Shown: one piece after another, positions 1-64,000 of the stretch
Layout: every line of letters begins with the position of its first letter
Numbering within the stretch: the first letter of the stretch is position 1
Assembly (NCBI GenBank): GCA_016218045.1
Contig: JACRFB010000001.1
Span: forward strand, 1 to 64,000
Direction: 5' to 3'
DNA length: 64,000 nt
From: Ignavibacteriota bacterium
GTDB lineage: Bacteria; Bacteroidota; Ignavibacteria; SZUA-365
Position numbers and translations under genes: made by a program
Notes under the pieces: model-generated
The model's input: only the letters and a program-made list of their open reading frames with translations
Told to the model about the DNA's origin: nothing
Database searches by the model: none

Positions 1-74
1 GAGACGTTCCCGAGACGTTCTGCAAGACGGAGCAATCCGAGTTTGTTCCCGATGAGTTTCTGTTGCGTGGTCAT
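1..74 (-). CDS. IS481-like transposase, N-terminal 24 residues only
   Basis: Only the first 24 codons are in the window. The protein begins MTTQQKLIGNKLGLLRLAER and continues LGNV, which matches the helix-turn-helix start typical of IS481-type transposases (a pattern like MTTxEKxxxNKxGLLxLAxxLGNVS). The start ATG at 74 has an AAAGGA ribosome-binding site ten bases upstream. The DDE catalytic domain would be outside the window, so whether the transposase is intact is unknown. Confidence 0.6.
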   Translation of the reverse strand, partial: MTTQQKLIGNKLGLLRLAERLGNV

Positions 75-141
75 CGTCACACGGTCCTTTCATGTGGTGG
101 TTGATGATACGCGTCTGTCAGATATTATCCTAACTTGTACA
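1..141 (-). mobile_element. Partial IS481-family insertion sequence (one end)
   Basis: The window opens inside an insertion sequence. The minus strand carries the start of an IS481-type transposase (ATG at 74), and 42 bases upstream of it the DNA ends in a plausible terminal inverted repeat at 116-141, which reads TGTACAAG...TATCTGACA on the minus strand, the usual TGT...TGACA form of this family. The rest of the element lies to the left of the window, so the other end and any target duplication cannot be seen. The element end and the short start fragment were read directly; the family assignment is from memory of the family's N-terminus. Confidence 0.6.
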
Positions 142-230
142 GCTATGGGCATGCCCACACGAGTGTTCACACATTCTGTTGATTCCTGGAGTGAGAAATT
201 CACATCCCAGGTACTCGACTTTTGAATGCC

Positions 231-323
231 GCCCCGCCTAGCGGGGCTCTTTGAATCGCGCGGTGCCGCGAGAATCTCACGCCTTCCGGCGTGGGTTGGT
301 GAATGCCACCCCGCAAAGCGGGG
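231..323. repeat. Cluster of four small palindromes
   Basis: Four GC-rich hairpins lie within 93 bases: 231-247, 257-270, 278-293 and 309-323. The first and last are versions of the same CCCCGC-AGCGGGG hairpin and each is preceded by the direct repeat GAATGCC (224-230 and 301-307). They sit between the IS end and the tandem array. They resemble REP-type intergenic elements; a terminator role is possible but no clear T-run follows. Apart from these hairpins the 142-350 gap shows no gene. Confidence 0.5.
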
Positions 324-350
324 CTCAGTGTGAAATGACGGCCTTACAGC

Positions 351-438
351 TTTACCCCTTTACCTCTTTACGCCTTTACCTCTTTACGCCTTTACCTCTT
401 TACGCCTTCACCCCATTACGCCTTTACCCCTTTACAAG
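351..438. repeat. 8-bp tandem array at the 3' end of a methyltransferase gene
   Basis: Eleven consecutive 8-base units, alternating TTTACCTC and TTTACGCC with a few variants, run from 351 to 438 without spacers. The methyltransferase stop codon (424-426, TAA on the minus strand) lies inside one of the units, so the last residues of that protein are encoded by the array. The period is the same as that of the TTAGACGR array at 41292, although the sequence differs. No inverted partner array is visible in the window. Confidence 0.85.
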
Positions 439-1170
439 CACCCCGACCAAATGTGTTCGTAAAAAAGGTATGGAAGAGAGAAACGGGTACAGCATGCGCG
501 TCAGAGGACCAAGACGGCGCGCGAGATGCGGAAAGACTGTGACACTGCGGATGGAGTGTGAATAGTTCGGGAAATACGAGCGGACGCTCTTAACCGAGAT
601 TCCCCGGACGTTGGGATTGGCCGGATTGTTCACACGGAAATCATACCACACAACAGCACCTCCGCGCCGCAGAACGCGGTCGGTTTCCAAGGCCATACGT
701 ACACGCATCGACTCGTCGAGAATCGAGCTGAATACTGTGAAGATGAGAACAACGTCAAACGTCGTGTCCTCGAAAGGCAATGCCGTGGCATTCGCAGTGC
801 GGACGTCGAAATCCGGATGCCGCTCCTTCGCTTCGGCGATGCGATCGTCGAGAAGATCCACACCCGTGATTCGATGGACCTGCACACCTGCCGTTACAAA
901 GTCCTGCATCACACTTCCACCGCCGCAGCCGATCTCGAGCACACGAACAGCAGCCAGATCCAAACCGACACCCGCAAGCATGCGGCGGATGATATCCATG
1001 CGCTCGCGTATGATCGCCGCATTGCCCGGATTCCCGCGGCTCCATTTCCCGGCGCCGTGCCCCGCGTCATGATACCCGCGGTACACATCGGCAATACGAC
1101 GGGATTCGATATTATCGATTTGTTCCTGCAAGAGAAAAGTAGGCACTTTTTGAGGCGGGTACCGAATCAC
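424..1170 (-). CDS. Class I SAM-dependent methyltransferase
   Basis: The 248-residue protein has a Rossmann-type methyltransferase core. Motif I is VLEIGCGGGSVMQDF at about residues 76-90, followed by an acidic residue ending strand 2 (GVDLLDD) and the LPFEDTTFDVVLIF motif typical of the Methyltransf_11 group. It is a cytosolic enzyme, likely to methylate a sugar, lipid or glycan precursor because it is the last gene of the glycan locus; the acceptor cannot be inferred. The C-terminus (LVGVLVKG) is written partly by the 8-bp array. A HEPN-MNT module separates it from the rest of the locus, so it may not be part of the same transcript. Confidence 0.8.
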   Translation of the reverse strand: MIRYPPQKVPTFLLQEQIDNIESRRIADVYRGYHDAGHGAGKWSRGNPGNAAIIRERMDIIRRMLAGVGLDLAAVRVLEIGCGGGSVMQDFVTAGVQVHRITGVDLLDDRIAEAKERHPDFDVRTANATALPFEDTTFDVVLIFTVFSSILDESMRVRMALETDRVLRRGGAVVWYDFRVNNPANPNVRGISVKSVRSYFPNYSHSIRSVTVFPHLARRLGPLTRMLYPFLSSIPFLRTHLVGVLVKG

Positions 1171-1176
1171 CGCTAT

Positions 1177-1560
1177 TTACAAGCGTTCAAACACGCTGCG
1201 AAAGATCGCATAGATTGTGGATGCGTCCGCGTATGCCTCATCTGCCATTTCAGCATCTGCATCCATCCCGGGGTATCGATACCCGATCGAATAGTCTGTG
1301 AGACGCGCCAAGTGTTCCCGCAATTCTTCAAACTCAGGATACACCGCGAGTAATATTTCCAGGAGTGCAGTGAGATCGTGTGTTCGAAGAACATGCATCT
1401 CCTGCTCAACGATGAGTGCCTTCATCATTTTTTCAACAGCTTGCTGACAATGAAAGCACACGGCATCGAAATTTGGGTCAATCTCAACGGCGTGCTCACG
1501 TGTTGCAGTGTGTACGTCGCGATCCGCCTTGAGCAACCATTCACGTGCTTCAGCTTTCAT
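1177..1560 (-). CDS. HEPN-domain protein (partner of the adjacent nucleotidyltransferase)
   Basis: The 127-residue product starting MKAEAREWLLKADRD is a classic HEPN domain. It has the CQQAVEKMMKALIV helix and the HDLTALL and YRYPG motifs typical of the PF05168 branch. The start at 1560 is preferred over longer readings because homology begins there and because it overlaps the end of the nucleotidyltransferase gene by 11 bases, a sign of translational coupling. Such HEPN-MNT pairs act as toxin-antitoxin or nucleotide-modifying modules. The RX4-6H RNase motif of the HepT branch is not obvious here, so toxicity is uncertain. Confidence 0.8.
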   Translation of the reverse strand: MKAEAREWLLKADRDVHTATREHAVEIDPNFDAVCFHCQQAVEKMMKALIVEQEMHVLRTHDLTALLEILLAVYPEFEELREHLARLTDYSIGYRYPGMDADAEMADEAYADASTIYAIFRSVFERL

Positions 1561-1861
1561 ACAGCAGCGTGCCATGCGAAAAAATATCGCTGAGAAATGA
1601 ATCACCCTCGGACATGCGGGCTCGAATTTGCTTCGGCGTGCGAACAATGAGGTCGCAGGCAAATGGTGGACGTGTGCTGATACGTATACAGGCAGCCTGT
1701 TTCGCTGGATGCAACTCCGTGTTCATGATGACAAGCATGTCGACATCGCTCTCGTTGGTGGCACGACCATCCGAGTACGAGCCAAAAAGCCAAATGGCAA
1801 TAGGACTGTATTGCCGGATGATCGATCGACTGTATGCTCTAATGTCTTCGGGCTGTACCAT
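1550..1861 (-). CDS. MNT-type nucleotidyltransferase (HEPN partner)
   Basis: The 103-residue protein has the minimal nucleotidyltransferase fold. Its signature is GSYSDGRATNESDVDMLV at about residues 27-44, supplying the GS motif and the two metal-binding aspartates (DVD). It lies immediately upstream of, and overlaps, the HEPN gene. By analogy with MntA/HepT it could adenylylate or otherwise neutralise its partner. This is one of two HEPN-MNT pairs in the window; the second is at 40479-41292. Confidence 0.82.
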   Translation of the reverse strand: MVQPEDIRAYSRSIIRQYSPIAIWLFGSYSDGRATNESDVDMLVIMNTELHPAKQAACIRISTRPPFACDLIVRTPKQIRARMSEGDSFLSDIFSHGTLLYES

Positions 1862-1960
1862 GGTTAAATAATACTTGGTATGTCATCCAGAAACAATTCG
1901 CTCGTGAGGTAGTCCGCGTGCGCTGGCACGCGGAGGCGCGATGGCAAGTTGCGTGCGCGC

Positions 1961-1992
1961 GTGTCGGCTTCGACAAGCTCAGCCTGACACGC
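1961..1992. repeat. REP-like palindrome
   Basis: This is a copy of the dispersed element with core TTCGACAAGCTC flanked by GTGTC...GACAC arms (here GTGTCGGC...GCCTGACAC). It overlaps the stop codon of the downstream-facing 2-epimerase gene. Other copies occur at 39671, 39716, 39771, 40436, 46864, 61074 and 61165. Confidence 0.8.
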
Positions 1993-3076
1993 GCCACTCC
2001 CCACTCCCCACTCCCAACTCCCGAGCGCTCTCCAGCACCGCCACTACCCTCTCCGCGGCATGCCCGTCTCCGAACAACGCAGGTCGTGTTTCCGGCCACC
2101 AGTGTGTTGTGGCGGCGATGTGTACCGACCGCGCGTCGAGGTCGAGAACGCGATTCCAGCCGGCGTCGACGGTTTCGATCCACTCGGTTTCCGTGCGCAA
2201 GGTGATACAGGGGACGCCGTGAAAATACGCCTCCTTCTGTACACCGCCACTGTCCGTCAACACCATTCGCGCGCTTTGTAATGCCGACATAAAATCGATA
2301 TATCCGAGCGGCGCAACAGGCAGCACGGCGGGAGGCAGTCCTAGCCCATGCGCGCGCAGTTGTTTCTTCGTGCGCGGATGGACCGGGAGAAGCACCGGAA
2401 GCGGAAGTGCGCCGAGAATGTCGAGTGCAGCACGCAAGCGACCTGCATCATCGACTGTGTATTGTCTGTGCAGCGTGGCGAGAAAATACATACCGCTCTC
2501 GAGCGCATGTGTTTCCGGATACCCGCGCCGCGCCGCGGCCGCCGCGTAATACCTGGCCGCGTCGTACATCACGTCGCCGGTCAGAACCGCGCGATTCGCC
2601 AGACCCTCGGTGTGCAGGTTCTTCAGCGCAGTGTCGGTGGGACAGAAAAGAATATCCGCAACATGATCCGTCAGCACACGATTCTGCTCTTCCGGCATGG
2701 AGCGGTTGTATGAGCGCAGGCCTGCTTCCACGTGGGCGAGCAGACGGCCCTTCTCCTTTGCCGCAAGCGCGGCGGCCAATGTCGTGTCGGTGTCGCCGTA
2801 CACGAGCACAATATCGGGCCTGTACTGCTCGATGGCCGCCTCGTATCCGGCAAGCATCGCGCCTGTGCGCGCGTTTGGCGCGCCGCCTGTTATGCCGAGA
2901 TTCAGATCCGCCTTTCTGAGACCCATCTCGCGGAAAAACACGTCCGACATCCCCTGGTCGTGATGCTGCCCGCTGTGCACCAGTATCTCCTCATGACCGG
3001 CCGCAGCGAGCGCCCGGGACACTGGCGCCGCCTTGATGAACTGCGGACGGGCGCCTACGGCGGTGAGTAAACGCAT
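1979..3076 (-). CDS. wbpI: Non-hydrolysing UDP-GlcNAc 2-epimerase family, probably WbpI/WlbD-type
   Basis: The 365-residue protein is a GT-B-fold sugar 2-epimerase of the WecB family: GARPQFIKAAPVSRAL at the N-terminus, HSGQHHDQGMSDVFF, VYGDTDTTLAAALAA, HVEAGLRSYNRSMPEEQNR and SGGVQKEAYF. Its N-terminal half resembles WbpI/WlbD, which epimerises UDP-2,3-diacetamido-glucuronate at C2. That fits the WlbA/B/C genes 40 kb upstream in the same locus; plain UDP-GlcNAc to UDP-ManNAc activity remains possible. The C-terminal tail (GVGSGEWRVSG) is encoded by a short CACTCCC tandem array and a REP element, so the true ancestral end has been overwritten. Confidence 0.8.
   Translation of the reverse strand: MRLLTAVGARPQFIKAAPVSRALAAAGHEEILVHSGQHHDQGMSDVFFREMGLRKADLNLGITGGAPNARTGAMLAGYEAAIEQYRPDIVLVYGDTDTTLAAALAAKEKGRLLAHVEAGLRSYNRSMPEEQNRVLTDHVADILFCPTDTALKNLHTEGLANRAVLTGDVMYDAARYYAAAAARRGYPETHALESGMYFLATLHRQYTVDDAGRLRAALDILGALPLPVLLPVHPRTKKQLRAHGLGLPPAVLPVAPLGYIDFMSALQSARMVLTDSGGVQKEAYFHGVPCITLRTETEWIETVDAGWNRVLDLDARSVHIAATTHWWPETRPALFGDGHAAERVVAVLESARELGVGSGEWRVSG
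1995..2022. repeat. 7-bp tandem array (CACTCCC) inside a gene's 3' end
   Basis: Four units of roughly CACTCCC lie within the last codons of the 2-epimerase gene, directly next to a REP palindrome. They add a Gly/Ser/Glu/Trp tail that is not expected in the family. It is another case of a short-period array growing at a gene's 3' end. Confidence 0.7.
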
Positions 3077-3178
3077 TGGGCGAACGTGAAATCTGGAAAG
3101 TGAATCGTTGAATGTGGAAGGTGGAAAGTGGAAAACAGACAGGAGGAGCGGTAATGTCGACGCGGGTTGATGGCCGTG

Positions 3179-4396
3179 TTATTGAAGCCGGAATGCGGCA
3201 GTGAGGTGGGTGATGAAGTGCGAGACGATTGTATCGCGGCTGTAGTGGCGCTCGACGGCTGCACGGCCGTTCGTACCCAGACGGGCTCGAAGCGCAGGAT
3301 CGGCAGCGAGGCGACGGACGGCATCCGCAAGTCCGTCGATGTCGCCAGGGGAGACTACGAGGCCTGCAGTATTCTCCCGTACGATTTCAGCGGGCTCGCC
3401 GTCCGCAACCAGAATCACTGCCCGCGACGCCGCCATCGCTTCATACACCTTCGAAGGAACCGCCCCCGGAATGGTGGTCTTGAGCGGCACCAGGGCAATA
3501 TCGGTTGCCGCGAGAATGCCGGGGACTGTGTCCGCTGAAACAGCATCATGAAAACGTACACGCGTCAGATCGCGTTTCGCCGCACTGGCGACAAGCGCCG
3601 ACTTCTCCGCTCCGTCACCAAAAAGATGAAATGTCACGGGAAGATCACGCAGCAACTCCGCGGCATCGAGCACCTGGTCCAGCCCCTGGGCAACACCATG
3701 CAGACCGCAGTAGGCGATGAGACACTCACCCCGACCCTCCCCTTTTTCCGCAAACGCATATTTCGGAGCATCAGCTCTGAATATTTGCGTATCAACGCCG
3801 TTGGACAGGTGATACACGGGTTTGTCCGGCACCACGGCGGCGACATGGTCCACGATACCGCGCGCCTGCCCGGTTACCATCCAGGCGGAACGGTAGAGCC
3901 AATTCTCGAGGCGGACCCCGAGGCGGAACACAAGACTGCGCCGATCGAGACGGCCGAGCGCTGCAACCGTTTCAGGCCACAGGTCCGACACATTCACGAT
4001 CAACGGCATCCGCTTGATGCGGCTCAGCCACCATCCGCTGAGCCCCAGAAACAAGGGCGGACTCTCGACGAGGAGCACGTCGGCGCGGGGCAGCAGCAAT
4101 GTACCGGCGATCATCGACGAGAATACGAAGGAAAATGCACTGAGGAGGCGCGCAATAGTTCTCGTGCTGTTGCTGGGGTACATGCACACCCGCTGCACGG
4201 ACACCCCGTTGCGTATTTCCTTCGACCATATCCCGCCGTATCCAGGGTACACCTTCCCCGTCGGATAATTCGGCATCGCGGTGAGGACCGTCACTTCATG
4301 CCCCCGCGATACCAGACGCTCCGCGAGTTCCGACAAACGCTTCTGCGGCGCGCCGATCTCGGGCGGATAATACTGCGTCAGAATTGCGAGGTGCAT
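3179..4396 (-). CDS. Glycosyltransferase family 4 (WbuB/WcaI-like)
   Basis: The 405-residue GT-B enzyme begins MHLAILTQYYPPEIGAPQKR, the typical start of WbuB-like GT4 transferases, and carries NVSDLWPETV mid-protein and the C-terminal nucleotide-sugar site PSKVYEAMAASRAVILV. The start at 4396 is chosen because homology begins there and the gene upstream stops seven bases before it. It should transfer an amino sugar or deoxy sugar to the growing lipid-linked glycan at the inner face of the membrane. The 102-base gap downstream (3077-3178) contains a GAAGGTGGAAAGTG motif that recurs at 19684-19710. Confidence 0.85.
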   Translation of the reverse strand: MHLAILTQYYPPEIGAPQKRLSELAERLVSRGHEVTVLTAMPNYPTGKVYPGYGGIWSKEIRNGVSVQRVCMYPSNSTRTIARLLSAFSFVFSSMIAGTLLLPRADVLLVESPPLFLGLSGWWLSRIKRMPLIVNVSDLWPETVAALGRLDRRSLVFRLGVRLENWLYRSAWMVTGQARGIVDHVAAVVPDKPVYHLSNGVDTQIFRADAPKYAFAEKGEGRGECLIAYCGLHGVAQGLDQVLDAAELLRDLPVTFHLFGDGAEKSALVASAAKRDLTRVRFHDAVSADTVPGILAATDIALVPLKTTIPGAVPSKVYEAMAASRAVILVADGEPAEIVRENTAGLVVSPGDIDGLADAVRRLAADPALRARLGTNGRAAVERHYSRDTIVSHFITHLTAAFRLQ

Positions 4397-4403
4397 GTGG
4401 CGG

Positions 4404-5420
4404 TCAGCGGGATGGAGACGCTTGTACCAGCGGGCGCGGCGGCTTTCCGGTGCGTTGCAATACCTGCGTATACACATCCAGAACCCTCCCCGCGATCAGG
4501 CGCTCATCGAGATCGAGAACCGCTGCGCGTCCCGATATGCGCGCGTTTCTGCGCAACACGTCGATGAGTCCCGCGGCAAGGGCTTCCGCATCTTTCTGCG
4601 GGCACACGTGACAGCCATCCACACCGGCGACGCGGAACGCGACATCACCGACATCCGTTGCGACCACCGGCAGATCACACGCCAGAGCTTCCTTCACAAC
4701 GTTGGGAGACCCCTCGTGCGCGGATGTGAGGAGCAGGACGTCGCACGCGTTCATATACAGCGGCATCTGTTCATACTGCACGCCGTGGGCGATGATCAAT
4801 CGCGCATGCGGGAATGTCTCGCGCACGCGCGACATCGCCTTCTCCGCCAGCCAGTGCTGCTTTATCGGTTCCGCCGGATTTGCGGCAAATAGGACCAGAT
4901 GATCCGATATCGGGAGCCGCAGTGCGGTGCGGGCCTCCTCGCGCGCAATCGGCCGGAAGTGGGCGAGATCTATGCCCGACGGCGCGAGAGTGAATGAACG
5001 CCCGGGTATGTGACGGGCAAGAGAATTCGAGACAAGGATAATCGCGTCCGCATATCGCGACACGAACATGCTCACGAATCGCAGGACCCGGCCTTGTGTC
5101 GTGTAACGACCGCTCCGACCGACCACGCCCTCGAGATCGCTTCCCCGGTACGTGACAACGAGCGGGACGGGTGCAGGCAGGGTCACCAACGCGCTCTGTC
5201 CCCACTGCGCGTGTACAAGATCATACCCGCCGTTGCGGATGCGGCTCCGCACGTCCTTTCGAATACGCGCGTAGTTCAGCGGATTGCCCCCGCCCCGGAA
5301 GGAGTACACATCGATATCGACGCCGAGGGCACGGAGTGCTTCGATGTGCCGTACCACAAAACGCGCTCGTTGGGGCTCGCTCTCAGTTGGCCATTCGGAG
5401 GTGACAACAAGGACGCGCAT
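4404..5420 (-). CDS. Glycosyltransferase family 4
   Basis: This 338-residue GT-B enzyme starts MRVLVVTSEWPTESEPQRAR. It has VVTYRGSDLEG near residue 90 and the donor-binding EGSPNVVKEALACDLPVVAT with the E-x7-E spacing of GT4. It lies seven bases upstream of the WbuB-like transferase and three bases downstream of the membrane protein gene, so the three are almost certainly co-translated. Donor and acceptor are unknown. Confidence 0.85.
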   Translation of the reverse strand: MRVLVVTSEWPTESEPQRARFVVRHIEALRALGVDIDVYSFRGGGNPLNYARIRKDVRSRIRNGGYDLVHAQWGQSALVTLPAPVPLVVTYRGSDLEGVVGRSGRYTTQGRVLRFVSMFVSRYADAIILVSNSLARHIPGRSFTLAPSGIDLAHFRPIAREEARTALRLPISDHLVLFAANPAEPIKQHWLAEKAMSRVRETFPHARLIIAHGVQYEQMPLYMNACDVLLLTSAHEGSPNVVKEALACDLPVVATDVGDVAFRVAGVDGCHVCPQKDAEALAAGLIDVLRRNARISGRAAVLDLDERLIAGRVLDVYTQVLQRTGKPPRPLVQASPSR

Positions 5421-5423
5421 CTG

Positions 5424-6686
5424 TTATGCCCGCGCCGTGTGTCGCAAACGCGACATAAGTCTGTCCCATATGGGGATCACTGCCGGAGCGGCCAGCAGAC
5501 TGATCATGCCGTAGAGAGGAGCGGAATATCGGGCGATCCCCGCCATGACGGCGCTAATGGTCCACATATACCCGATGACAAGCAGGAGCATCCACAAGGC
5601 GGGATCACGGGACGCCCCGATGGATTTTCTCCGTCGCCGCCACAACCAGAGACCCGTGATCGCACCCACCCACCACGGGAGATGAAGAAGCAGTGTTGGT
5701 GTATCCCAGCGCCCTGTATCGGACATGTACCAGGCCCGCGCAAATTTTCGCGCGTAGAGCGTGGTAAATGCAACGGGATCCTCCCTCAGCCAGTGTGTGT
5801 TAAAATCGATGATCCCGCGCAGCGATCGTTCGGGCGCATCGTAGTCCGCAAGCAATTCATCGGCAATTCTGTTTCCCTTGTTGCGTTTGAAGCCGTCGAA
5901 ATACGATTGATACGCGGTGGGCATCGCCGCGAGCCCCTCCTTCCCGAGGGATCGTTGCACGAGGGTCCAGGGAAGCATGGCCAACGCCTGGCCTGCTGTG
6001 AAAGCGACAAAGGTAAAAAGGACGACGGTCAACACACGCCGTGTACTGTGGTGCGCTTGTGCGGCCGCGCATACAGGAACCAGCGCAAGGACGATGAACT
6101 GCGAGTTGGCGCGGATCAAGGTTGCGCAGCCCATGAGGAGCCCGGCGAGAAACATCATGCGGTAGCGTACCCCCGTCTCGCGCTGCAATTCCCGCGCGAA
6201 GAGCAGCAGCGAGGAGAGGAATGGGACGATAAACAGAATCGCCGCTTCCTCCATGCCGACGCCGAGGATGAATATCGGTGCGGCCGCAAGACCCGCGCCT
6301 CCCAGAAACGCCATGCGTACATTTCGTGTCAACGCGTACGCGAGCAGAGACGAGAGTACCGCCGCGACAAGAACCAGCCATGTATCGAACAGGATTTTTC
6401 CCGTCCAGTATGGCAGCCCCAGCGCCGCAGTGACGGTGTATTTTACGGCGAGATAGTACGAAAAGCCGGGCGGAACGTTGATCGATCCGGGATATCCGCG
6501 CTCGAGGACCTGATGCATCGCCGGTGTGTGGTCCTTGTTCGGGATCGTCACAAAGGTTCCTGTTGATGCCGCCACAAACAGACCGAGCGCATGCACCGCT
6601 ACCGCAGAAACCGCAAGGCGCGTCAGCATACGGCGCAATGCGGCAGGGTCCGCATTGTCAGCAAAGGGAAAGGGCCACTCTCTCAT
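5424..6686 (-). CDS. Multi-pass membrane protein, GT39/ArnT-like
   Basis: The 420-residue protein has about ten hydrophobic segments (for example residues 20-45, 95-120, 140-165, 180-230, 330-400) and a periplasmic-loop region containing PNKDHTPAMHQV and NVPPGFSYYLAVKY. The acidic residue after the first membrane segment and the P-G-x-Y pattern resemble the dolichyl-phosphate-mannose-type (GT39/ArnT/PMT) superfamily that uses polyprenyl-phosphate sugars outside the membrane. A role as a polyprenyl-dependent glycosyltransferase is therefore likely but unproven. It is sandwiched between glycosyltransferase genes. Confidence 0.6.
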   Translation of the reverse strand: MREWPFPFADNADPAALRRMLTRLAVSAVAVHALGLFVAASTGTFVTIPNKDHTPAMHQVLERGYPGSINVPPGFSYYLAVKYTVTAALGLPYWTGKILFDTWLVLVAAVLSSLLAYALTRNVRMAFLGGAGLAAAPIFILGVGMEEAAILFIVPFLSSLLLFARELQRETGVRYRMMFLAGLLMGCATLIRANSQFIVLALVPVCAAAQAHHSTRRVLTVVLFTFVAFTAGQALAMLPWTLVQRSLGKEGLAAMPTAYQSYFDGFKRNKGNRIADELLADYDAPERSLRGIIDFNTHWLREDPVAFTTLYARKFARAWYMSDTGRWDTPTLLLHLPWWVGAITGLWLWRRRRKSIGASRDPALWMLLLVIGYMWTISAVMAGIARYSAPLYGMISLLAAPAVIPIWDRLMSRLRHTARA

Positions 6687-6695
6687 CGACAGTGC

Positions 6696-8183
6696 TTAGT
6701 GGAATTTTATTCTTCGCGCGGCGAACAACACCATACGCAGTAAAAGCACTCCGTGACGCCATCGCTGAATGTTTGTATCGCCGTACGTGCGTTCGCGATA
6801 TCGTATCGGCAAATCGACGATTTTTAATTGTTGTTTTGATGCCCCGAAGAGCAGGTCAAAATCGCCGAATGGATCGAAATCGCCGAAGTAGGAGCGATTG
6901 TCCACAATGCGTCTATAGTCCTTTTTCCACAGGACCTTTGTTCCGCACAGCGTGTCTTTCACCGGCTGTCCGAGCAACCACGAAAATGCAACGCTGAAAA
7001 ATTTGTTTCCCAGGAGATTGAAGAAGCGCATGGCGCGGTCCTGCATGGGATACACGAGACGCACGCCGTTAATGAAATCGCCCTTGCCTGAAACCAGTGC
7101 CTCGTAAAATCGCGGGAGATCCTCCGGTGGAACGGTGAGATCCGCATCGAGTATCATGAGCACATCACCTTCGGCAATATCGAATCCTGCACGGACGGCG
7201 TCGCCCTTGCCCCGGCCCGGCTGTGTGATAAGCCGGCAACGCTTGCCGGGATGCCGTTCCATTTCGCGTTGTATTGCGCCGGCGGTATCGTCGGTCGAAT
7301 TTCCCTCCACAAAAAGCAGCTCGGTGCCTGCGCCCATTTCCGGCACACGCGCGAAGATATTCGGAACGTTCCCCTCCTCGTTGCGCGCGGGCACAAGCAC
7401 GGTGACTATCGGATCTGCCGGACGCTGAACAGGCAGCGGACGCGCCACCAGAACATTGGTGAGACACAAGTGTGTCAAGGGCCACAGTCGAAGCAGCCAG
7501 CGGTTTGCGAGCCGGGCGACCAAGGGCACAGGCAAAGGACACAAGATTTCCCTTGTGCGCCGTATGGTTTCGAAACCCGAAAGTGCGAGGAGGCCGGCAA
7601 TGTCGTCGCCAGTCAACCAGTTCTGCGCGAGCACCGGTTTCGCAAGACCCAGCATCTCGGCAAGACGCAGCACTCCTTCCCAGAGCCGGCTGTACGAATT
7701 GATGATGACACGTGTGCCGGGGTGACAGCAGGGACGAAGCCGTTCGAATACCGCCTGCACGTCCCACAACTCGTTCACAAGATCCGATAGTATTATTGCG
7801 TCGAATACACCAAGATCCTCGAAGGTGTGCGCATCTGCATGATGGAATTCCAGATCCGGATGACGCAGTCGCGCGGACTCGATCATCCTGCGCGAAAAGT
7901 CGACACCAACGCCCCGCGATGGCGACACCGACGCGAGCAGGTCGCCGCGACCGCAGCCGAGTTCGAGAACACGCAGACCGGGCGCGATGTGGAACGCGTA
8001 CAGGCCGGCTAGCCGAGCGTGGTAGTATCCTCCCCACCCCTTCCAACTGTGAAGGCGAGTCTCGACATCATCCCAATGCGCGGAGCGCGCCGATGTATGT
8101 GCCGCCATTGCCGGATCAAAGGCAATGGAAGCTTCATCCTTCGTGGACGCGTGTGGTGGATCGGTGATGGCGCTCAGATGCAT
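6696..8183 (-). CDS. Fusion: SAM methyltransferase + family 2 glycosyltransferase
   Basis: The 495-residue protein has two enzymatic halves. Residues ~40-200 form a class I methyltransferase (VLELGCGRGDLLAS at 72-85, then GVGVDFS). Residues ~258-495 form a GT2 transferase (VTVLVPARNEEGNVPNIF at about 260-277, DAD at 346-348, GDFDLLFGASKQ and YRERTYGDTNI), the arrangement seen in DPM1-like polyprenyl-phosphate sugar synthases. It may make a lipid-phosphate-linked sugar for the adjacent GT39-like membrane protein and methylate the same pathway's product. The fusion appears genuine because one continuous frame covers both halves. Confidence 0.82.
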   Translation of the reverse strand: MHLSAITDPPHASTKDEASIAFDPAMAAHTSARSAHWDDVETRLHSWKGWGGYYHARLAGLYAFHIAPGLRVLELGCGRGDLLASVSPSRGVGVDFSRRMIESARLRHPDLEFHHADAHTFEDLGVFDAIILSDLVNELWDVQAVFERLRPCCHPGTRVIINSYSRLWEGVLRLAEMLGLAKPVLAQNWLTGDDIAGLLALSGFETIRRTREILCPLPVPLVARLANRWLLRLWPLTHLCLTNVLVARPLPVQRPADPIVTVLVPARNEEGNVPNIFARVPEMGAGTELLFVEGNSTDDTAGAIQREMERHPGKRCRLITQPGRGKGDAVRAGFDIAEGDVLMILDADLTVPPEDLPRFYEALVSGKGDFINGVRLVYPMQDRAMRFFNLLGNKFFSVAFSWLLGQPVKDTLCGTKVLWKKDYRRIVDNRSYFGDFDPFGDFDLLFGASKQQLKIVDLPIRYRERTYGDTNIQRWRHGVLLLRMVLFAARRIKFH

Positions 8184-8207
8184 GGGGTTTCCTCGGGGAG
8201 TGCTGTG

Positions 8208-10109
8208 CTACACGAGCGCCCGGCCGTGACGCCGAAGCCAGATCTCGAGTGAGAGCAGCATGAAAACTCGCTGGTAGGTTTTATATCTGCTGATTTCGAC
8301 GCTCGCGGCGCGCGCTGAGCGGAATCCCGTCAGAAGTTGCGACAACCACTCGGCAGTGAACAGGCGGCCGACATGGGACGCAGGCCCCGTGAGGAGATCC
8401 AGAACCCAGTCGTGCAGCGATGCGTCAAAAAAAGTATCCAATGGAATCGCAAATCCCTGCTTCCGCCGATGCGCGATTTCTTTCGGGAGATGTTGCTCCA
8501 GCATTTTCCGCAGGGGGAGTTTCCCCTCGGAGCCATTGTGTTTCATTGATGACGGGATTCGCTGGGCCGCGCCGACTATATATTCGTCGAGCAACGGAAC
8601 ACGGATCTCGATGCCGGCCAGCATGCTTGTCATGTCCACTTTTTTCAGCATGTCGCCGGGGAGACTGTACCGCATGAGCCATTGACCGATGGCAGCTTTT
8701 GGATCGGACCACAGCAGTTCTTCGTATGGCTCGAAAAGGCGAAGAATGGGTTTCGCTTCGGCAAACAACTCCTTGGAGGCCGGCGAAAAGCCATTCCACA
8801 GATCGGTGTGCGAAAAATAGCAGCGCATATCGGCAAAGATCCCGGCAAGACTCCATCCCGCGTACGTTGAAGCGCGACGCAGGTGGCGGTATGGTGCTGA
8901 ACCCTCCCGCACGAGATGCGTGAGCGAGCGGCCGAATCGGCTGTTCAGAAGATGCAGCAGCGGGCGCACGCTCAAGATTCGCGTGAAGTACGCAAATATC
9001 GGATACCCGTAGAAGAGTTCGTCCCCGCCATCACCCGACAACGCCACCTTGACATGCTTCTGCATTTCTCTGCAGAGGAAGTACGTGGGAATTGCGGAGG
9101 AATCGCCGAAGGGTTGATCGAAATGCGCGAGCAGACCCTCCATCTCACTGCTCGAGAAGCCCGTGTTGTTCAGGTGCAGGGTGCAATGTTCCGTGTGCAC
9201 CGCGGCAGCCACATGCGCGGCGTGGATCGACTCGTCAAACCCCGCTTCTCCGAACTGGACGGTGAAGCTGCAGATGGGGTGTGGTAAGATGCCGCTCGCA
9301 ACGGATGTTATGAGGGATGAATCCACGCCGCCGCTGAGTAGAACGCCCAGCGGCACATCGGCAATCAACTGCCGCCGGACGGTCAGATCGAGACACTCCT
9401 GCAACGTATTCTTCGAGTGCGCGGATGTGGTGGATTCGAAGGACCAGAAACACTGCTTCCGGAGCTGGCCGTTCTCTACGATCAATGTATGGCCGGGCAG
9501 CAGCGCCTCTATGTGTAAAAATCCGGTGGCCGGCTCTGGAATGAAGGCGAGACTCAGGTAATCGAGTATCGCCTGCACGTCCTTTGTGTCGTCTACCGCC
9601 GGGTGCCGCAGAACCGCCTTGATCTCGCTGCCAAACACAAATGCGTCTTCCGTGCGGGAAAAATAGAGCGGCTTGATGCCGATGCGGTCGCGTGCGAGAA
9701 TCAGTCGATGGTGTATGACATCATAGATCGCGCAGGCAAACATGCCCTGCAACATGGGGATACACTCCGCGCCGTATTCCTCGTACATGTGCGGCAGAAT
9801 CTCGCCGTCGGAACGGCCGATAAAACGGTGTCCGCGTTGTATCAGCATTGCACGGAGTGTGTCGTGATTGTATATCTCGCCGTTGAAGATCACGACGACA
9901 TTGCCATCCTCCGACACATGGGGCTGTCTGCCCGCCTCACTGAGATCGATGATGCTGAGACGGGTATGGCCCAGAAAGGCGCCCGGGCCCACCCACACAC
10001 CCTGCGCGTCGGGTCCGCGGTGAAGCAACGACTGGACCATGCCGTCTCCGATGACACCATCGGGCTGCCTGTGCGCATCCTGATACACGATGCCGGTTAT
10101 TCCACACAT
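8208..10109 (-). CDS. asnB: Asparagine synthase, glutamine-hydrolysing (AsnB-like)
   Basis: The start at 10109 gives MCGITGIVYQD, leaving the catalytic Cys2 of the class II amidotransferase domain; a longer reading would bury it. The N-terminal domain carries HRGPDAQGVW and GHTRLSIIDL, and the synthetase domain has the ATP-binding LSGGVDSSLI at residues 258-267. The length is 633 residues, normal for the family. In glycan loci such paralogues usually amidate the carboxyl of uronic acids or act on precursor sugars, for example turning a diacetamido-uronic acid into its amide. That role is inferred from context. Confidence 0.88.
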   Translation of the reverse strand: MCGITGIVYQDAHRQPDGVIGDGMVQSLLHRGPDAQGVWVGPGAFLGHTRLSIIDLSEAGRQPHVSEDGNVVVIFNGEIYNHDTLRAMLIQRGHRFIGRSDGEILPHMYEEYGAECIPMLQGMFACAIYDVIHHRLILARDRIGIKPLYFSRTEDAFVFGSEIKAVLRHPAVDDTKDVQAILDYLSLAFIPEPATGFLHIEALLPGHTLIVENGQLRKQCFWSFESTTSAHSKNTLQECLDLTVRRQLIADVPLGVLLSGGVDSSLITSVASGILPHPICSFTVQFGEAGFDESIHAAHVAAAVHTEHCTLHLNNTGFSSSEMEGLLAHFDQPFGDSSAIPTYFLCREMQKHVKVALSGDGGDELFYGYPIFAYFTRILSVRPLLHLLNSRFGRSLTHLVREGSAPYRHLRRASTYAGWSLAGIFADMRCYFSHTDLWNGFSPASKELFAEAKPILRLFEPYEELLWSDPKAAIGQWLMRYSLPGDMLKKVDMTSMLAGIEIRVPLLDEYIVGAAQRIPSSMKHNGSEGKLPLRKMLEQHLPKEIAHRRKQGFAIPLDTFFDASLHDWVLDLLTGPASHVGRLFTAEWLSQLLTGFRSARAASVEISRYKTYQRVFMLLSLEIWLRRHGRALV

Positions 10110-10202
10110 CGTACGGTCCTGTCGTAATGATGAAAACCGTGGAACAAAAAATGAGCCGCACGCCGGCCCGATAACGGCAGCCGGTTGCATCCCTGAACGG
10201 GA

Positions 10203-11648
10203 TCAGACACGGTCCTGGTCACCGGCTTCACGATAATTGGCGAGAGCGGTTGCCACCCAGAAAAATATGGCAAATGTTGTGACGCGTGTCCCTGCGTGAA
10301 GAAACATCGCCAGCGACCATCCGATCAATCCCGCCACAATGCCTCGTTGCCAGTTGTAGCGGGCATTCCGGAAAATCTGCATCAGCAGATACCCGAGTAC
10401 GATAAGAGCCGCCAGACCCAGGAGTCCGTGTTCACCCAGAAGCCGTGTATATTCCGTGTGTGCGTTGATGCCTTGCACACGACCAAGCGAGCGGAGTTCA
10501 CGGCCCATGCCCGGACCCACTCCGAGTATGGGATTCTCAAGAAACATGGCAATATCCTGTTCCGCAAGCACGTCACGCCCAGTCTCACCTTCTCGTTCGT
10601 ACCTCTCCTCCAATGCGCCCTTCGTGAACACGTCCAGAGCCGGCAGGACGTATGTCATGAAAGGATATAATATGAGCGCTGCAATAATTGTGAATTGAAT
10701 GCGTCGCTTTTTGTCGGCGAGTGAAAAGGGAATGGCCAGGCAGAAAAAGCCCAGCAGGTTGTATACACCGCCGCGGGAAAACGTCATGATGCTCTGAACG
10801 ACGAGCGCGACGGCGGTGATCAGAAAGGTGAGGCGTATGCGGGCAGGGAGTCGTGCAATCATCACGGAGGAAATGAGTGCGATGGCGCCGAAGGAAAACA
10901 GAAGTGACACCTGATTCGGAGCAGCGCCGCCCGACGCAAAAAAGTTGGAGGACCGGCCGTAGTTGACGCCCACCAAAAACACGTTGTTTGCGGATATACT
11001 CCAACTGGCAAGTATCGGGAGTGTCGACCAGAAGAGCAGGATGAGCAGCGAGCGCTTGTCGAGATTGATACGGGAAAAGTGATATATACCGAGAACGGAG
11101 ACGGCATGCGGTACCAGTGCATATGCGATCTGCTGGCGGGCGAGTCCGAATTCAGCGTTCACCACCGTAAGCAAGGCCGAGGGAAGCAGCAGGAGAAAAA
11201 ACACGAACCCTGCGCGTATTCCCGGACGTACGGCGGGGATACGCCTCATTCCGATGAGTAAAATCAGAAACGACAGATATTCAGGAAAGAACCAGAACAC
11301 CTGCGCGCTCGTTACGCGCCAAATCACCGTGGAAGAGATGGCATAGCCCATGACGGCCAGCATCCCGTCGGTTGAGCGGCTCTTGAAAACAATCAGGAGT
11401 GCGACGAGGCCGACTCCGAAACCATGCGCCGTCGCGACGGCCTCCGAAAGGTGCATGATAAGGCCGAGCGCCACGTGCCCGAGCATGAGCATCACTGTGA
11501 CGAAGAAAGAATACGGAAAAGCGCCGGGCTCCTTCGCAAGACCTGGGAGCAAGGCAACGCCATCATTCTGAAGCAGTGCCTGCTGTGTCTGGCTCCCCGC
11601 CTGCTTGGGCGACGGGGTAATGCCGCGTGTGATGTGCCGGTTAAACAC
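10203..11648 (-). CDS. O-antigen ligase/polymerase-like membrane protein
   Basis: This 481-residue protein has about ten to twelve membrane segments and the family's long extracytoplasmic loop near the C-terminus, with LENPILGVGPGMGRELRSLG followed by NAHTEYTRLLGEHGLLGL, the hallmark of the Wzy_C/O-antigen-ligase superfamily. It could be the ligase (WaaL-like), joining finished polysaccharide to its lipid anchor, or a polymerase. Because the locus has a Wzm/Wzt ABC exporter, ligase is the simpler reading. It is the second gene of this type; see 37033-38649. Confidence 0.75.
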   Translation of the reverse strand: MFNRHITRGITPSPKQAGSQTQQALLQNDGVALLPGLAKEPGAFPYSFFVTVMLMLGHVALGLIMHLSEAVATAHGFGVGLVALLIVFKSRSTDGMLAVMGYAISSTVIWRVTSAQVFWFFPEYLSFLILLIGMRRIPAVRPGIRAGFVFFLLLLPSALLTVVNAEFGLARQQIAYALVPHAVSVLGIYHFSRINLDKRSLLILLFWSTLPILASWSISANNVFLVGVNYGRSSNFFASGGAAPNQVSLLFSFGAIALISSVMIARLPARIRLTFLITAVALVVQSIMTFSRGGVYNLLGFFCLAIPFSLADKKRRIQFTIIAALILYPFMTYVLPALDVFTKGALEERYEREGETGRDVLAEQDIAMFLENPILGVGPGMGRELRSLGRVQGINAHTEYTRLLGEHGLLGLAALIVLGYLLMQIFRNARYNWQRGIVAGLIGWSLAMFLHAGTRVTTFAIFFWVATALANYREAGDQDRV

Positions 11649-11684
11649 AGGTGTATCGCTCCGCCTGACGTTGTCGGGGACAGT

Positions 11685-12785
11685 TCATGAGAAGTCCGAT
11701 GATGGGTGTAAGACGGACCAATATATATCACGGAGAGTTTGCACAAGACTGCAAACATTCCGGCGCATGGCAGCGGCGCGACAGCGGCGCGAGAACTCCT
11801 CGCGTGTATATGCCGAATCCATGAGAATCGACATTGCAACCGCGAGTGCAAGTTCGTCACCCGGTTGTACGACCAGTCCGAATCCATCCGGCAGAAGTGA
11901 ACGCACATCACCGACATCGGTGGCGACTATCGGCAACCCGCAGGCCATCGCTTCGAGCACAACATTCGGTGTTCCTTCAACATCGGATGTGGACAGGAAA
12001 ACATCCGCCTTCTCGTACCACGGGCGCATGTCCTCGGACGCCCCGGGGAACTCGACAACCTCGCGCAGTCCGAGTTCGTCGCGTCGATGAATAAGCCGTT
12101 CGCGCTCCGGCCCCTCGCCCACAATCACGGCGCGTAGGTGGTCGCCTCCATGCGCGTGCAGACGCGCGATCACATTCAGAAAAAGATCGAATCGTTTGAC
12201 CGGGCGAAGGCTGCCCACCCCCAGCACCGTCACCGGCCGATCATAGCCGCGATCGCCGGGTGTGAACCAATCGGTATCGACAACATTCGGGAGAAAGCGT
12301 ATCCGTTCCCGCGGCACACCCGCGATAATGGCGCGCTCGACCGCTGCTCTGCTGTTCGCGCACATGACGCGTGGCAGCCGCAGCGACAACTTCCCGAGCA
12401 TCCCGCCGATGGCCTCGACTTCGTTCTGCACCTGGCTGCGTATGGCGCCGATCTCCCGGACGCCTGTCATGCGGGCGGCGAGTGCCGCATACATGTTTGT
12501 AAAGAAGTGTCCGCTCTGCAGCACTTCCGGTTGCAGTCTGCGCACTTCACGAACGATGGCGCGAAGGCGTCCGAGGCGGGACCCGTCCCCGCCGACGTGC
12601 ACGATTTCGACACCCGAACGCAGAAGCGGCTCCTCCCAGAATTCACCTTCTGTAAGAGACAGTACGGAGACCTGTGCCCGTTCGGCCTGCAGCACGCGCA
12701 ACATGTAGGCGAGCTGTCGTTCAGCACCCCCGCAGCCCAGTGTTCCCGCAATAAAACATATGCGCCTGTTTGACAGATCAGGCAT
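11685..12785 (-). CDS. Glycosyltransferase family 4
   Basis: The 366-residue GT-B protein starts MPDLSNRRICFIAGTLGCGG with GAERQLAYML following, the usual N-terminus of GT4 enzymes, and ends with the donor site EGTPNVVLEAMACGLPIVAT and DVGDV. The start at 12785 overlaps the stop of the next gene upstream by eight bases; longer starts would run deep into that gene. The donor sugar cannot be deduced. Confidence 0.86.
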   Translation of the reverse strand: MPDLSNRRICFIAGTLGCGGAERQLAYMLRVLQAERAQVSVLSLTEGEFWEEPLLRSGVEIVHVGGDGSRLGRLRAIVREVRRLQPEVLQSGHFFTNMYAALAARMTGVREIGAIRSQVQNEVEAIGGMLGKLSLRLPRVMCANSRAAVERAIIAGVPRERIRFLPNVVDTDWFTPGDRGYDRPVTVLGVGSLRPVKRFDLFLNVIARLHAHGGDHLRAVIVGEGPERERLIHRRDELGLREVVEFPGASEDMRPWYEKADVFLSTSDVEGTPNVVLEAMACGLPIVATDVGDVRSLLPDGFGLVVQPGDELALAVAMSILMDSAYTREEFSRRCRAAAMRRNVCSLVQTLRDIYWSVLHPSSDFS

Positions 12786-13929
12786 GACGCAGTTCCCCCC
12801 ATTGTTGTGATAACAACTGATGTAGCGTGGCGCTGTACGCTTCAAGCGTAAATTGTGCCGCTGTCTCGACCGCCCGTCGCGACATCTCGCGGTAGGCCTC
12901 CGTATCACCGATACAGCGCATCACCGCATCCGCAAACAGATGTGGTTCCCTCTCAGGAACGATACAGCCGGCACCGGTCGACAGGAGTAATGGAAGCACG
13001 GAGACCGGCGTGGTTATGACGGGGAGTCCGGTCGCCAGCGCTTCGAGCACGGCTTTCGGAAAACCCTCCGACATCGTGGGAAAGAGAAACAGGTGTGCCT
13101 GCCGCAAGAGGTGCAGGACATTGTCGTGTGAGAGACGTCCGTGGAAGGTCACCGCGGCATCGAGTCCAAGCGCCGCGGATATCGCTCTGTATTCCTGCAG
13201 CCGGCCGCCTTCACCAACAACCTCCGCGCGCGCGGACACCCCTCTCTCGCGCAAAACTGCAACAGTGTGAAGCAGTACATCCGTCCCTTTCCCGTGCTCC
13301 TGTCTGCCGACAAGAATCAGTCGCGGTTCGTCGACCGGAACGGATCGTTCCGGCTCCGAGGAACCGCGGAGTTCGCCGGCTGTTATTGTAGTGGAGAATA
13401 TCCATCGGACCTCGGGATTCCGGCGTGACGGCGAATCGGCGCCGCCGCCGGTTGCGAGCATCACGTTACGGCCGCCTGCGACCGACTCCATAAACGCATG
13501 CCAGAAACGTTCGGCGCGAGTGCGCGTCTCGAACCAGTTTCCACAGTGCCGCACATACAACGGTTTGCGAAGAAGCCAGGCAAGCAGCATTGCAATCGAG
13601 CCGGTGTCACACGGGACGGGTGTATGTACCGCGTCGTGCGCGAGGATTTCCCGGAGGAGACGTATGATATTTTTTGCGATCCATATCGGAAGTCCAAGCT
13701 TGCGATAGCCAAGGATGGCAGGAGGCGCCTTCGACCGCACGATGCGCATCGCGTGCCCCGTGAGCGGAATGTCTCCATGCCGCGCGTCACTGTCATCACG
13801 TTCGAGGAACAGTGTCGTGGCATCGAACAATTCCGAGAGCGCCCGCATCTGTATCGGGAATCCACCATCGGAAACATAGCCGTCCTTTCCGAGGCGGCAG
13901 CGCTTGTAACTGACGACAAGCAGTTTCAT
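12778..13929 (-). CDS. Glycosyltransferase family 4
   Basis: The 383-residue GT-B enzyme has VYTPVPCD-type central segments, the LILVGRQEHGKGTDVLL strand that opens the C-terminal domain, and the donor site SEGFPKAVLEALATGLPVIT. It overlaps the neighbours at both ends by a few bases (8 bp downstream, 4 bp ATGA upstream), so it is part of a three-gene translationally coupled GT4 block at 11685-15170. Confidence 0.84.
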   Translation of the reverse strand: MKLLVVSYKRCRLGKDGYVSDGGFPIQMRALSELFDATTLFLERDDSDARHGDIPLTGHAMRIVRSKAPPAILGYRKLGLPIWIAKNIIRLLREILAHDAVHTPVPCDTGSIAMLLAWLLRKPLYVRHCGNWFETRTRAERFWHAFMESVAGGRNVMLATGGGADSPSRRNPEVRWIFSTTITAGELRGSSEPERSVPVDEPRLILVGRQEHGKGTDVLLHTVAVLRERGVSARAEVVGEGGRLQEYRAISAALGLDAAVTFHGRLSHDNVLHLLRQAHLFLFPTMSEGFPKAVLEALATGLPVITTPVSVLPLLLSTGAGCIVPEREPHLFADAVMRCIGDTEAYREMSRRAVETAAQFTLEAYSATLHQLLSQQWGELRHA

Positions 13930-15170
13930 GCCGGTGTGTCGCTCCGCTGCAGCAACGTAAGCAGGTCGCGCGCGAGTCCGCCGTATGTGGACTCAAAACT
14001 ATACCCGTCTTCCACCTGTGCGCGCGCCCGCAAGCTCTGTTCCTCCGCAAAGGAATCGTCATCCATAAGGCGAAGGGCGCCATGCGCCAGATCGTCATCC
14101 GTGTCGCCCAGAAGCAGCCCGTGGTCCTGCCGGAGTCCCATACCATACACGGCGTCGGGCGATGCGACCACGGGAACGCCGCAGGCCATCACCTCCACGA
14201 GCCGGCTCCGGAATCCGTAGGTGCCCTCCCACGGGCACAGCACAGCGCGCATGGTGCCCAGCAGCTCCGCCGGGTGCTCGACGAATCCGGTCACATGTAT
14301 CCGCGGGTCGACGGTCAGCGCCGACAACTCGTCCGGCGGATTGGCGCCGACTATCCAACATTCACAGTCCGGATACCGTTGCCAGATGAGTGGCATTATC
14401 CGGCGGGCGACCTGTGAGGCGCTTCTGCGGTTCACGTCGCTGGAGAGACTCCCCCAGAAACCGATGCGATGAGGCACGGCCGGATTATATGTTTTGGGCC
14501 ACAACGACAGATCCGTGCCCATCTGCGCGAGGAATACGGGTGTGCCGTCGACACGCGGCCGCGTGTACTCGGCCTCGCCGGCATTGATTGCGATAAGCGC
14601 GGTAAAATCACGCCAGGCGGCTTCCTCCCGCATCTTGTAGCGCTGAACGCGGGATTCGATATCGCGCGCACCCGCTGCCGACAACTGCCGTCGCAGCGAT
14701 TGCCACAGGACGTCGTGCATGTCGAGCACGGTGGGTACATGATTGTCCGTAAATACGCGGGACGCGCGATGCGCGTGCCAATACTCGAAAAGTACAACAT
14801 CGAATGCCGTGGGATCGAGCACTGCGGCTATTCGTGCCGGCGAGAACTCCACTTCCCCCAACACGTAATTCGATGCTTTTAATCCTGTACGCTTCGAGAA
14901 CACGCGGCCGGCGGCCTTATAATACAGCCGATGGACGATGCTTCGCTGCGTTTTTGAAGGCAGGAGTATTAAGCCGTCGACGTGGTGCATCCATTGTTGC
15001 CTCACATCGTCCATTCGAGCCGGTGGCGCAAAAGTCACTGCGGTCACGGAGAAAACATCCCGGAGAGCACGCAGTGTGTAGCGTACACGCTGTTGCTGTC
15101 CGGCGTGCCCAGGAAATGGCGCCACATGGGTGACTAACAACAAGTGCGGCTTATGCAACATTTCTTTCAA
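13926..15170 (-). CDS. Glycosyltransferase family 4 (sugar transferase)
   Basis: The 414-residue protein opens with HLLLVTHVAPFPGHAGQQQR, the form found in TIGR03087/WsaF-like sugar transferases, and has VLDMHDVLWQSL, VGFWGSLSS-type and RSRLVEVMACGVPVVASP segments. The stop overlaps the next start by four bases (ATGA). The exact start could also be the second Met (MLHKPH); the first is used here. It closes a GT4 triplet; immediately upstream the base composition drops sharply to AT-rich. Confidence 0.82.
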   Translation of the reverse strand: MKEMLHKPHLLLVTHVAPFPGHAGQQQRVRYTLRALRDVFSVTAVTFAPPARMDDVRQQWMHHVDGLILLPSKTQRSIVHRLYYKAAGRVFSKRTGLKASNYVLGEVEFSPARIAAVLDPTAFDVVLFEYWHAHRASRVFTDNHVPTVLDMHDVLWQSLRRQLSAAGARDIESRVQRYKMREEAAWRDFTALIAINAGEAEYTRPRVDGTPVFLAQMGTDLSLWPKTYNPAVPHRIGFWGSLSSDVNRRSASQVARRIMPLIWQRYPDCECWIVGANPPDELSALTVDPRIHVTGFVEHPAELLGTMRAVLCPWEGTYGFRSRLVEVMACGVPVVASPDAVYGMGLRQDHGLLLGDTDDDLAHGALRLMDDDSFAEEQSLRARAQVEDGYSFESTYGGLARDLLTLLQRSDTPA

Positions 15171-15211
15171 GGCAACTTACGACTAGCGGATTAGTATCTG
15201 GTTGAACTCTT

Positions 15212-16141
15212 TCAATTAGCGATGTTAAACTCTTCTATATACCTCTCCCACTCTGCAGCGCGTTCTTTTGGATAAAGAAAATAATTTGTGCTGCCTTCAG
15301 ACACCCGATTGATGGCTGTGGTCCTACGTAGCACGCCTGATTCGTCGATTAATAGCCAACAATAGGCTTCAGACAACGCTGTTTGAACAGTCTCCCCGAC
15401 CTCATTATTTAACACCTCAATAATCATTGTAGGACGCGATCTTCTGATGATGGTGTTCATGCCCAGTAAGACCTGAGGCTCATGAGTTTCAACATCAATT
15501 TTAACAGTAACCGCTTCTCCGTCCCTTATATTCAGGATTGAATCAAGCTTGGCAACCTGGACCATCGATGTCAACTTCAACTTCGGGTTGCCGAGCATTG
15601 CAATCGCATCACCCTCTCTGTCGTAATTTAAGCTCGCAACTCCATCATAATCTGATAATGCCATCTGATGCACGTTTACATTATTGTAGCCGTTTCCTTG
15701 TATGTTTCGGTACAATGCATGCGCGTTACTTTGTAGCGGCTCAAATGCATGAACCAAAATTCTCGGATTAGCAGCCGCTGCTGCAATGCTGTACAGTCCT
15801 GCGTGTGCACCGACATCGACAGCCAATGTTGCGGACTTGCATAGTTTCGCCCACAATTTCATGGAATGTGGTTCACCACATCCTGATAGGCCATCCCAAA
15901 ACATATCGTTTGCATCTGAATAGACGTAAAACTTACACTCATCACTCACTCTCACAAAAACCCTGCCCGAGTAACGCAAACTTCTCTTAAGTCGTCGAGA
16001 AGGACGAAAGGGCCTAACACATTTGAACAGCATATTTTTCCCGGGCAAAATGTTTACCAATCGGGCTATTTGGCGTAAAATACTCATCTGATTCATAACT
16101 AATGGTTGAGACGCTATTATAATCTTTGTTACTCCAATCAC
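15212..16141 (-). CDS. FkbM-family methyltransferase, AT-rich
   Basis: The 309-residue protein has the FkbM core: LAVDVGAHAGLYSIAAAAA (motif I, about residue 110), HAFEPLQSNAHALYRN, and VKIDVETHEPQVLLGM, the typical acidic-E-GxE segment. FkbM enzymes methylate hydroxyl groups on sugars or polyketides. The gene and its upstream neighbour's 3' third are visibly richer in A and T than the surrounding glycan genes, suggesting recent acquisition. The ATG at 16141 overlaps the next gene's stop. The N-terminal 15 residues (MIGVTKIIIASQPLV) may be non-native; MNQMSIL is an alternative start. Confidence 0.82.
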   Translation of the reverse strand: MIGVTKIIIASQPLVMNQMSILRQIARLVNILPGKNMLFKCVRPFRPSRRLKRSLRYSGRVFVRVSDECKFYVYSDANDMFWDGLSGCGEPHSMKLWAKLCKSATLAVDVGAHAGLYSIAAAAANPRILVHAFEPLQSNAHALYRNIQGNGYNNVNVHQMALSDYDGVASLNYDREGDAIAMLGNPKLKLTSMVQVAKLDSILNIRDGEAVTVKIDVETHEPQVLLGMNTIIRRSRPTMIIEVLNNEVGETVQTALSEAYCWLLIDESGVLRRTTAINRVSEGSTNYFLYPKERAAEWERYIEEFNIAN

Positions 16142-16980
16142 TTTGATAATTTATTTTCTTCTTTACTTAACACACAGTCGTACTCGATCGCGTTGCGTGA
16201 TATTTTTGAAATGGTGATGGGGTGGATACAGGATACCCTAAAATTATAGGATTGATAAACACCCAGCTCTTCAAGCATACTTGCTGCATTTACATATAGA
16301 GCGCCAGCGGAGAGTTCTGACTGCAGCACTTGTATCTCATGCACGTGTTCGCGCACTCCTGCAAACACCTGCGCGTTATAGCCCTGTGTATCCATCTTCA
16401 ACATGATGCGCCGATTCGGCAGGCCCTCGGTGCATTCCTCCCATAGGTCATCCAAACGGCGCAATTCCACCTGCTCGGTTGCAACGATATCCATCCCACT
16501 GCCGACTATGTCCGTGTACTCGGGTCCTGGAGTGAGAACGCTGCAAAGCAGAGGGTTGCGTGTTCTGTTAAACGTAACCGTACCAGTCTCCTCGCCAAGA
16601 GCGCAGCACTTGACGCGCCAGCGAGCGTCACCCTGCGCCGTTTGTTGCAACCGTGAAAACAGGTCGGCCGCAGGTTCGAAGGAGATGATGTCGCCGGTGT
16701 AGCCCAATTCCCGCAGACCTTGTCCGTACTGTCCGACATTCGCCCCCACATCGAGAACCAGGTCTATGGCCCGCGCCTTCAGAACCTGCTGCAGATGCTT
16801 GCGGAACATGGCGCGATGGACGCCGCGCTGCCATAAAAACCAGTCCACGCCGCGTGGTAGTACAATGCCTCCCTTGCCGTTACGGAGAAATTCGTACCCT
16901 GCCGCGCCAATCAGCCTTTTACCAAGAGATCGTATAAAACTCGTCATGATCATGTTTTCCCGTGGCTTTGTATGCCACAT
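16138..16980 (-). CDS. FkbM-family methyltransferase
   Basis: The 280-residue protein shows LVLDVGANVGQYGQGLRELG at about 74-93, ISFEPAADLFSRLQQ and LKMDTQGYNAQVFAGV, diagnostic of FkbM methyltransferases. It ends by overlapping the second FkbM gene (ATGA), so the two probably work on the same glycan, methylating different positions or sugars. The start may be MIMTSF (16953) or MTSF (16947), since the first nine residues lack family similarity. The 3' end shares the AT-rich character of the downstream gene. Confidence 0.84.
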   Translation of the reverse strand: MWHTKPRENMIMTSFIRSLGKRLIGAAGYEFLRNGKGGIVLPRGVDWFLWQRGVHRAMFRKHLQQVLKARAIDLVLDVGANVGQYGQGLRELGYTGDIISFEPAADLFSRLQQTAQGDARWRVKCCALGEETGTVTFNRTRNPLLCSVLTPGPEYTDIVGSGMDIVATEQVELRRLDDLWEECTEGLPNRRIMLKMDTQGYNAQVFAGVREHVHEIQVLQSELSAGALYVNAASMLEELGVYQSYNFRVSCIHPITISKISRNAIEYDCVLSKEENKLSK

Positions 16981-17097
16981 TGCATATCACACTCGGGACA
17001 CACGGCCCGGAGCAGGTATAGCGTGCCTCGTAGCCGCTGAGTGTCTAACACACTGTTAGATTCTAGACGGACGTTATAGTGGAGGGTCTGGAAATGC

Positions 17098-18213
17098 TTA
17101 CTGCCGTGCCACGGCTGCGCACGCTTCAGAAACGGCGTCAAGATCGTATTCCACGTCGGCATGCCTGCGTTTGTTGACGCCCCGTACTTCCCGGTCGATT
17201 TCACCGTCGTGAAGAGCACCCATCGGCCTCACCACAACATGGTCGTATCCGAGTGACGCGGATAGGTCCGAATAAAAGACATCGGCGTTATGATTCGCCA
17301 GTTCGAGAATGCGGCACCCTGCTGGTGCGAATACCATATTGCTCAAACCCGCGCCATGAGGACCGGCAATACATTCAGCGTGACGAAACGTATTGACTTG
17401 TTCGACAAAGCTGAGTTGTGCAGGATCGATAACAGTGAACCCATGCCGCTTCACGACACGTAACAGCGCCTCTTCGTTGCGCACGGCACGCTTCACTGCC
17501 GAGGCGCGTGACACATAAATACGGCGCGCCGCGCCGCCCTTCGAAACGAGGCGTTCAAACACCGTTGTCCGCAGCCGCTCCAGATGATGGAGGGGAATAC
17601 GCCACGAGACCGAATTGCAGACAAAGGATGGTATTATCGCCGTGGCCAGGCCGAGTTCCTCCGCGGTATTCACATATTGCAATTGAAAACCACGCGGAAG
17701 ACACAATTCCAGCGACTCCCGCACTACCGGACCTACAGTCGCGGGATGTACTATCGTGAGGGGTTCCCCACGCGCCTCCAGAGTGTACAACCGGAGTATG
17801 CCGTCGATAAGCCAGTGATAATAATTCCGGCAGTCCGATGTTGCGATGTAGGCACTTGCACCCTCAACTCTGTGCGAAGGGCGGTGCCGTTTCCCCGCAT
17901 ACACAGCGGGTGGAAGATACCAGCGGTACTCGTAATCCCCATCGGCAACACTGTCTCCATATCTGTCGAAAATCCGCCCGTTCGCCGGACGGAGAACAAC
18001 ATCGTCGACAGCGACACTATAGACGGAGTCCTGGGCAACTCCGTGAACTATGTTTCCATGTTCCTGCGGCGAGTGTCCTGATGCGGGGCTCAACAGGTGC
18101 ACACGTGAAATAGAGGCCGTTTCCGCCCCGTAGATCCGCGTGCGCGCCGTCACGAGGCGTGTCCCCATCATTCGCTCGAGAGCAACAATGGTTCCGCGGA
18201 GAATGTGTTTCAT
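17098..18213 (-). CDS. Glycosyltransferase family 61 (DUF563)
   Basis: The ~371-residue protein has the GT61 landmarks: NYYHWLIDGILRLYTLEA, RRIYVSRASAVKRAVRNEEA, then RHAECIAGPHGAGLSNMVFA with GCRILEL. Enzymes of this family add xylose or other residues to glycans. The start is taken at MKHILRG (18213) rather than the upstream MSSHTG at 18249 because the latter would nearly abut the next gene; neither has a strong ribosome-binding site. A 117-base gap follows to the FkbM pair, the largest in this part of the operon. Confidence 0.8.
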   Translation of the reverse strand: MKHILRGTIVALERMMGTRLVTARTRIYGAETASISRVHLLSPASGHSPQEHGNIVHGVAQDSVYSVAVDDVVLRPANGRIFDRYGDSVADGDYEYRWYLPPAVYAGKRHRPSHRVEGASAYIATSDCRNYYHWLIDGILRLYTLEARGEPLTIVHPATVGPVVRESLELCLPRGFQLQYVNTAEELGLATAIIPSFVCNSVSWRIPLHHLERLRTTVFERLVSKGGAARRIYVSRASAVKRAVRNEEALLRVVKRHGFTVIDPAQLSFVEQVNTFRHAECIAGPHGAGLSNMVFAPAGCRILELANHNADVFYSDLSASLGYDHVVVRPMGALHDGEIDREVRGVNKRRHADVEYDLDAVSEACAAVARQ

Positions 18214-18252
18214 ACGTTTAGGCAAGGTCCGGCCTGTGTGTGATGACAACCA

Positions 18253-19674
18253 TCATCCACGTCCTGTGCCTGCATACGAGCGCACTATGTCGAGCAACAC
18301 GGCTGCAACACGCTCGCCGGCATGGCCATCAAGCAGGTTTCCGAACACGGCACCCATATACGCCTGCCGTTTCTCGTGTAGTTCCGCCGGATTCTCCAGC
18401 GATCGTTGCAGCATGGCATGCATGTCCTCTACCGATCGCGCGATCATTGTTGCGCCACTTTCGGCAATGGGTTTGAAGTGATCGAAGTCGATGTGCCGGC
18501 TCCAGCGGTCCGCATGTGCCAGCGTACTCCCCGGAGGATCGAAGCCGATGTTGATGACCGGTTTGTCGAGCATGAGAAATTCGAGTGTGACGGTGGAGGC
18601 GGCATTGATGCTCACGGCGGCGTGATGCAGAAGACTCGTGTACATCTCCAGATCGTCATACCGTGGAGTCGCCCAGCGTTCGTCCCAACCCGCGGCGGGA
18701 AATACGACGTCGGGAAAACTGCGGCGTGAGAAGGCGCGCATTTCTTCACCGAGGCCTTTCACATATACGCGGACGACAAGTTGCGGCACATCCTTGACAC
18801 CGAGCTTTTCGAGCATGCCGATAACGGTCTCGATGTGTTTTTCCTCCTCACGAAAATGAAACGTCACACCGGTGGTCCACAGAATGAACGGACGTGCCGG
18901 ATCTATTCCGAGACGCGCACATAATTCCTGCCTCGGAAGTATATACTGCGGATCGAAGTGAAAATCGAACTGCGGTGTACCGGTGACATGAATAGTTTTC
19001 TCCGGGATGCCGGGATACAAGTCCAGCAATTGCCTCTTCATCGGTTCGTGCCAGACCAGATAATGGTCGTACGGGACAAAGATGCGGCTGCGCGACGTCA
19101 GATTGTCCCAGGAAAAAATAAAACCCGCCACGCGATACCCAAGGCGACGAGCAACTTTCGCCGGTAATTCGCCCGCCTGCCCATGAATATGCGAGGTATT
19201 AAAAACCAGATCCGGAGCGAGACGGCGGAAAAGATCGTCGAGTTCACGCGTGGGTCGGAAAAACCAGCTTAAGGCCTGTTCCAGGCGTGTCATACTCGAG
19301 AGAAGCGGCCTGAAGGCCAATGTGCGCAGTACCGCGCGTTTGAGCCCGAGTTTGATCCTTGCACTGGTACCGTGTGCGCGCGCATCAGCGAACTCCCACA
19401 CGTTTTGCGCGACCTTGCTCCATAACCATCGAAAATGGGCATCGTGAATCAGCGCCCTGAAACGCACGATCCAGCCGCGTTCCGGATACTCTGTCAACTG
19501 CACGATTTCGTCGATATACTGTCGCGCGGGAGCGAAGAACGCTTCGTCTTCTATCACTGTCAACACGGTGAGACGCGCATGTTCGTGGAGTCGTCGCAGG
19601 ACGCTGGAGTACAGAAAGTTGCGAACGGCTTCACCGCGGACGATGATCAGGACGATATGTGGGCGATGGGGCAA
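18253..19674 (-). CDS. CDP-glycerol-glycerophosphotransferase-like / GT-B surface glycan protein
   Basis: The recognisable protein starts near residue PHIVLIIVRGEAVRNFL; only a TTG at 19674 is available close by, so the start is uncertain, and a longer frame that overlaps the NeuB gene is rejected. The ~470-residue product has VAGFIFSWDNLTSRSR, HVTGTPQFDFHFD and SINAASTVTLEFLMLDKPVI, a layout seen in CDP-glycerol glycerophosphotransferase-like and other GT-B capsule proteins. It probably transfers a sugar or polyol phosphate. The AACTTTCAACATAGCCC region before the start contains a GTTGAAAGTTGAAGG short repeat. Confidence 0.55.
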   Translation of the reverse strand: MPHRPHIVLIIVRGEAVRNFLYSSVLRRLHEHARLTVLTVIEDEAFFAPARQYIDEIVQLTEYPERGWIVRFRALIHDAHFRWLWSKVAQNVWEFADARAHGTSARIKLGLKRAVLRTLAFRPLLSSMTRLEQALSWFFRPTRELDDLFRRLAPDLVFNTSHIHGQAGELPAKVARRLGYRVAGFIFSWDNLTSRSRIFVPYDHYLVWHEPMKRQLLDLYPGIPEKTIHVTGTPQFDFHFDPQYILPRQELCARLGIDPARPFILWTTGVTFHFREEEKHIETVIGMLEKLGVKDVPQLVVRVYVKGLGEEMRAFSRRSFPDVVFPAAGWDERWATPRYDDLEMYTSLLHHAAVSINAASTVTLEFLMLDKPVINIGFDPPGSTLAHADRWSRHIDFDHFKPIAESGATMIARSVEDMHAMLQRSLENPAELHEKRQAYMGAVFGNLLDGHAGERVAAVLLDIVRSYAGTGRG

Positions 19675-19747
19675 TGGATGGGCTATGTTGAAAGTTGAAG
19701 GTGGAAAGTGCGTGCCCGCCGAAAGACTGAAGGCGCGTAGGCGGGGT

Positions 19748-20617
19748 TTATACGCGACGGAGGCGTTCGCGGGCAATCGATTCTTCAGGATAGACCTGTT
19801 TGATTCCGTCGCCGAGGGCATCCTCAACGGCGCGTATATAGGTGACGAGACGTTTAAATCCGCCGGGCTCGATGGATGCCGCCTGATCCGATCCCCACAT
19901 GGAGCGATCGAGGGTGATGTGGCGTTCCACCGCGCACGCCCCGAGTGCCACCGCCGCCGCCGTGGTCGGGAGACCGACCTCATGCCCCGAGTAGCCCACC
20001 GGACATGGGAACACATCGCGCAGCGTCCTGATCATGTTCAGATTCAGTTGTGTGTTGGGACACGGGTAGGTACTTGTTGCATGCATAATGAGCAGCCGTT
20101 CGACGTCGAGCAAGGACACGGCGGACCGTATCTCGTCCATGGTGGACATGCCCGTCGATAACAACAATGGCTTCCCCGTCCCTCGCAATTTCTCGAGCAG
20201 GGCAGTATCCGTGACGGCGGCGGACTGCACCTTGTAACACGGAGGATCGAACGATTCCATAAAATCGACGGCCTCCTCGTCCCAGCACGAGGCGAACCAG
20301 TCAATGCCGCGCGCGCGGCAGTGTTCTGCAATGTCCTCATACTCCTCTTTCCAGAACTCCACTTTATGCCGATACTCGAGATATGTTATATAACCCCATG
20401 GAGTCTCGCGCATTTTGGACTTCTGGGCCTCGGGAACACACAACTCGGGAGTACGTTTCTGAAATTTCACCGCGTCGCACCCGGCATCACTGGCAGCATC
20501 GATCAGTCGTTTTGCGTTGTCGAGACTGCCGTTGTGGTTGATGCCGATTTCGGCGATGATATACACGGGGTGGCCGTCACCGACGGGCCGCGAGCCGATC
20601 TGCAGTGTGCGTGTCAT
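19748..20617 (-). CDS. neuB: Sialic-acid-synthase family protein (NeuB-like) without SAF domain
   Basis: The 289-residue protein has the NeuB TIM barrel: AEIGINHNGSLDNAKRLI, AGCDAVKFQKRTPE, FASCWDEEAVDFMES, LLLSTGMSTMDEI, LMHATSTYPCP and VGYSGHEVGLPTTAAAVALG. It ends just after the barrel; the C-terminal antifreeze-like SAF domain present in the second synthase of this window (PseI, 26162-27220) is missing. Either it is a natural short form or a C-terminal loss. It condenses phosphoenolpyruvate with a hexosamine to make a nonulosonic acid; the neighbour NeuA-HAD suggests it is activated as a CMP-sugar. Confidence 0.82.
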   Translation of the reverse strand: MTRTLQIGSRPVGDGHPVYIIAEIGINHNGSLDNAKRLIDAASDAGCDAVKFQKRTPELCVPEAQKSKMRETPWGYITYLEYRHKVEFWKEEYEDIAEHCRARGIDWFASCWDEEAVDFMESFDPPCYKVQSAAVTDTALLEKLRGTGKPLLLSTGMSTMDEIRSAVSLLDVERLLIMHATSTYPCPNTQLNLNMIRTLRDVFPCPVGYSGHEVGLPTTAAAVALGACAVERHITLDRSMWGSDQAASIEPGGFKRLVTYIRAVEDALGDGIKQVYPEESIARERLRRV

Positions 20618-20656
20618 GCTGGGGAATTTGAATGATGTGTCGCCGTTGACGTGAAT

Positions 20657-21700
20657 TCAGAGTGTGACAGAATACGAATCCGCTGTGTTGCCCAGACGCA
20701 GGGCTGTCTCGATAAGATGCAGCGATGTAAATCGATCGTCGATATAGTAATCCGCGCCCGGCTTTCCCATGTACAGCCGGTGATACTTCACACCCCAATC
20801 CTGCATCTGGCGCTCTGTTACCGCACGCCAATCCAGACCGGTCATGGTGCCGCGCGCCGTATACAGGAATATGGTATTCCCCGCGTCGTAGAGACGGTTG
20901 ACAAGAGCAATCGAATCGTGGATGGGGCCGGCGGTGTCGTACCGCATGTCGCGCACGATGGTGGCGAGTACCCCGTCGATGTCGAAGGCAAAGGTTCGTC
21001 CGCGAACATCGGGCAGCACACCCGTGCCGGCCTTCTCGAGATCGAACAGGTCGTCGATGTCGAAGAAGTGATCCATCAGGTGTCCGCGAATGCGCGTCCC
21101 CGACATCAGTCCTTGTTCGAGTATCACACTGCTTCGCACCACGTCGATGCATCCGTTGTGATAATATACACGCGGGAGTTGCTGACGCGGCATATTGTAG
21201 GGTTCACGAAGATCGGACGACATCACCGGGACGAGCATGTCCGCGTCTCCAAGAGTCCACATTTTATACGGCGTGATGGGTACCGGCGAGATGCTGCGCA
21301 CCGAATCGAGACTGTTGTCGGAGGCGAGTTGCTCGATACACGCGGTGATGTCCCGCGTGTCGCGAATTGGATACGTGGGACGCAGATGGACGCAGATATC
21401 GGGAATCGCGCCCTCGTTCTCCTTCATCCATGTCAGCGTGTGATGGAAGACTTCCAGATCCGTGCTATTGTCCTGCGCGAATTCGGGCGGACGCAGGAAG
21501 GGCGTCTCGGCCCCGTATTCACGGGCGATCCGCGCATACTCCTCGCTGTCGGTGCTCACCAGCACGCGGTGAATTGCCTCGCAGGCGAGCGCCTGTTCGA
21601 TGCTGTGCGCGAGCAAGGGCTTGCCCTTGAACGGATAAATGTTTTTATCACGCAGACTCTTCGAGCCGGCACGCGCGGGAATGAGGGCGAGAACGTTCAT
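20657..21700 (-). CDS. neuA: Acylneuraminate cytidylyltransferase fused to a HAD phosphatase
   Basis: Residues 1-225 form a CMP-sugar synthetase (LIPARAGSKSLRDKNIYPFK, LVSTDSEEYARIA, HLRPTYPIRDT). Residues ~235-347 are a HAD-type hydrolase with FDIDGVLAT (motif I, D239/D241), YTARGT (motif II) and ADYYIDDR (motif IV). The HAD half could remove the 9-phosphate of a nonulosonate phosphate before CMP activation. Both halves are in one frame. The gene lies directly upstream of the short NeuB and supplies either CMP-legionaminate/sialate or CMP-pseudaminate activity, since no classical PseF is found in the window. Confidence 0.85.
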   Translation of the reverse strand: MNVLALIPARAGSKSLRDKNIYPFKGKPLLAHSIEQALACEAIHRVLVSTDSEEYARIAREYGAETPFLRPPEFAQDNSTDLEVFHHTLTWMKENEGAIPDICVHLRPTYPIRDTRDITACIEQLASDNSLDSVRSISPVPITPYKMWTLGDADMLVPVMSSDLREPYNMPRQQLPRVYYHNGCIDVVRSSVILEQGLMSGTRIRGHLMDHFFDIDDLFDLEKAGTGVLPDVRGRTFAFDIDGVLATIVRDMRYDTAGPIHDSIALVNRLYDAGNTIFLYTARGTMTGLDWRAVTERQMQDWGVKYHRLYMGKPGADYYIDDRFTSLHLIETALRLGNTADSYSVTL

Positions 21701-21762
21701 CGTGTTGGTTGGGACGGTGGGTGTGTCAGGTGTAAACGTGAAACGGATGCCTCCTTGTCACG

Positions 21763-22776
21763 TTATGCGAATGTCTCGGGACTGCGTCGACGCAGTCTGA
21801 GTACATATATCCACGATCTCAGACTCGATACGCGGCACGCATACCCCGGAGCTATGGTCATCATACGCAACATCGACAGCACGCCCCTCCAAAGGGACGG
21901 TGACTGCAATGCGTATTTTCTGTATCCATGCGCGAGGATGCGACGCGCCGTACGTCGTCGCGACCGGTCGGCCGCGGTGTTGCCATCGAGGAAGCGCAAG
22001 GGGAGAGCGGCGAATTCCCTGTAAAACGGCAAAGTGTCGGCATCACTTTTATTCGCACCATGCATACGGAAGGCGGCATAGACCGCCTCCGAGAGAGTGA
22101 TGCCGCGCACTCGAGCCACACGCATCAGCAATTCTCTGTCCATTGTGTAACGCAATTCTTCTTGGACCGTCCGTCCCACTTCGTCGAGACATGCGGCAGA
22201 ATAAAACGTCGCCACTTGATGCAGCCGGTACGAGGTTCCTGTGCTAAAATCGGCGGGTGTTCCCCCTTCCACATACGGAAGACGAGGTGATGACATGATG
22301 CAGGAGGCGCTGTCCATGTACACAAAAGCGCCCGTCACCGCTCCGCATGTCGGATCCGCCTTCCAGCGCTCGGCGGCATCGCGCAACGCGCCGGGCATCA
22401 GCATGTCGTCGCTGCCCATGAAGGTCAGAAGCCGACCCTGCGCGACGGCAAAACCCTTGTTCACCGCATGGGCCTGTCCGCGGTCGGGTTCGCTGACCGA
22501 CCAGGTCAGAAGATCCCTGTACGCGGCGAGAATGTGTGGCGTGGTGTCGTTGCTGCCTCCGTCAACCACGATGCACTCAACATCGTCGTACGCCTGCAAC
22601 AATACGCTCCGTATCGCCTCCTCGAGATATTCACCCTGTTGATACGATGGGATGATGATGCTGAAACGAGGGTCTCCGGGCTGTCCGGGTTGAGAAGTGT
22701 CTACCATGTCATAGGGCCAGCCCGCGCGTGGCGACAATGGGGCCACCATACGGCGGCATCGCTCGGCATATGTCAT
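21763..22776 (-). CDS. Glycosyltransferase family 2
   Basis: The 337-residue GT-A protein has FSIIIPSYQQGEYLEEAIRS near residue 38, VVDGGSNDTTPHIL, the acidic SDD that binds the metal-nucleotide in FMGSDDMLMPGAL, and a C-terminal HQVATFYSAACLDEVG acceptor-side segment. Four bases overlap with the upstream DUF5672 gene. The likely donor is a UDP or dTDP sugar. Confidence 0.85.
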   Translation of the reverse strand: MTYAERCRRMVAPLSPRAGWPYDMVDTSQPGQPGDPRFSIIIPSYQQGEYLEEAIRSVLLQAYDDVECIVVDGGSNDTTPHILAAYRDLLTWSVSEPDRGQAHAVNKGFAVAQGRLLTFMGSDDMLMPGALRDAAERWKADPTCGAVTGAFVYMDSASCIMSSPRLPYVEGGTPADFSTGTSYRLHQVATFYSAACLDEVGRTVQEELRYTMDRELLMRVARVRGITLSEAVYAAFRMHGANKSDADTLPFYREFAALPLRFLDGNTAADRSRRRTARRILAHGYRKYALQSPSLWRGVLSMLRMMTIAPGYACRVSSLRSWIYVLRLRRRSPETFA

Positions 22777-23579
22777 GGCACTATGTACTGCTCCCAGAAA
22801 GTCCTATCCCATTTTGCCCATGCGTGGCATCCAAACGGGAGCGCCCCACCGTTCATCGCCACCCAGTGACGGGGATTTTTTTCCACGGAGAAGCGGGAAG
22901 CGACCTCGATCGGCGCGATGGAAAAGTCGGGATCGAACAGAGGTGCACGCAACGACCAGAAGAGGTCTTCATTGAGACGATACGCCGCGGCGTAGCTTTC
23001 GGCACCCCGGCGCATCGCGCGGCGGATGCTCCAGAGTTTCCGATACTGTTTCCACTTCGGGAGTATTGCAACATCCGCGGGAAATGCGGCGCCGGGAAGA
23101 GCGCCTATTCGAGCCGGGCCGGATTTTTCGAGCACCTGCAAACACGCCGTGACACGACGGAGGCTGAATCCGCCGTTACCAACAAACACGGGCGAGCTAT
23201 CATCATCCTTGTGCACGTACACGGGTGCCCCGATATAGTCGTACCCCGCGTCGCACCAGTGGTTGAGATCGTCCGCAAAAACCAGCGCGTCCAACTGGCA
23301 GATGAGAATGAACTCGTAGGCAGCAAACCTCCGATAAAAATTCGGCGTGAGTAACAGTGTGCTGTACGCGTCGATGCTGGTAAAAAATTTGTTCGGAAAT
23401 ACTATGGGAGAAAACGGAAAGTCGCCTGACACACAGTGTTCGGGAATAATACAAAATGTATCCCACGCCGCGAGATGCTTGCGGAGATGACGCACCGTGG
23501 GTTCTTCCAGTGGATCGATCATATCCCTATACATGGGTATCACGATTGCGGCACGTGTCATGCTGCTAACGTCTGACAC
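22773..23579 (-). CDS. DUF5672-family protein, probable glycosyltransferase
   Basis: The 268-residue protein carries the conserved pattern of DUF5672: LLTPNFYRRFAAYEFILICQ followed by LDALVFADDLNHWCDAGYDY with IGAPVYV, FVGNGGFSLRR, and NEDLFWS. The family is found in glycan loci and is thought to be a GT-A-like transferase, with the LDALVF segment standing in for DXD, but no activity is proven. It sits between two GT2 genes with coupled stops and starts. Confidence 0.75.
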   Translation of the reverse strand: MSDVSSMTRAAIVIPMYRDMIDPLEEPTVRHLRKHLAAWDTFCIIPEHCVSGDFPFSPIVFPNKFFTSIDAYSTLLLTPNFYRRFAAYEFILICQLDALVFADDLNHWCDAGYDYIGAPVYVHKDDDSSPVFVGNGGFSLRRVTACLQVLEKSGPARIGALPGAAFPADVAILPKWKQYRKLWSIRRAMRRGAESYAAAYRLNEDLFWSLRAPLFDPDFSIAPIEVASRFSVEKNPRHWVAMNGGALPFGCHAWAKWDRTFWEQYIVP

Positions 23580-24656
23580 TTATTCTGTGACCGACAAGTC
23601 GAAGTACCGGCGCCTGTAATCACGGTAGCCCTCGAGCTTGCCACGTATACTCGATCGCAGCAACGAGATCTGCATCCAGTGTGTCAGACCGAACACACGC
23701 AGCATGCCCGGCTGATTGCGGTTCCCGACACAGAGGTCGTACGCGGCAAACAGCCAGGCGGTGGCCGGCGACCAGTAGTTGCGCGCTGTAAACAACATAT
23801 TGTTGCGCGACCATTGACGCACCGCGGCAATTGTCCGTGCACGCTCCTGCAGTCCCTGCGGGCGCGGGGTTGCCTTGTGAAGACCTGTGTACCGTGTGGA
23901 ATACTCGATGTAATACCCTGCCCGCACAAAGCGCCGGCAGAGTTCGGTTTCGGAACGATAGCCAATACCGTTACTTGTATAAAATGTTGGAAAAAATCCC
24001 ACTCTCCTGGCGATGTCCGTACGGAACGCCTGACACGCACCCTTCACATGGTCCACCCGGTGTTCCATCCCATACGGCAGATAATACATTCGTGTCGAGA
24101 CGCGCCCCCATCGTGATATTTTTCCGGCTGCATAGGTGTAGCGGGCGATCCGATACCACCAGCGCCGCAGTCCGGAAACCCCTCTTTCGAGCTCTACTTC
24201 CCTGTGTCCGAGTCCAAGCACACCCAGTGACGGATCGCCTGCAAAACGCTCGATCATATATCCGAGAGTATCCGGGTCCAGCATCTCCCAGTCGTCGTCC
24301 ATGCTCAGGATGATATCCGCGCGGGCCATACGGCAGCCGATGTTACGCGAAATAAAATCACCCTGTTCCGTTGTGATTACATATATAATTCTGGGATCAC
24401 CCGCGGCGAGAGCACGCATCACCGCTTCGGTATTGTCTGTGGAGGGGCCGTTATCCACCACGATGATCTCGAAGCGCTTCTCGTTCTGCATCTGCAGCGA
24501 TACAACCGCTTCTTTCAACACCTGTCCCCGGTTATATGTAGGTATAACCACGGAAAAACGAGGAACCTCGCCACCGTCCTGATTCAGACGAATGATTGTC
24601 CGGCCGTTGCCATCGTGTGTTTCGTGTAACGTATGCATCATTCTCTGCGGCGGCAC
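23580..24656 (-). CDS. Glycosyltransferase family 2
   Basis: The 358-residue protein has FSVVIPTYNRGQVLKEAVVS at about 33-52, IIVVDNGPSTDNTEAV, and the metal-binding DDD in ADIILSMDDDWEML, followed by VDHVKGACQAFRTDIARRVG. It is a typical GT2 enzyme acting at the cytosolic face. The stop codon is directly adjacent to the next gene's start (23579/23580). Confidence 0.85.
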   Translation of the reverse strand: MPPQRMMHTLHETHDGNGRTIIRLNQDGGEVPRFSVVIPTYNRGQVLKEAVVSLQMQNEKRFEIIVVDNGPSTDNTEAVMRALAAGDPRIIYVITTEQGDFISRNIGCRMARADIILSMDDDWEMLDPDTLGYMIERFAGDPSLGVLGLGHREVELERGVSGLRRWWYRIARYTYAAGKISRWGRVSTRMYYLPYGMEHRVDHVKGACQAFRTDIARRVGFFPTFYTSNGIGYRSETELCRRFVRAGYYIEYSTRYTGLHKATPRPQGLQERARTIAAVRQWSRNNMLFTARNYWSPATAWLFAAYDLCVGNRNQPGMLRVFGLTHWMQISLLRSSIRGKLEGYRDYRRRYFDLSVTE

Positions 24657-24692
24657 TCAGACGGATGGTTTCCGGTGATGATCATACAGATG

Positions 24693-26186
24693 TCATCCGG
24701 TTTGTAATACGAGTCGGAGAAGTTCATCCACAGAACATCCACGGTGAGGAAATGGCGAATGGTCGTCATCACTCTCACGTGAGAGAGGATGCCCTGCTGT
24801 TGCGTCATCCAGCCCACGGAGAAGTGTTATCAGCTCCCTTCCTTCACGAATCGGAACAGCGACCTCATCGATAAGATCAATGGGCTCATCCATTCCATGT
24901 ACCAAGAGCCGCCCTGCCGTTTTTCCGACTCCTGCCGCCAGATACAATCCCGTGGAGGATGCGGAGAGCACCACACGCACTGTGGGGCAGCGGAGAAGCT
25001 CCGGAAGTGTCGCGTCGGTGTATCCGAGAAGCCCCGTGTTTCCGAGTGCGCGCAGTTCCGCGCAGACCGCGGATTCACCGATCCTGTCTCCTACATGATG
25101 TTCCTTGATAAGGAAATACCACTCCGGGTTGGCGGTTGCAACAGGTAGCAGCAGGGAGAGCATGTTCCGAGTGCCTTCGACGAGCCGGGGGATGGCTTCG
25201 ACAAACTGCGACAGGACCAGAACGACCGGGCGGCCGCTGCTCTGTCTGCGGAGTACGGCGTCGCGCTGCAGATCGGCCGCGATATCCGCACCCTCGAGAA
25301 TTAGATCGAATTCCGCGTTACCCGTGATGTGTATGTTGGGCACATCGTCATCGGGCAGATAAGACAGGAGCATCCTTTCATCGGTCCGGTTCCACACACA
25401 CACGGTGGTCGCCAGATACGGATGTTCGTGGATGGTGGAAAAACCGTGATGATAATGCAGCACGGGAAGTCCGAGTGACCGCGCGGCGGTGAGCAGCTCG
25501 CTGCAGGGTGCAAACCTTTCGTGCGTCACGACGACGGCTCTTGCGTGTACGCTCCCGAGATATCTCCCGTATGCGGTGATTCGTTGTGAGACGCGGAGCA
25601 CACGGAGCCACAACGACAGCGGATTGATCCACACACCAGCGAGACTCAGGCCGCTGTGTTGTATCAGCGTCACGGTGAGGCCCATCGCGACGCGAAATGC
25701 ACGGACGGCACACCGGATCGCGGCACGTTTCGACGGAGCATGATTGATATAAGAGGACAACCTCGCCGGCACACCCGCCGCGTCTGCCACTTCTCCGTTT
25801 CCGCCTTGCGGACCGAAAAGGACCGCGTCGACTCCCGCCGAGCGCGCACGCTGGGCGAGCAACTCCATCGTACCGCGGGCATTGGTCAATATCTGGTGAT
25901 ACGCGAGTACCACGGGATGATGGGCCGTCTCTCGGAGATCTACCGGACGTGTGAGTATGTAAGCGGCAATTTTACGTACCGCGCCTATTGTATCTCGAAA
26001 CAGGCGGGTTAATCTCAAACGCAGTGGAAATGGATAGACGAGTTCCATACCCAACGCGAGCACCTCGGGATGACGATGGCGCAATGAGGCGACAGCGTCG
26101 CGATACATCAGCCAGCGATCGTACCACGACGACGTATCCGGCGCAGCAGCGCGCTGCCCGCCTACGCGCGCTCTATCATGTCCCAC
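24693..26186 (-). CDS. Surface-carbohydrate protein, GT-B-like (unassigned)
   Basis: The ~497-residue product has no family I can name with confidence. In its C-terminal half are LPVLHYHHGFSTIHEHP, HITGNAEFDLILEGA, RPVVLVLSQFVEAIP, YFLIKEHHVGDRIGES and VVLSASSTGLYLAAGVGKTA, an order of motifs similar to CDP-glycerol-transferase/capsule-synthesis GT-B proteins and to the 18253 gene (VTGTPQFDF). The start is a GTG at 26186; MYRDAVASL at 26108 is an alternative. It overlaps the end of pseI by 25 bases. Confidence 0.5.
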   Translation of the reverse strand: MGHDRARVGGQRAAAPDTSSWYDRWLMYRDAVASLRHRHPEVLALGMELVYPFPLRLRLTRLFRDTIGAVRKIAAYILTRPVDLRETAHHPVVLAYHQILTNARGTMELLAQRARSAGVDAVLFGPQGGNGEVADAAGVPARLSSYINHAPSKRAAIRCAVRAFRVAMGLTVTLIQHSGLSLAGVWINPLSLWLRVLRVSQRITAYGRYLGSVHARAVVVTHERFAPCSELLTAARSLGLPVLHYHHGFSTIHEHPYLATTVCVWNRTDERMLLSYLPDDDVPNIHITGNAEFDLILEGADIAADLQRDAVLRRQSSGRPVVLVLSQFVEAIPRLVEGTRNMLSLLLPVATANPEWYFLIKEHHVGDRIGESAVCAELRALGNTGLLGYTDATLPELLRCPTVRVVLSASSTGLYLAAGVGKTAGRLLVHGMDEPIDLIDEVAVPIREGRELITLLRGLDDATAGHPLSRESDDDHSPFPHRGCSVDELLRLVLQTG

Positions 26187-27220
26187 GATAAAGGTGTCCC
26201 TGCTTCAATATCGTACAGAGCACGTCCGCCGAGGATTGCCGCGAGATGTTTTGGCGCAATTCCGTGTGCGGGCCGAATGGAGCGGACGTTTTCCCGTGTG
26301 AATACTTCTCCGGCTCGTACGGGCGCAACGACAAAGAGGGAGCGCCGGAATGAACGGCTCGCGGCTTCCGCGTCCTGCACCGTGTAGTTGACGTGTCCTA
26401 TCGCCTTCTCCGCAACACGCACCGCGTCGACCATGGCCCGGAACTCGTCGGGCTCCAAGGAAAAGGCGCTGTCGGGTCCACCGTCGGAGCGGTGCATCGT
26501 AAGATGTTTCTCGATAATTCTCGCCCCGAGCGCAACAGCGGCAACAGGCACGGCGATTCCCGTGCTGTGGTCGGAGAGACCGACCGGCACTCTGTACCTC
26601 TGCGCCAGGTCTGGAATGGTGGCAAGATGCATGTCGTCGGGTTTCGCCGGGTAAGCACTCGTACATTTCAGGAGGGCCACCTCCTCCGCCCCGGCGGCCG
26701 CGATGGCCTCCATCGCCTCGTCTATTTCCTCGAGCGTGGCGGCCCCGGTCGACATCAAGATCGGTTTTCCTGTGCGCGCGATGGTGTCAAGCAGGGGCAG
26801 ATCCACAAGTTCCAGTGAAGCCACCTTGTATGCCGGGGGATCCAAGCGTTCGAGAAAATCAACCGCGGTATCATCAAATGGTGTGGAGAACGCAAGCAGC
26901 CCTGCCTCTCGTGCGGCGGCAAACAACTCGGGAAACCATTCCCATGGTGTGTAGGCCTCACGATACAGATCGTGCAGCGTACGACCATCCCATAATGTTC
27001 CCCCGGCAATCCGAAAGTATTCTTTGTCGGATCGGAAGGTGATGGTATCAGCAGTGTACGTTTGGAATTTTACCGCATCAGCACCAGAGGCCTTTGAGGC
27101 GTTTATTAAATTGATCGCTGTACCGAGATGTTGATTATGGTTGGCAGATATTTCGGCGATAATGAAAGCACGGCTAGCGCCACCAATTAAATAATGATCG
27201 ATGGTGATATTATCTTTCAT
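26162..27220 (-). CDS. pseI: Pseudaminic acid synthase
   Basis: The 352-residue protein has the TIM barrel of the NeuB family (AEISANHNQHLGTAINLI, KFQTYTADTITF, STPFDDTAVDFLE, LMSTGAATLEEID, SDHSTGIAVPVAAVALG) and an intact C-terminal SAF domain (RAGEVFTRENVRSIRPAHGI). The KFQTYTADT and STPFD forms are PseI-like rather than NeuB-like. It condenses PEP with the 2,4-diacetamido-trideoxyaltrose made by PseB/C/H/G. The start overlaps pseH's stop by four bases (ATGA). Confidence 0.9.
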   Translation of the reverse strand: MKDNITIDHYLIGGASRAFIIAEISANHNQHLGTAINLINASKASGADAVKFQTYTADTITFRSDKEYFRIAGGTLWDGRTLHDLYREAYTPWEWFPELFAAAREAGLLAFSTPFDDTAVDFLERLDPPAYKVASLELVDLPLLDTIARTGKPILMSTGAATLEEIDEAMEAIAAAGAEEVALLKCTSAYPAKPDDMHLATIPDLAQRYRVPVGLSDHSTGIAVPVAAVALGARIIEKHLTMHRSDGGPDSAFSLEPDEFRAMVDAVRVAEKAIGHVNYTVQDAEAASRSFRRSLFVVAPVRAGEVFTRENVRSIRPAHGIAPKHLAAILGGRALYDIEAGTPLSWDMIERA

Positions 27221-27702
27221 AACGCTGGTTTTGTAATAATAAGGTGGTTCGCTTCTTCCCCATTAATTGTGACCAGTCCATGCAACGCGTATCCGGCGAA
27301 GACAACCATCTTGAGTGAGCGCTCATTGTTTAACTTTACGAATGCATGAATGCGCTCAACTGGCGTATTCGAGAACAGCCAGTGGGAGGCTTCAGCGAAA
27401 ATGGACTTACTCAATCCCCTACCGCGCTGTTCTGGGTCTATCGTAATTGATATTGTCCCTTCGCCATTGTCTATTTGACATCGAATCACTCCGATTGCTA
27501 CACTATCAGAACTTATCGCCATAAGTAAAACTGTATTCTCGTCATCAATCCTTCGTGCAAGCCAGGACAGATGGTCCTCCCAGGGAATGGGTTCGGAGGA
27601 AAAAGAAGCAGCTCTGACGTCGGGATCGTTTGCCCACTCAAAGAGCAGACGCGCGTCGTCCATGGTTGCGCGGCGGTAATGGATTTGTGGATCAGAGGTC
27701 AT
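27217..27702 (-). CDS. pseH: GNAT acetyltransferase, PseH-like
   Basis: The 161-residue GNAT protein has IHYRRATMDDARLLFEWAND at the start, and the acetyl-CoA binding IDPEQRGRGLSKSIFAEA (Q/R-x-x-G-x-G/A) at about 90-107. By position, directly between pseG and pseI, it should N-acetylate the 4-amino group of UDP-4-amino-4,6-dideoxy-AltNAc in the pseudaminic acid pathway. The local composition is somewhat more AT-rich than its neighbours. Confidence 0.82.
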   Translation of the reverse strand: MTSDPQIHYRRATMDDARLLFEWANDPDVRAASFSSEPIPWEDHLSWLARRIDDENTVLLMAISSDSVAIGVIRCQIDNGEGTISITIDPEQRGRGLSKSIFAEASHWLFSNTPVERIHAFVKLNNERSLKMVVFAGYALHGLVTINGEEANHLIITKPAL

Positions 27703-27739
27703 ACCGGTTGCCTGGAGTGAATGGAACAGGGCAAAAAGA

Positions 27740-28771
27740 CTACATCATCGACGCGAGTATATCGAGCACACGCTGCGTGCCAAGGCCGTCTACGAGCGCA
27801 CGCGCCTGCCGCGCGATTTTTTCCCGTACCTGCGAATCGTTCAGGAGCAGACGAAGTGCGTCAATCACGTTGGCACCATCATCGGGCGTTACAAGCATTG
27901 CCGCGCCTCTCGCGTCGATGGCGCGGGCTGCTTCGCGCTGATTCTCGGCCGTGATCAACGCCACCGTGGGCACACCCAGATACGCCAATTCCAGCAGAGT
28001 ACTCCCAGCAGCAGAAACCGCAACATCCATGCCGCGCATCAGCAGCGCCACGTCGTGGTGATCCCGATGTACTGTCAGGTTCAGCCCGGCATTCGATGCG
28101 GACTGTATCCACCCCGTGTCGTGCATATATCCGCCTCCTAGCAGTACATGAACGTTTGGCAGCGCGCCCGCGTCGCGGCACAAGATCTGCACCACACGTG
28201 CCGTGATATTTGCAGGGTCACTCCCGCCCAACGTGATGAGCAGGCGCGCGGGGTGCGCGACAGGCGCTCGATCCGAGACTGGTGCGGCGAGAAAAGCCCG
28301 GCGCAGCAGTGCGTAATCCGGTCCGAGCAACAACGTGGCGTCTGGCCGGGAAGATGTATACAATACCTCGGACGCGTGGACGTTTTGATTCACTATGATA
28401 TCGACCGCGTACGGCGCGGCCGCGCCCGTGTCGTCCATACACAACACGCGGTGTCCCTCCGCACGCAGTGTTTCGAAATACGAGGAATGAAACTGATATC
28501 CATCGACGACGATCCACCCGGCATGAAAGGCCGCGGCTTCACGGTGCAGCGCGGTGGCGTCCTGCTGCGATCCCGCCTCCGCTTCGATGACGTGCACCTC
28601 GGCGCCTTCGGCGAGATACTGTTCGCGCACACTGGACGGGAGTTGCGCGGAGCAGAGCAGCACGGCGCCGCCTCGATCGATCACGGCCTGGGCGCATGCG
28701 AGCATACGTATCGCATGCCCGTGTCCCATCGTTGCGCCGGCATCGGTCCTGATCGCGATGCGTAATTTCAA
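27740..28771 (-). CDS. pseG: UDP-2,4-diacetamido-2,4,6-trideoxy-altrose hydrolase
   Basis: The 343-residue GT-B-like hydrolase starts with a TTG at 28771 (LKLRIAIRTDAGATMGHGHA), which overlaps the pseC stop (TTGA) and is preceded by CAGGA; longer starts would lie well inside pseC. The RTDAGATMGHGHAIRM motif contains the catalytic histidine, and LLITLGGSDPANITARVV marks the C-terminal nucleotide domain. It removes UDP to release the sugar for PseI. Confidence 0.88.
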   Translation of the reverse strand: MKLRIAIRTDAGATMGHGHAIRMLACAQAVIDRGGAVLLCSAQLPSSVREQYLAEGAEVHVIEAEAGSQQDATALHREAAAFHAGWIVVDGYQFHSSYFETLRAEGHRVLCMDDTGAAAPYAVDIIVNQNVHASEVLYTSSRPDATLLLGPDYALLRRAFLAAPVSDRAPVAHPARLLITLGGSDPANITARVVQILCRDAGALPNVHVLLGGGYMHDTGWIQSASNAGLNLTVHRDHHDVALLMRGMDVAVSAAGSTLLELAYLGVPTVALITAENQREAARAIDARGAAMLVTPDDGANVIDALRLLLNDSQVREKIARQARALVDGLGTQRVLDILASMM

Positions 28772-29940
28772 TCCTGGTATTCCCCGACAGCGGCATGCAG
28801 GGAGGCGACAACATGATCCCACTCGTCGTCGCGCAGGGAGGGGAACATGGGCAGACTCAGGCAGCGGGCGTAATGCTGCTCCGCGACCGGACAATCTCCG
28901 GGTGCCGAACCGAGCGCACGGTAATATGGCATCAAGTGCACAGGTATATAATGCACCTGAGCGAACACGCCCCGCGTGCGCAGATTATCGTACAGCTCGC
29001 GGCGCCGCCCGCTGCGAATTACAAAGAGATGCCATGCATGATCGCGGCCGATTTTTCCGTATGGCAGCTCCAGCGGGAGGTCCGCGAGGGCGGAGTGGTA
29101 ACGGTCCGCTATTCTCCGCCTCTTCTCGAGATTGTCCTGCGCGCGAGACAACTGCGAGAGACCGAGCGCGGCCTGAATATCGGTGAGCCGGTAATTATAC
29201 CCCAGTTCCTGCATCTCGTAATACCATCCCCCATGCTGCTCATGCATGAGCGCTGGTTCCCGCGTGATGCCGTGCGTGCGGAGCACACGAAGCCGATGGT
29301 ACAACTCCTCGTTGTTGGTTGTGATCATCCCGCCTTCACCCGTGGCGATATGTTTTACGGGATGAAAAGAAAAAACTGTAAGGTCCGCATGTGATCCGTC
29401 GCCGCAGCGGCGGTTGCTTCCGACCGTATCCAGAAACGTCGCCCCTGGCGAATGACATGCGTCATGCATGATCCACATACCGTGCTCCCTCGCGATGGCG
29501 TGTAGGGAGGGTAGATCCGCGGGCAAGCCCGCGTAGTCCACCGGGATGATACCACTGAAAGTGCCCGAAGGGGCGGACTCTATCATTGTCCTGACACGGC
29601 GCGGATCGAGAGTCCAGCTCCCCTCTTCGATGTCACAGAATGTGACGTCGCCGCCGCAGTAGCGGACGCAGTTTGCCGATGCCGCGAACGTCATCGGCGT
29701 TGTTATAACACGCGTCCCTGCGTGCACTCCCAACGCCTGGGCTCCGAGGTGGAGAGCGGCGGTACCGTTGGCAACCGCAACCGCAAAGCGGCTTCCCACA
29801 TACGTCGCAAAGGCGGTCTCGAACGCATCGACCGCCGGTCCCTGTGTGAGGTACTCCGACTGCAACACCTCGATCACCGCGGCGATATCCGCTTCGGTGA
29901 TCTCCTGGCGCCCGTAGGGTATGCGCATGGGTGTGTTCAT
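28768..29940 (-). CDS. pseC: UDP-4-keto-6-deoxy-HexNAc aminotransferase
   Basis: The 390-residue PLP enzyme of the DegT/DnrJ/EryC1 class has IPYGRQEITEADIAAVIEVL and LTQGPAVDAFETAF, the PseC-type start, then NGTAALHLGAQALGV and the Schiff-base lysine in FSFHPVKHIATGEGGMI. It transfers an amino group to C4 of the PseB product. The four-base overlap with pseB (ATGA) and the TTGA overlap with pseG show a tightly coupled B-C-G unit. Confidence 0.9.
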   Translation of the reverse strand: MNTPMRIPYGRQEITEADIAAVIEVLQSEYLTQGPAVDAFETAFATYVGSRFAVAVANGTAALHLGAQALGVHAGTRVITTPMTFAASANCVRYCGGDVTFCDIEEGSWTLDPRRVRTMIESAPSGTFSGIIPVDYAGLPADLPSLHAIAREHGMWIMHDACHSPGATFLDTVGSNRRCGDGSHADLTVFSFHPVKHIATGEGGMITTNNEELYHRLRVLRTHGITREPALMHEQHGGWYYEMQELGYNYRLTDIQAALGLSQLSRAQDNLEKRRRIADRYHSALADLPLELPYGKIGRDHAWHLFVIRSGRRRELYDNLRTRGVFAQVHYIPVHLMPYYRALGSAPGDCPVAEQHYARCLSLPMFPSLRDDEWDHVVASLHAAVGEYQD

Positions 29941-30950
29941 GCCGTAAATCCCGGATCGACATGCAGACGTATCAGGTGGCGCAATGTTTCAACATCGAGC
30001 CATTCGGTATTGGTCCCGCTGTTGTACTGGAATCCCGCCGGCACGGCGGTGGCGTTTTTTGCGGTGCGAAAATCGTCGATGGGCCATATCGGCTGTGTCG
30101 GAAGAATGACGTAATGCGTCCCGAGGTCCCAGCAATAAAACGAATCGGATGAGGTGATCATCTCCTCGTGAATTTTTTCGCCGGGACGGATCCCCACAAT
30201 TTCGGTACGGCATTCGGGCGCAATGGCCCGGGCGAGATCGAGAATCCTGTACGACGGGATTTTCGGCACGATCAATTCCCCTCCCCATGCCTCATCGATC
30301 GCGTGTAATACCAGATCGACTCCCTCGCTGAGCGGGATGTTGAATCGTGTCATCTCGGGATGTGTGATGGGAATGACGCCCGTGGCCCGCCGCGCGAGGA
30401 AAAACGGGATGACGGAACCGCGAGAGCCCATGACGTTCCCGTACCGGACGACCGAGAAACGGATGTCGCGCCCGCCCTTGATGTTGTTCGCCGCGAGAAA
30501 CAGTTTATCGGAACACAGCTTGGTTGCTCCGTACAGATTGATCGGCGCAGCGGCTTTATCGGTCGACAACGCAACGACACGTCGCACACCGAGTTCCAGC
30601 GAGGCGGTGATCACGTTTTCGGCGCCGATGATGTTTGTCTTGATAAACTCCATCGGATTGTATTCCGCCGCGGGCACTTGTTTCAGCGCCGCCGCGTGTA
30701 TCACGATCTCGATTCCTTCCAGGGCGCGGCGCATACGGTCGAGATCCCGCACGTCGCCGAGGAAGAAACGGATCTGCGGGTAGCGTTCGTGAGGATACAT
30801 CTGCGCCATCTCGAACTGCTTCAACTCGTCCCGTGAAAAAATCACGAGTCGTTTCACGGAAGGATATCGTTCGAGAAGCGTGGCCACGAACTGCTTCCCG
30901 AAGGATCCAGTTCCGCCGGTGATGAGAATACTGCTGCCGTCGATGGTCAT
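29937..30950 (-). CDS. pseB: UDP-GlcNAc 4,6-dehydratase (inverting)
   Basis: The 337-residue extended SDR has ITGGTGSFGKQFVATLLERY, HAAALKQVPAAEYNPMEFIK and STDKAAAPINLYGATK, whose D-K and Y-x-x-x-K are the catalytic set of PseB. It converts UDP-GlcNAc into a 4-keto-6-deoxy-altrose derivative, the first step of pseudaminic acid synthesis. It begins the pse block 35 bases after the Wzt stop and is read in the same direction. Confidence 0.93.
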   Translation of the reverse strand: MTIDGSSILITGGTGSFGKQFVATLLERYPSVKRLVIFSRDELKQFEMAQMYPHERYPQIRFFLGDVRDLDRMRRALEGIEIVIHAAALKQVPAAEYNPMEFIKTNIIGAENVITASLELGVRRVVALSTDKAAAPINLYGATKLCSDKLFLAANNIKGGRDIRFSVVRYGNVMGSRGSVIPFFLARRATGVIPITHPEMTRFNIPLSEGVDLVLHAIDEAWGGELIVPKIPSYRILDLARAIAPECRTEIVGIRPGEKIHEEMITSSDSFYCWDLGTHYVILPTQPIWPIDDFRTAKNATAVPAGFQYNSGTNTEWLDVETLRHLIRLHVDPGFTA

Positions 30951-30985
30951 CGGATGTTTCCGGGTGCGGGATTAAGTGTGATACG

Positions 30986-32278
30986 TTACGTGAGATTCGC
31001 CGACGATTGTTCGGCCCAGGAGAGAAGGATGCTGTGAAATCCGCGTCGCGCATTCCCCCGTTTGGATGTGCTGTCCGTCACGGTGAATTGCAGCACGGTG
31101 CCGGGCGAGTGTATATCGGCGGCGGTCACACCCAGGGGGCTCGCAAAGTTCAGGTACACGACATACGTCCCGTGCCCGAGCACACGCGGCGGGATTGACA
31201 CGCTGATGCGATGCCGCCCTGGCGGCAGGCTGTCGAAGGGATTGGGCAGCCGGTCGAGACTGTCGGACTCGAGAACTGTGGTGCCGTCCACCGTGGAAAG
31301 TGTGAGGTAGCCGTATAAGCCGGGTACGGGCTCGCGTGAAATGCAGTCGAGACTGAGTGTGATCCCGTCCTCTGCCTCGAACCAATCCGTCTCCGCGCCG
31401 TGCGCGTTTATCAGCGCGGCGCCCTGCACCTCGAACTGCCGCTCCTCGGATGCGGCAAACACCGCTGTCGCTCCGCCGGCCGCAGTCGATTGCTGCGACA
31501 GGTAGCGTTCCACAATCTCTTCCGAGGGCCCTGATTGCACAATCGTCCCGCCCTGCAACCACACCGCCTTCGGACAGATCTGTCTGATCGCATGCATATT
31601 GTGACTCACGAACAGCACAGTACGGCCACTTCCCGCCACATCACCCATTTTGCCGAGGCACTTCTTCTGGAACGCGGCATCACCCACGGCGAGCACCTCG
31701 TCCACCACCAGAATTTCCGGATCGAGATGCGCGGCGACCGCAAACGCGAGACGGACGTACATACCGGAAGAGTATCGTTTCACGGGTGTGTCGATGAAGC
31801 GTTCGATGTCGGAGAATGAGACGATCTCATCGAATTTCCTGGCGATTTCCCGTTTCGTCATGCCGAGTATGGCACCATTGAGGTACACATTCTCCCGCCC
31901 CGTCAGCTCGGGATGAAAACCGGTGCCGACTTCCAGCAGACTCGCCACACGCCCGCGGATCCGGATTTCCCCGAGTGTCGGAGCCGTCACGCGTGAGAGG
32001 ATTTTTAACAGCGTGGATTTCCCCGCGCCGTTCTTGCCGATGATACCGAGCACTTCGCCGTCATACACGTCGAGTGAGACATCACGAAGCGCCCATATCC
32101 TGTCGTCGGAGGATCCGGACCGCGCTTGAAATTCCTTCCCGATTTTTGCGTTCGGATCCGGACGGCCGCGCAAACGGGCCCACCAGCTCTGTATATCATG
32201 CGAGAGCGTCTTCCGGCCGAGTACACCCAGCCGGTACTCCTTTCCGAGTCCCTGAATGCGTATGACCACCGTGCTCAC
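30986..32278 (-). CDS. wzt: ABC exporter ATPase with Wzt C-terminal domain
   Basis: The start is a GTG at 32278 (STVVIRIQGLGKEYRLGVL). The 430-residue protein has Walker A IIGKNGAGKSTLLKIL at about 78, signature RYSSGMYVRLAFAVA, Walker B ILVVDEVLAVGDAAF and the switch histidine (FVSHNM). Residues ~285-430 form a beta-rich Wzt_C-like domain that, in O9a-type systems, recognises a terminal modification and couples chain length to export. It pairs with the permease directly upstream. The end terminal group here could involve the methyltransferases of the locus. Confidence 0.9.
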   Translation of the reverse strand: MSTVVIRIQGLGKEYRLGVLGRKTLSHDIQSWWARLRGRPDPNAKIGKEFQARSGSSDDRIWALRDVSLDVYDGEVLGIIGKNGAGKSTLLKILSRVTAPTLGEIRIRGRVASLLEVGTGFHPELTGRENVYLNGAILGMTKREIARKFDEIVSFSDIERFIDTPVKRYSSGMYVRLAFAVAAHLDPEILVVDEVLAVGDAAFQKKCLGKMGDVAGSGRTVLFVSHNMHAIRQICPKAVWLQGGTIVQSGPSEEIVERYLSQQSTAAGGATAVFAASEERQFEVQGAALINAHGAETDWFEAEDGITLSLDCISREPVPGLYGYLTLSTVDGTTVLESDSLDRLPNPFDSLPPGRHRISVSIPPRVLGHGTYVVYLNFASPLGVTAADIHSPGTVLQFTVTDSTSKRGNARRGFHSILLSWAEQSSANLT

Positions 32279-32321
32279 AACTGCACCCGGTGTTGACGAT
32301 GAATCGGCATGCCGTGATATA

Positions 32322-33170
32322 TCATACGGTATCCATGAAGGTGCGCTCGACTCGAGTAAACAGCAGCACTCCCGTGACAAGAATGATCAGAATGATGCCG
32401 CCGCTCATGAGCAGGTGATCCGCGCGAAATACTCCCACACCGAGAAAGGCATACCGCATGCTCTCGATGATCGGCGTCATCGGATTTGCGAGGAAAAAGG
32501 GCAGCCACTTATCCGGCACGCTCGACAGCGGATAGACGACGGGTGTCCCGTACATGAGCAGTTGTGCTCCGAAACTGATCAGGAAGCGGAGATCCCTGTA
32601 TTTCGTCGTCAAGGAGGCGACAATGATACCCAGCCCGAGCCCTAGCGCGGCCATCATCAGGAGATAGACGGGCATCATCAAAACATACACATTGGGCTCG
32701 ATCCGACTTCCCGTCGCGCCGTAATACAACAGGAATGCGAGGAAGAAAACAAATTGGAGAAGAAACGCTATGAGGTTGGTGATTACGATGGAGAGCGGCA
32801 CGACGAGCCGCGGGAAATACACTTTGCCGAAGATCGGGGCGTTGACGATGAAGGTGTTCGATGTTTTGACCAGGCATTCCTGGAAGTACGACCATGTGAC
32901 GGTCCCGGCCATGTAGAATAATATCGGCGGCAGTCCATCGGTGGAAATCCGGGCGATGCTTCCGAACACAAGTGTGAACATCACCGTCGTGAACAACGGC
33001 TGGAAAAAAAACCACAGGGGGCCAAGAATCGTCTGTTTGTACAGCGCCACAAAATCGCGTCGCACGAAGAGAGCGAGAAGATCGCGGTAGCGCCAGACTT
33101 CGCGGAGATCGAGATCGAGGATCCCCTTTCGCGGCCTGATGAGTGTCGTCCATTCCGTTTGTGTTTTCAT
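32322..33170 (-). CDS. wzm: ABC polysaccharide exporter permease
   Basis: The 282-residue protein has six hydrophobic segments and the ABC-2 family sequence FVALYKQTILGPLWFFFQPL followed by VMFTLVFGSIARI, with PFFLANPMTPIIESMRYAFL near the C-terminus. With Wzt it moves undecaprenyl-linked polysaccharide across the inner membrane. It overlaps the next GT2 gene by four bases. Confidence 0.9.
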   Translation of the reverse strand: MKTQTEWTTLIRPRKGILDLDLREVWRYRDLLALFVRRDFVALYKQTILGPLWFFFQPLFTTVMFTLVFGSIARISTDGLPPILFYMAGTVTWSYFQECLVKTSNTFIVNAPIFGKVYFPRLVVPLSIVITNLIAFLLQFVFFLAFLLYYGATGSRIEPNVYVLMMPVYLLMMAALGLGLGIIVASLTTKYRDLRFLISFGAQLLMYGTPVVYPLSSVPDKWLPFFLANPMTPIIESMRYAFLGVGVFRADHLLMSGGIILIILVTGVLLFTRVERTFMDTV

Positions 33171-34144
33171 GCGGCATCTCCCGCAGGAAACACCCGTGCA
33201 TGAACCCGCCGTTTCACCAAGGAGGGAAATGCGCGCACAAGCTCCCAGCGCACGCGGGCTGCGTGGGGTCCGAATGCACGGACGAGCGTGGAGAGCTGTG
33301 CGGCGGTGAGAAGCGTCTTATTCCTCACTCCGTTGCTCATCCATGTGCGCACAAATCGGCGAATGGCCGCGTCTCGCGCGCCGTTTTCGACGGCGGGCCA
33401 CGAAGAGATGGTCCCGATTACCATTGCGGCCTCGCGCAGATGGAGTCCTGATCTGCTGCTTGCATCACGTACGGTTGCGCCATGTGTGCGAAAGTGGTTG
33501 AGCGGGTCCGCGACAAAGGCCACGTGCGCCTCCGCGGCGATGCGTGCATACAACATCCAATCGGCGCAGAGCCGGAGCGTTGTATCGAAACCGCCATGCC
33601 GGAGAAACGCCGAGCGGCGCAACAGCACGGCACTCGCATTTGGTATCACATTCTTCTGCAGGAAGTACGCAAGCAATCCGGATCCGCGCATCGAGAAATC
33701 GCCCGACCAGAGAGTAGGATTGAGATCATCCGTCCACGACTTCCAGGATCGTGTTTCATCGCCGTTCTCGTTGATACCGGTGGATTGACACCACACGAGA
33801 TCCACTCCGTCGGATGATGTTGATGCTGCGAGCAGCCGGGCGATCATGGTCGGATCGCAGTTGTCGTCCGCGCCCGCGAACAGCAGCCACTCGCCTGTTG
33901 CGAGGGCGGCGCCGTCGTTCCATCTCCGATACGGCGATCCGCTGTTCTCGTCGAAGTACACGGCGCGCACGCGTGTATCGCCGGTGTAGCGCTGTATTAT
34001 TTGGCGGCTGTCATCCGTCGAGGCATCATCCAGAATAATGACTTCATCCACCGGGGTGGTCTGTTGGAGAATGCTTTCGATACGCCCGGCGAGATACCGT
34101 GCGTAGTTGTAATTGGGAATGATGACGCTTACACGCTCGATCAC
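33167..34144 (-). CDS. Glycosyltransferase family 2
   Basis: The start is a GTG at 34144 (IERVSVIIPNYNYARYLAGR), overlapping the stop of the epimerase gene (GTGA). The 325-residue enzyme has ILDDASTDDSRQI and the acidic FAGADDNCDPT motif of GT2, followed by NVIPNASAVLLRRSAFLRHG. It is sited between the exporter and sugar-nucleotide genes, so it is probably an early chain transferase. Confidence 0.85.
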   Translation of the reverse strand: MIERVSVIIPNYNYARYLAGRIESILQQTTPVDEVIILDDASTDDSRQIIQRYTGDTRVRAVYFDENSGSPYRRWNDGAALATGEWLLFAGADDNCDPTMIARLLAASTSSDGVDLVWCQSTGINENGDETRSWKSWTDDLNPTLWSGDFSMRGSGLLAYFLQKNVIPNASAVLLRRSAFLRHGGFDTTLRLCADWMLYARIAAEAHVAFVADPLNHFRTHGATVRDASSRSGLHLREAAMVIGTISSWPAVENGARDAAIRRFVRTWMSNGVRNKTLLTAAQLSTLVRAFGPHAARVRWELVRAFPSLVKRRVHARVFPAGDAA

Positions 34145-35271
34145 TGATCCTCCGAAGCGCGTAGGACACCGCTCCTTTCCATCTCTTCGAAGGATTCGCG
34201 CAGTGTTTCGGTTGCAAGCGCCTCCTGCTCCGAAAACCACGCCCAATACCGCCGCAGTCCTTCCTCAAGGGACGTCCGTGGACCTCCCTGCAGCCAGGCA
34301 TCACATCGCGTGGTATCCGCGATTGCGTGACGTATGTCGCCCACACGATAGCGGCCCGAAACGCGAACTCGAGGTGTGCGTCCCGCCGCTGCGCCGAGCC
34401 GATCCACCAGCGTGCGCAGTGACACGGCGTCACGGCTCCCGATGTTCATGATCGAGTACGGCGGTCTGTCCCCGACCGCAGCCCGCACAAAGGCGTCCGC
34501 GACATCGTCGACATAGACAAAATCACGCATCACCTCGCCATCCTCGAACAGCTCAATTTCGAGATCTCGAAAGAGCAGGGAACAGAAGATGCCGATGATG
34601 CCGGTGTACGGATTCCGTAGTTCCTGTCCGGGCCCGTACGCGTTTTGTATGCGCAGGATGGTGTGATGCACGCCGCTTCGTGCTGCACTATCCACGATCA
34701 ACTGCTCCTGCCACCATTTGGTCAGGCCATACACCGAGGTCGGATTGCATGGGAAATCCTCCTGCATGGCGACGGGGTCGCCCGGGGATCCATCAGCGGC
34801 GATTGCGTTCCATTGCCCGCTCGACAGGCGATCGAGGGTGCGTTGGGCGGGAAGCAGCCGGCCGTCATGCACACGAAGCATCCCTTCGCCGTACACGGCG
34901 CGGCTCGAGGCGAGCACGATGCGCGACAGATGCGGCGCATGCAGCGCAAGGGCGTCCAGCAGACAGGCGGTGCCGTCCACGTTGTGTCCGACATAACGGG
35001 AGCGTTCGTACATCGACTGGCCTGTGCCGGTCTGCGCCGCAAGGTGGATGACCACATCGACATCGTGCAGTGTGTCCGCATATGCCGTCGTATCGCGGAT
35101 ATCGGCGCGAATGCAGCGCGCTCTGTCGGAGAGCCACGCAGGGAATGTCGTTCTTCCGGCATGCGCCTGCGCTTCGAGTACATCGATACAGGTGACCGGA
35201 ACCGATTCGGGTAGCGACGCAATGATGGCGCGTCCTATAAAACCGGCGCCGCCGGTGACGAGAATACTCAT
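34141..35271 (-). CDS. NAD-dependent epimerase, dTDP-rhamnose 4-epimerase-like
   Basis: The 376-residue extended SDR has the nucleotide site ILVTGGAGFIGRAIIASL, SSRAVYGEGML, the catalytic Y-x-x-x-K in TSVYGLTKWWQEQ and LRIQNAYGPGQELRNPYTGI. The last two, with FEDGEVMRDFVYVDDVADAF, resemble the dTDP-L-rhamnose 4-epimerase group (WbiB/Tle), which yields 6-deoxy-L-talose. RfbA and RfbC in the locus support a dTDP-rhamnose-derived sugar, although RfbB and RfbD are not here. Specificity is inferred. Confidence 0.72.
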   Translation of the reverse strand: MSILVTGGAGFIGRAIIASLPESVPVTCIDVLEAQAHAGRTTFPAWLSDRARCIRADIRDTTAYADTLHDVDVVIHLAAQTGTGQSMYERSRYVGHNVDGTACLLDALALHAPHLSRIVLASSRAVYGEGMLRVHDGRLLPAQRTLDRLSSGQWNAIAADGSPGDPVAMQEDFPCNPTSVYGLTKWWQEQLIVDSAARSGVHHTILRIQNAYGPGQELRNPYTGIIGIFCSLLFRDLEIELFEDGEVMRDFVYVDDVADAFVRAAVGDRPPYSIMNIGSRDAVSLRTLVDRLGAAAGRTPRVRVSGRYRVGDIRHAIADTTRCDAWLQGGPRTSLEEGLRRYWAWFSEQEALATETLRESFEEMERSGVLRASEDQ

Positions 35272-36218
35272 CCGCGTTGTACCGGCAATTGCTTCTGGTA
35301 ATAATCCACGGTGGCGCGCAGGCCGTCGTTCCAGGTCATCGACGGTTCGTAGCCGATCGCCTCGCGCGCCCGCGCGATGGCGGCAAAGGAATGCAGGACA
35401 TCGCCGAGTCGAGGCGCCGCGTATTGCTGTGTGATGGATGTTCCAACGATGCCGTTGATATCCGACACGAGGCGGTTGAGCGATATCCGTTCATGGCAGG
35501 CGATGTTCATCACCGCGCCCCCCACATCGTCCGAGGCGGTCGCCGCGAGGATGTTTGCGGATACGACATTTTTTACAAACGTAAAATCGCGCGTCTGCTC
35601 GCCGTCGCCATAAATGACCGGAGCGCGGCCCGCGAGCATGCCGGTGATAAACTTCGGGATCACTGCCGAGTACTGCGAGTTCGGATCCTGTCGCGGCCCG
35701 AACACGTTGAAGTATCGCAGGGCGACGGTTTCCAATCCGTACAGTTGATGAAACACCTGCATGTATTTTTCACCCGTGAGTTTCGACACCGCGTATGGCG
35801 AGAGCGGGTTCGGGTTCATGCCTTCATGTTTCGGCAACTCGGCGCTGTTTCCGTATATCGATGACGAGGAGGCAAAGACGATGCGCTGCACGCCGAGGTC
35901 GCGTGCCGCGTTGAGCACGTTGAGCGTTCCATTGGTATTCACTTCATGTGTCGTGATAGGATCGGCGATCGAGCGCGGGACGGAGGGGAGCGCCGCCTGA
36001 TGGAGAATCACGTCCACGCCGCGCACGGCCTCGTGTACGATGTGATACGAACGAATGTCGCCTTCGAGGAGTTCGATGGCCTCGCGCACATCGGCGAGAT
36101 TTTCCCGCTTGCCCGTCGAGAAATTGTCGAGCACGCGTACGTGTTCGCCGCGAGCGAGGATTTCATGGACGAGGTTCGAGCCGATAAATCCGGCGCCGCC
36201 CGTGATGAGATATTTCAT
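35268..36218 (-). CDS. NAD-dependent UDP-HexNAc 4-epimerase-like
   Basis: The 316-residue SDR starts MKYLITGGAGFIGSNLVHEI and has LHQAALPSVPRSIADP, FASSSSIYGN, the catalytic SPYAVSKLTGEKYM and RYFNVFGPRQDPNSQYSAVI. The pattern matches WbpP/WbgU UDP-GlcNAc 4-epimerases. It would provide UDP-GalNAc or an epimerised derivative. The start overlaps the downstream gene by four bases. Confidence 0.8.
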   Translation of the reverse strand: MKYLITGGAGFIGSNLVHEILARGEHVRVLDNFSTGKRENLADVREAIELLEGDIRSYHIVHEAVRGVDVILHQAALPSVPRSIADPITTHEVNTNGTLNVLNAARDLGVQRIVFASSSSIYGNSAELPKHEGMNPNPLSPYAVSKLTGEKYMQVFHQLYGLETVALRYFNVFGPRQDPNSQYSAVIPKFITGMLAGRAPVIYGDGEQTRDFTFVKNVVSANILAATASDDVGGAVMNIACHERISLNRLVSDINGIVGTSITQQYAAPRLGDVLHSFAAIARAREAIGYEPSMTWNDGLRATVDYYQKQLPVQRG

Positions 36219-36220
36219 CG

Positions 36221-37036
36221 TCAGGATTCCTGTCTGTGTGTGTGGCGGAGTATGTCCGCCGGGATGGTCAATTCCCGCTCGTTGAGCAGTGCAATGGCGG
36301 CGCGCATCTGTTCCTCCGCGCCAAGGTCGGCCTTCTGGTGGTTGCGATTGATATCACGAAGCCAGGGCCGCTCCTGAAACAGCGTGTCGAGCGCTTCCAG
36401 TGACGGGGGCCCGTCGGCGAAAAACCCGAACACTATATTCAACAGTGCATAATCGCTCGGGTAATCAAGTGTCAGCCTGACATCCGCGAGAGTGCGTGGA
36501 ACGGCGACCTCCACCATTCGGACATCGAATAATTCCGGGTGGCGATAGAAGTACGGTGTTACGTGTTCGCGTTCATAAGGGTCCTTGGCGTCAGCATGTG
36601 CGCGCTTCAGCGCGGCGGCGGTAAATGCCTCCGCATGCAGACCGAGAGGTATGCCGGTCAGGCGCGCATAGTCCCCGCCACTCTCGCGCAATTCCGTCAC
36701 CAGACGGTCGAGCATCCACGGGAAGATACACGGGTTATCGCCCGTCAAACGGACAACAATATCAAATGTGTGGCGTGTGTTTGCGGCCGCATATCTATCG
36801 AGCACATCGGCTGCATCGCCGCGGAACACGAGAGGACCGAATTTCTCCTCCAGAACATCATCCTCCCGGCCTGTCGTCGTGGCGATAACGCTTTGCGCGA
36901 TGCTGGTGCATGCACCAGCGCGTGCAATAATATGTTCAACCGAGCACCGCCCCCTCGGGGAAGGCAGCGGCTGCAGAACCTTTCGTGCGAACCTCTGTGA
37001 TCCGCACCGTGCCTGTATTATTGCGCCTGCTCTCAT
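36221..37036 (-). CDS. SpsF-like cytidylyltransferase, possible CMP-pseudaminate synthase
   Basis: The 271-residue protein has GAIIQARCGSQRFARKVLQP, a SpsF (COG1861) start, VIATTTGREDDVLEEKF, VRLTGDNPCIFPWMLDRLV and EREHVTPYFYRHPELFDVR. These proteins are nucleotidyltransferase-fold and often accompany pse genes. It is a candidate for the otherwise missing PseF step, or for another CMP-sugar. The stop codon is followed two bases later by the epimerase start. Confidence 0.72.
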   Translation of the reverse strand: MRAGAIIQARCGSQRFARKVLQPLPSPRGRCSVEHIIARAGACTSIAQSVIATTTGREDDVLEEKFGPLVFRGDAADVLDRYAAANTRHTFDIVVRLTGDNPCIFPWMLDRLVTELRESGGDYARLTGIPLGLHAEAFTAAALKRAHADAKDPYEREHVTPYFYRHPELFDVRMVEVAVPRTLADVRLTLDYPSDYALLNIVFGFFADGPPSLEALDTLFQERPWLRDINRNHQKADLGAEEQMRAAIALLNERELTIPADILRHTHRQES

Positions 37037-38649
37037 GAGAACGTGGATGGGGAAAGTGGATTCACGCCGATGTTGCCCTTTGCTGCCGCGGGAGTGCCAC
37101 TACCCGTCGCGACCGCCGGTGTGCGTTCGACTGTGTGTACCGCGGCCAGCAGAAAGCTGATCGATGCCACCGCCATGATGTCCGGATACTCCGCATAGGG
37201 TCGAAAGGCGAGCGACACTCCCACCAGAGAGAGCGAGGTTATTGCCGCCGCGACAACCGCGCTACGCGCGGGGCCGTCCGTCTGTTCCTGCACGCGACGA
37301 AACAGAACGTAGACGGCACCAAGAAGCAGCGCCGAACCCAACACGCCCCATTCCATGGCAAATCCGAGAAGGCCGGAAATGGGCCGGTGCAGGGTTGTAT
37401 ATCTGTTCTCCCCAAAACTCTGCCTGAGCGCCTCGTCGTACCGGGGCGAGGTGAACGGCGGCATGACGGGAAATTCGTTGTCTTCCCTGTACGGCAACGA
37501 CAGCCGTTTGGCCGCAGCATGGCTGGCGTATGCGGCCGGGCCCTCGCCCAGAAGCAGCCGGACAGGATCATTCACCGCCTGGCGCAGTGCATTTGTATAT
37601 AATGCGCGTTTCGGCAGGGATCGAAGATACGCATCCCAGTTGTATACAATCAGGACCAGCACGACCGCCGCGATAAAGGGAAGCAGGGCAAGTGCGGCCG
37701 CCCGCATCCGACCGGCGCGCGTCCCGCGCAGGCCGTCCAAACCCATCAGACATCCGGCAAGTGCCAGGCCCGGCAGCGCATGTGCGTTTTCCCCCATGGC
37801 AGCGGCATACGCAAGAAGCGCCGCGGCTCCCGCATGCATCCACGCGCGCGCCCTCACCGCATACACGCTCCAACCAGCGGCTGCAATGAACAGAATCATC
37901 GCGGCATAGTGCGCACCTCGAAGACTGGCCGAGTTATAGTCCGGATCAGTCCACTCCATCAGGATGGGAATATGCAGACTTGAGGCGGCGGCTTTCGAGA
38001 GCATATACAGGGGTACGCCGTATTGATCGAAGGCACCGACTGCAGCGGGATAGAGGAGCACGACACTCCCCAGGGCCAGGAGCACAAGTCCGCAGTTTCG
38101 AATGGTCAGCGTGTATTCGTCGCCGGTCCATGTGAGATACGACAGACTGTACACTGCCAGCGGCACCGCGAACATTGACGCTGCGAGCGCCAGGAACGAC
38201 CACCTGTCAGTGGAATCTCCAAGGCGCAGCAGCCACACCACGCACATGTACAGTCCGATGGCAAGTACATAGCCCGCGCCCTTCTCCACAAATGCCCGGT
38301 GCACGAAGCTCCGAATATCGTGCCGTTCTGCATACAATGTGCTTATCAGCATCACAACGCCGGAGACAAAGGCGGACAGAATCGCCACGCGGTGATGCGG
38401 GCCCAGACAGGCGATGAGAAAACAGGGCACGAGTACCGACGGTCGGCGGCTCAAAAAGCCGGCGAGCAGCGCGACACCAGCCCAGATCAAACCCATGGTG
38501 AAATCGAAACCCGTCCCGATGTTCATCCATGGTGTGGGCCGAAGCAGCGTGATGGAGGCGATGTAGAGAAAGGCGGCGGTAAATACGACTGCGGAGCGAG
38601 GGAACTCACGAGAGGCCGAGAAGGCCGCCATTACACGGATGCGCCCCAT
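37033..38649 (-). CDS. Large membrane protein, O-antigen polymerase/ligase-like
   Basis: This 538-residue protein, from the ATG at 38649 (sharing TAATG with the upstream stop), has about twelve membrane segments, a long periplasmic loop between ~residues 320 and 440 (with LLLGEGPAAYASHAAAKR and SFGENRYTTLHRPI) and a following GLLGFAMEWGVLGSALLL helix. The loop-and-helix arrangement resembles Wzy/WaaL proteins, but no exact family signature was seen. Together with 10203-11648 it gives two such proteins in one locus. The C-terminal tail is low complexity (Ala/Gly/Thr). Confidence 0.55.
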   Translation of the reverse strand: MGRIRVMAAFSASREFPRSAVVFTAAFLYIASITLLRPTPWMNIGTGFDFTMGLIWAGVALLAGFLSRRPSVLVPCFLIACLGPHHRVAILSAFVSGVVMLISTLYAERHDIRSFVHRAFVEKGAGYVLAIGLYMCVVWLLRLGDSTDRWSFLALAASMFAVPLAVYSLSYLTWTGDEYTLTIRNCGLVLLALGSVVLLYPAAVGAFDQYGVPLYMLSKAAASSLHIPILMEWTDPDYNSASLRGAHYAAMILFIAAAGWSVYAVRARAWMHAGAAALLAYAAAMGENAHALPGLALAGCLMGLDGLRGTRAGRMRAAALALLPFIAAVVLVLIVYNWDAYLRSLPKRALYTNALRQAVNDPVRLLLGEGPAAYASHAAAKRLSLPYREDNEFPVMPPFTSPRYDEALRQSFGENRYTTLHRPISGLLGFAMEWGVLGSALLLGAVYVLFRRVQEQTDGPARSAVVAAAITSLSLVGVSLAFRPYAEYPDIMAVASISFLLAAVHTVERTPAVATGSGTPAAAKGNIGVNPLSPSTFS

Positions 38650-39338
38650 TATCCGAGATCTTGAAATCCGTACAAACTCGTGAGCATGCGGGCGTACCAT
38701 TCTAGCAGTTCATCATACACAAATGGTTCCTTCGTCGCCGGCCAAAGGATAGTCGCCTGTTGTACCGCTCCCAGGTTCGACTCTATCGCATATGCGGCTG
38801 TTGCGGGATCGTCGAAGATTGCATCCTTGCGCACGGCATCTGCATATACGGCGGCGAGATCGAAGGTTGCTGCATCCCGTCCGAGGAAGAACAGATCGAC
38901 GAAGTCCTTCGGTTCAGCGCGGGAAGCCATCGCCGTGAGTTTGTTCGAACAAATATTGCGAAGCGTATCGATGCGGATCTCCCGACCTCGATCCATCACG
39001 GCGGTGGGGCGCGCCTCGTCAAGAGAGAGAGGATCGCGAACGATGTCGACCTTGGTCTCATCGATTCGATACGTGAGAATGTACTCGCTGCCTCGAAGAC
39101 GGACTGCCCGCATTCCGAAGTGCAGGCGGAGTTCGTAATCGACCTCATGCAACGCCTCAAGATCGCGCGAGAATAGATCAATGTCGTTCGAAAGGCGGTG
39201 GTGGAGGTAAAACACTGAAAGCGCGGTTCCGCCAGTGAGAAAGAAGTGCGACCGTATCGACTGCAATGCGAGCAGTTCCACAAGAACGGCTCTTTGCTCC
39301 GGTGTTTCGTAACAGGTTTTATCCTCTCGCAGATCCAT
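38649..39338 (-). CDS. AbiEii/AbiGii-type nucleotidyltransferase
   Basis: The 229-residue protein starts at the ATG at 39338, preceded by GGAGGT. It has FFLTGGTALSVFYLHHRLSN with DIDLFS directly after, the AbiEii nucleotidyltransferase signature (GG-T-AL and D-x-D). The gene overlaps a small upstream gene by 20 bases, an arrangement typical of two-gene toxin-antitoxin or abortive-infection modules. It sits between the large membrane protein and rfbC and has no evident glycan role. Confidence 0.8.
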   Translation of the reverse strand: MDLREDKTCYETPEQRAVLVELLALQSIRSHFFLTGGTALSVFYLHHRLSNDIDLFSRDLEALHEVDYELRLHFGMRAVRLRGSEYILTYRIDETKVDIVRDPLSLDEARPTAVMDRGREIRIDTLRNICSNKLTAMASRAEPKDFVDLFFLGRDAATFDLAAVYADAVRKDAIFDDPATAAYAIESNLGAVQQATILWPATKEPFVYDELLEWYARMLTSLYGFQDLG

Positions 39339-39588
39339 ATACCTCCAATAACCGCTCCCATTTTTTCCTGTCGGCGGAACGCGCGGGCAGATCCGGCACC
39401 ACTTCACGGATTTCGTCCAGCGTGAACCATACAAATGTCTCCTTGACACGTGCATACTGCAGGAAACGAAGCAGTATCCAACGCCGCAAAGACGCGTCTC
39501 CACTGAGCAGCACTTGGCGCAGTTTCTCGGCATCGCGAAACTGCGGCTGATCCCAGAATAGCGGTATGAGGTAGTTTGTATCGCTCAT
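39319..39588 (-). CDS. Small partner protein of the AbiEii gene (DUF6922-like)
   Basis: The 89-residue product (MSDTNYLIPLFWDQPQFRDA...) has FWDQPQFRDAEKLRQVLLSG, LRRWILLRFL and TLDEIREVVPDLPARSADRKK, a form like DUF6922 proteins that precede AbiEii nucleotidyltransferases. The start at 39588 fits the family; a 13-codon longer reading is possible. It is likely the antitoxin-side gene. Function is inferred from position. Confidence 0.65.
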   Translation of the reverse strand: MSDTNYLIPLFWDQPQFRDAEKLRQVLLSGDASLRRWILLRFLQYARVKETFVWFTLDEIREVVPDLPARSADRKKWERLLEVYGSARG

Positions 39589-39650
39589 AATATACACAGG
39601 AGGAACGGAGGAATCGGAGACTTTCACCTTCGGAACTTCGGAGGGCAGGC

Positions 39651-39866
39651 CCGTTCCCCGTTCACTGTTCCGTCGCCCCTCGACAAGCTCGGGGTGACAC
39701 GGGTGTTGTCTCGTGTGTCAGGCTGAGCTTGTCGAAGCCGACACACGACAGATTCAGTATGACGGCGGGTCGTCGCCCCTCGACAAGCTCGGGGTGACAC
39801 AGTATTTACATCACGCACGATTTCTCGCGTTCCCCGTTAACCGTTCCCCGTTCCACGTTAACCGTC
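39651..39866. repeat. REP cluster with GTTCCCCG short repeats
   Basis: Three REP copies fill this gap: 39671-39700 and 39771-39800 in the same orientation and 39716-39747 inverted. Short GTTCCCCGTT-type repeats lie on both sides (39651-39672 and 39828-39866). The rfbC stop codon (39858-39860) falls in one of the latter units, GTTAACCGT, which is duplicated (39836 and 39856). No gene is present between 39589 and 39857. Confidence 0.75.
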
Positions 39867-40415
39867 CCACACCGGCAGTGTCGTAATATCCGCGAGACGC
39901 AGTCCTGATGTATCCTTGCGCGACAGCAGGGGATCGCCGTCGAGCGGCCATTGTATACCGATATCAGGATCATTCCAAAGCACCGAACCGTCGGTCTCGG
40001 CGTGATAATACTCCGTGCACTTGTACGCAAAATCGGCCACATCCGACACGACGTAAAATCCGTGCGCAAATCCTGGGGGAATCCAGAGCTGCCGCGTATT
40101 TTCCTCGGAAAGTATACAACCGTACCATGCGCCGAAATACGGCGAGCCGCGACGGATGTCGACCGCCACGTCATACACTTCGCCGCGTGTGACTCGAACG
40201 AGTTTTCCCTGCGCATACGGATGCTGATAGTGCAATCCACGCAGCGTGCCCTTCACCGAACGCGACGCGTTGTCCTGCACGAATCGTACGGCACGCCCGA
40301 CCGCCGCTGCGAACACATCATCGCGCCACGTCTCCATGAAGAAGCCGCGAGCGTCGCCGTGTTTTGTCGGCTCGATGAGGAGGACGTCCGGGAGTGTTGT
40401 TTGTGTGATTGTCAC
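39858..40415 (-). CDS. rfbC: dTDP-4-dehydrorhamnose 3,5-epimerase
   Basis: The 185-residue cupin-fold enzyme has DARGFFMETWRDDVF, NASRSVKGTLRGLHYQHPYA (catalytic histidine region) and WIPPGFAHGFYVVSD, the standard RfbC/RmlC layout. It acts with RfbA (45078-45947) in dTDP-L-rhamnose or related deoxysugar formation; RfbB and RfbD are not in the window and may be elsewhere in the genome. Confidence 0.92.
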   Translation of the reverse strand: MTITQTTLPDVLLIEPTKHGDARGFFMETWRDDVFAAAVGRAVRFVQDNASRSVKGTLRGLHYQHPYAQGKLVRVTRGEVYDVAVDIRRGSPYFGAWYGCILSEENTRQLWIPPGFAHGFYVVSDVADFAYKCTEYYHAETDGSVLWNDPDIGIQWPLDGDPLLSRKDTSGLRLADITTLPVWDG

Positions 40416-40435
40416 GGGAAGTTGGACACAGCTTG

Positions 40436-40461
40436 TGTCACGCCGAGCTTGTCGAGACGCG
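40436..40461. repeat. REP-like palindrome upstream of rfbC
   Basis: An inverted-orientation copy of the dispersed REP element (GTGTCACGCCGAGCTTGTCG...) lies between rfbC and hepT. Confidence 0.75.
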
Positions 40462-40466
40462 ACGGG

Positions 40467-40482
40467 ACGATTAGACGATTAG
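40467..40482. repeat. Two TTAGACGA units at the hepT stop
   Basis: ACGATTAGACGATTAG occupies the end of hepT; the TAA stop (40479-40481 on the minus strand) is part of the unit. The same 8-base unit forms the long arrays on both sides of the S23 gene at 41471, so the HEPN-MNT pair is bracketed by one repeat family. Confidence 0.75.
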
Positions 40483-40892
40483 CAATAGCGTGTGAGCATG
40501 GAGTCGGAAAACGTCCGTAGATCGTCGAGATGATCGCGTAGTATTGCTTCGAGCAGGGTGATATCGATCTCGTCATTTTCGTGAACGGCGAGGTTTCGAA
40601 ATCCGACCATGCGTTTCAGTTCTATTGCGTGACGGTTCTCGATTATCCCTCTCGTGGCAAGGACGACGAAACCATCACCGGAAGACGCCGGCACACCCAG
40701 CCGTTCTTCCGCCAGCACGTGCGCCATCATATCAACGCATGCCTGAATAGCCCGTTGGAGATTCAGGACAACGATATCTGCAGTATCAATGTTCGAGACG
40801 GCCGTCGGAACGCCCCCGGTGACTGTATCGATCCGCACGAGACAGCGCGCGACAATTCCCGCCTTTGCTGCTATGACAACTGCATCAACCAT
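40479..40892 (-). CDS. hepT: HepT-like HEPN toxin
   Basis: The 137-residue protein, from MVDAVVIAAKAGIVARCLVR, is a DUF86/HepT-type HEPN domain. Near residue 110 it has KRMVGFRNLAVHENDEID, whose RNLAVH supplies the RX4H RNase/AMPylation motif of HepT toxins. It overlaps mntA by eight bases. HepT proteins cleave RNA unless polyadenylylated on the tyrosine next to the motif by MntA; the usual RX4HxY tyrosine is replaced here (HEN), which is worth noting. Confidence 0.8.
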   Translation of the reverse strand: MVDAVVIAAKAGIVARCLVRIDTVTGGVPTAVSNIDTADIVVLNLQRAIQACVDMMAHVLAEERLGVPASSGDGFVVLATRGIIENRHAIELKRMVGFRNLAVHENDEIDITLLEAILRDHLDDLRTFSDSMLTRYC

Positions 40893-41292
40893 GGGCACGC
40901 GCCTTCGTTGCAGCGACGATTGCATTCATGATGATCTCAAAATCCTGATACTTCCCCTGCTCGGCGAGTCTGTACAGAGCTGTGCGCGTGGGAGAACGCG
41001 AGAATAGGCACAGACCACGACTGAGAATCTGCTGGGTTATCAGTTCTCCGGCGGTGTTCAGAACGACCAGGTCTACGTCTCCGCCCAGACGGTCAGTTAA
41101 CGATGTCATGAGGTCCAACCGTTCATAGGATGATGGTATCGAATCCCGCGAGAACAAAATGGCGACGTCGATGTCGCTGTGTTCATTCGCCGATCCCTTC
41201 GCCCAAGAACCGAACAGCCATATTGCATCGACCTCGGGATGCGTGTGCACCCATTGTTGGAGGGACAATGATATTGCCTTGAGATCGGGCAT
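40885..41292 (-). CDS. mntA: MntA-like antitoxin nucleotidyltransferase
   Basis: The 135-residue protein has WLFGSWAKGSANEHSDIDVA, the GS-x10-D-x-D signature, then GGDVDLVVLN with the third carboxylate. This matches the MntA adenylyltransferase that inactivates HepT. Its start codon (41290-41292) directly abuts the TTAGACGR array, so its promoter, if separate, would lie inside or beyond the array. Confidence 0.85.
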   Translation of the reverse strand: MPDLKAISLSLQQWVHTHPEVDAIWLFGSWAKGSANEHSDIDVAILFSRDSIPSSYERLDLMTSLTDRLGGDVDLVVLNTAGELITQQILSRGLCLFSRSPTRTALYRLAEQGKYQDFEIIMNAIVAATKARAHG

Positions 41293-41385
41293 TAGACGAT
41301 TAGACGGTTAGACGATTAGACGGTTAGACGATTAGACGATTAGACGGTTAGACGATTAGACGATTAGACGGTTAGACGATTAGAG
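41292..41385. repeat. TTAGACGR tandem array, left arm of S23 element A
   Basis: Eleven perfect 8-base units (TTAGACGA or TTAGACGG) followed by a partial unit. The arm begins at the mntA start codon. It is inverted relative to the array at 41884-41931. Confidence 0.95.
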
Positions 41386-41470
41386 TGTGTAGGACGGCGT
41401 CTAACTCGTTTATTCCTAATGTGTTGTAATCCTGCGGGAACATATTGCGACATTGCGGCGTACAACTGCC

Positions 41471-41866
41471 ATGGGACGAACATGGAAACGTATAGAGATT
41501 GTCAACGATTTGGAGGTGTACCAAAAGGCAATGGACGCGTCGATGGATATTTTTGAGTTAACGAAGTTGTTTCCGAAGGACGAAAAATATTCAATGACCG
41601 ATCAAATTCGGCGATCAAGCCGATCGGTATGTGCGAATCTCGCGGAGGCATGGTCAAAACGGATGTACATCGCCGCCCTCAAACAGCGGTTGGTCGATGC
41701 CGTGGCGGAAGCTGCTGAGACACAAACCTGGCTGGAATATTCTTTCAAGTGTAACTACATGTCTGGCGATGTATCCCGCGGACTGTACACTCGCTACCGA
41801 GAAATAATCCGCCTCCTCGCCTCGATGCACTCTCATCCGGAAAAGTGGATACTTCCAAAAAAATAG
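41471..41866 (+). CDS. S23/IVP four-helix-bundle protein (copy A)
   Basis: The 131-residue protein (MGRTWKRIEIVNDLEVYQKA...) has the family pattern: an N-terminal LEVYQKAMDASMDIFELTKL helix, FPKDEKYSMTDQIRRSSRSV, CANLAEAWSKR in place of the usual SIPSNIAEGxxR, and two further long helices. This is the family of proteins encoded in 23S rRNA intervening sequences, related to Avd of diversity-generating retroelements. The start is the ATG at 41471. It is the most divergent of the four copies. No function is established; basic surface and position suggest nucleic-acid binding. Confidence 0.82.
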   Translation: MGRTWKRIEIVNDLEVYQKAMDASMDIFELTKLFPKDEKYSMTDQIRRSSRSVCANLAEAWSKRMYIAALKQRLVDAVAEAAETQTWLEYSFKCNYMSGDVSRGLYTRYREIIRLLASMHSHPEKWILPKK

Positions 41867-41883
41867 CTCTCCAAAAACCCCAA

Positions 41884-41931
41884 CCGTCTAACCGTCTAAT
41901 CGTCTAACCGTCTAACCGTCTAATCGTCCAG
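41884..41931. repeat. Inverted TTAGACGR array, right arm of S23 element A
   Basis: Five perfect CCGTCTAA/TCGTCTAA units and one degenerate unit. The wlbB stop codon (41920-41922) lies within the array. Up to about 40 bases could pair with the left arm in RNA. Confidence 0.92.
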
Positions 41932-42555
41932 TCGTTTACCCACCGTCAGAGCCACCGGCAGAGGCGATTCCTCATCAAGATCCAGACAGCGGAGCACGCC
42001 GGGCTCCACCTCCTGATAGCGCAGCGCGCTTTCAGGGCAGGTATAGATTCCCGTCGCATCGGGTGACACGAGGCGATGCCCGTGTCTGCTCATCCACGCG
42101 ACACGTCGCGCAGGGACGCCGATCATCAGCGCGTAGTCTGGCACATCCTTCGACACCACCGCGCCGGCCGCAATAAATGCATAGCGACCGACGGTGGTCC
42201 CGCACACGATGGTTGCGTTTGCGCCGATTGAGCACCCGCGGCGCAACAGCGTCCGTTCATAGAGACTGTGCCTGTTGATCTGCGAACGTGGGTTGGTCAC
42301 GTTGGTCAGCACACATGACGGACCGAGAAACACATCGTCCTCGATCTCCGTGCCGGTGTACACCGACACATTGTTCTGTATCTTGACATTATTCCCGATA
42401 CGTACATCGTTGGCGATGTGTACGTTTTGCCCGAGTATACAATTGGTACCCAACCGGGCATTTTTCATGACGTGTGAAAAGTGCCAGATTTTTGTTCCAT
42501 CGCCGATCTCGCAGGGCTCGTCGACGTAGGCGGATTCGTGTTTGTAGTACGACAT
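41920..42555 (-). CDS. wlbB: UDP-2-acetamido-3-amino-2,3-dideoxyglucuronate N-acetyltransferase
   Basis: The 211-residue left-handed beta-helix protein starts MSYYKHESAYVDEPCEIGDG, followed by IWHFSHVMKNARLG, VHIANDVRIGNNVKIQNNVS, GTEIEDDVFLGPSCVLTNV, RRGCSIGANATIVCGTTVG and PARRVAWMSRHGHRL. This is the WbpD/WlbB sequence. It adds the 3-N-acetyl group on the path to UDP-GlcNAc3NAcA. The last two codons and the stop are encoded in the TTAGACG repeat array, so its natural C-terminus is modified. Confidence 0.92.
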   Translation of the reverse strand: MSYYKHESAYVDEPCEIGDGTKIWHFSHVMKNARLGTNCILGQNVHIANDVRIGNNVKIQNNVSVYTGTEIEDDVFLGPSCVLTNVTNPRSQINRHSLYERTLLRRGCSIGANATIVCGTTVGRYAFIAAGAVVSKDVPDYALMIGVPARRVAWMSRHGHRLVSPDATGIYTCPESALRYQEVEPGVLRCLDLDEESPLPVALTVGKRLDD

Positions 42556-42658
42556 GGCGTAGGATCAGGAACGTGAAGCCGGTGGTTGCGACGCGGAATC
42601 AGGGAGCGGCGCCGAGGCGCGCCATCTCCGACACAACAACTTTGCAGTAACGCAGCAA

Positions 42659-43222
42659 TTAATTCGTGTGCGAAACCAGCGCCCACAGATCGTCGAGCTG
42701 GCGCACGGCTATTTCCCTCTGAAGCACATTAAAATCAAGCTCTGCTTCCGAGACAGAGCGCATAGCACGAATGTCGCGAAGGTGCTTATCCGATCCACCC
42801 TCGCGATAATACTCCAGTTTGCGAATGATGATATACTCCGGTGGAGCAAAGACCAACGGCATATCGTCGTATAGAATCGTGCGCGTATGTGCGAATGCCC
42901 ACAGACGAAGCGAGTCCGTCCCGACAGGATAGATGTCAGCTTTGAAGCCGCTACTTTGGTCAATGATGTTGAAGTGTCCACGTATTGCTCTTCGTACTTC
43001 CACTTCGACGATCTCACCCGGAGGGCAATAATACCTCGATGCCGGAAACGCATCCACAAGTCGCGGAATATCATTTACCGACAATTCCATCACCACATCG
43101 ATATCATTCGTCACACGAGGCTCACCATACATCATAGCGCCGACCGAGCCTGTTATCATATACGAGAGCCCCAGCGAATGAATTATTCTCACGATATCAA
43201 AGTACGATTCAATCTCCTGCAT
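42659..43222 (-). CDS. Nucleotidyltransferase, DUF6036-like
   Basis: The 187-residue protein has LSYMITGSVGAMMYGEPRVT and NDIDVVMEL, a nucleotidyltransferase GS...D-x-D site, followed by PPEYIIIRKLEYYREGGSDK and HLRDIRAM, seen in DUF6036/AbiEii-like proteins. It overlaps the small upstream gene by 14 bases. It is the toxin-like half of a two-gene module placed between wlbB and wlbA; no glycan function is evident. A 103-base gap on its downstream side holds nothing recognisable. Confidence 0.75.
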   Translation of the reverse strand: MQEIESYFDIVRIIHSLGLSYMITGSVGAMMYGEPRVTNDIDVVMELSVNDIPRLVDAFPASRYYCPPGEIVEVEVRRAIRGHFNIIDQSSGFKADIYPVGTDSLRLWAFAHTRTILYDDMPLVFAPPEYIIIRKLEYYREGGSDKHLRDIRAMRSVSEAELDFNVLQREIAVRQLDDLWALVSHTN

Positions 43223-43451
43223 ACAGGAAGGCCTTCTTCACCTCGTTATTCACCTCAAGATTCGTCCAGTCGGGATACATCGACCGAATTGCTGCTCGCT
43301 TTAATTGACGCATCGCCATGCAGAGGGCAATCCCTGCTCGCAGGCGTTCTTCGGGAGTCATGCGTCGATAGATTTCAATCTGCATGGGTGACGGCCCATT
43401 CGCTTCTTTCAATCCCGACTCGTCCACGCCATAACCCGTTGCTTCAGTCAT
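43209..43451 (-). CDS. Small partner of the 42659 nucleotidyltransferase
   Basis: The 80-residue protein has YRRMTPEERLRAGIALCMAM and RSMYPDWTNLEVNNEVKKAF with LYAGD at the end, a small-protein form commonly found immediately upstream of such nucleotidyltransferases. The start may be the first ATG at 43451 or MQIEIYRR inside. It is likely the antitoxin-like component. The gap 43452-43547 contains a GC palindrome (CCTGCC...GGCAGG) and short repeats. Confidence 0.6.
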   Translation of the reverse strand: MTEATGYGVDESGLKEANGPSPMQIEIYRRMTPEERLRAGIALCMAMRQLKRAAIRSMYPDWTNLEVNNEVKKAFLYAGD

Positions 43452-43547
43452 CTACATATCTCCTTACCAAGTCCACCCACCAACCCGTTCATCGTTTTTC
43501 GTTCCCACCTGCCTCCCGCTTCGCGAAACTCCGGCGGGCAGGCCCGT

Positions 43548-44447
43548 TCAACGTTCCCCTTTCCGAATCCGATACACGAGCTCGATGGCCGGTCGCGCAT
43601 CCTCTATGCCGAAGCCACGTCCGGAGAGTGTTTCCTGATAGACGCGGGTGTGGAGGTCGGTGAAGCCATCCGTGAAATCCACTTCCTCGCCATCGATGGT
43701 GATGGACCGCCAGGTACGGTTTTGTGCGGCCACAACTTCCGGGGGCAGATCTTCCGCTTCGACAGACAACATCCATCGCACGTCAGCATTTGCGAGTACC
43801 AGTGTGCCGGATGCGCGTGACGGTGTAAGTGTCTCGGTATGATATTCCGACACTCCTCCGAACAGCCACAGCAACAGATCAAAAAAGTGAATGCCAATAT
43901 TCGTTACGATTCCACCTGAACGGCTTTCGTCTCCCTTCCACGAGTAACGGTACCAGATTCCCCTGGCTGTGACATAATGCAATGTCACGTTGTGCCGTGT
44001 GCTGGAATCCTTCGCGAGCGCGTTCTTCAGCGCGATCAGGGCGGGATGCACCCGCAACTGCAATACTGTATATACTTTCCGCCGGGTCTCCTGCTCGAGC
44101 GCCGCCAACGCGTCGAGATTCCACGGATTCAGTACGAGTGGCTTTTCGCAGATCGCATCTGCATCCGTCCGAAGAGCAAGCCGGATATGCGCATCGTGGA
44201 GGTGGTTCGGCGAGCACACCGATAAAAAGGTGACCGCATCGTCCTTGGTTCCTCGATGCAATTTCTCCAGATGCCTGTCGAATCGTTCATACTCTGTAAA
44301 AAACGCCGCCTCGGGGAAATAGCTGTCGAGCACACCGACTGCATCGTGCGGGTCCACCGCGGCGACAAGATTATGGCCAGTGTCGCGTATGGCTTTCAGA
44401 TGCCGCGGGGCGATGTAACCGGCGATGCCGGTGAGGGCGAAGTTCAT
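43548..44447 (-). CDS. wlbA: UDP-GlcNAcA 3-dehydrogenase (Gfo/Idh/MocA)
   Basis: The 299-residue oxidoreductase starts MNFALTGIAGYIAPRHLKAI and has LVAAVDPHDAVGVLDSYFPE, SVCSPNHLHDAHIRLALRTD, the catalytic AICEKPLVLNPWNLDALAAL and TNIGIHFFDLLLWLFG. This is WbpB/WlbA, which oxidises UDP-GlcNAcA at C3 for transamination by WlbC. The start codon touches the left arm of S23 element B. Confidence 0.93.
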   Translation of the reverse strand: MNFALTGIAGYIAPRHLKAIRDTGHNLVAAVDPHDAVGVLDSYFPEAAFFTEYERFDRHLEKLHRGTKDDAVTFLSVCSPNHLHDAHIRLALRTDADAICEKPLVLNPWNLDALAALEQETRRKVYTVLQLRVHPALIALKNALAKDSSTRHNVTLHYVTARGIWYRYSWKGDESRSGGIVTNIGIHFFDLLLWLFGGVSEYHTETLTPSRASGTLVLANADVRWMLSVEAEDLPPEVVAAQNRTWRSITIDGEEVDFTDGFTDLHTRVYQETLSGRGFGIEDARPAIELVYRIRKGER

Positions 44448-44484
44448 GGGAGAAAAGAGAAAAGAGGGAAGAGGGAAGAGAGAA
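44448..44484. repeat. GGGAAGA-type array, left arm of S23 element B
   Basis: Purine-only short repeats with the 16-base segment at 44463-44478 (AGAGGGAAGAGGGAAG) perfectly complementary to segments of the right arm at 44983-44998, 45025-45040 and 45046-45061. Confidence 0.85.
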
Positions 44485-44506
44485 ATTGAAAGGACTTAAT
44501 GGATTC

Positions 44507-44538
44507 TGGGAACCGAGATTACGGTTCGTGCGTATAAT
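44507..44538 (+). promoter_or_regulatory. Possible promoter of S23 gene B
   Basis: A TATAAT at 44533-44538 lies 41 bases upstream of the S23 start, with no clear -35 box. GGGAAC at 44508 also occurs before copies A (41436) and C (49505 and 49540), which suggests a shared leader motif. Confidence 0.3.
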
Positions 44539-44578
44539 GCTAGCGGTCGACTAACGACCGGTACCACTAGGAGGGGCA

Positions 44579-44977
44579 ATGGAAAACCGTGGATTTTCGC
44601 GCGCGCACTGTAATCTCGAGGCATGGAAAAAAGGCATTGAACTCAGCGAAGCGGTATACGCGGCAACACGAAGATTCCCAGACGATGAACGTTTCGGATT
44701 AACGTCACAAATGCGTCGCGCCGCCGTTTCTATTCCTACGAACATTGCGGAAGGGGCGGCACGATCCGGACCACGTGAGTATGCACACTATCTGTATATC
44801 GCACGTGGCTCATTGAGTGAATTGGAAACATTGATTCACATCAGCACACAACTGGGACTGCTACCATCATCGTCGGTTCTCGCGGCGAAGATGAGCGAGG
44901 TATCACGATCCTTGTCTGGGCTCATCACCTCGATCAGCCGCAAAATCGAAAACATTCCCCGTCGCCCCAAACAATGA
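44579..44977 (+). CDS. S23/IVP four-helix-bundle protein (copy B)
   Basis: The 132-residue protein is a canonical member: HCNLEAWKKGIELSEAVYAA, FPDDERFGLTSQMRRAAVSI, PTNIAEGAARSGPREYAHYL, IARGSLSELETLIHISTQLG and the C-terminal SRSLSGLITSISRKIE helix. The start ATG at 44579 has GGAGGGGC six to eight bases upstream. It reads against the surrounding sugar genes. Related proteins occur inside 23S rRNA intervening sequences and as Avd; the biochemical role is unknown. Confidence 0.9.
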   Translation: MENRGFSRAHCNLEAWKKGIELSEAVYAATRRFPDDERFGLTSQMRRAAVSIPTNIAEGAARSGPREYAHYLYIARGSLSELETLIHISTQLGLLPSSSVLAAKMSEVSRSLSGLITSISRKIENIPRRPKQ

Positions 44978-44982
44978 CACCG

Positions 44983-45072
44983 CTTCCCTCTTCCCTCTTC
45001 ACCCTTCCCTCTTCACTCTTCACCCTTCCCTCTTCCCTCTTCACCCTTCCCTCTTCCCTCTTCACCCTTCGC
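44983..45072. repeat. CTTCCCT/CTTCACC array, right arm of S23 element B
   Basis: About twelve 7-8-base pyrimidine units. The last one merges with the rfbA 3' end: CTTTCACCCTTCAGAC contains the rfbA TGA stop (45078-45080) in the same word context as the repeat (TTCACCCTTC). Confidence 0.92.
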
Positions 45073-45077
45073 GCCTT

Positions 45078-45947
45078 TCACCCTTCAGACAGCAACTCCT
45101 GCAAATATGCGCCATACGGATTCTTCCGCATCGCCTCGCCAAGAGCGCGAAGTTGATCGTTATCAATCCACCCCATGCGCCAGGCAATTTCCTCGGGGCA
45201 GCCGATTTTTAATCCCTGACGCTGTTCGATGGTTTCGATAAACATCGAGGCCTGGAGAAGCGATTCATGTGTGCCCGTATCGAGCCAGGCGGTGCCGCGG
45301 CTCAGCACGTCGACGCTCAATTCTCCCCTTCGAAGGTATTCAAGATTGAGATCCGTGATTTCCAGCTCACCTCGATGAGAGGGCTTCTGCGCCCTTGCGA
45401 ATTCCGAAGCGCGTCCGTCGTAAAAGTATAAACCCGGCACCGCGTAATTGGACTTTGGCTGCGCGGGTTTTTCCTCTATCGAAAGTGCCGTTCCGTCGAC
45501 TCCGAATTCCACCACACCGTAGCGTTCTGGATCACGGACGTAGTATGCAAAGATGCGCGCGCCCGTTTCGAGTGACGCCGCTGCCTGCAGCTTTCTGGCG
45601 AGATCGGCTCCGTAAAACAGATTGTCGCCCAGCACCAGGCACGATGGCGATCCGTCAAGAAAGGACTCACCGATGATGAAAGCCTGCGCAAGTCCGTCAG
45701 GCGAGGGTTGCTCCGCAAAGCTGAATGAAAGCCCCCACATTTCTCCTGTCCCGAGAAGCTCCCGGAAACGCGGAAGATCCTGCGGAGTTGAAATCACCAG
45801 TATTTCCCTGATACCCGCAAGCATCAGCGTCGAAAGCGGATAATAAATCATCGGCTTGTCGTACACAGGGAGGAGCTGCTTGCTCACGACGCGCGTGAGC
45901 GGATGCAGGCGCGTGCCGGAGCCGCCGGCGAGGATGATGCCTTTCAT
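45078..45947 (-). CDS. rfbA: Glucose-1-phosphate thymidylyltransferase
   Basis: The start at 45947 ([20 protein letters not shown]) gives 289 residues, the family norm; a longer reading is only translated tandem repeat. Further motifs are [66 protein letters not shown] and [16 protein letters not shown]. It makes dTDP-glucose from glucose 1-phosphate and dTTP. Tandem arrays touch it on both sides (44983-45072 and 45949-46016). Confidence 0.95.
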
Positions 45948-45948
45948 G

Positions 45949-46016
45949 GGGAGACGGGGAACGGTAGACGTGAGACGTGAGACGGGAGACGGGAGACGTG
46001 AGACGTGAGACGTGAG
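45949..46016. repeat. GTGAGAC tandem array upstream of rfbA
   Basis: About eight 7-base units (GTGAGAC and GGGAGAC variants) begin one base upstream of the rfbA start codon. The same unit forms the arms of S23 element C, 3.4 kb away, but there is no S23 gene here. It fills the gap between rfbA and the nucleotidyltransferase gene and may be a solo arm. Confidence 0.9.
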
Positions 46017-46041
46017 CCGAGAGAGGTAGGCGGCTTCCGTT

Positions 46042-46614
46042 TTACACGGATGCTTCGACATCGTCACGCAAATCAAGCAGGCGCGGGACAATTGTCTCGT
46101 CTTCCTTCAAGGCCGCAAGAGGTCGGAGTTCTTGCAGGATGAGCTGCCAGTCGAGGTGCGTATGCTGACGGATGATCACGCCGTGTATGTCGACCCAATC
46201 CTGCGGTCTGCTCGCGAATGCCTTGAGTATGATCAGGTCCTCGGCGCTGCAGGTGCGGAGGGCGCGGGTTGGCGAATAGGAGAAAGCACTTGATCTGTCG
46301 ATGCAGCGTTCCTCGTAGGGCAGGCCCCCGAGCGCGGCATCGATGGGGATGCCATTTGTTGCTGAAATAAGGAGGACGCGATTCTGTAGTGCGAATGTGC
46401 GCGCATCTTTCAGGCGTGCCTGATACAATGAGAGTATGTAATCGATCAGCTCTTCCTCATCCCCGAATCGACAGAGAATCGTTGCGTCAACATTGCGAGT
46501 CAGTCGTGGCTCACCCCACCGGAGAAGTGCCAGCCCGCCTATAAAGCAAAATGGATGGGCGCCCTCTGTGAGTCGAGTTTGGATCTCGAATGCAGCGTCA
46601 AGCAGTTCTGTCAT
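46042..46614 (-). CDS. Nucleotidyltransferase (AbiEii-like)
   Basis: The 190-residue protein has [20 protein letters not shown] and RNVDATILC, an AbiEii/MNT-like GG and D-x-x site in which the usual D-x-D is only partly kept (NVDATI), then [20 protein letters not shown] and DIHGVI. It overlaps a small upstream gene by 17 bases. It is the third nucleotidyltransferase pair among the sugar genes, lying between wlbC and rfbA. Confidence 0.75.
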
Positions 46615-46834
46615 GCCGCGGCTTCAGATGAAATATTCGTTGTTGTTCCACGAGTCCACTCGTGCAGATCAACTCCCGTTCCAGGGATATAAGCGAGAGC
46701 AGACCGTCCATCGACCTTATAGCGGCGGCTGTATCAGCCTTCCTGATTTCCTCGCGGCGGATGCGCTCGAGTTCGGGTGCTGCGCGGCGCCATGCGTCGA
46801 TCCAGTGTTGTGTATTTTCGTCGCGCTCTGTCAT
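46598..46834 (-). CDS. Small partner of the 46042 nucleotidyltransferase
   Basis: The 78-residue helical protein ([51 protein letters not shown]) is the kind of short gene that precedes a nucleotidyltransferase in HEPN/MNT- or AbiE-like pairs. WRRAAPELERIRREEIR is recognisable from such partners. It is probably the regulatory or antitoxin half. Confidence 0.6.
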   Translation of the reverse strand: MTERDENTQHWIDAWRRAAPELERIRREEIRKADTAAAIRSMDGLLSLISLERELICTSGLVEQQRIFHLKPRHDRTA

Positions 46835-46863
46835 GTATAGTACTACTTATGGTATGTCGTTCC

Positions 46864-46892
46864 GTCGCGCCTCGACAAGCTCGGCGTGACAC
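46864..46892. repeat. REP-like palindrome
   Basis: A copy of the dispersed GTCGCGCCTCGACAAGCTCG element, between the nucleotidyltransferase pair and wlbC. Confidence 0.8.
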
Positions 46893-46937
46893 AGATGTGC
46901 TGTTTCGCTTCCCCTCTGTGGCTCTGCCCTCTGTCCC

Positions 46938-48122
46938 TTACCAGGCCGAGACGAAGCCGGCGACAGTGTCAACAACATACTGCTTCATCTCCGGCGTCAG
47001 TTCCGGATATATCGGCAACGCGATGATGGTTGCCGCGACATCATCCGAAACCGGAAAGACGTCGATCGACGTCGGCAGATCCTTGAAACATTCCTGTTTG
47101 TGGAACGGCACCGGATAATACACAGCGCACCCGACGTTGTGCTCCTGCAGGTGGGAGAGAAGGCCGTCACGGTTTTGTACACGAATGCAGTACTGATTGT
47201 GGATGTGCACGAAGTTGTGTCCGTGCCCTTCGTACACCGACGCGGGCAGAAGAATCCGGTTATTACCGTCGAAGGCGGTCACGCCGGGCCGCTCGGCGAG
47301 ACCCGCCGCAATGAAGGCCTCGTTGTAGAACGCCGCGTTGTATCTGCGCGCCGCCGTCCACGAATCGAGATGCGGAAGTTTCACATTCAGTACCGCGGCC
47401 TGCAGGGCGTCGAGGCGGAAATTCCCGCCGATCACGGCGTGATAGTATTGCTTTTCGCCGCCGTGTACACGCATGATGCGGATGCGCTGCGCGAGATCGT
47501 CGTCGTTTGTGGTAATGACACCGCCATCTCCGTAGCCGCCCAGATTCTTGCTCGGGAAAAACGAAAAACACCCGACAGTGCCGATGGCGCCGACCCGGCG
47601 CCCGTCCTTGTACTGCGTGCCTATTGCCTGTGCAGCGTCTTCGACGACGTGCAGGGAGTATTTTTCCGCAACGGCCAGAATGGCGTCCATGTCCGCGGAT
47701 TGTCCGAAAAGATGCACCGGCACGACGGCCTTGATGTCGACAAGGTCCTGATATTTTTCTATGGCGCGCTCCATTGCGGCCGGATCAATGTTATATGTCA
47801 CAGGATCAACGTCGACAAAGATCGGCACGGCATGGAGACGCGACACAACACCGGCGGTGGCAAAAAATGAAAAAGTGGGAACGAGTACACCGTCGCCGGG
47901 TCCGATGCCGAGCGCCATCATGGCAAGTAGCAGCGCGTCCGTTCCGGACGACACACCAATGGCGTGTTTGGTTCCTACATACGCGGCGATATTTGTTTCC
48001 AGCGCGGTGACATCGGGGCCGAGAATGAAATACTGTGCCTCCGAAACACGCAGTACGGCCGCGTCGAGTTCGGATTTTAAGGTGCGGTACTGGGCTTTGA
48101 GATCAAGAAGAGGGACGTTCAT
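46938..48122 (-). CDS. wlbC: UDP-3-keto-GlcNAcA aminotransferase
   Basis: The 394-residue DegT/DnrJ/EryC1 enzyme has VPLLDLKAQYRTLKSELDAA, FILGPDVTALETNIAAYVGT, SGTDALLLAMMALGIGPGDG, VVEDAAQAIGTQY and the PLP lysine in CFSFFPSKNLGGYGDGGVIT. With WlbA and WlbB nearby it is best read as WbpE/WlbC, which aminates C3 of the keto sugar. The start codon adjoins the 9-bp repeat array of element D. Confidence 0.9.
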   Translation of the reverse strand: MNVPLLDLKAQYRTLKSELDAAVLRVSEAQYFILGPDVTALETNIAAYVGTKHAIGVSSGTDALLLAMMALGIGPGDGVLVPTFSFFATAGVVSRLHAVPIFVDVDPVTYNIDPAAMERAIEKYQDLVDIKAVVPVHLFGQSADMDAILAVAEKYSLHVVEDAAQAIGTQYKDGRRVGAIGTVGCFSFFPSKNLGGYGDGGVITTNDDDLAQRIRIMRVHGGEKQYYHAVIGGNFRLDALQAAVLNVKLPHLDSWTAARRYNAAFYNEAFIAAGLAERPGVTAFDGNNRILLPASVYEGHGHNFVHIHNQYCIRVQNRDGLLSHLQEHNVGCAVYYPVPFHKQECFKDLPTSIDVFPVSDDVAATIIALPIYPELTPEMKQYVVDTVAGFVSAW

Positions 48123-48126
48123 TGCA

Positions 48127-48190
48127 GGGGAATGGAGTTAATGGGGTAAATGGGGGGGGAATGGAGTAAATGGGGTGAATGGGGTGAATA
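48127..48190. repeat. 9-bp AATGGGGTG array, arm of S23 element D
   Basis: Units of AATGGGGTG, AATGGGGTA and AATGGAGTA run from 48127 to 48190 upstream of wlbC. The segment at 48169-48182 (AATGGGGTGAATGG) is perfectly complementary to 48429-48442 at the other end of the S23 fragment. Confidence 0.88.
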
Positions 48191-48202
48191 TGTGTAGGGG
48201 TG

Positions 48203-48436
48203 TTAGAGATTTATTACGACACTTTTTTTGTATGCCATAAGGAGATAGGAAGCGCGATGATGTGCGGCGAAGATTGGATCGGATTCCGTTATATAACCGA
48301 GACGTAGAGCGATAGTCAGTTGGGTATCGAGTTCACTCATCAATCCACTGGTGATCGATAAGAACTGATTCAGTTCGCGGTTGCTGCTGCGGCCTGCTCC
48401 CTCGGCAATGTTGGACGGAACCGATGCTCCATTCAC
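48203..48436 (-). pseudogene. S23/IVP protein, N-terminally truncated (copy D)
   Basis: The frame reads GASVPSNIAEGAGRSSNREL with NQFLSITSGLMSELDTQLTI following, clearly the middle and C-terminal half of an S23 protein, but the first helix and the LxxQMRRA segment are absent. The only starts (GTG at 48436) lie in the gmd stop-codon repeat, at the exact breakpoint. About 45 residues are missing compared with copies B and C. It is probably a remnant; expression as a 77-residue protein is possible. Confidence 0.8.
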
Positions 48437-49410
48437 CCCATTCCCGCGATGGCGGCGAGATCTGCATCGACCATCAGCCGTACCAGGTCGGCGTAGGTTG
48501 TCTGGGCTTTCCAGCCGAGATCGGCGTGGGCACGAGACGGGTCGCCGAGGAGTATATCCACTTCGGCGGGGCGGTAATACAGCGGATCAGTCGTGACATA
48601 ATCGCGGTAATCGAGACCGACATGCGAGAAGGCCGCGTCAACAAATTCGCGCACACTGTGCGCTTCGCCGGTGGCGATCACGTAATCGCGGGGTTCATCC
48701 TGCTGAAGGATCAGCCACATCGCTTCGACATACTCTTTTGCATACCCCCAGTCGCGTTTCGCGTCGAGATTGCCGAGGCGCAATTCCCTCGTCTTGCCGG
48801 CCTTGATACGCGCCACGGTGCCCGTGATCTTGCGTGTCACGAATTCGAAACCGCGCCGTGGTGATTCATGATTATATAATATCCCGCTGGCGGCTTTTAG
48901 TCCGTAGGCCTCTCGATAATTTCTCGTGAGATGAAAGCCGGCCACCTTGGTGATACCGTACGCCGAGCGGGGGTGAAAGTCGGTGTCCTCGTTCTGCGGC
49001 ACCTCGCGTACCTTGCCGAACATCTCGCTCGATCCGGCAAAATAGAATCGGCACTCGGGCGCCACCTGCTTGATCGACGAAAGCATATAATGCGTTCCGT
49101 CGATGTTCGTGTTGAACGTCGAGAATTCATCCTCGAAGGAATAACTCACAAAACTCTGCGCGGCGAGATGATAACACTCGTCGGGCCGTACTTCGCGAAT
49201 CACGTTAAAAAGACTGGGGTAGCTCTCAAGCGAGGCGGGATGCAGCCGCACCCTGTCGTACAAATGCCGGATCCGACCCAGCCGATGCTCGGGATCCTCG
49301 ATTGCCACACGGCGCACAAGGCCGTGAACATCATAGCCCTTCGCGAGCAGAAATTCCGCCAGGTAACTGCCGTCCTGGCCGGTGATGCCGGTGATGAGTG
49401 CTGTGGGCAT
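48433..49410 (-). CDS. gmd: GDP-mannose 4,6-dehydratase
   Basis: The 325-residue SDR has ALITGITGQDGSYLAEFLLA, HLAAQSFVSYSFEDE, SSEMFGKV, the catalytic SAYGITKVAGFHLTRNYREA, LYNHESPRRGFEFVTRKIT and RDWGYAKEYVEAMWLILQQD. It makes GDP-4-keto-6-deoxymannose, precursor of fucose, rhamnose or perosamine; the second enzyme is not in the window, although an SDR at 34141 could serve. The C-terminus overlaps the S23 D arm. Confidence 0.95.
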   Translation of the reverse strand: MPTALITGITGQDGSYLAEFLLAKGYDVHGLVRRVAIEDPEHRLGRIRHLYDRVRLHPASLESYPSLFNVIREVRPDECYHLAAQSFVSYSFEDEFSTFNTNIDGTHYMLSSIKQVAPECRFYFAGSSEMFGKVREVPQNEDTDFHPRSAYGITKVAGFHLTRNYREAYGLKAASGILYNHESPRRGFEFVTRKITGTVARIKAGKTRELRLGNLDAKRDWGYAKEYVEAMWLILQQDEPRDYVIATGEAHSVREFVDAAFSHVGLDYRDYVTTDPLYYRPAEVDILLGDPSRAHADLGWKAQTTYADLVRLMVDADLAAIAGMG

Positions 49411-49419
49411 GGCGGTTGG

Positions 49420-49453
49420 TCGTGAGACGTGAGTCGAAAGACGTGAGACGGAA
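49420..49453. repeat. GTGAGACG array, left arm of S23 element C
   Basis: Contains AAGACGTGAGACGGAA at 49438-49453, the perfect reverse complement of 49965-49980. It lies just upstream of the gmd start. Confidence 0.88.
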
Positions 49454-49567
49454 TACGTGCGAGGTTTAAAAGTAGCGGCCTGTCACGAGTTATGTCGTAG
49501 AACTGGGAACATTTTTCTTGTTCCTGTAGTATAACATCTGGGAACCACACTCACTCGGAGGTAGAAA

Positions 49568-49951
49568 ATGGATCGCGATGCGGAATGGGAGATAAGGGGA
49601 CGGGGGCATGAGAAGTTGGATGTATGGAGGCTGTCCATCGATTTGGCAGAATTTGTCTGGAAATTTACATCGTCGCTGCCAAAAGAGGAGAGATACGTTC
49701 TCGTTTCCCAGATGCGACGCTCGGCTTTATCGATCCCATCAAACATTGCTGAGGGTGCCGCCCGTGTCAGCCCTGCTGAGAAGGCGCGCTTTTACACTAT
49801 CGCCCGAGGCTCCGCTGCAGAACTCGAAACCCAGTTCGTGATTTCTGCAAGACTCGGCTTCGTTTCACGCGGACAGTTCGACCTCTCGATACTTGATCGG
49901 ATCACAGCGATGCTCTCAGCAATGATTCGCAAGCAGAAAAGCCAGCATTAG
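49568..49951 (+). CDS. S23/IVP four-helix-bundle protein (copy C)
   Basis: The 127-residue protein has HEKLDVWRLSIDLAEFVWKF, LPKEERYVLVSQMRRSALSI, PSNIAEGAARVSPAEKARFY, IARGSAAELETQFVISARLG and a C-terminal LDRITAMLSAMIRKQK helix. It matches the S23 family across its whole length and is closest to copy B. The ATG at 49568 has CGGAGGTAGAAA just upstream, a strong ribosome-binding site, so it looks translated. Confidence 0.9.
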   Translation: MDRDAEWEIRGRGHEKLDVWRLSIDLAEFVWKFTSSLPKEERYVLVSQMRRSALSIPSNIAEGAARVSPAEKARFYTIARGSAAELETQFVISARLGFVSRGQFDLSILDRITAMLSAMIRKQKSQH

Positions 49952-49984
49952 CTCGTCTCACGTCTTCCGTCTCACGTCTTACCG
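49952..49984. repeat. Inverted GTGAGACG array, right arm of S23 element C
   Basis: CTCGTCTCACGTCTTCCGTC followed by TCACGTCTTACCG. The segment 49965-49980 pairs perfectly with 49438-49453. It ends six bases short of the antiterminator stop codon. Confidence 0.88.
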
Positions 49985-49990
49985 TTTCCT

Positions 49991-50527
49991 CTACAGCGCG
50001 AGATCCGCAACAGGCACCTCCACCGACACAATCTGGTTAATCACTTCGACGCGGATTGCAACGCGCGTGCCGCCACGGAATTCGACGAGATGGCCGCGGA
50101 GGCCGCTCATCGGACCGTGCCGTACCAGCACCTCCTGACCGAGCCGCAGTGACGTGTCTTCAAGGCGCACGTCCTCCGGCCGTGTGATGGCAATGCGCAG
50201 ACTGTCGATGGTACTATTGGATACGACCGCAAGTTTCCCGCCGAAACTGACGTAGCGCAACGCTCCATCAGTTTCCAACGCGGTGATGCGTTCGCGCTCA
50301 TGTACAAACACAAACACATACCCGGAAAAGAGGGGACTCTCCACAACCTTCTTCCGGTCGGACCATTGGCGTACTTCCTCGCGAAGCGGGAGAAAACATT
50401 CAATCGCGCGCTCTACAAGCTGGTCGCGAATCTTCTTTTCGAAGCGCGGACGCGTGTAGAGCACGAGCCAACGTCGTCGCGCACCGCCCGCCCGTAGATC
50501 CGGAGAAAGCTCCGCCAATTCACTCAC
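49991..50527 (-). CDS. NusG-like (UpxY/RfaH-type) transcription antiterminator
   Basis: The 178-residue protein has RRWLVLYTRPRFEKKIRDQL, ECFLPLREEVRQWSDRKKVV, PLFSGYVFVFVHERERITAL and a C-terminal KOW-like segment (LRLGQEVLVRHGPMSGLRGH). Its NGN domain is of the kind that heads Bacteroidota capsule operons. As first gene it should bind RNA polymerase at the locus leader and let it read through the 50-kb operon. The start is a GTG at 50527. Confidence 0.88.
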   Translation of the reverse strand: MSELAELSPDLRAGGARRRWLVLYTRPRFEKKIRDQLVERAIECFLPLREEVRQWSDRKKVVESPLFSGYVFVFVHERERITALETDGALRYVSFGGKLAVVSNSTIDSLRIAITRPEDVRLEDTSLRLGQEVLVRHGPMSGLRGHLVEFRGGTRVAIRVEVINQIVSVEVPVADLAL

Positions 50528-50575
50528 AGGAGCGATCGATTCCTGCCGTCACGCGGCGTGGTTTATGGAGAAACT

Positions 50576-50606
50576 CCGCGGGAGAATCGTGTACAATATC
50601 CCGCGG
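50576..50606. terminator. Inverted repeat between the TPR gene and the antiterminator gene
   Basis: CCGCGGGA (50576-50583) and TCCCGCGG (50599-50606) form an eight-base perfect stem with a 15-base loop. On the minus strand it follows the TPR stop codon by 39 bases and precedes the antiterminator start by about 49. It may be a terminator of the upstream genes or a leader hairpin at which the NusG-like protein acts; there is no long T-run. Confidence 0.45.
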
Positions 50607-50645
50607 TTGAAAATCTATGGAGCGTTCCGGTGCTTCCGGGATACA

Positions 50646-51434
50646 TCAGTCCTCGTTTGCAATCTGCTTGAGCAGGGCCGCCGCCTCCTTTTTGAACATG
50701 GGATCGTCTTCGTCCTGCACCTGCATCGTCGCGACGGCGGTGAGATGCGCGCGCGCCTTTGCATACTCGTCCATTTCCACATAATTGCGGGCGGCGTCGA
50801 GCCGGAACATGACAAAGCCGGGATCCAAACGAATGGAGGTTTCGAATTCCCGGGCGGCGATATCGCGATCGCCCCATCCGAGGCCAAGCGGCAGCCGCAC
50901 CAAATATGGTTTGTCGCAGACTTTTGCGTGTGTGCGCGCGAGTACATAATGCGCGATTGCGAGATGATGTTTGTCTTCGTTGTTGAGGGCAATGGCCTTC
51001 TCGAGATCCGCCTTGACGTCCTTCACAAGACCAACCACGGAGAAGACGCCTTTAAAAAGGGCGATACGTCCGTTTGCTATTGCGCGCCTGAGGTAGCCCA
51101 TCATTCCGGATGGATTCGCCTTTATTGCCCTGTTTGCATAGTCGAGCGATTTGGAATAGACGGCGAGCTGCTCATCTTTTTGTTCGTCGGTACCGGCGGG
51201 CATGTGTTCGGCGATATCGAGATACGCGCGGCTGATGCGCCAGAGCACCTTGTAATTTCCCGCATCGAGCGCCTCGGCCTTTTTATATACTTCGAGGGCA
51301 TCTTTGTTTTTAAAGGCCTGTTCGACAAGGCGGTCGCCCTCTGCGATCAGCGCTCCGGCATCCTGGGCGGAGAGGCGCGGGAGAATCACGAGGCACAGAA
51401 TCGATACAACGGGAAAAAAACGGTTTCGGATCAC
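50646..51434 (-). CDS. Exported TPR protein
   Basis: The 262-residue product starts at a GTG (51434) giving IRNRFFPVVSILCLVILPRL with SAQ as a probable signal-peptidase site. It contains several TPR-like helical pairs (ALEVYKKAEALDAGNYKVLW, RISRAYLDIAEHM, LDYANRAIKANPSGMMGYLR, AREFETSIRLDPGFVMFRLD). A longer N-terminus from 51512 would lack a signal. It is likely periplasmic or outer-membrane-associated; its partner is unknown. Confidence 0.7.
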   Translation of the reverse strand: MIRNRFFPVVSILCLVILPRLSAQDAGALIAEGDRLVEQAFKNKDALEVYKKAEALDAGNYKVLWRISRAYLDIAEHMPAGTDEQKDEQLAVYSKSLDYANRAIKANPSGMMGYLRRAIANGRIALFKGVFSVVGLVKDVKADLEKAIALNNEDKHHLAIAHYVLARTHAKVCDKPYLVRLPLGLGWGDRDIAAREFETSIRLDPGFVMFRLDAARNYVEMDEYAKARAHLTAVATMQVQDEDDPMFKKEAAALLKQIANED

Positions 51435-51519
51435 GCGACACCTGCCTGGATTGGGAGTGCGACACACACGGGGCGCTCGGCATGTGTGGCGGCATGCCCG
51501 CGATGCTGGCAACAGCCCA

Positions 51520-52089
51520 TCAATCCCCCGCCTGGATATTGCGGATCACGTCACGCACGCGTGCCGCTTCCTCGTAATCCTCTTTTTGTATTGCGGCCTG
51601 CAACTGTTCCTGAAGCTGTTCGAGCTGGCGCTCGCGCGTTGCGACGTGTTCGGCCGCGGCTGCCGGTTCGTCTTCTTCCTCTTCCTCGGGAATATATCCC
51701 GCCTCTTCGAGCACCTCTTCCGACACGTAGATCGGTACGCCGTAGCGCACAGCCAGCGCAACGGCGTCGCTCGGTCTCGAATCCACCTCGCCACCGTCCA
51801 CCGCATCGATGCTAATGCGCGCGTAAAACGTGCCGTCGCGCAATTCCGAGATTGTCACCTCGGCTACCGTCGCGCCGAACGCATCGATCACAGAACGCAG
51901 CAGATCGTGTGTCATCGGACGCGGCGGTTTGATGTGTTCCATTTCGAGGGCGATCGCCTGCGCTTCGAATGCGCCGATGATGATGGGTAGGCGCCGGTGC
52001 CCGTGTAATTCCTTCAGGATGAGTGCGTAGGCCCCACCACTGGAGGGACTCGTCGAGAGCCCCATGATTTCCACCTGCACACGTTGCAC
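51520..52089 (-). CDS. Bifunctional nuclease (DUF151) with UVR motif
   Basis: The 189-residue protein has a BFN/DUF151 domain (VQVEIMGLSTSPSSGGAYAL, RLPIIIGAFEAQAIALEME, RPMTHDLLRSVIDAFGATVA, SRPSDAVALAVRYGVPIYVS) and a C-terminal UvrB/UvrC-like motif (EQLQEQLQAAIQKEDYEEAA with RVRDVIR). The combination is common in Bacteroidota and Chlorobiota. The family is reported to have RNase and DNase activity in plants and bacteria; its role here is unknown. Confidence 0.9.
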   Translation of the reverse strand: MQRVQVEIMGLSTSPSSGGAYALILKELHGHRRLPIIIGAFEAQAIALEMEHIKPPRPMTHDLLRSVIDAFGATVAEVTISELRDGTFYARISIDAVDGGEVDSRPSDAVALAVRYGVPIYVSEEVLEEAGYIPEEEEEDEPAAAAEHVATRERQLEQLQEQLQAAIQKEDYEEAARVRDVIRNIQAGD

Positions 52090-52113
52090 CGGTCTTCTCC
52101 CGTGGTCAGAAAA

Positions 52114-53082
52114 TTATTTGCCCTGATGGGCGCGCACAGCCGCAGTCAGTGCGGGGAGCACTTCGAATACATCTCCGACGATGCCGTAGTCGGCGGCCTG
52201 GAAAATGGGCGCGTCCTTGTCCTTGTTTATGGCGACGATGACTTTCGACGACGACATGCCCGCGAGATGCTGCACGGCGCCCGACACGCCGCATGCGATA
52301 TACAGCGACGGCGACACGGTCTTTCCCGTCTGGCCGACCTGTTCGGCATGCGGCCGCCATCCGGCATCGACCACCGCGCGTGAAGCGCCTGTAGCGGCAC
52401 CGAGTACTCCGGCGAGATCCTCGATGAGATGCCAATTTTCCGGGGCCTGCATGCCGCGGCCACCAGTCACGATGATGTCAGCCTCCGCAACGTCGAGCTT
52501 CGCCGACGAAACTGAGACGGACGTGGCGCGCACGCGGAAGTGTTTGTCGGTAAGACCCGCGTCGAAGGCCTCGACTGCCGCAGTTGCATCCGACGGGGCG
52601 CCGGCGGAAAACACATTCGGGCGCAGCGAAAACACCTGTTTCGGCGCGTTGATCTTGACGGTCTCGAGCGCCTTGCCCGCAAACACGGGACGTGTCGCGA
52701 GGATGGCACCGCCTTCAAGACGGAGCGACGTAACGTCGGGTGCGAGTCCGCCATCGATGCCGACGGCCACGGCGGGCGCAAGATCCTTTCCAAGCGCCGT
52801 CGCCGACAGGAACACGGCATCTGCGCCTGCGGCCGCAACAGCGGCTGACACAACCGCCGCATAGGCAGTGGTGGAATACTGGTCGAGCCGCGCATCAGAG
52901 GCATGAAGCACCTTGGCGGCGCCGTAGGCGCCGAGCTGTTCGAGACCGGAGACAGTGCCGCAGGCGAGTGCGATAACGGTGGCGGAAAGTTCCGCCGCGA
53001 TGTTCGAAGCCGCTTTCACAGCTTCGAAGGAAACCTTCTTTATCTGGCCATTTCGGTGTTCAACAAGAACGAGGAGTGTCAT
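52114..53082 (-). CDS. etfA: Electron transfer flavoprotein alpha subunit
   Basis: The 322-residue protein has LVLVEHRNGQIKKVSFEAVK at the start and the FAD-binding C-terminal segment: QTGKTVSPSLYIACGVSGAV, GMSSSKVIVAINKDKDAPIF and ADYGIVGDVFEVLPALT. It pairs with EtfB to pass electrons from acyl-CoA dehydrogenases or similar enzymes to the quinone pool. The gene lies 39 bases downstream of etfB. Confidence 0.95.
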   Translation of the reverse strand: MTLLVLVEHRNGQIKKVSFEAVKAASNIAAELSATVIALACGTVSGLEQLGAYGAAKVLHASDARLDQYSTTAYAAVVSAAVAAAGADAVFLSATALGKDLAPAVAVGIDGGLAPDVTSLRLEGGAILATRPVFAGKALETVKINAPKQVFSLRPNVFSAGAPSDATAAVEAFDAGLTDKHFRVRATSVSVSSAKLDVAEADIIVTGGRGMQAPENWHLIEDLAGVLGAATGASRAVVDAGWRPHAEQVGQTGKTVSPSLYIACGVSGAVQHLAGMSSSKVIVAINKDKDAPIFQAADYGIVGDVFEVLPALTAAVRAHQGK

Positions 53083-53121
53083 TGTGTAATACTCTGCGGA
53101 TAATCGTTGGATATTCGGTTG

Positions 53122-53871
53122 TTATATACTTTTTGCTTCTTCGTGCAGAAGGCGGATCAATTCGGGGACGGCGGCGGCGCCTTCGCCCACGATACGGCCT
53201 GCACTTTTCACAGGCGGACGTCCGAGCGACACCACTTCGACACGTGGTGCAAGTTCGGCCGGAGCAACTTCCTCGATCGGTTTCTTTTTGGCGGCCATGA
53301 TACCCTGCAGTTTCGGGTAGCGCGGATTGTTCAATCCCTTTTGCGCCGCGATGACCGCGGGCAACGTCGTGACAACTGTTTCTTTTCCGCCCTCGATGTC
53401 ACGCTGTGCGGTCACAGTCCCGTCTTCGGCAATCTGCAACTCCGAAACCACTGTCACGGCCGGTATGTCGAGCATCGCGGCGAGGAGTCCCGGCACCTGC
53501 CATCCATCGTAGTCGATCGACTGGCGTCCGGCGAACACCACATCGGCATTCCTCTCCTTGAGCACATCGGCCAAGGCCCGGGCAACGCCCCAGGAATCGC
53601 GCGATGTTTCGGTCTTGATGTGGATACCCTTGTCCGCACCCATGGCAAACGCCTTCCGAATGGTTTCCTTGACCTCCTCTCCACCGACACAGAGGACGGT
53701 CACCTCACCGCCGCGCGCCTCCTTGAGCTGCAGACCGGCCTCGACGCCAAATTCGTCGTAGGGATTCAGGATATAGGTTACACCAGTATTGTCGATCTGT
53801 TTCCCGTCGGCGGCAACCGCTATTTTTGTGGTTGTGTCGGGGACGTGACTTACACACACGAAGATGTTCAT
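53122..53871 (-). CDS. etfB: Electron transfer flavoprotein beta subunit
   Basis: The 249-residue protein has MNIFVCVSHVPDTTTKIAVA, YILNPYDEFGVEAGLQLKEA, ARALADVLKERNADVVFAGR, QSIDYDGWQVPGLLAAMLD and the AMP/FAD-contact segment VTTLPAVIAAQKGLNNPRYP. It is of standard length. It is the promoter-proximal gene of the etfBA pair, transcribed divergently from the copper operon. The 241-base region 53872-54112 probably carries both promoters; a small AATAAGCTGTTATT dyad lies at about 54033-54046. Confidence 0.95.
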   Translation of the reverse strand: MNIFVCVSHVPDTTTKIAVAADGKQIDNTGVTYILNPYDEFGVEAGLQLKEARGGEVTVLCVGGEEVKETIRKAFAMGADKGIHIKTETSRDSWGVARALADVLKERNADVVFAGRQSIDYDGWQVPGLLAAMLDIPAVTVVSELQIAEDGTVTAQRDIEGGKETVVTTLPAVIAAQKGLNNPRYPKLQGIMAAKKKPIEEVAPAELAPRVEVVSLGRPPVKSAGRIVGEGAAAVPELIRLLHEEAKSI

Positions 53872-54112
53872 GAGTTTCTGCTTGTCGTGATTGGTGAATG
53901 AAACCCTCGCGCCGGGTCATCCACTGGACGGCGCCGAGTGAACCATAGTTTGAATCGTAGGAATATAGCCCGTTCCGCTCACTTTTCCAAGGAAAAGAGG
54001 GGACCCCGGATTCCGTGTAATAAGCTGTTATTCAAGGCTTTAACAGCACCCTTCTTCGCCCTGCCGCGATGATCTGCAGTTGATCGATTCAACTTAAAAA
54101 GGGAGGGCTAAA

Positions 54113-54583
54113 ATGCGACTTGTTTCCGCCGAATTTCCGACGTACATTTTTGTGATGACGCGTCTTCGAATCAAAATACTTCATCTCGTTGTATCGGCGG
54201 TTTTTACAACCGGATTTGCCGGTTTTCCGCTTATGACACACGTCTGTTCCGTCATGGGCACCCTGCCTCCGATGGCGGACTGCGTCATGGAGATGGAGGA
54301 GGAACCAGCGTGCTGCGCGACGGTTGCACATGATCTGCCACCGGAACTGCCTGTGCTCGCAGCACAGGAATGCTGCCACGACGTGGACCACACGCGTGTT
54401 GTCGACACTGTATCCCGGACATCATCGGATCCGGGTAGTTCACTCGTGTCCATTACCAGCCTGCATGCACCCATCGGCACAACCACAACGGATCTCAGGG
54501 AGCGTTGTTGTTGCACGCCTGACGACGGGTCGCCACCCGGCCCAGCGCCGGGACCGGTTTTCCTCCGCACGCTGCTGATCTGA
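54113..54583 (+). CDS. Small Cys/His/Met-rich exported protein
   Basis: The 156-residue protein has a possible signal (IKILHLVVSAVFTTGFAGFP after MTRLR) and then clusters of metal-binding residues: THVCSVMGTLPPMADCVMEM, ACCATV, ECCHDVDHT and RCCCTPDDGSPPGPAPGPVF. It resembles the HYC_CC_PP proteins that accompany Cus-type operons in Bacteroidota. A GGAGGG ribosome-binding site supports the ATG at 54113; MTRLR at 54155 would fit the signal peptide better. It probably binds copper or silver in the periplasm. Confidence 0.6.
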   Translation: MRLVSAEFPTYIFVMTRLRIKILHLVVSAVFTTGFAGFPLMTHVCSVMGTLPPMADCVMEMEEEPACCATVAHDLPPELPVLAAQECCHDVDHTRVVDTVSRTSSDPGSSLVSITSLHAPIGTTTTDLRERCCCTPDDGSPPGPAPGPVFLRTLLI

Positions 54584-54597
54584 TCGGAATCCGCCGG

Positions 54598-54644
54598 CCG
54601 CGCACACACCGCGATGAACATCGCCGGTGCGCGGTTTCTGTTTG
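54598..54644 (+). terminator. Possible terminator/attenuator hairpin
   Basis: CCGCGCAC (54598-54605) pairs with GTGCGCGG (54627-54634) around an inner CGATG/CATCG stem, followed by TTTCTGTTT. It may partly end transcription after the small gene before tolC. Confidence 0.5.
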
Positions 54645-54702
54645 TCTCCGCGTTTGATGCGCGGCCTTCCGGCGTTTGTTTCACCCGAATTCAGGACACA
54701 TC

Positions 54703-55962
54703 ATGGAGAGATCACGATATTTTCACCTTGTGCTCGTCACGTTTCTGCTGACATTTGCAGGCGGACCGTTGCGGGCGCAGGAGACTCTGACACTCGAACA
54801 GGCGCTTTCGCGTGCGCTTCGCGAGAGTCCGCGCGTTCGCGCATTATACGAGAAGTCGCGCGCAGCCCATGCGCGTATACAGCAGGCCGAAGCGTGGGAC
54901 GATCCGGTATTTGCCTTCGAGTTCTACTCGACGCCGATCATGTCCTTCAATCCGTTTAAGGACGGCCTTGAAAACGATTATTCGCTTCAGCAGATGATTC
55001 CCTTCCCGGGGAAAAAAGCATTGATGGGCGAGATGGCTGGCGCAGGTTCGCGCATGGCAACATTTGACACCGAGACTGCACGCAGAGACGTGGCCATGAA
55101 AGTCACGGAATCGTACGGAATGGCATGGAGCGCCCAGCGCCGACTCGAGGTACTGCGCGAGAGCGGGCTGCTGCTGCGGCGCATGCGGGAAAGCGCAGGT
55201 TCGGCGTATGCGACAGGGCGCGGATCGCCTCTCGAAGTACTGCGATTCGACTTGGAAAGCGAGCGCCTCGCAAACGACTCGGCCGCGGCGGCCGCCGAGT
55301 TCGAAGGCGCGATGGCAATGCTCGATGCCGCCTGCGGCGCGCCGCCATCGGCAGTGCGGCCCATCCTCGCGCGTCCGCCGGAAACCGTGGTGCCGGCGAG
55401 CGCAGAGGACGCGGCGGAAACCGCCATGATACAGCGGCCGGAACTTGCCGGAATGGAAATCGAACGCGGCATGTACGGGACGGAAGCAGCGATGTGGCGG
55501 CGTGAGATGTTCCCCGATTTTATGATCCGTGCGATGTACAAGGAAATGCGCTTCGGTATGCACGATTCCTGGTCCCTCATGGCCGGTATCAATCTGCCGA
55601 TCGCACCCTGGGCGTCGGGCAAATACACAGGGCGCATTGAGGAAGCCGAGGCGCGGATACGCGCCACCGAGGCCGACATAGCCGACATGCGGGCCATGAT
55701 CGCCGCCGAGGCGCGTGAGCGATGGGCGGCGGTTCATTCCCTTCAATCGCGGCTTGCGCGCGTGCGCACTGCCATGCTCCCCCTGGCTTCCCAGACCATC
55801 GATCTGCTCCTGCCCCGCCTGCAAAGCGGCTCGGCCGAGTACGTCGCGGTGCTCGACGCCTTTCGCATGAGCGCGATGACGCGGATGGAGGAGGCGATGC
55901 TGGAAGGCGAGCTGACCGCCGCCATCGGACGCCTCGCGCGGGCAATGGGGGTGCAGCCATGA
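54703..55962 (+). CDS. TolC-family outer-membrane efflux protein (CusC-like)
   Basis: The 419-residue protein starts at MERSRYFHLVLVTFLL with a signal peptide ending near PLRAQ. It carries the OEP repeats: LTLEQALSRALRESPRVRAL, long helices around 150-215 (RRDVAMKVTESYGMAWSAQR) and the matching second set (LPLASQTIDLLLPRLQSGSA). It forms the outer-membrane channel of a tripartite efflux pump. The stop overlaps a possible upstream ATG of the adaptor gene (ATGA at 55959). Confidence 0.88.
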   Translation: MERSRYFHLVLVTFLLTFAGGPLRAQETLTLEQALSRALRESPRVRALYEKSRAAHARIQQAEAWDDPVFAFEFYSTPIMSFNPFKDGLENDYSLQQMIPFPGKKALMGEMAGAGSRMATFDTETARRDVAMKVTESYGMAWSAQRRLEVLRESGLLLRRMRESAGSAYATGRGSPLEVLRFDLESERLANDSAAAAAEFEGAMAMLDAACGAPPSAVRPILARPPETVVPASAEDAAETAMIQRPELAGMEIERGMYGTEAAMWRREMFPDFMIRAMYKEMRFGMHDSWSLMAGINLPIAPWASGKYTGRIEEAEARIRATEADIADMRAMIAAEARERWAAVHSLQSRLARVRTAMLPLASQTIDLLLPRLQSGSAEYVAVLDAFRMSAMTRMEEAMLEGELTAAIGRLARAMGVQP

Positions 55963-56024
55963 CACGAAATCGAATCATACGCACTATGGGCGTGCAGCGC
56001 CCCGGTAATAAAGGAATTCATGCA

Positions 56025-57641
56025 ATGAACATCAAAATAGTTGTATGTATCATCGCCCTCGGCGTCATTGCCGGACTGCAGGGCTGCGGCGGCGGAGACA
56101 AACACACCTCACATGATGCGGAGGAGGCGCAGGCCGAGGTATACACCTGTCCCATGCACCCTTCGGTCGTGCAGAACGGGCCGGGCGCGTGTCCCGTCTG
56201 CAACATGGCCCTCGTGAAAAAATCAGCGCAGGCGCCCATGTCGGCCGAGGAGGAGGCGATGCTGCGGACGGTGTCGCTGTCGCCCGCGCAGCGCGTCATG
56301 GCCAATGTCGCGACAGTCCCCGCGCAGTACCGCACGATGAGCGGACGCCTCGAGGCACCCGGCGTGATCGATTTTGCGGAGCCGCTGCAGCGCACTGTCG
56401 CGGCACGATTCCGGGGCCGTATCGAGGAGTTGTATGTGGCCTCCACCGGCACACGCGTGCGGGCAGGTGATCCCCTCTTCCGGATATACAGTCCGGACCT
56501 TGTTGCGGCCCAGCAGGATTACCTCACGGCACGACGCGCGGGAAACGGCGAAGGCGGTTCGCCCCAGCTTGTACAAAGCGCGCTGCGCCGACTGCGCGTG
56601 CATTACGGACTCACCGAGGCGCAGGTCGAAGGGCTGGTGAAGGCCGGTGATGCGCCGGGCTCGATCCCCTATCTCTCGCCCGCATCCGGCACGGTCATCC
56701 GCAAACAGGTGACGGAAGGCCAGTATGTGGAGGAAGGCGCCGGGCTCTATGAGCTGGCGGATCTCTCCCGTGTATGGGTCTCCGTCGAGATTCCGGAAAA
56801 AGATATCCGCTTTGTCCGCACTGGTACTCCCGCGCGACTTGGCGCGGACGCCTGGCCTGGTGAATCCTTCGCGGGTCGTGTGACATTCATCGAACCGGTT
56901 CTAAATGCCGAAACACGGACCGTGCGTGTTCGAGTTGAAGTGTCGAATCCCAATGAACGGCTCAAGCCGGGCATGTACGTGCGCGCGGCCCTCGCGGCCC
57001 GCGGGCGCGAGGCGCTTGCCGTGCCCGCCAACGCTGTGGTTGAAACCGGCACACGCAGCGTCGTGTGGGTGGAGGTGCGCACAAATCAGTTCGAGCCACG
57101 CAACGTGACCACCGGCGAAAGGTCGGACGGCTGGGTGGAGATTCTCGGCGGACTCGAGGAAGGCGAGATGGCTGTCGCCACGGGGGGATATCTGCTCGAC
57201 TCCGAAAGTGCGCTGCAGAATCCTCTTGGCGCAAGCACCGGGACACCGCAGCCCGTACCGCAGACACAGCGGGAAACACCGGTCTCGACGGACGCCCCGC
57301 GCGACACGCCCCCGGCCGTCTCAAAAGAACCGAAACCGGCAGGCGAAAAACAGGAGGCCGGCGCCGCCTCGTGGGGTCCGCAGGTTCGCAAAGTGCGCGT
57401 CGACGGCGAATACTTTCCGTCGTCCATCACGGTAAAAAAGGATCAACCGGTCCGTATCTTATTCGACCGGCGCGAGGACGCGAAATGTAGTGATGAAGTA
57501 GTCATCGCCGACTTCGGCATCCGCAAAAAGCTCGCGCCTTTTTCGACCACGTCCGTGGAATTCACTCCGACAAAATCCGGCACGTTCCGCATCGTCTGCG
57601 GTATGGATATGATGGAGATGAAACTCGTGGTGACGCCATGA
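56025..57641 (+). CDS. cusB: RND periplasmic adaptor with heavy-metal and cupredoxin domains (CusB-like)
   Basis: The 538-residue lipoprotein starts at ATG 56025 with a lipobox LQGC (Cys21); an in-frame ATG at 55959, overlapping the tolC stop, is an alternative. Residues 40-66 form the heavy-metal-binding domain YTCPMHPSVVQNGPGACPVC followed by NMALV. The adaptor core contains a barrel-sandwich hybrid (VAARFRGRIEELYVASTGTR) and a VSVEIPEKDIRFVRTG beta-barrel. Residues ~445-538 are a cupredoxin-like domain with cysteines in DAKCSDEVVIADFGI and GTFRIVCGMDMMEMKLVV, giving a plausible copper site. Confidence 0.88.
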   Translation: MNIKIVVCIIALGVIAGLQGCGGGDKHTSHDAEEAQAEVYTCPMHPSVVQNGPGACPVCNMALVKKSAQAPMSAEEEAMLRTVSLSPAQRVMANVATVPAQYRTMSGRLEAPGVIDFAEPLQRTVAARFRGRIEELYVASTGTRVRAGDPLFRIYSPDLVAAQQDYLTARRAGNGEGGSPQLVQSALRRLRVHYGLTEAQVEGLVKAGDAPGSIPYLSPASGTVIRKQVTEGQYVEEGAGLYELADLSRVWVSVEIPEKDIRFVRTGTPARLGADAWPGESFAGRVTFIEPVLNAETRTVRVRVEVSNPNERLKPGMYVRAALAARGREALAVPANAVVETGTRSVVWVEVRTNQFEPRNVTTGERSDGWVEILGGLEEGEMAVATGGYLLDSESALQNPLGASTGTPQPVPQTQRETPVSTDAPRDTPPAVSKEPKPAGEKQEAGAASWGPQVRKVRVDGEYFPSSITVKKDQPVRILFDRREDAKCSDEVVIADFGIRKKLAPFSTTSVEFTPTKSGTFRIVCGMDMMEMKLVVTP

Positions 57642-60600
57642 TTGAACGCATCATCGACTTCTCGGCGCGCAACCGCTTTCTGGTGTTGCTCGCCTACTTC
57701 TTCGTGGTCGCAGCGGGCATCTGGGCCCTGTTGCGCACACCGCTCGATGCGATACCCGATCTTTCGGAGAACCAGGTCATCGTTTTCACCGAATGGATGG
57801 GACGTTCGCCGCAGCTCGTGGAAGACCAGGTCACGTACCCGTTGGTCACCGCCCTGCAGGGTGTGCCCGAGGTCGAGGCGATACGCGCACAGTCCATGTT
57901 CGGCATGTCGTTCGTGTACGTCATTTTCAACGAGGGAGCCGACGTGTACTGGGCGCGCAGCCGTGTCCTTGAGAAACTCGCGGCAGTGCAGTCGGCGATG
58001 CCGCCAGGCGCACGGCTGCAGATAGGTCCAGACGGGACTGGCGTGGGACATGTGTACTGGTACACCGTCGAAGGCGCGCGCGATCTCGGCACCTTGCGCG
58101 CGATTCAGGACTGGTACATCAAACTGAATCTGCAAGGAGTGCAGGGTGTGGCCGAGGTCGCATCGGTCGGCGGCTTTGTCACGCAGTATCAAATAGACGT
58201 CGATCCTGCGGCGCTGCGCGCGTACAGTCTCGACATGGGACAGATCCGCGCCGCGGTGCAGAGAGCGAACAACGACGTGGGCGGCAAGCTGATCGAGCAG
58301 TCCGACGCCGAATCCTTCATCCGCGGACAGGGCTACATCCGTTCGGTGGAGGATATCGAAACTATCGCCGTGACTACCGGATCCGGAGGCACGCCTGTGC
58401 TGCTGCGTGATGTGGCGACGGTGCAGCTCGGCGGCGATATCCGCCGCGGCTCACTCGAGAAAAACGGTGAAGGCCAGGCAGTCGGCGGCATCGTGGTGAT
58501 GCGTTACGGAGAAAACGCACGCGAGGTGATCGAGAGGGTCAAACAGCGGCTCGAGGAAATCCGCGCGGGGCTTCCCGAGGGTGTGACAATCCGGATGGCG
58601 TACGACCGCACCGAACTCATCGACGCCGCGGTCGGCACGTTGAAGAGTGCACTCGTCGAGGAGGCCGTGGTGGTCTCGCTTATCGTGCTGATCTTTCTTC
58701 TGCACGTGCGAAGCGTGCTGCGCGTGATCATCGAGATTCCCGTCGCGGCGCTCATCGCTTTCATCTTCATGCATCTGTTCAACATCACCTCGAACATCAT
58801 GTCGCTCGGAGGCATCGCCATCGCGATCGGGGTTATTGTGGATGCTTCCATCGTACTCGTCGAGAATGCGCACCGCAATGTTGCGAGCGCGCAGGCGTTG
58901 AAGGGCGCGCTCAGCAGAGAGGATTATTTCGAAATTTCGATCCGGTCTGCAAAACAGGTCGGCCCCGCGATTTTCTTCTCCGTCGCGATCATGGTCGTGA
59001 GTTTCCTCCCGGTATTCCTTCTTGAAGGGCAGGAGGGAAAACTGTTCCGTCCGCTCGCATACACCAAGACCTTCGTGCTGGCGGGATCGGCGGTTATAGC
59101 GATCACTCTCGTGCCCGTCCTCATGACACTGCTCACACGCGGAAACTTCCGCGGCGAGGAAAAAAATCCGGTCACACGTGTGCTTAACGCGATCTACCGT
59201 CCCATCGTGGTGTGGGTCTTGCGGTGGCGGAAAACAACCATCGCCATCAACATACTCGCGCTGTTGGTGACGATACCGCTGATGTCGAACATCGGGTCGG
59301 AGTTCATGCCGCCGCTCGATGAACAGAGTCTGTTGTTTATGCCCGTCACGCTCCCCAACGCGTCGATCACCGAGGTAAACCGCATCATGCAGGTTCAGGA
59401 TGCGATCATCCGTTCCGTTCCTGAAGTGGATCTCGTGCTGGGCAAGGCGGGCAAGGCCGAGACGTCCACCGATCCCGCTCCGGTAAGCATGATCGAATCC
59501 ATCATCCTTCTGAAACCGCGCTCGCAATGGCGACCGGGATTGACGAAGGACGACATCATCGCCGAACTCGACGCGAAGCTGCAGATTCCGGGTGTGCGCA
59601 ACGGGTGGACGCAGCCGATCATCAACCGAATCAACATGCTTGCGACCGGCGTGCGCACCGATCTCGGCGTGAAAATATTCGGCAGTTCGCTCGACACGCT
59701 CGAGCAGATCGCGATTGCCGCCGAGCGGATACTGCGCGACATACCCGGCGCGGCGGATCTGTACGCCGAGCGCACACAGGGCGGACAGTTCCTCGACATC
59801 ACCATCGACAGGGCCGCCGTGGCACGGCACGGTGTCGCCATCGCCGATGTGCAGGACGTGATAGAAACCGCCATCGGCGGCGAGAACCTCGGCCAGGTGT
59901 TTGACGGACGCAGGCGTTTCCCGATTCGCGCGCGCTTTATGCGTGAATTGCGTGACAACATCCCGGCCATCGCCGAGCTTCCCGTACCCGTGCGCGGAGA
60001 TGCGTCATCAGCAGCAACTGTTACGGGGCAGGCCGGCGGATCCGTAATCACAACCCAGGGCACAGGAGGTGGCGGTATGTCGAGCATGGGCGGAATGCCG
60101 GCGGCGGCACCGGCCACGGCCTCCATCGGCCTGTCCGGATCTCCTTCCGGCTTCGATCGCGCCTCGGTATCGCGACGCGCGTATGTGCCGCTCAAGGAAC
60201 TGGCGACGCTGCGGCTTGTGCCGGGACCCTCGATGATCGCGAGCGAAAACGCCCAGTTGCGCTCGATCGTATTCCTCAATGTGCGCGGCCGGGATATGGG
60301 CGGTTTTGTCGAGGAGGCCAAACAAACCCTGCGAGAGCGGCTTTCGCTGCCCGCGGGATATACGCTGCAATGGAGCGGTCAGTGGGAAAACCAGATCCGC
60401 GCGCGGCAGCGTCTCACGATATTGATGCCCATAGTGCTGCTGCTGATCTTTGTGATGTTGTACCTGATCACCAAGGACTTTGCGGAGGCCTTTGTGGTGA
60501 TGCTCTCCGTGCCTTTTGCACTCATCGGCGGCGTGTACCTCATCGCCATCCTCGGATATAATTTTTCCGTGGCGGTATGGGTCGGATTTATTGCGCTGTA

Positions 60601-60991
60601 CGGTCTGGCGGTGGAGACGGGCGTGGTGATGGTCGTGTATCTGCACGAGGCGCTCGACACACGCATCCGTTCATGGCGCCGAGGAGAGCGCGGTGATATA
60701 ACACGAGACGATATCATCGAGGCGAGCATCGAAGGATCCGTTTTGCGGCTGCGGCCCAAACTCATGACCGTGGCCACCAGTCTCATCGGACTCATCCCGA
60801 TCATGTGGAGCGCGGGCGTCGGCGCCGATGTGATGAAACCTCTCGCGGCCCCTCTTATCGGGGGACTGGTGACGTCCACGATTCACGTGCTTGTCGTGAC
60901 GCCCATCCTCTTCTCGTGGATGAAGGAGCGGGCGCTGCGTCGCGGCACTCTCGAGGAATCGAAAATGGCCGGTTGGATGAAGGAAGGATAA
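57638..60991 (+). CDS. cusA: CusA-like heavy-metal RND efflux pump
   Basis: The 1117-residue inner-membrane pump overlaps cusB by four bases. It has the twelve-helix RND architecture, with GGIAIAIGVIVDASIVLVEN (TM4 proton relay) and AVETGVVMVVYLHEALDTRI. The three methionines used by E. coli CusA for copper/silver are at M568 (LLFMPVTLP), M618 (PVSMIES) and M667 (INMLATG), with family spacing. An insertion of about 45 residues rich in Gly, Ser, Met and Ala (~795-840, GTGGGGMSSMGGMPAAAPAT) precedes VPLKELATLRLVPGPSM. It expels Cu(I) or Ag(I). Confidence 0.93.
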   Translation: MIERIIDFSARNRFLVLLAYFFVVAAGIWALLRTPLDAIPDLSENQVIVFTEWMGRSPQLVEDQVTYPLVTALQGVPEVEAIRAQSMFGMSFVYVIFNEGADVYWARSRVLEKLAAVQSAMPPGARLQIGPDGTGVGHVYWYTVEGARDLGTLRAIQDWYIKLNLQGVQGVAEVASVGGFVTQYQIDVDPAALRAYSLDMGQIRAAVQRANNDVGGKLIEQSDAESFIRGQGYIRSVEDIETIAVTTGSGGTPVLLRDVATVQLGGDIRRGSLEKNGEGQAVGGIVVMRYGENAREVIERVKQRLEEIRAGLPEGVTIRMAYDRTELIDAAVGTLKSALVEEAVVVSLIVLIFLLHVRSVLRVIIEIPVAALIAFIFMHLFNITSNIMSLGGIAIAIGVIVDASIVLVENAHRNVASAQALKGALSREDYFEISIRSAKQVGPAIFFSVAIMVVSFLPVFLLEGQEGKLFRPLAYTKTFVLAGSAVIAITLVPVLMTLLTRGNFRGEEKNPVTRVLNAIYRPIVVWVLRWRKTTIAINILALLVTIPLMSNIGSEFMPPLDEQSLLFMPVTLPNASITEVNRIMQVQDAIIRSVPEVDLVLGKAGKAETSTDPAPVSMIESIILLKPRSQWRPGLTKDDIIAELDAKLQIPGVRNGWTQPIINRINMLATGVRTDLGVKIFGSSLDTLEQIAIAAERILRDIPGAADLYAERTQGGQFLDITIDRAAVARHGVAIADVQDVIETAIGGENLGQVFDGRRRFPIRARFMRELRDNIPAIAELPVPVRGDASSAATVTGQAGGSVITTQGTGGGGMSSMGGMPAAAPATASIGLSGSPSGFDRASVSRRAYVPLKELATLRLVPGPSMIASENAQLRSIVFLNVRGRDMGGFVEEAKQTLRERLSLPAGYTLQWSGQWENQIRARQRLTILMPIVLLLIFVMLYLITKDFAEAFVVMLSVPFALIGGVYLIAILGYNFSVAVWVGFIALYGLAVETGVVMVVYLHEALDTRIRSWRRGERGDITRDDIIEASIEGSVLRLRPKLMTVATSLIGLIPIMWSAGVGADVMKPLAAPLIGGLVTSTIHVLVVTPILFSWMKERALRRGTLEESKMAGWMKEG

Positions 60992-61073
60992 CCGTCGGGG
61001 AACGGGAAACGTGATGAACGTCGCAGATGCGAGTGCGCACCATTCACATCTGCCCTCATCATGTTTCCCGTTC

Positions 61074-61102
61074 CGTCGCCCCTCGACAAGCTCGGGGTGA
61101 CA
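61074..61102. repeat. REP-like palindrome
   Basis: GTCGCCCCTCGACAAGCTCG copy of the dispersed element, between cusA and the nitrilase gene. Confidence 0.8.
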
Positions 61103-61164
61103 CAGTATTTCCATCACGCATTCCGGTTCGCCATTCCCCGTTCAGACTTCCCAGTTCCAAGTTC

Positions 61165-61194
61165 CGTCGCGCTTCGACAAGCTCAGCGTGACAC
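61165..61194. repeat. REP-like palindrome
   Basis: Second copy in the same gap (GTCGCGCTTCGACAAGCTCA...). Confidence 0.78.
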
Positions 61195-61227
61195 TACTTC
61201 GCTGTCACGCGTTTCCCGTTCCCCGTT

Positions 61228-62007
61228 TCACATCCCCGGGTTGTTCTTCCAAAAAAACCCTCTGGCCTTCCGATCCTCGCGAAAGATCCGTAGGGCCGGA
61301 AGGTCGACCTCGAAGGCGCGGGCGGCTGCATCGGCGGTGGCGGTAAAAAACCGATTCGGGTCGAGGCCGGTTGGATCCGCGAATCCGCCGACACCGCTCG
61401 TAAAAAGTTTCGGAAGCGCTGAGGGATGCCCCCAGTCGCTGATGCCGACATAGAGGCCGAACTCATACGCACGCGCCACCGCGAGATGCCGCCACAGGTC
61501 GCGCGAATAATCGGGCGTGCTTTTCCGTGTCACCGAAAGCGCCGGCACAAGCACGAGGTCGGGTGTCTCCCCGGTCCGGTAGAACAAATCACCAAACCAG
61601 AAGTCGGCGCAGACGAGTACAAGTACGGACGCGTCCCCGATGCGGAATTCACCGAGCAACTCCCCCGGCTCCACATGTGCGCGCTCGTCGGAATAGGGGC
61701 GAAGCTTGTCGTAGCGGCCTACAATATCGCCCGCGGGCGACACGGCAATGCCCGTATTCAGCCGCCGTCCTTCGCGTGTCTCATGGTGCGAACCACCCAC
61801 AACATGGCAGCCCCACTCAGCCGCGATAGCAGAGACAGCCGCCCTGTATCCATCCGCGTCACCCTCGAAGGCGAAGTGTTCCGGGAGCACAATGATGTCG
61901 TCGGCAGCACAAGTACCACGATATGGCGCGAGCGCCTCACGCAGAGCAGCGAGGTTGCCCACAGTGTCGAAAGCGCGCAGTTGGGGTTGTGTCAGTATCA
62001 GACGCAT
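61228..62007 (-). CDS. Carbon-nitrogen hydrolase (nitrilase superfamily)
   Basis: The 259-residue protein has the Glu-Lys-Cys triad: E43 in IIVLPEHFAFEGD, K101 in GRYDKLRPYSDE and C133 in LVLVCADFWFGDLF. Substrates of this superfamily are amides or nitriles; the specific one cannot be called. It starts just 12 bases upstream of the SGNH gene's stop on the same strand and is likely co-transcribed with it. Confidence 0.85.
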   Translation of the reverse strand: MRLILTQPQLRAFDTVGNLAALREALAPYRGTCAADDIIVLPEHFAFEGDADGYRAAVSAIAAEWGCHVVGGSHHETREGRRLNTGIAVSPAGDIVGRYDKLRPYSDERAHVEPGELLGEFRIGDASVLVLVCADFWFGDLFYRTGETPDLVLVPALSVTRKSTPDYSRDLWRHLAVARAYEFGLYVGISDWGHPSALPKLFTSGVGGFADPTGLDPNRFFTATADAAARAFEVDLPALRIFREDRKARGFFWKNNPGM

Positions 62008-62019
62008 GGGGAGCTGCTT

Positions 62020-63033
62020 CTACTTGGAGATGGGTGGGTGGGATGCCGGCACGAATTGCGCGAGCGCTGCCGCGAGCTGCCGCGAGCGGACTTCACGGCC
62101 CACGGCGTTGAGATGATACACTGTGTCGAGAAACATGTATTCCGGATATGTCGATTCTCGCGGATGACGCAGTACGGCTCCAGGCAGTGCCGCGGTGAGA
62201 AGCGCATGAAGACTGTCGATCCAGCGTCGACTCTGCTCGTAGTATTTCTCCGGTACAGGAGGGTATTCGATCAGGACACGCACACCCATTCCCGCACACG
62301 CATCTCGAAACTCTTGCACGTGTGTGATGGCCTGCTGATCGATGTAGGCGCCTGTGATGGGATCCCAGTCGCGGAGGGGATGGGATCGCCGCACCCGCTC
62401 GCGGCTCCATGTATCGCCATGATACCCTGGGGCGTCGGATATCGTGTCGACGCGATTTATAGTCCATCCGGTTTGTTCTTGTGCGGGTATATCACCGGGT
62501 GCGACGAAGTTGCGGAGCCGCTTATCGAGCGGGTCTTTGAATTTCAACGGCACCGCCTCGAGAATGGCTTCAAGCTGTCCCCACGACCGAATGTACTGCA
62601 TCGCCTCCGGATTCTCGATCAGATGATCAAGCAGCGGATGCCATCCGTCGAAAGTTCCGCTGAACTGCGCGTATTCGGGCGCAAGAAGCACGATATCACC
62701 CGTGCGAAACTTTTCACGCGCCTGCCGCATCATGAAGCGTAATCCGATTCCCGCATGAGTCCCGAGATTGATGACGGGAATGCCGCACAGTTCCTCCATG
62801 ACTTTGCTGTTCTGTCCGAAGGCGACCGATGAACCACCGATGACAATGATTCGCGGGGCGGGGATGGTATCGAGCATGTCGACTTTGTGATACATCGCGT
62901 CGTAGGAGTGTCGCGCCTGGGGCATAAGAGCGTAATATGACAGCACGAACACGTTCACGCCCAGGATGAGCGCGACGAGCAGAACTCCTCGCGTAACGAC
63001 ACGGCGGAGCGCCGCGAGGTCAGAAGACGACAT
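62020..63033 (-). CDS. Membrane-anchored SGNH-like protein next to MBOAT
   Basis: The 337-residue protein begins MSSSDLAALRRVVTRGVLLV with one membrane anchor (about residues 12-36). An SGNH-like Ser motif (RIIVIGGSSVAFGQNSK) near residue 70 and a C-terminal DTVYHLNAVGREVRS (D-x-x-H) complete the fold. A 14-base overlap with the MBOAT gene upstream supports this start. In AlgX/AlgJ- and DltD-like systems such proteins pass acyl groups from MBOAT proteins to a polymer outside the cell. Confidence 0.68.
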   Translation of the reverse strand: MSSSDLAALRRVVTRGVLLVALILGVNVFVLSYYALMPQARHSYDAMYHKVDMLDTIPAPRIIVIGGSSVAFGQNSKVMEELCGIPVINLGTHAGIGLRFMMRQAREKFRTGDIVLLAPEYAQFSGTFDGWHPLLDHLIENPEAMQYIRSWGQLEAILEAVPLKFKDPLDKRLRNFVAPGDIPAQEQTGWTINRVDTISDAPGYHGDTWSRERVRRSHPLRDWDPITGAYIDQQAITHVQEFRDACAGMGVRVLIEYPPVPEKYYEQSRRWIDSLHALLTAALPGAVLRHPRESTYPEYMFLDTVYHLNAVGREVRSRQLAAALAQFVPASHPPISK

Positions 63034-64000
63034 AGGCAAAGCGAGTGAGCCCGTATACGGGTACAAATGTTTCGATGGCCAGCACAAGCAGGATGTATAT
63101 TGCCCAGCGTACAACAATCGGAGCTGCGGCGAGAGCCGGTAATAACGATTTTCGTTCCTGCAAGTATTGGACTGCGCCTATCATTGCCGCGAACATCATC
63201 GACCAGTAGATATCCACCGCGCGCAAACCATCACGGAACGACGTGTCCATGTGCGTGAGGGATATCATCTCCGATAGAAAACCTCTTGCAGTCTCGAAGG
63301 ATTCGGAGCGGAATATCACCCACGCAAGACTCACCAGATGGAAGGTGATAAAAACAGCGACGAAACGTCTGAAAGGATGCGACGCTGAAAATCCCGCCCG
63401 CGTCCATACACGCTGACGCAGTTTTTTTGTGGAGCGCGATGCGGTGAGATAGGCACCGTGGAGCAAACCCCAGAGCAGAAACGGTCCGCCTGCGCCGTGC
63501 CATAATCCACACAGCACCATGGTGACACTCGCTGCTGCAGCGTACGATACAAAGTCGCGCGCGAACGGAGTCCGCAACAGCGGCGCGGCACGCCGGCCGG
63601 AAGCATACGCGATGGGTAGAAACACAAAATCGCGCAGCCAGAACGACAGCGATATGTGCCAGCGCGTCCAGAAATCGGCAATACTCGTCGCCATGTACGG
63701 CTGTCTGAAATTGACGGCTGGACGAAAGCCCAGCATTAAACTGAGACCGATGGCGATATTCGTGTACCCGGAGAAATCGCAATAGAGCTGGACGGCGTAC
63801 AGGTACATTCCCAGCCAGAGGCGCACGGTGCCCGCCCCCGACGGATTGCTGAACACAGCGTCGGTGTAGAGCGCCAGCCGGTCGGCAATCACGACCTTCA
63901 TGAAGACCCCGACGGTAATGAGTATAATACCATCGGCGAGCTGTCTGTAGAGTTCGGATCGTGGTGCGCTCAGCGCCGCGAAAAACGGAGCGGGCCTCTC
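63020..64000 (-). CDS. MBOAT O-acyltransferase (AlgI-like), 5' end beyond the window
   Basis: The frame continues to the window edge, giving 326 residues including ERPAPFFAALSAPRSELYRQ, then the MBOAT core KVVIADRLALYTDAVF, YAVQLYCDFSGYTNIAIGLS, FRQPYMATSIADFWTRWHIS and the catalytic-histidine segment VLCGLWHGAGGPFLLWGLLH. The family shifts acyl groups across or at the membrane onto polysaccharides or lipids. About 140 residues of the N-terminus are missing from the window. Confidence 0.9.
   Translation of the reverse strand, partial: ERPAPFFAALSAPRSELYRQLADGIILITVGVFMKVVIADRLALYTDAVFSNPSGAGTVRLWLGMYLYAVQLYCDFSGYTNIAIGLSLMLGFRPAVNFRQPYMATSIADFWTRWHISLSFWLRDFVFLPIAYASGRRAAPLLRTPFARDFVSYAAAASVTMVLCGLWHGAGGPFLLWGLLHGAYLTASRSTKKLRQRVWTRAGFSASHPFRRFVAVFITFHLVSLAWVIFRSESFETARGFLSEMISLTHMDTSFRDGLRAVDIYWSMMFAAMIGAVQYLQERKSLLPALAAAPIVVRWAIYILLVLAIETFVPVYGLTRFAYVVF

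Follow-up and report, generated by a model that had tools for sequence, protein, structure and literature searches.

An S23 gene with inverted heptamer arms between an antiterminator gene and gmd: probably a small insertion cassette

In the DNA analysed here (the window, 64,000 nt at the start of contig C1 of an Ignavibacteriota genome, G000, a 4.77 Mb draft in 72 contigs), an S23 gene enclosed by inverted arrays of a tandem heptamer, hereafter element C, separates two surface-sugar genes, one for a transcription antiterminator and one gmd-like. Element C is probably a horizontally moving S23 cassette, similar to the intervening sequences (IVSs) of 23S rRNA, that landed between genes and is one of a widespread set of small insertion cassettes. 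It is a lineage-specific insertion and not a conserved attenuator. Comparison of S23 loci shows that arms and S23 gene form one unit in inheritance and exchange, and that these cassettes occupy, vacate and decay at junctions of adjacent genes. S23 proteins are common across bacterial genomes, under the annotation four helix bundle protein, and to our knowledge have no known function; the cassette reading would give them a context, namely that of an element with private inverted heptamer arms moving between gene junctions.

Element C within its host operon

The host operon is read from the reverse strand, in the order antiterminator, element C and gmd. The antiterminator gene (49991-50527, reverse strand) belongs to the UpxY family (NF033644, 140.8 bits for a cut-off of 100), and the gmd-like gene (48433-49410, reverse strand) encodes a GDP-mannose 4,6-dehydratase with 396 bits to PF16363, far above cut-off, and 391 bits to TIGR01472, under the cut-off of 415. 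The original prediction, made from the letters alone, placed a translated-looking S23 gene with a GGAGGT ribosome-binding site between these two genes, and this was borne out: the S23 or 23S rRNA-intervening-sequence protein gene lies at 49568-49951, encodes 127 amino acids and belongs to the family by both PF05635 (111.3 bits, cut-off 33.8) and TIGR02436 (107.8 bits, cut-off 24), while GGAGGT is found at 49557-49562, 5 nt ahead of the ATG. Both are on the forward strand, so that the gene is antisense to its host operon, which corrects the earlier account. The predicted model of the protein (pLDDT 88) is a four-helix bundle like that of solved S23 members, with 2gsc as best PDB match (E 1.8e-7, TM 0.80).

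Upstream of the gene and still within the arms, a promoter-like GGGAAC-N18-GTATAA is present at 49505-49534 (forward strand). With a spacing of 17 or 18 nt, the same sequence precedes S23 in three elements of the source genome, namely element C, the gene at 44.6 kb and locus L006, i.e. in 3 of 38 S23 leaders where none would be expected, and strict matches occur in the window just twice, each time in an S23 leader. Judged by sequence, it is likely to be the S23 gene's own promoter in these three elements.

Regarding the arms, the U arm (49422-49450, forward strand) lies 11 nt ahead of the gmd start codon and the D arm (49954-49982) lies 2 nt past the S23 stop codon and 8 nt from the antiterminator stop codon. 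The inverted arms foreseen originally are thus present, but their length is 29 nt each with 26 of 29 positions complementary (90%), rather than 16 bp, and they consist of tandem copies of the 7-mer GTGAGAC, the D arm being the reverse complement of the U-type array. When the 400 nt upstream of a gene are aligned with the reverse complement of the 400 nt downstream, which defines the arm score used throughout, element C scores 22.4, compared with a 99th percentile of 22.0 among 600 random positions; a score of 22 is attained by 8 of 350 control genes. Minimum-energy folding of either strand yields paired arms that close off the element (z -2.7 on the operon strand, -2.0 on the S23 strand), and the expectation that they could pair in the operon RNA therefore holds as a prediction.

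From this pairing it had also been proposed that a hairpin directly behind the antiterminator gene, as a site of attenuation or processing, regulates the whole locus. The position, the predicted pairing in the operon RNA (z -2.7) and the presence of an RNase III gene in the genome speak for it, the latter making processing of the element C RNA possible. However, no intrinsic terminator was found at the arms, and a search of Rfam families over 38-54 kb of the window returned none, including no attenuator and no rRNA match; element C shows neither the terminator or conserved leader structure nor the conserved place of attenuators of polysaccharide operons. Besides, the gene order etfB-etfA-BFN-antiterminator-gmd-degT is conserved across the family and the order, yet eight relatives with this order have no element between the antiterminator gene and gmd (G003, G012, G014, G013, G005, G002, G011 and G006, with gaps of 31-155 nt). 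The sole other occupied junction, in G004, holds an S23 gene that is oppositely oriented, frameshifted and flanked by another word, GTGAAAAG; in the S23 tree, built from 99 columns and read at its starred forks only, the occupants of G000 and G004 fall in different branches. The same cassette type is also found behind unrelated genes, namely nuoC, cas6, nrd and phage head genes. Regulation of the antiterminator-gmd locus is thus a very unlikely role, and nothing built in is supported for this operon beyond a possible RNA processing site.

The neighbouring gmd-degT junction tells the same story, being empty in G003, G013 and G014 and occupied in G002, G004, G005 and, by a decayed element, in G000; the occupants of G002 and G004 are orthologs, those of G000 and G005 belong to another clade. 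Taken together, the pattern of empty and occupied sites at both junctions argues for insertion and not for a conserved regulator. The decayed element in the window (48127-48452, reverse strand, between gmd and the DegT gene) retains the C-terminal part of S23 (48203-48436) and an array of GGGGTGAAT (48127-48193), the first third of S23 being missing. Here the arm word GGGGTGAAT includes the gmd stop codon TGA, and the C-terminal end of the gmd product (..AGMG) is unlike that of relatives. In G004, the S23 element behind gmd is flanked downstream by several direct repeats of about 100 nt, each with the word CCCTTTACC (L077, 6000-6400).

Four of the nine S23 hits in the source genome lie within the window. 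Besides element C and the decayed copy, these are two intact elements on the forward strand, at 41291-41941 with the word TTAGACGA and at 44448-45087 with GAGGGAA. The words of the S23 elements of this genome all differ (CAGAATC, AGGAGAC, GAGGGAA, GTGAGAC, TTAGACGA, AGCGGGAC, GTGGAAAGTAGCAA and GGGGTGAAT). The heptamer array search also returned an S23-less array with the word of element C, as AGACGTG, at 45966-46024 (forward strand); it adjoins a gene (46042-46614, reverse strand) weakly similar to AbiEii nucleotidyltransferases. A separate dispersed repeat family, TCGACAAGCTCAGCGTGACAC-like and unrelated to the heptamers, occurs in both orientations at 1958-1993, 39667-39800, 40434-40470, 46857-46909 and 61069-61211.

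Heptamer arms at S23 loci and elsewhere

Arms are a general feature of S23 loci. Across the source genome and related genomes, 72 of 96 S23 loci have an arm score of at least 17 (median 22.2), vs. 11 of 350 control genes (median 10.8) and 18 of 600 random positions. The period of 7 is evident from the pooled matches at lag 7 (0.52) and lag 14 (0.50), most other lags giving 0.25-0.36, and in 67 of the 72 elements the top match of the U arm is the element's own D arm. For elements at unrelated sites, the more alike the S23 proteins, the more alike the words (Mantel r 0.156 after correction for G+C, 0 of 2000 permutations; r 0.027 in the opposite-strand control), from which it follows that the heptamer word is inherited with the S23 lineage. 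The word also drifts, since S23 proteins that are 60% alike often carry different words. Some S23 genes are without arms, such as the fused protein of L009, L130, and the viral L221-L223 and L229; L009 (G000, C4:50691-50906) is a weak match, an S23-like domain in an open frame of 272 amino acids.

A TRAP-like reading of the words, where an S23 ring would bind an AG motif once per unit, was rejected, AG being 1.2 times as frequent as expected and no motif being common to the words. So was the reading of the 7-mers as stops in all frames, with 6.1 stop triplets per 100 nt read inward against 7.25 in the reversed control; the pattern of stop codons within arms is accounted for by composition alone.

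Such arms reach far beyond the relatives of the source organism. They were found at S23 loci of Calditrichota, Clostridia, Kaiserbacteria (CPR), Phycisphaerae, Gemmatimonadota, Bacteroidetes and KSB1, as well as on cyanobacterial and Gemmatirosa plasmids, and 11-12 of the 14 loci from other phyla and plasmids exceed their own shuffle maximum. A single-protein scan of genome contigs with S23 gave seven loci, and the IMG/VR contigs a further 14, most of them with arms; the four armless viral loci named above (L221, L222, L223 and L229) are closely related contigs of this set. No S23 was returned from annotated phage records by the query used. In viral L227 (1-752) and L228 (1399-1860), the start of the contig looks like a head-to-tail duplicated S23 element with one arm shared; this arm is a hybrid of U- and D-type repeats, and the apparent duplication could be an assembly artefact.

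Heptamer arrays also exist without S23. A stretch of 810 kb of the source genome contains 181 heptamer-type arrays and 30 inverted pairs, part of which overlap. An S23 gene lies in every pair spaced by 390-550 nt, and about 13 pairs are S23-less, with spacers of about 60-155 nt. Among the 163 arrays far from any S23, 74 match a word of a resident S23 element; when equally many S23 words were drawn at random from family members, the mean was 16 and the maximum 39 (5000 draws). The arms of 12 of the 13 short hairpins match a resident S23 element, and two such hairpins on different contigs are 80% alike over 220 bp. These (C59:14973-15192 and C72:191032-191244) are nested, with outer GGTAGAT arms around an inner AGGAGAC hairpin. 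In G004, 15 of 50 arrays share words of resident S23 elements vs. 5.6 (P 0.004); in G050, such word sharing was not seen. Shared words of arrays and S23 elements could reflect mobilisation in trans, remnants of decayed S23 copies or arrays that spread locally.

The abundance of these arrays bears on another reading, namely that the arms are not part of the element at all: heptamer arrays would arise in intergenic DNA by replication slippage and template switching, and S23 would merely reside among them. In favour of this, the 181 arrays make heptamers common in the source genome without S23, and the available text of two reports describes heptamer arrays elsewhere with no link to S23 (PMC4692102; PMC4679880) and, in the former, period 7 as a known excess among bacterial repeats. 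Moreover, arm mismatches show no excess of wobble pairs in the RNA of the S23 strand (155 vs. 135, P 0.26), hence no support for selection on an RNA stem. The reading nevertheless has to face the contrast between 72 of 96 S23 loci and 11 of 350 control genes, a word that is private and tracks S23 identity, the S23 gene present in every inverted pair of 390-550 nt spacing, and the joint exchange of arms and S23 in phages described below. Slippage is thus quite unlikely as the origin of the arms, and a cassette comprising arms and S23 together is the preferred reading.

Occupation, loss and exchange of junctions

Gain and loss are seen at other junctions. The nuoC-nuoD junction holds an element in G050, G025 and G041 and none in several relatives, while G032 retains a decayed remnant, made of the S23 C-terminus and the downstream arm only; by appearance, this cassette is partly vertical. 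NuoC ends in PY in all genomes read. The nuoC stop codon is TAG in the three S23-occupied genomes only and TAA or TGA in the others (L118, L016 and L189 vs. L187-L201).

In phages L217-L219, the element lies exactly between genes that look, by eye, like head-decoration and capsid genes, and the same junction is empty in eight related contigs. The insertion is clean, with no clear target-site duplication and a few differing junction bases; where readable, the host stop codon changes from TAA in empty sites to TGA in occupied ones, this TGA being the outer edge of the arm. The S23 genes of L217-L219 differ by a dS of 0.08-0.19, vs. 0.43-1.73 for the neighbouring genes (Fisher 5e-9 and 4e-15 for two pairs), and none of 66 arm sites has changed. 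Homologous recombination or strong constraint could add to this low divergence. Conversely, two contigs of G018 share their flanks (91% and 97% identical) around different S23 genes with different arms, a case that could be a strain mixture or a duplication. The phages and the G018 flanks together indicate that S23 and its arms are exchanged as one unit.

The S23 gene is kept as a protein, as judged from substitution patterns that indicate purifying selection: omega is 0.38, 0.01 and 0.10 in three ortholog pairs, and in more distant pairs dS is saturated and dN low. With the longest ORF taken as an approximation of each flanking gene, S23 is co-oriented in 44 of 54 cases within co-directional gene pairs and antisense in 10 (P 3e-6), element C being among the antisense minority. 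Where S23 is co-oriented, the upstream arm sets in at the preceding gene's stop codon (median distance 0.5 nt), and about 11 nt separate the S23 stop from the downstream arm.

Selection and the sense-orientation bias, together with vertical retention in some lineages at nuoC-nuoD and gmd-degT, would suit S23 cassettes that are domesticated host modules, where an RNA-binding S23 uses the arms to keep its own message stable or insulated within polycistronic RNAs, with vertical inheritance and occasional loss. This is hard to reconcile with a patchy distribution, a slot that was filled twice independently, exchange among phages, decayed copies and a copy number that ranges from none (12 of 61 genomes) up to 15 diverged copies per genome, and we regard domestication as fairly unlikely.

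As a mobile cassette, the element would be laid out as a private array of a 7-8-mer, a leader with promoter-like sequence and ribosome-binding site, the S23 gene and an inverted array of the same word. Such a cassette, an intergenic relative of the S23-encoding 23S rRNA IVSs, may be selfish or semi-selfish and would be tolerated because its landing sites lie between stop and start codons; paired into a long RNA stem, its arms might insulate the insert or let RNase III trim it, as in rRNA, and the probable target of the S23 protein is its own arms or transcript. Element C would have landed antisense between the antiterminator gene and gmd. The mechanism of movement is one that we infer: neither target-site duplication nor nuclease is evident for S23 cassettes, and no recent copy was caught, within-genome copies being very diverged and near-identical pairs occurring at homologous sites only.

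Comparison with known systems

No description of S23 genes between protein genes with heptamer arms was found in the open-access literature; S23 with private heptamer arms outside rRNA is apparently an arrangement not described so far. Tandem 7-mers in intergenic DNA are known, as GGGAATC in Xanthomonas and Nostoc (PMC4692102) and TAACTGA in Beggiatoaceae (PMC4679880). In the available text of these reports, the Xanthomonas repeats often form convergent inverted pairs and the TAACTGA sets may overlap upstream stop codons; it concentrates on one word each and mentions no S23 gene, whereas each S23 element here has its own word. Part of the excess of heptamer repeats in bacteria could find its explanation in S23 cassettes.

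Dispersed short hairpins that share their ends with a resident gene-bearing element recall the RAYT/REPIN and MITE systems (PMC3116915), a likeness that is seen in G000 and G004 and not in G050. Unlike these systems, the S23 cassette has no RAYT, HUH-type or other transposase; on element C, a profile search for a transposase found none and S23 is the sole profiled gene between the arms. The ends are tandem heptamers and the gene encodes a four-helix bundle. S23 cassettes could be a minimal class of mobile elements in their own right, built on one small non-transposase protein that recognises the heptamer arrays at its own ends; they would spread into gene junctions across phyla and phages and would also mobilise, in trans, S23-less hairpins that bear their word. 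Under this view the S23-encoding elements of 23S rRNA would form a specialised branch of the class, and the unexplained heptamer excess of bacterial genomes would in part be its debris. This wider proposal is tentative and, in our judgement, somewhat improbable.

A four-helix bundle is also found in Avd, the accessory protein of diversity-generating retroelements (DGRs), to which S23 has a weak Foldseek match (8ub7, probability 0.98, TM 0.52, E 0.3), and S23 acting like Avd could move its cassette with the help of a reverse transcriptase. However, no RVT_1, the mark of a DGR, was found in G000, in G004 (one contig) or in G050, despite 9, 7 and 15 S23 hits, respectively, so that such help is highly improbable and we keep to an IVS-like cassette.

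Regarding CRISPR, the 23S rRNA IVP is mentioned among CRISPR-linked domains (PMC10910872). Two cyanobacterial plasmids (L156, 1220-1999, and L160, 1220-1995) each have a CRISPR operon in which an S23 cassette with heptamer arms separates cas6 from cas4, cas1d being annotated in that of L160. S23 may be an insertion there rather than a Cas component, and caution is required not to read an S23 gene as part of its host operon, as in these cas6/cas4 cases.

Family and fold are shared by the S23 of element C with XCC0516 of Xanthomonas campestris (PDB 2gsc) and BT_0352 (2rld); the former is reported to form a pentameric ring (PMC4990558, citing Lin 2006).

The closest likeness is with the rRNA IVSs, where S23 is known (PMC4990558; PMC11270868). 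Element C differs from them in lying between protein genes instead of in a 23S rRNA helix, in its arms, which are tandem 7-mers of a private word, and in an S23 ORF that is antisense to its operon, a sense ORF being what IVSs have and what 44 of 54 intergenic S23 genes show as well. The S23 protein is under purifying selection here, whereas that of Coxiella appears not to be made (PMC4990558). Nonetheless, element C and the S23-encoding IVSs of Coxiella and Leptospira are alike in being small, at about 430-560 nt, and in holding an S23 ORF within complementary ends that form a long stem, of 28 bp in the Coxiella IVS, where it is cut by RNase III in vitro, and of 29 nt in element C (PMC4990558). 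With pairs of empty and occupied sites at hand, the spread of rRNA intervening sequences thereby becomes testable.
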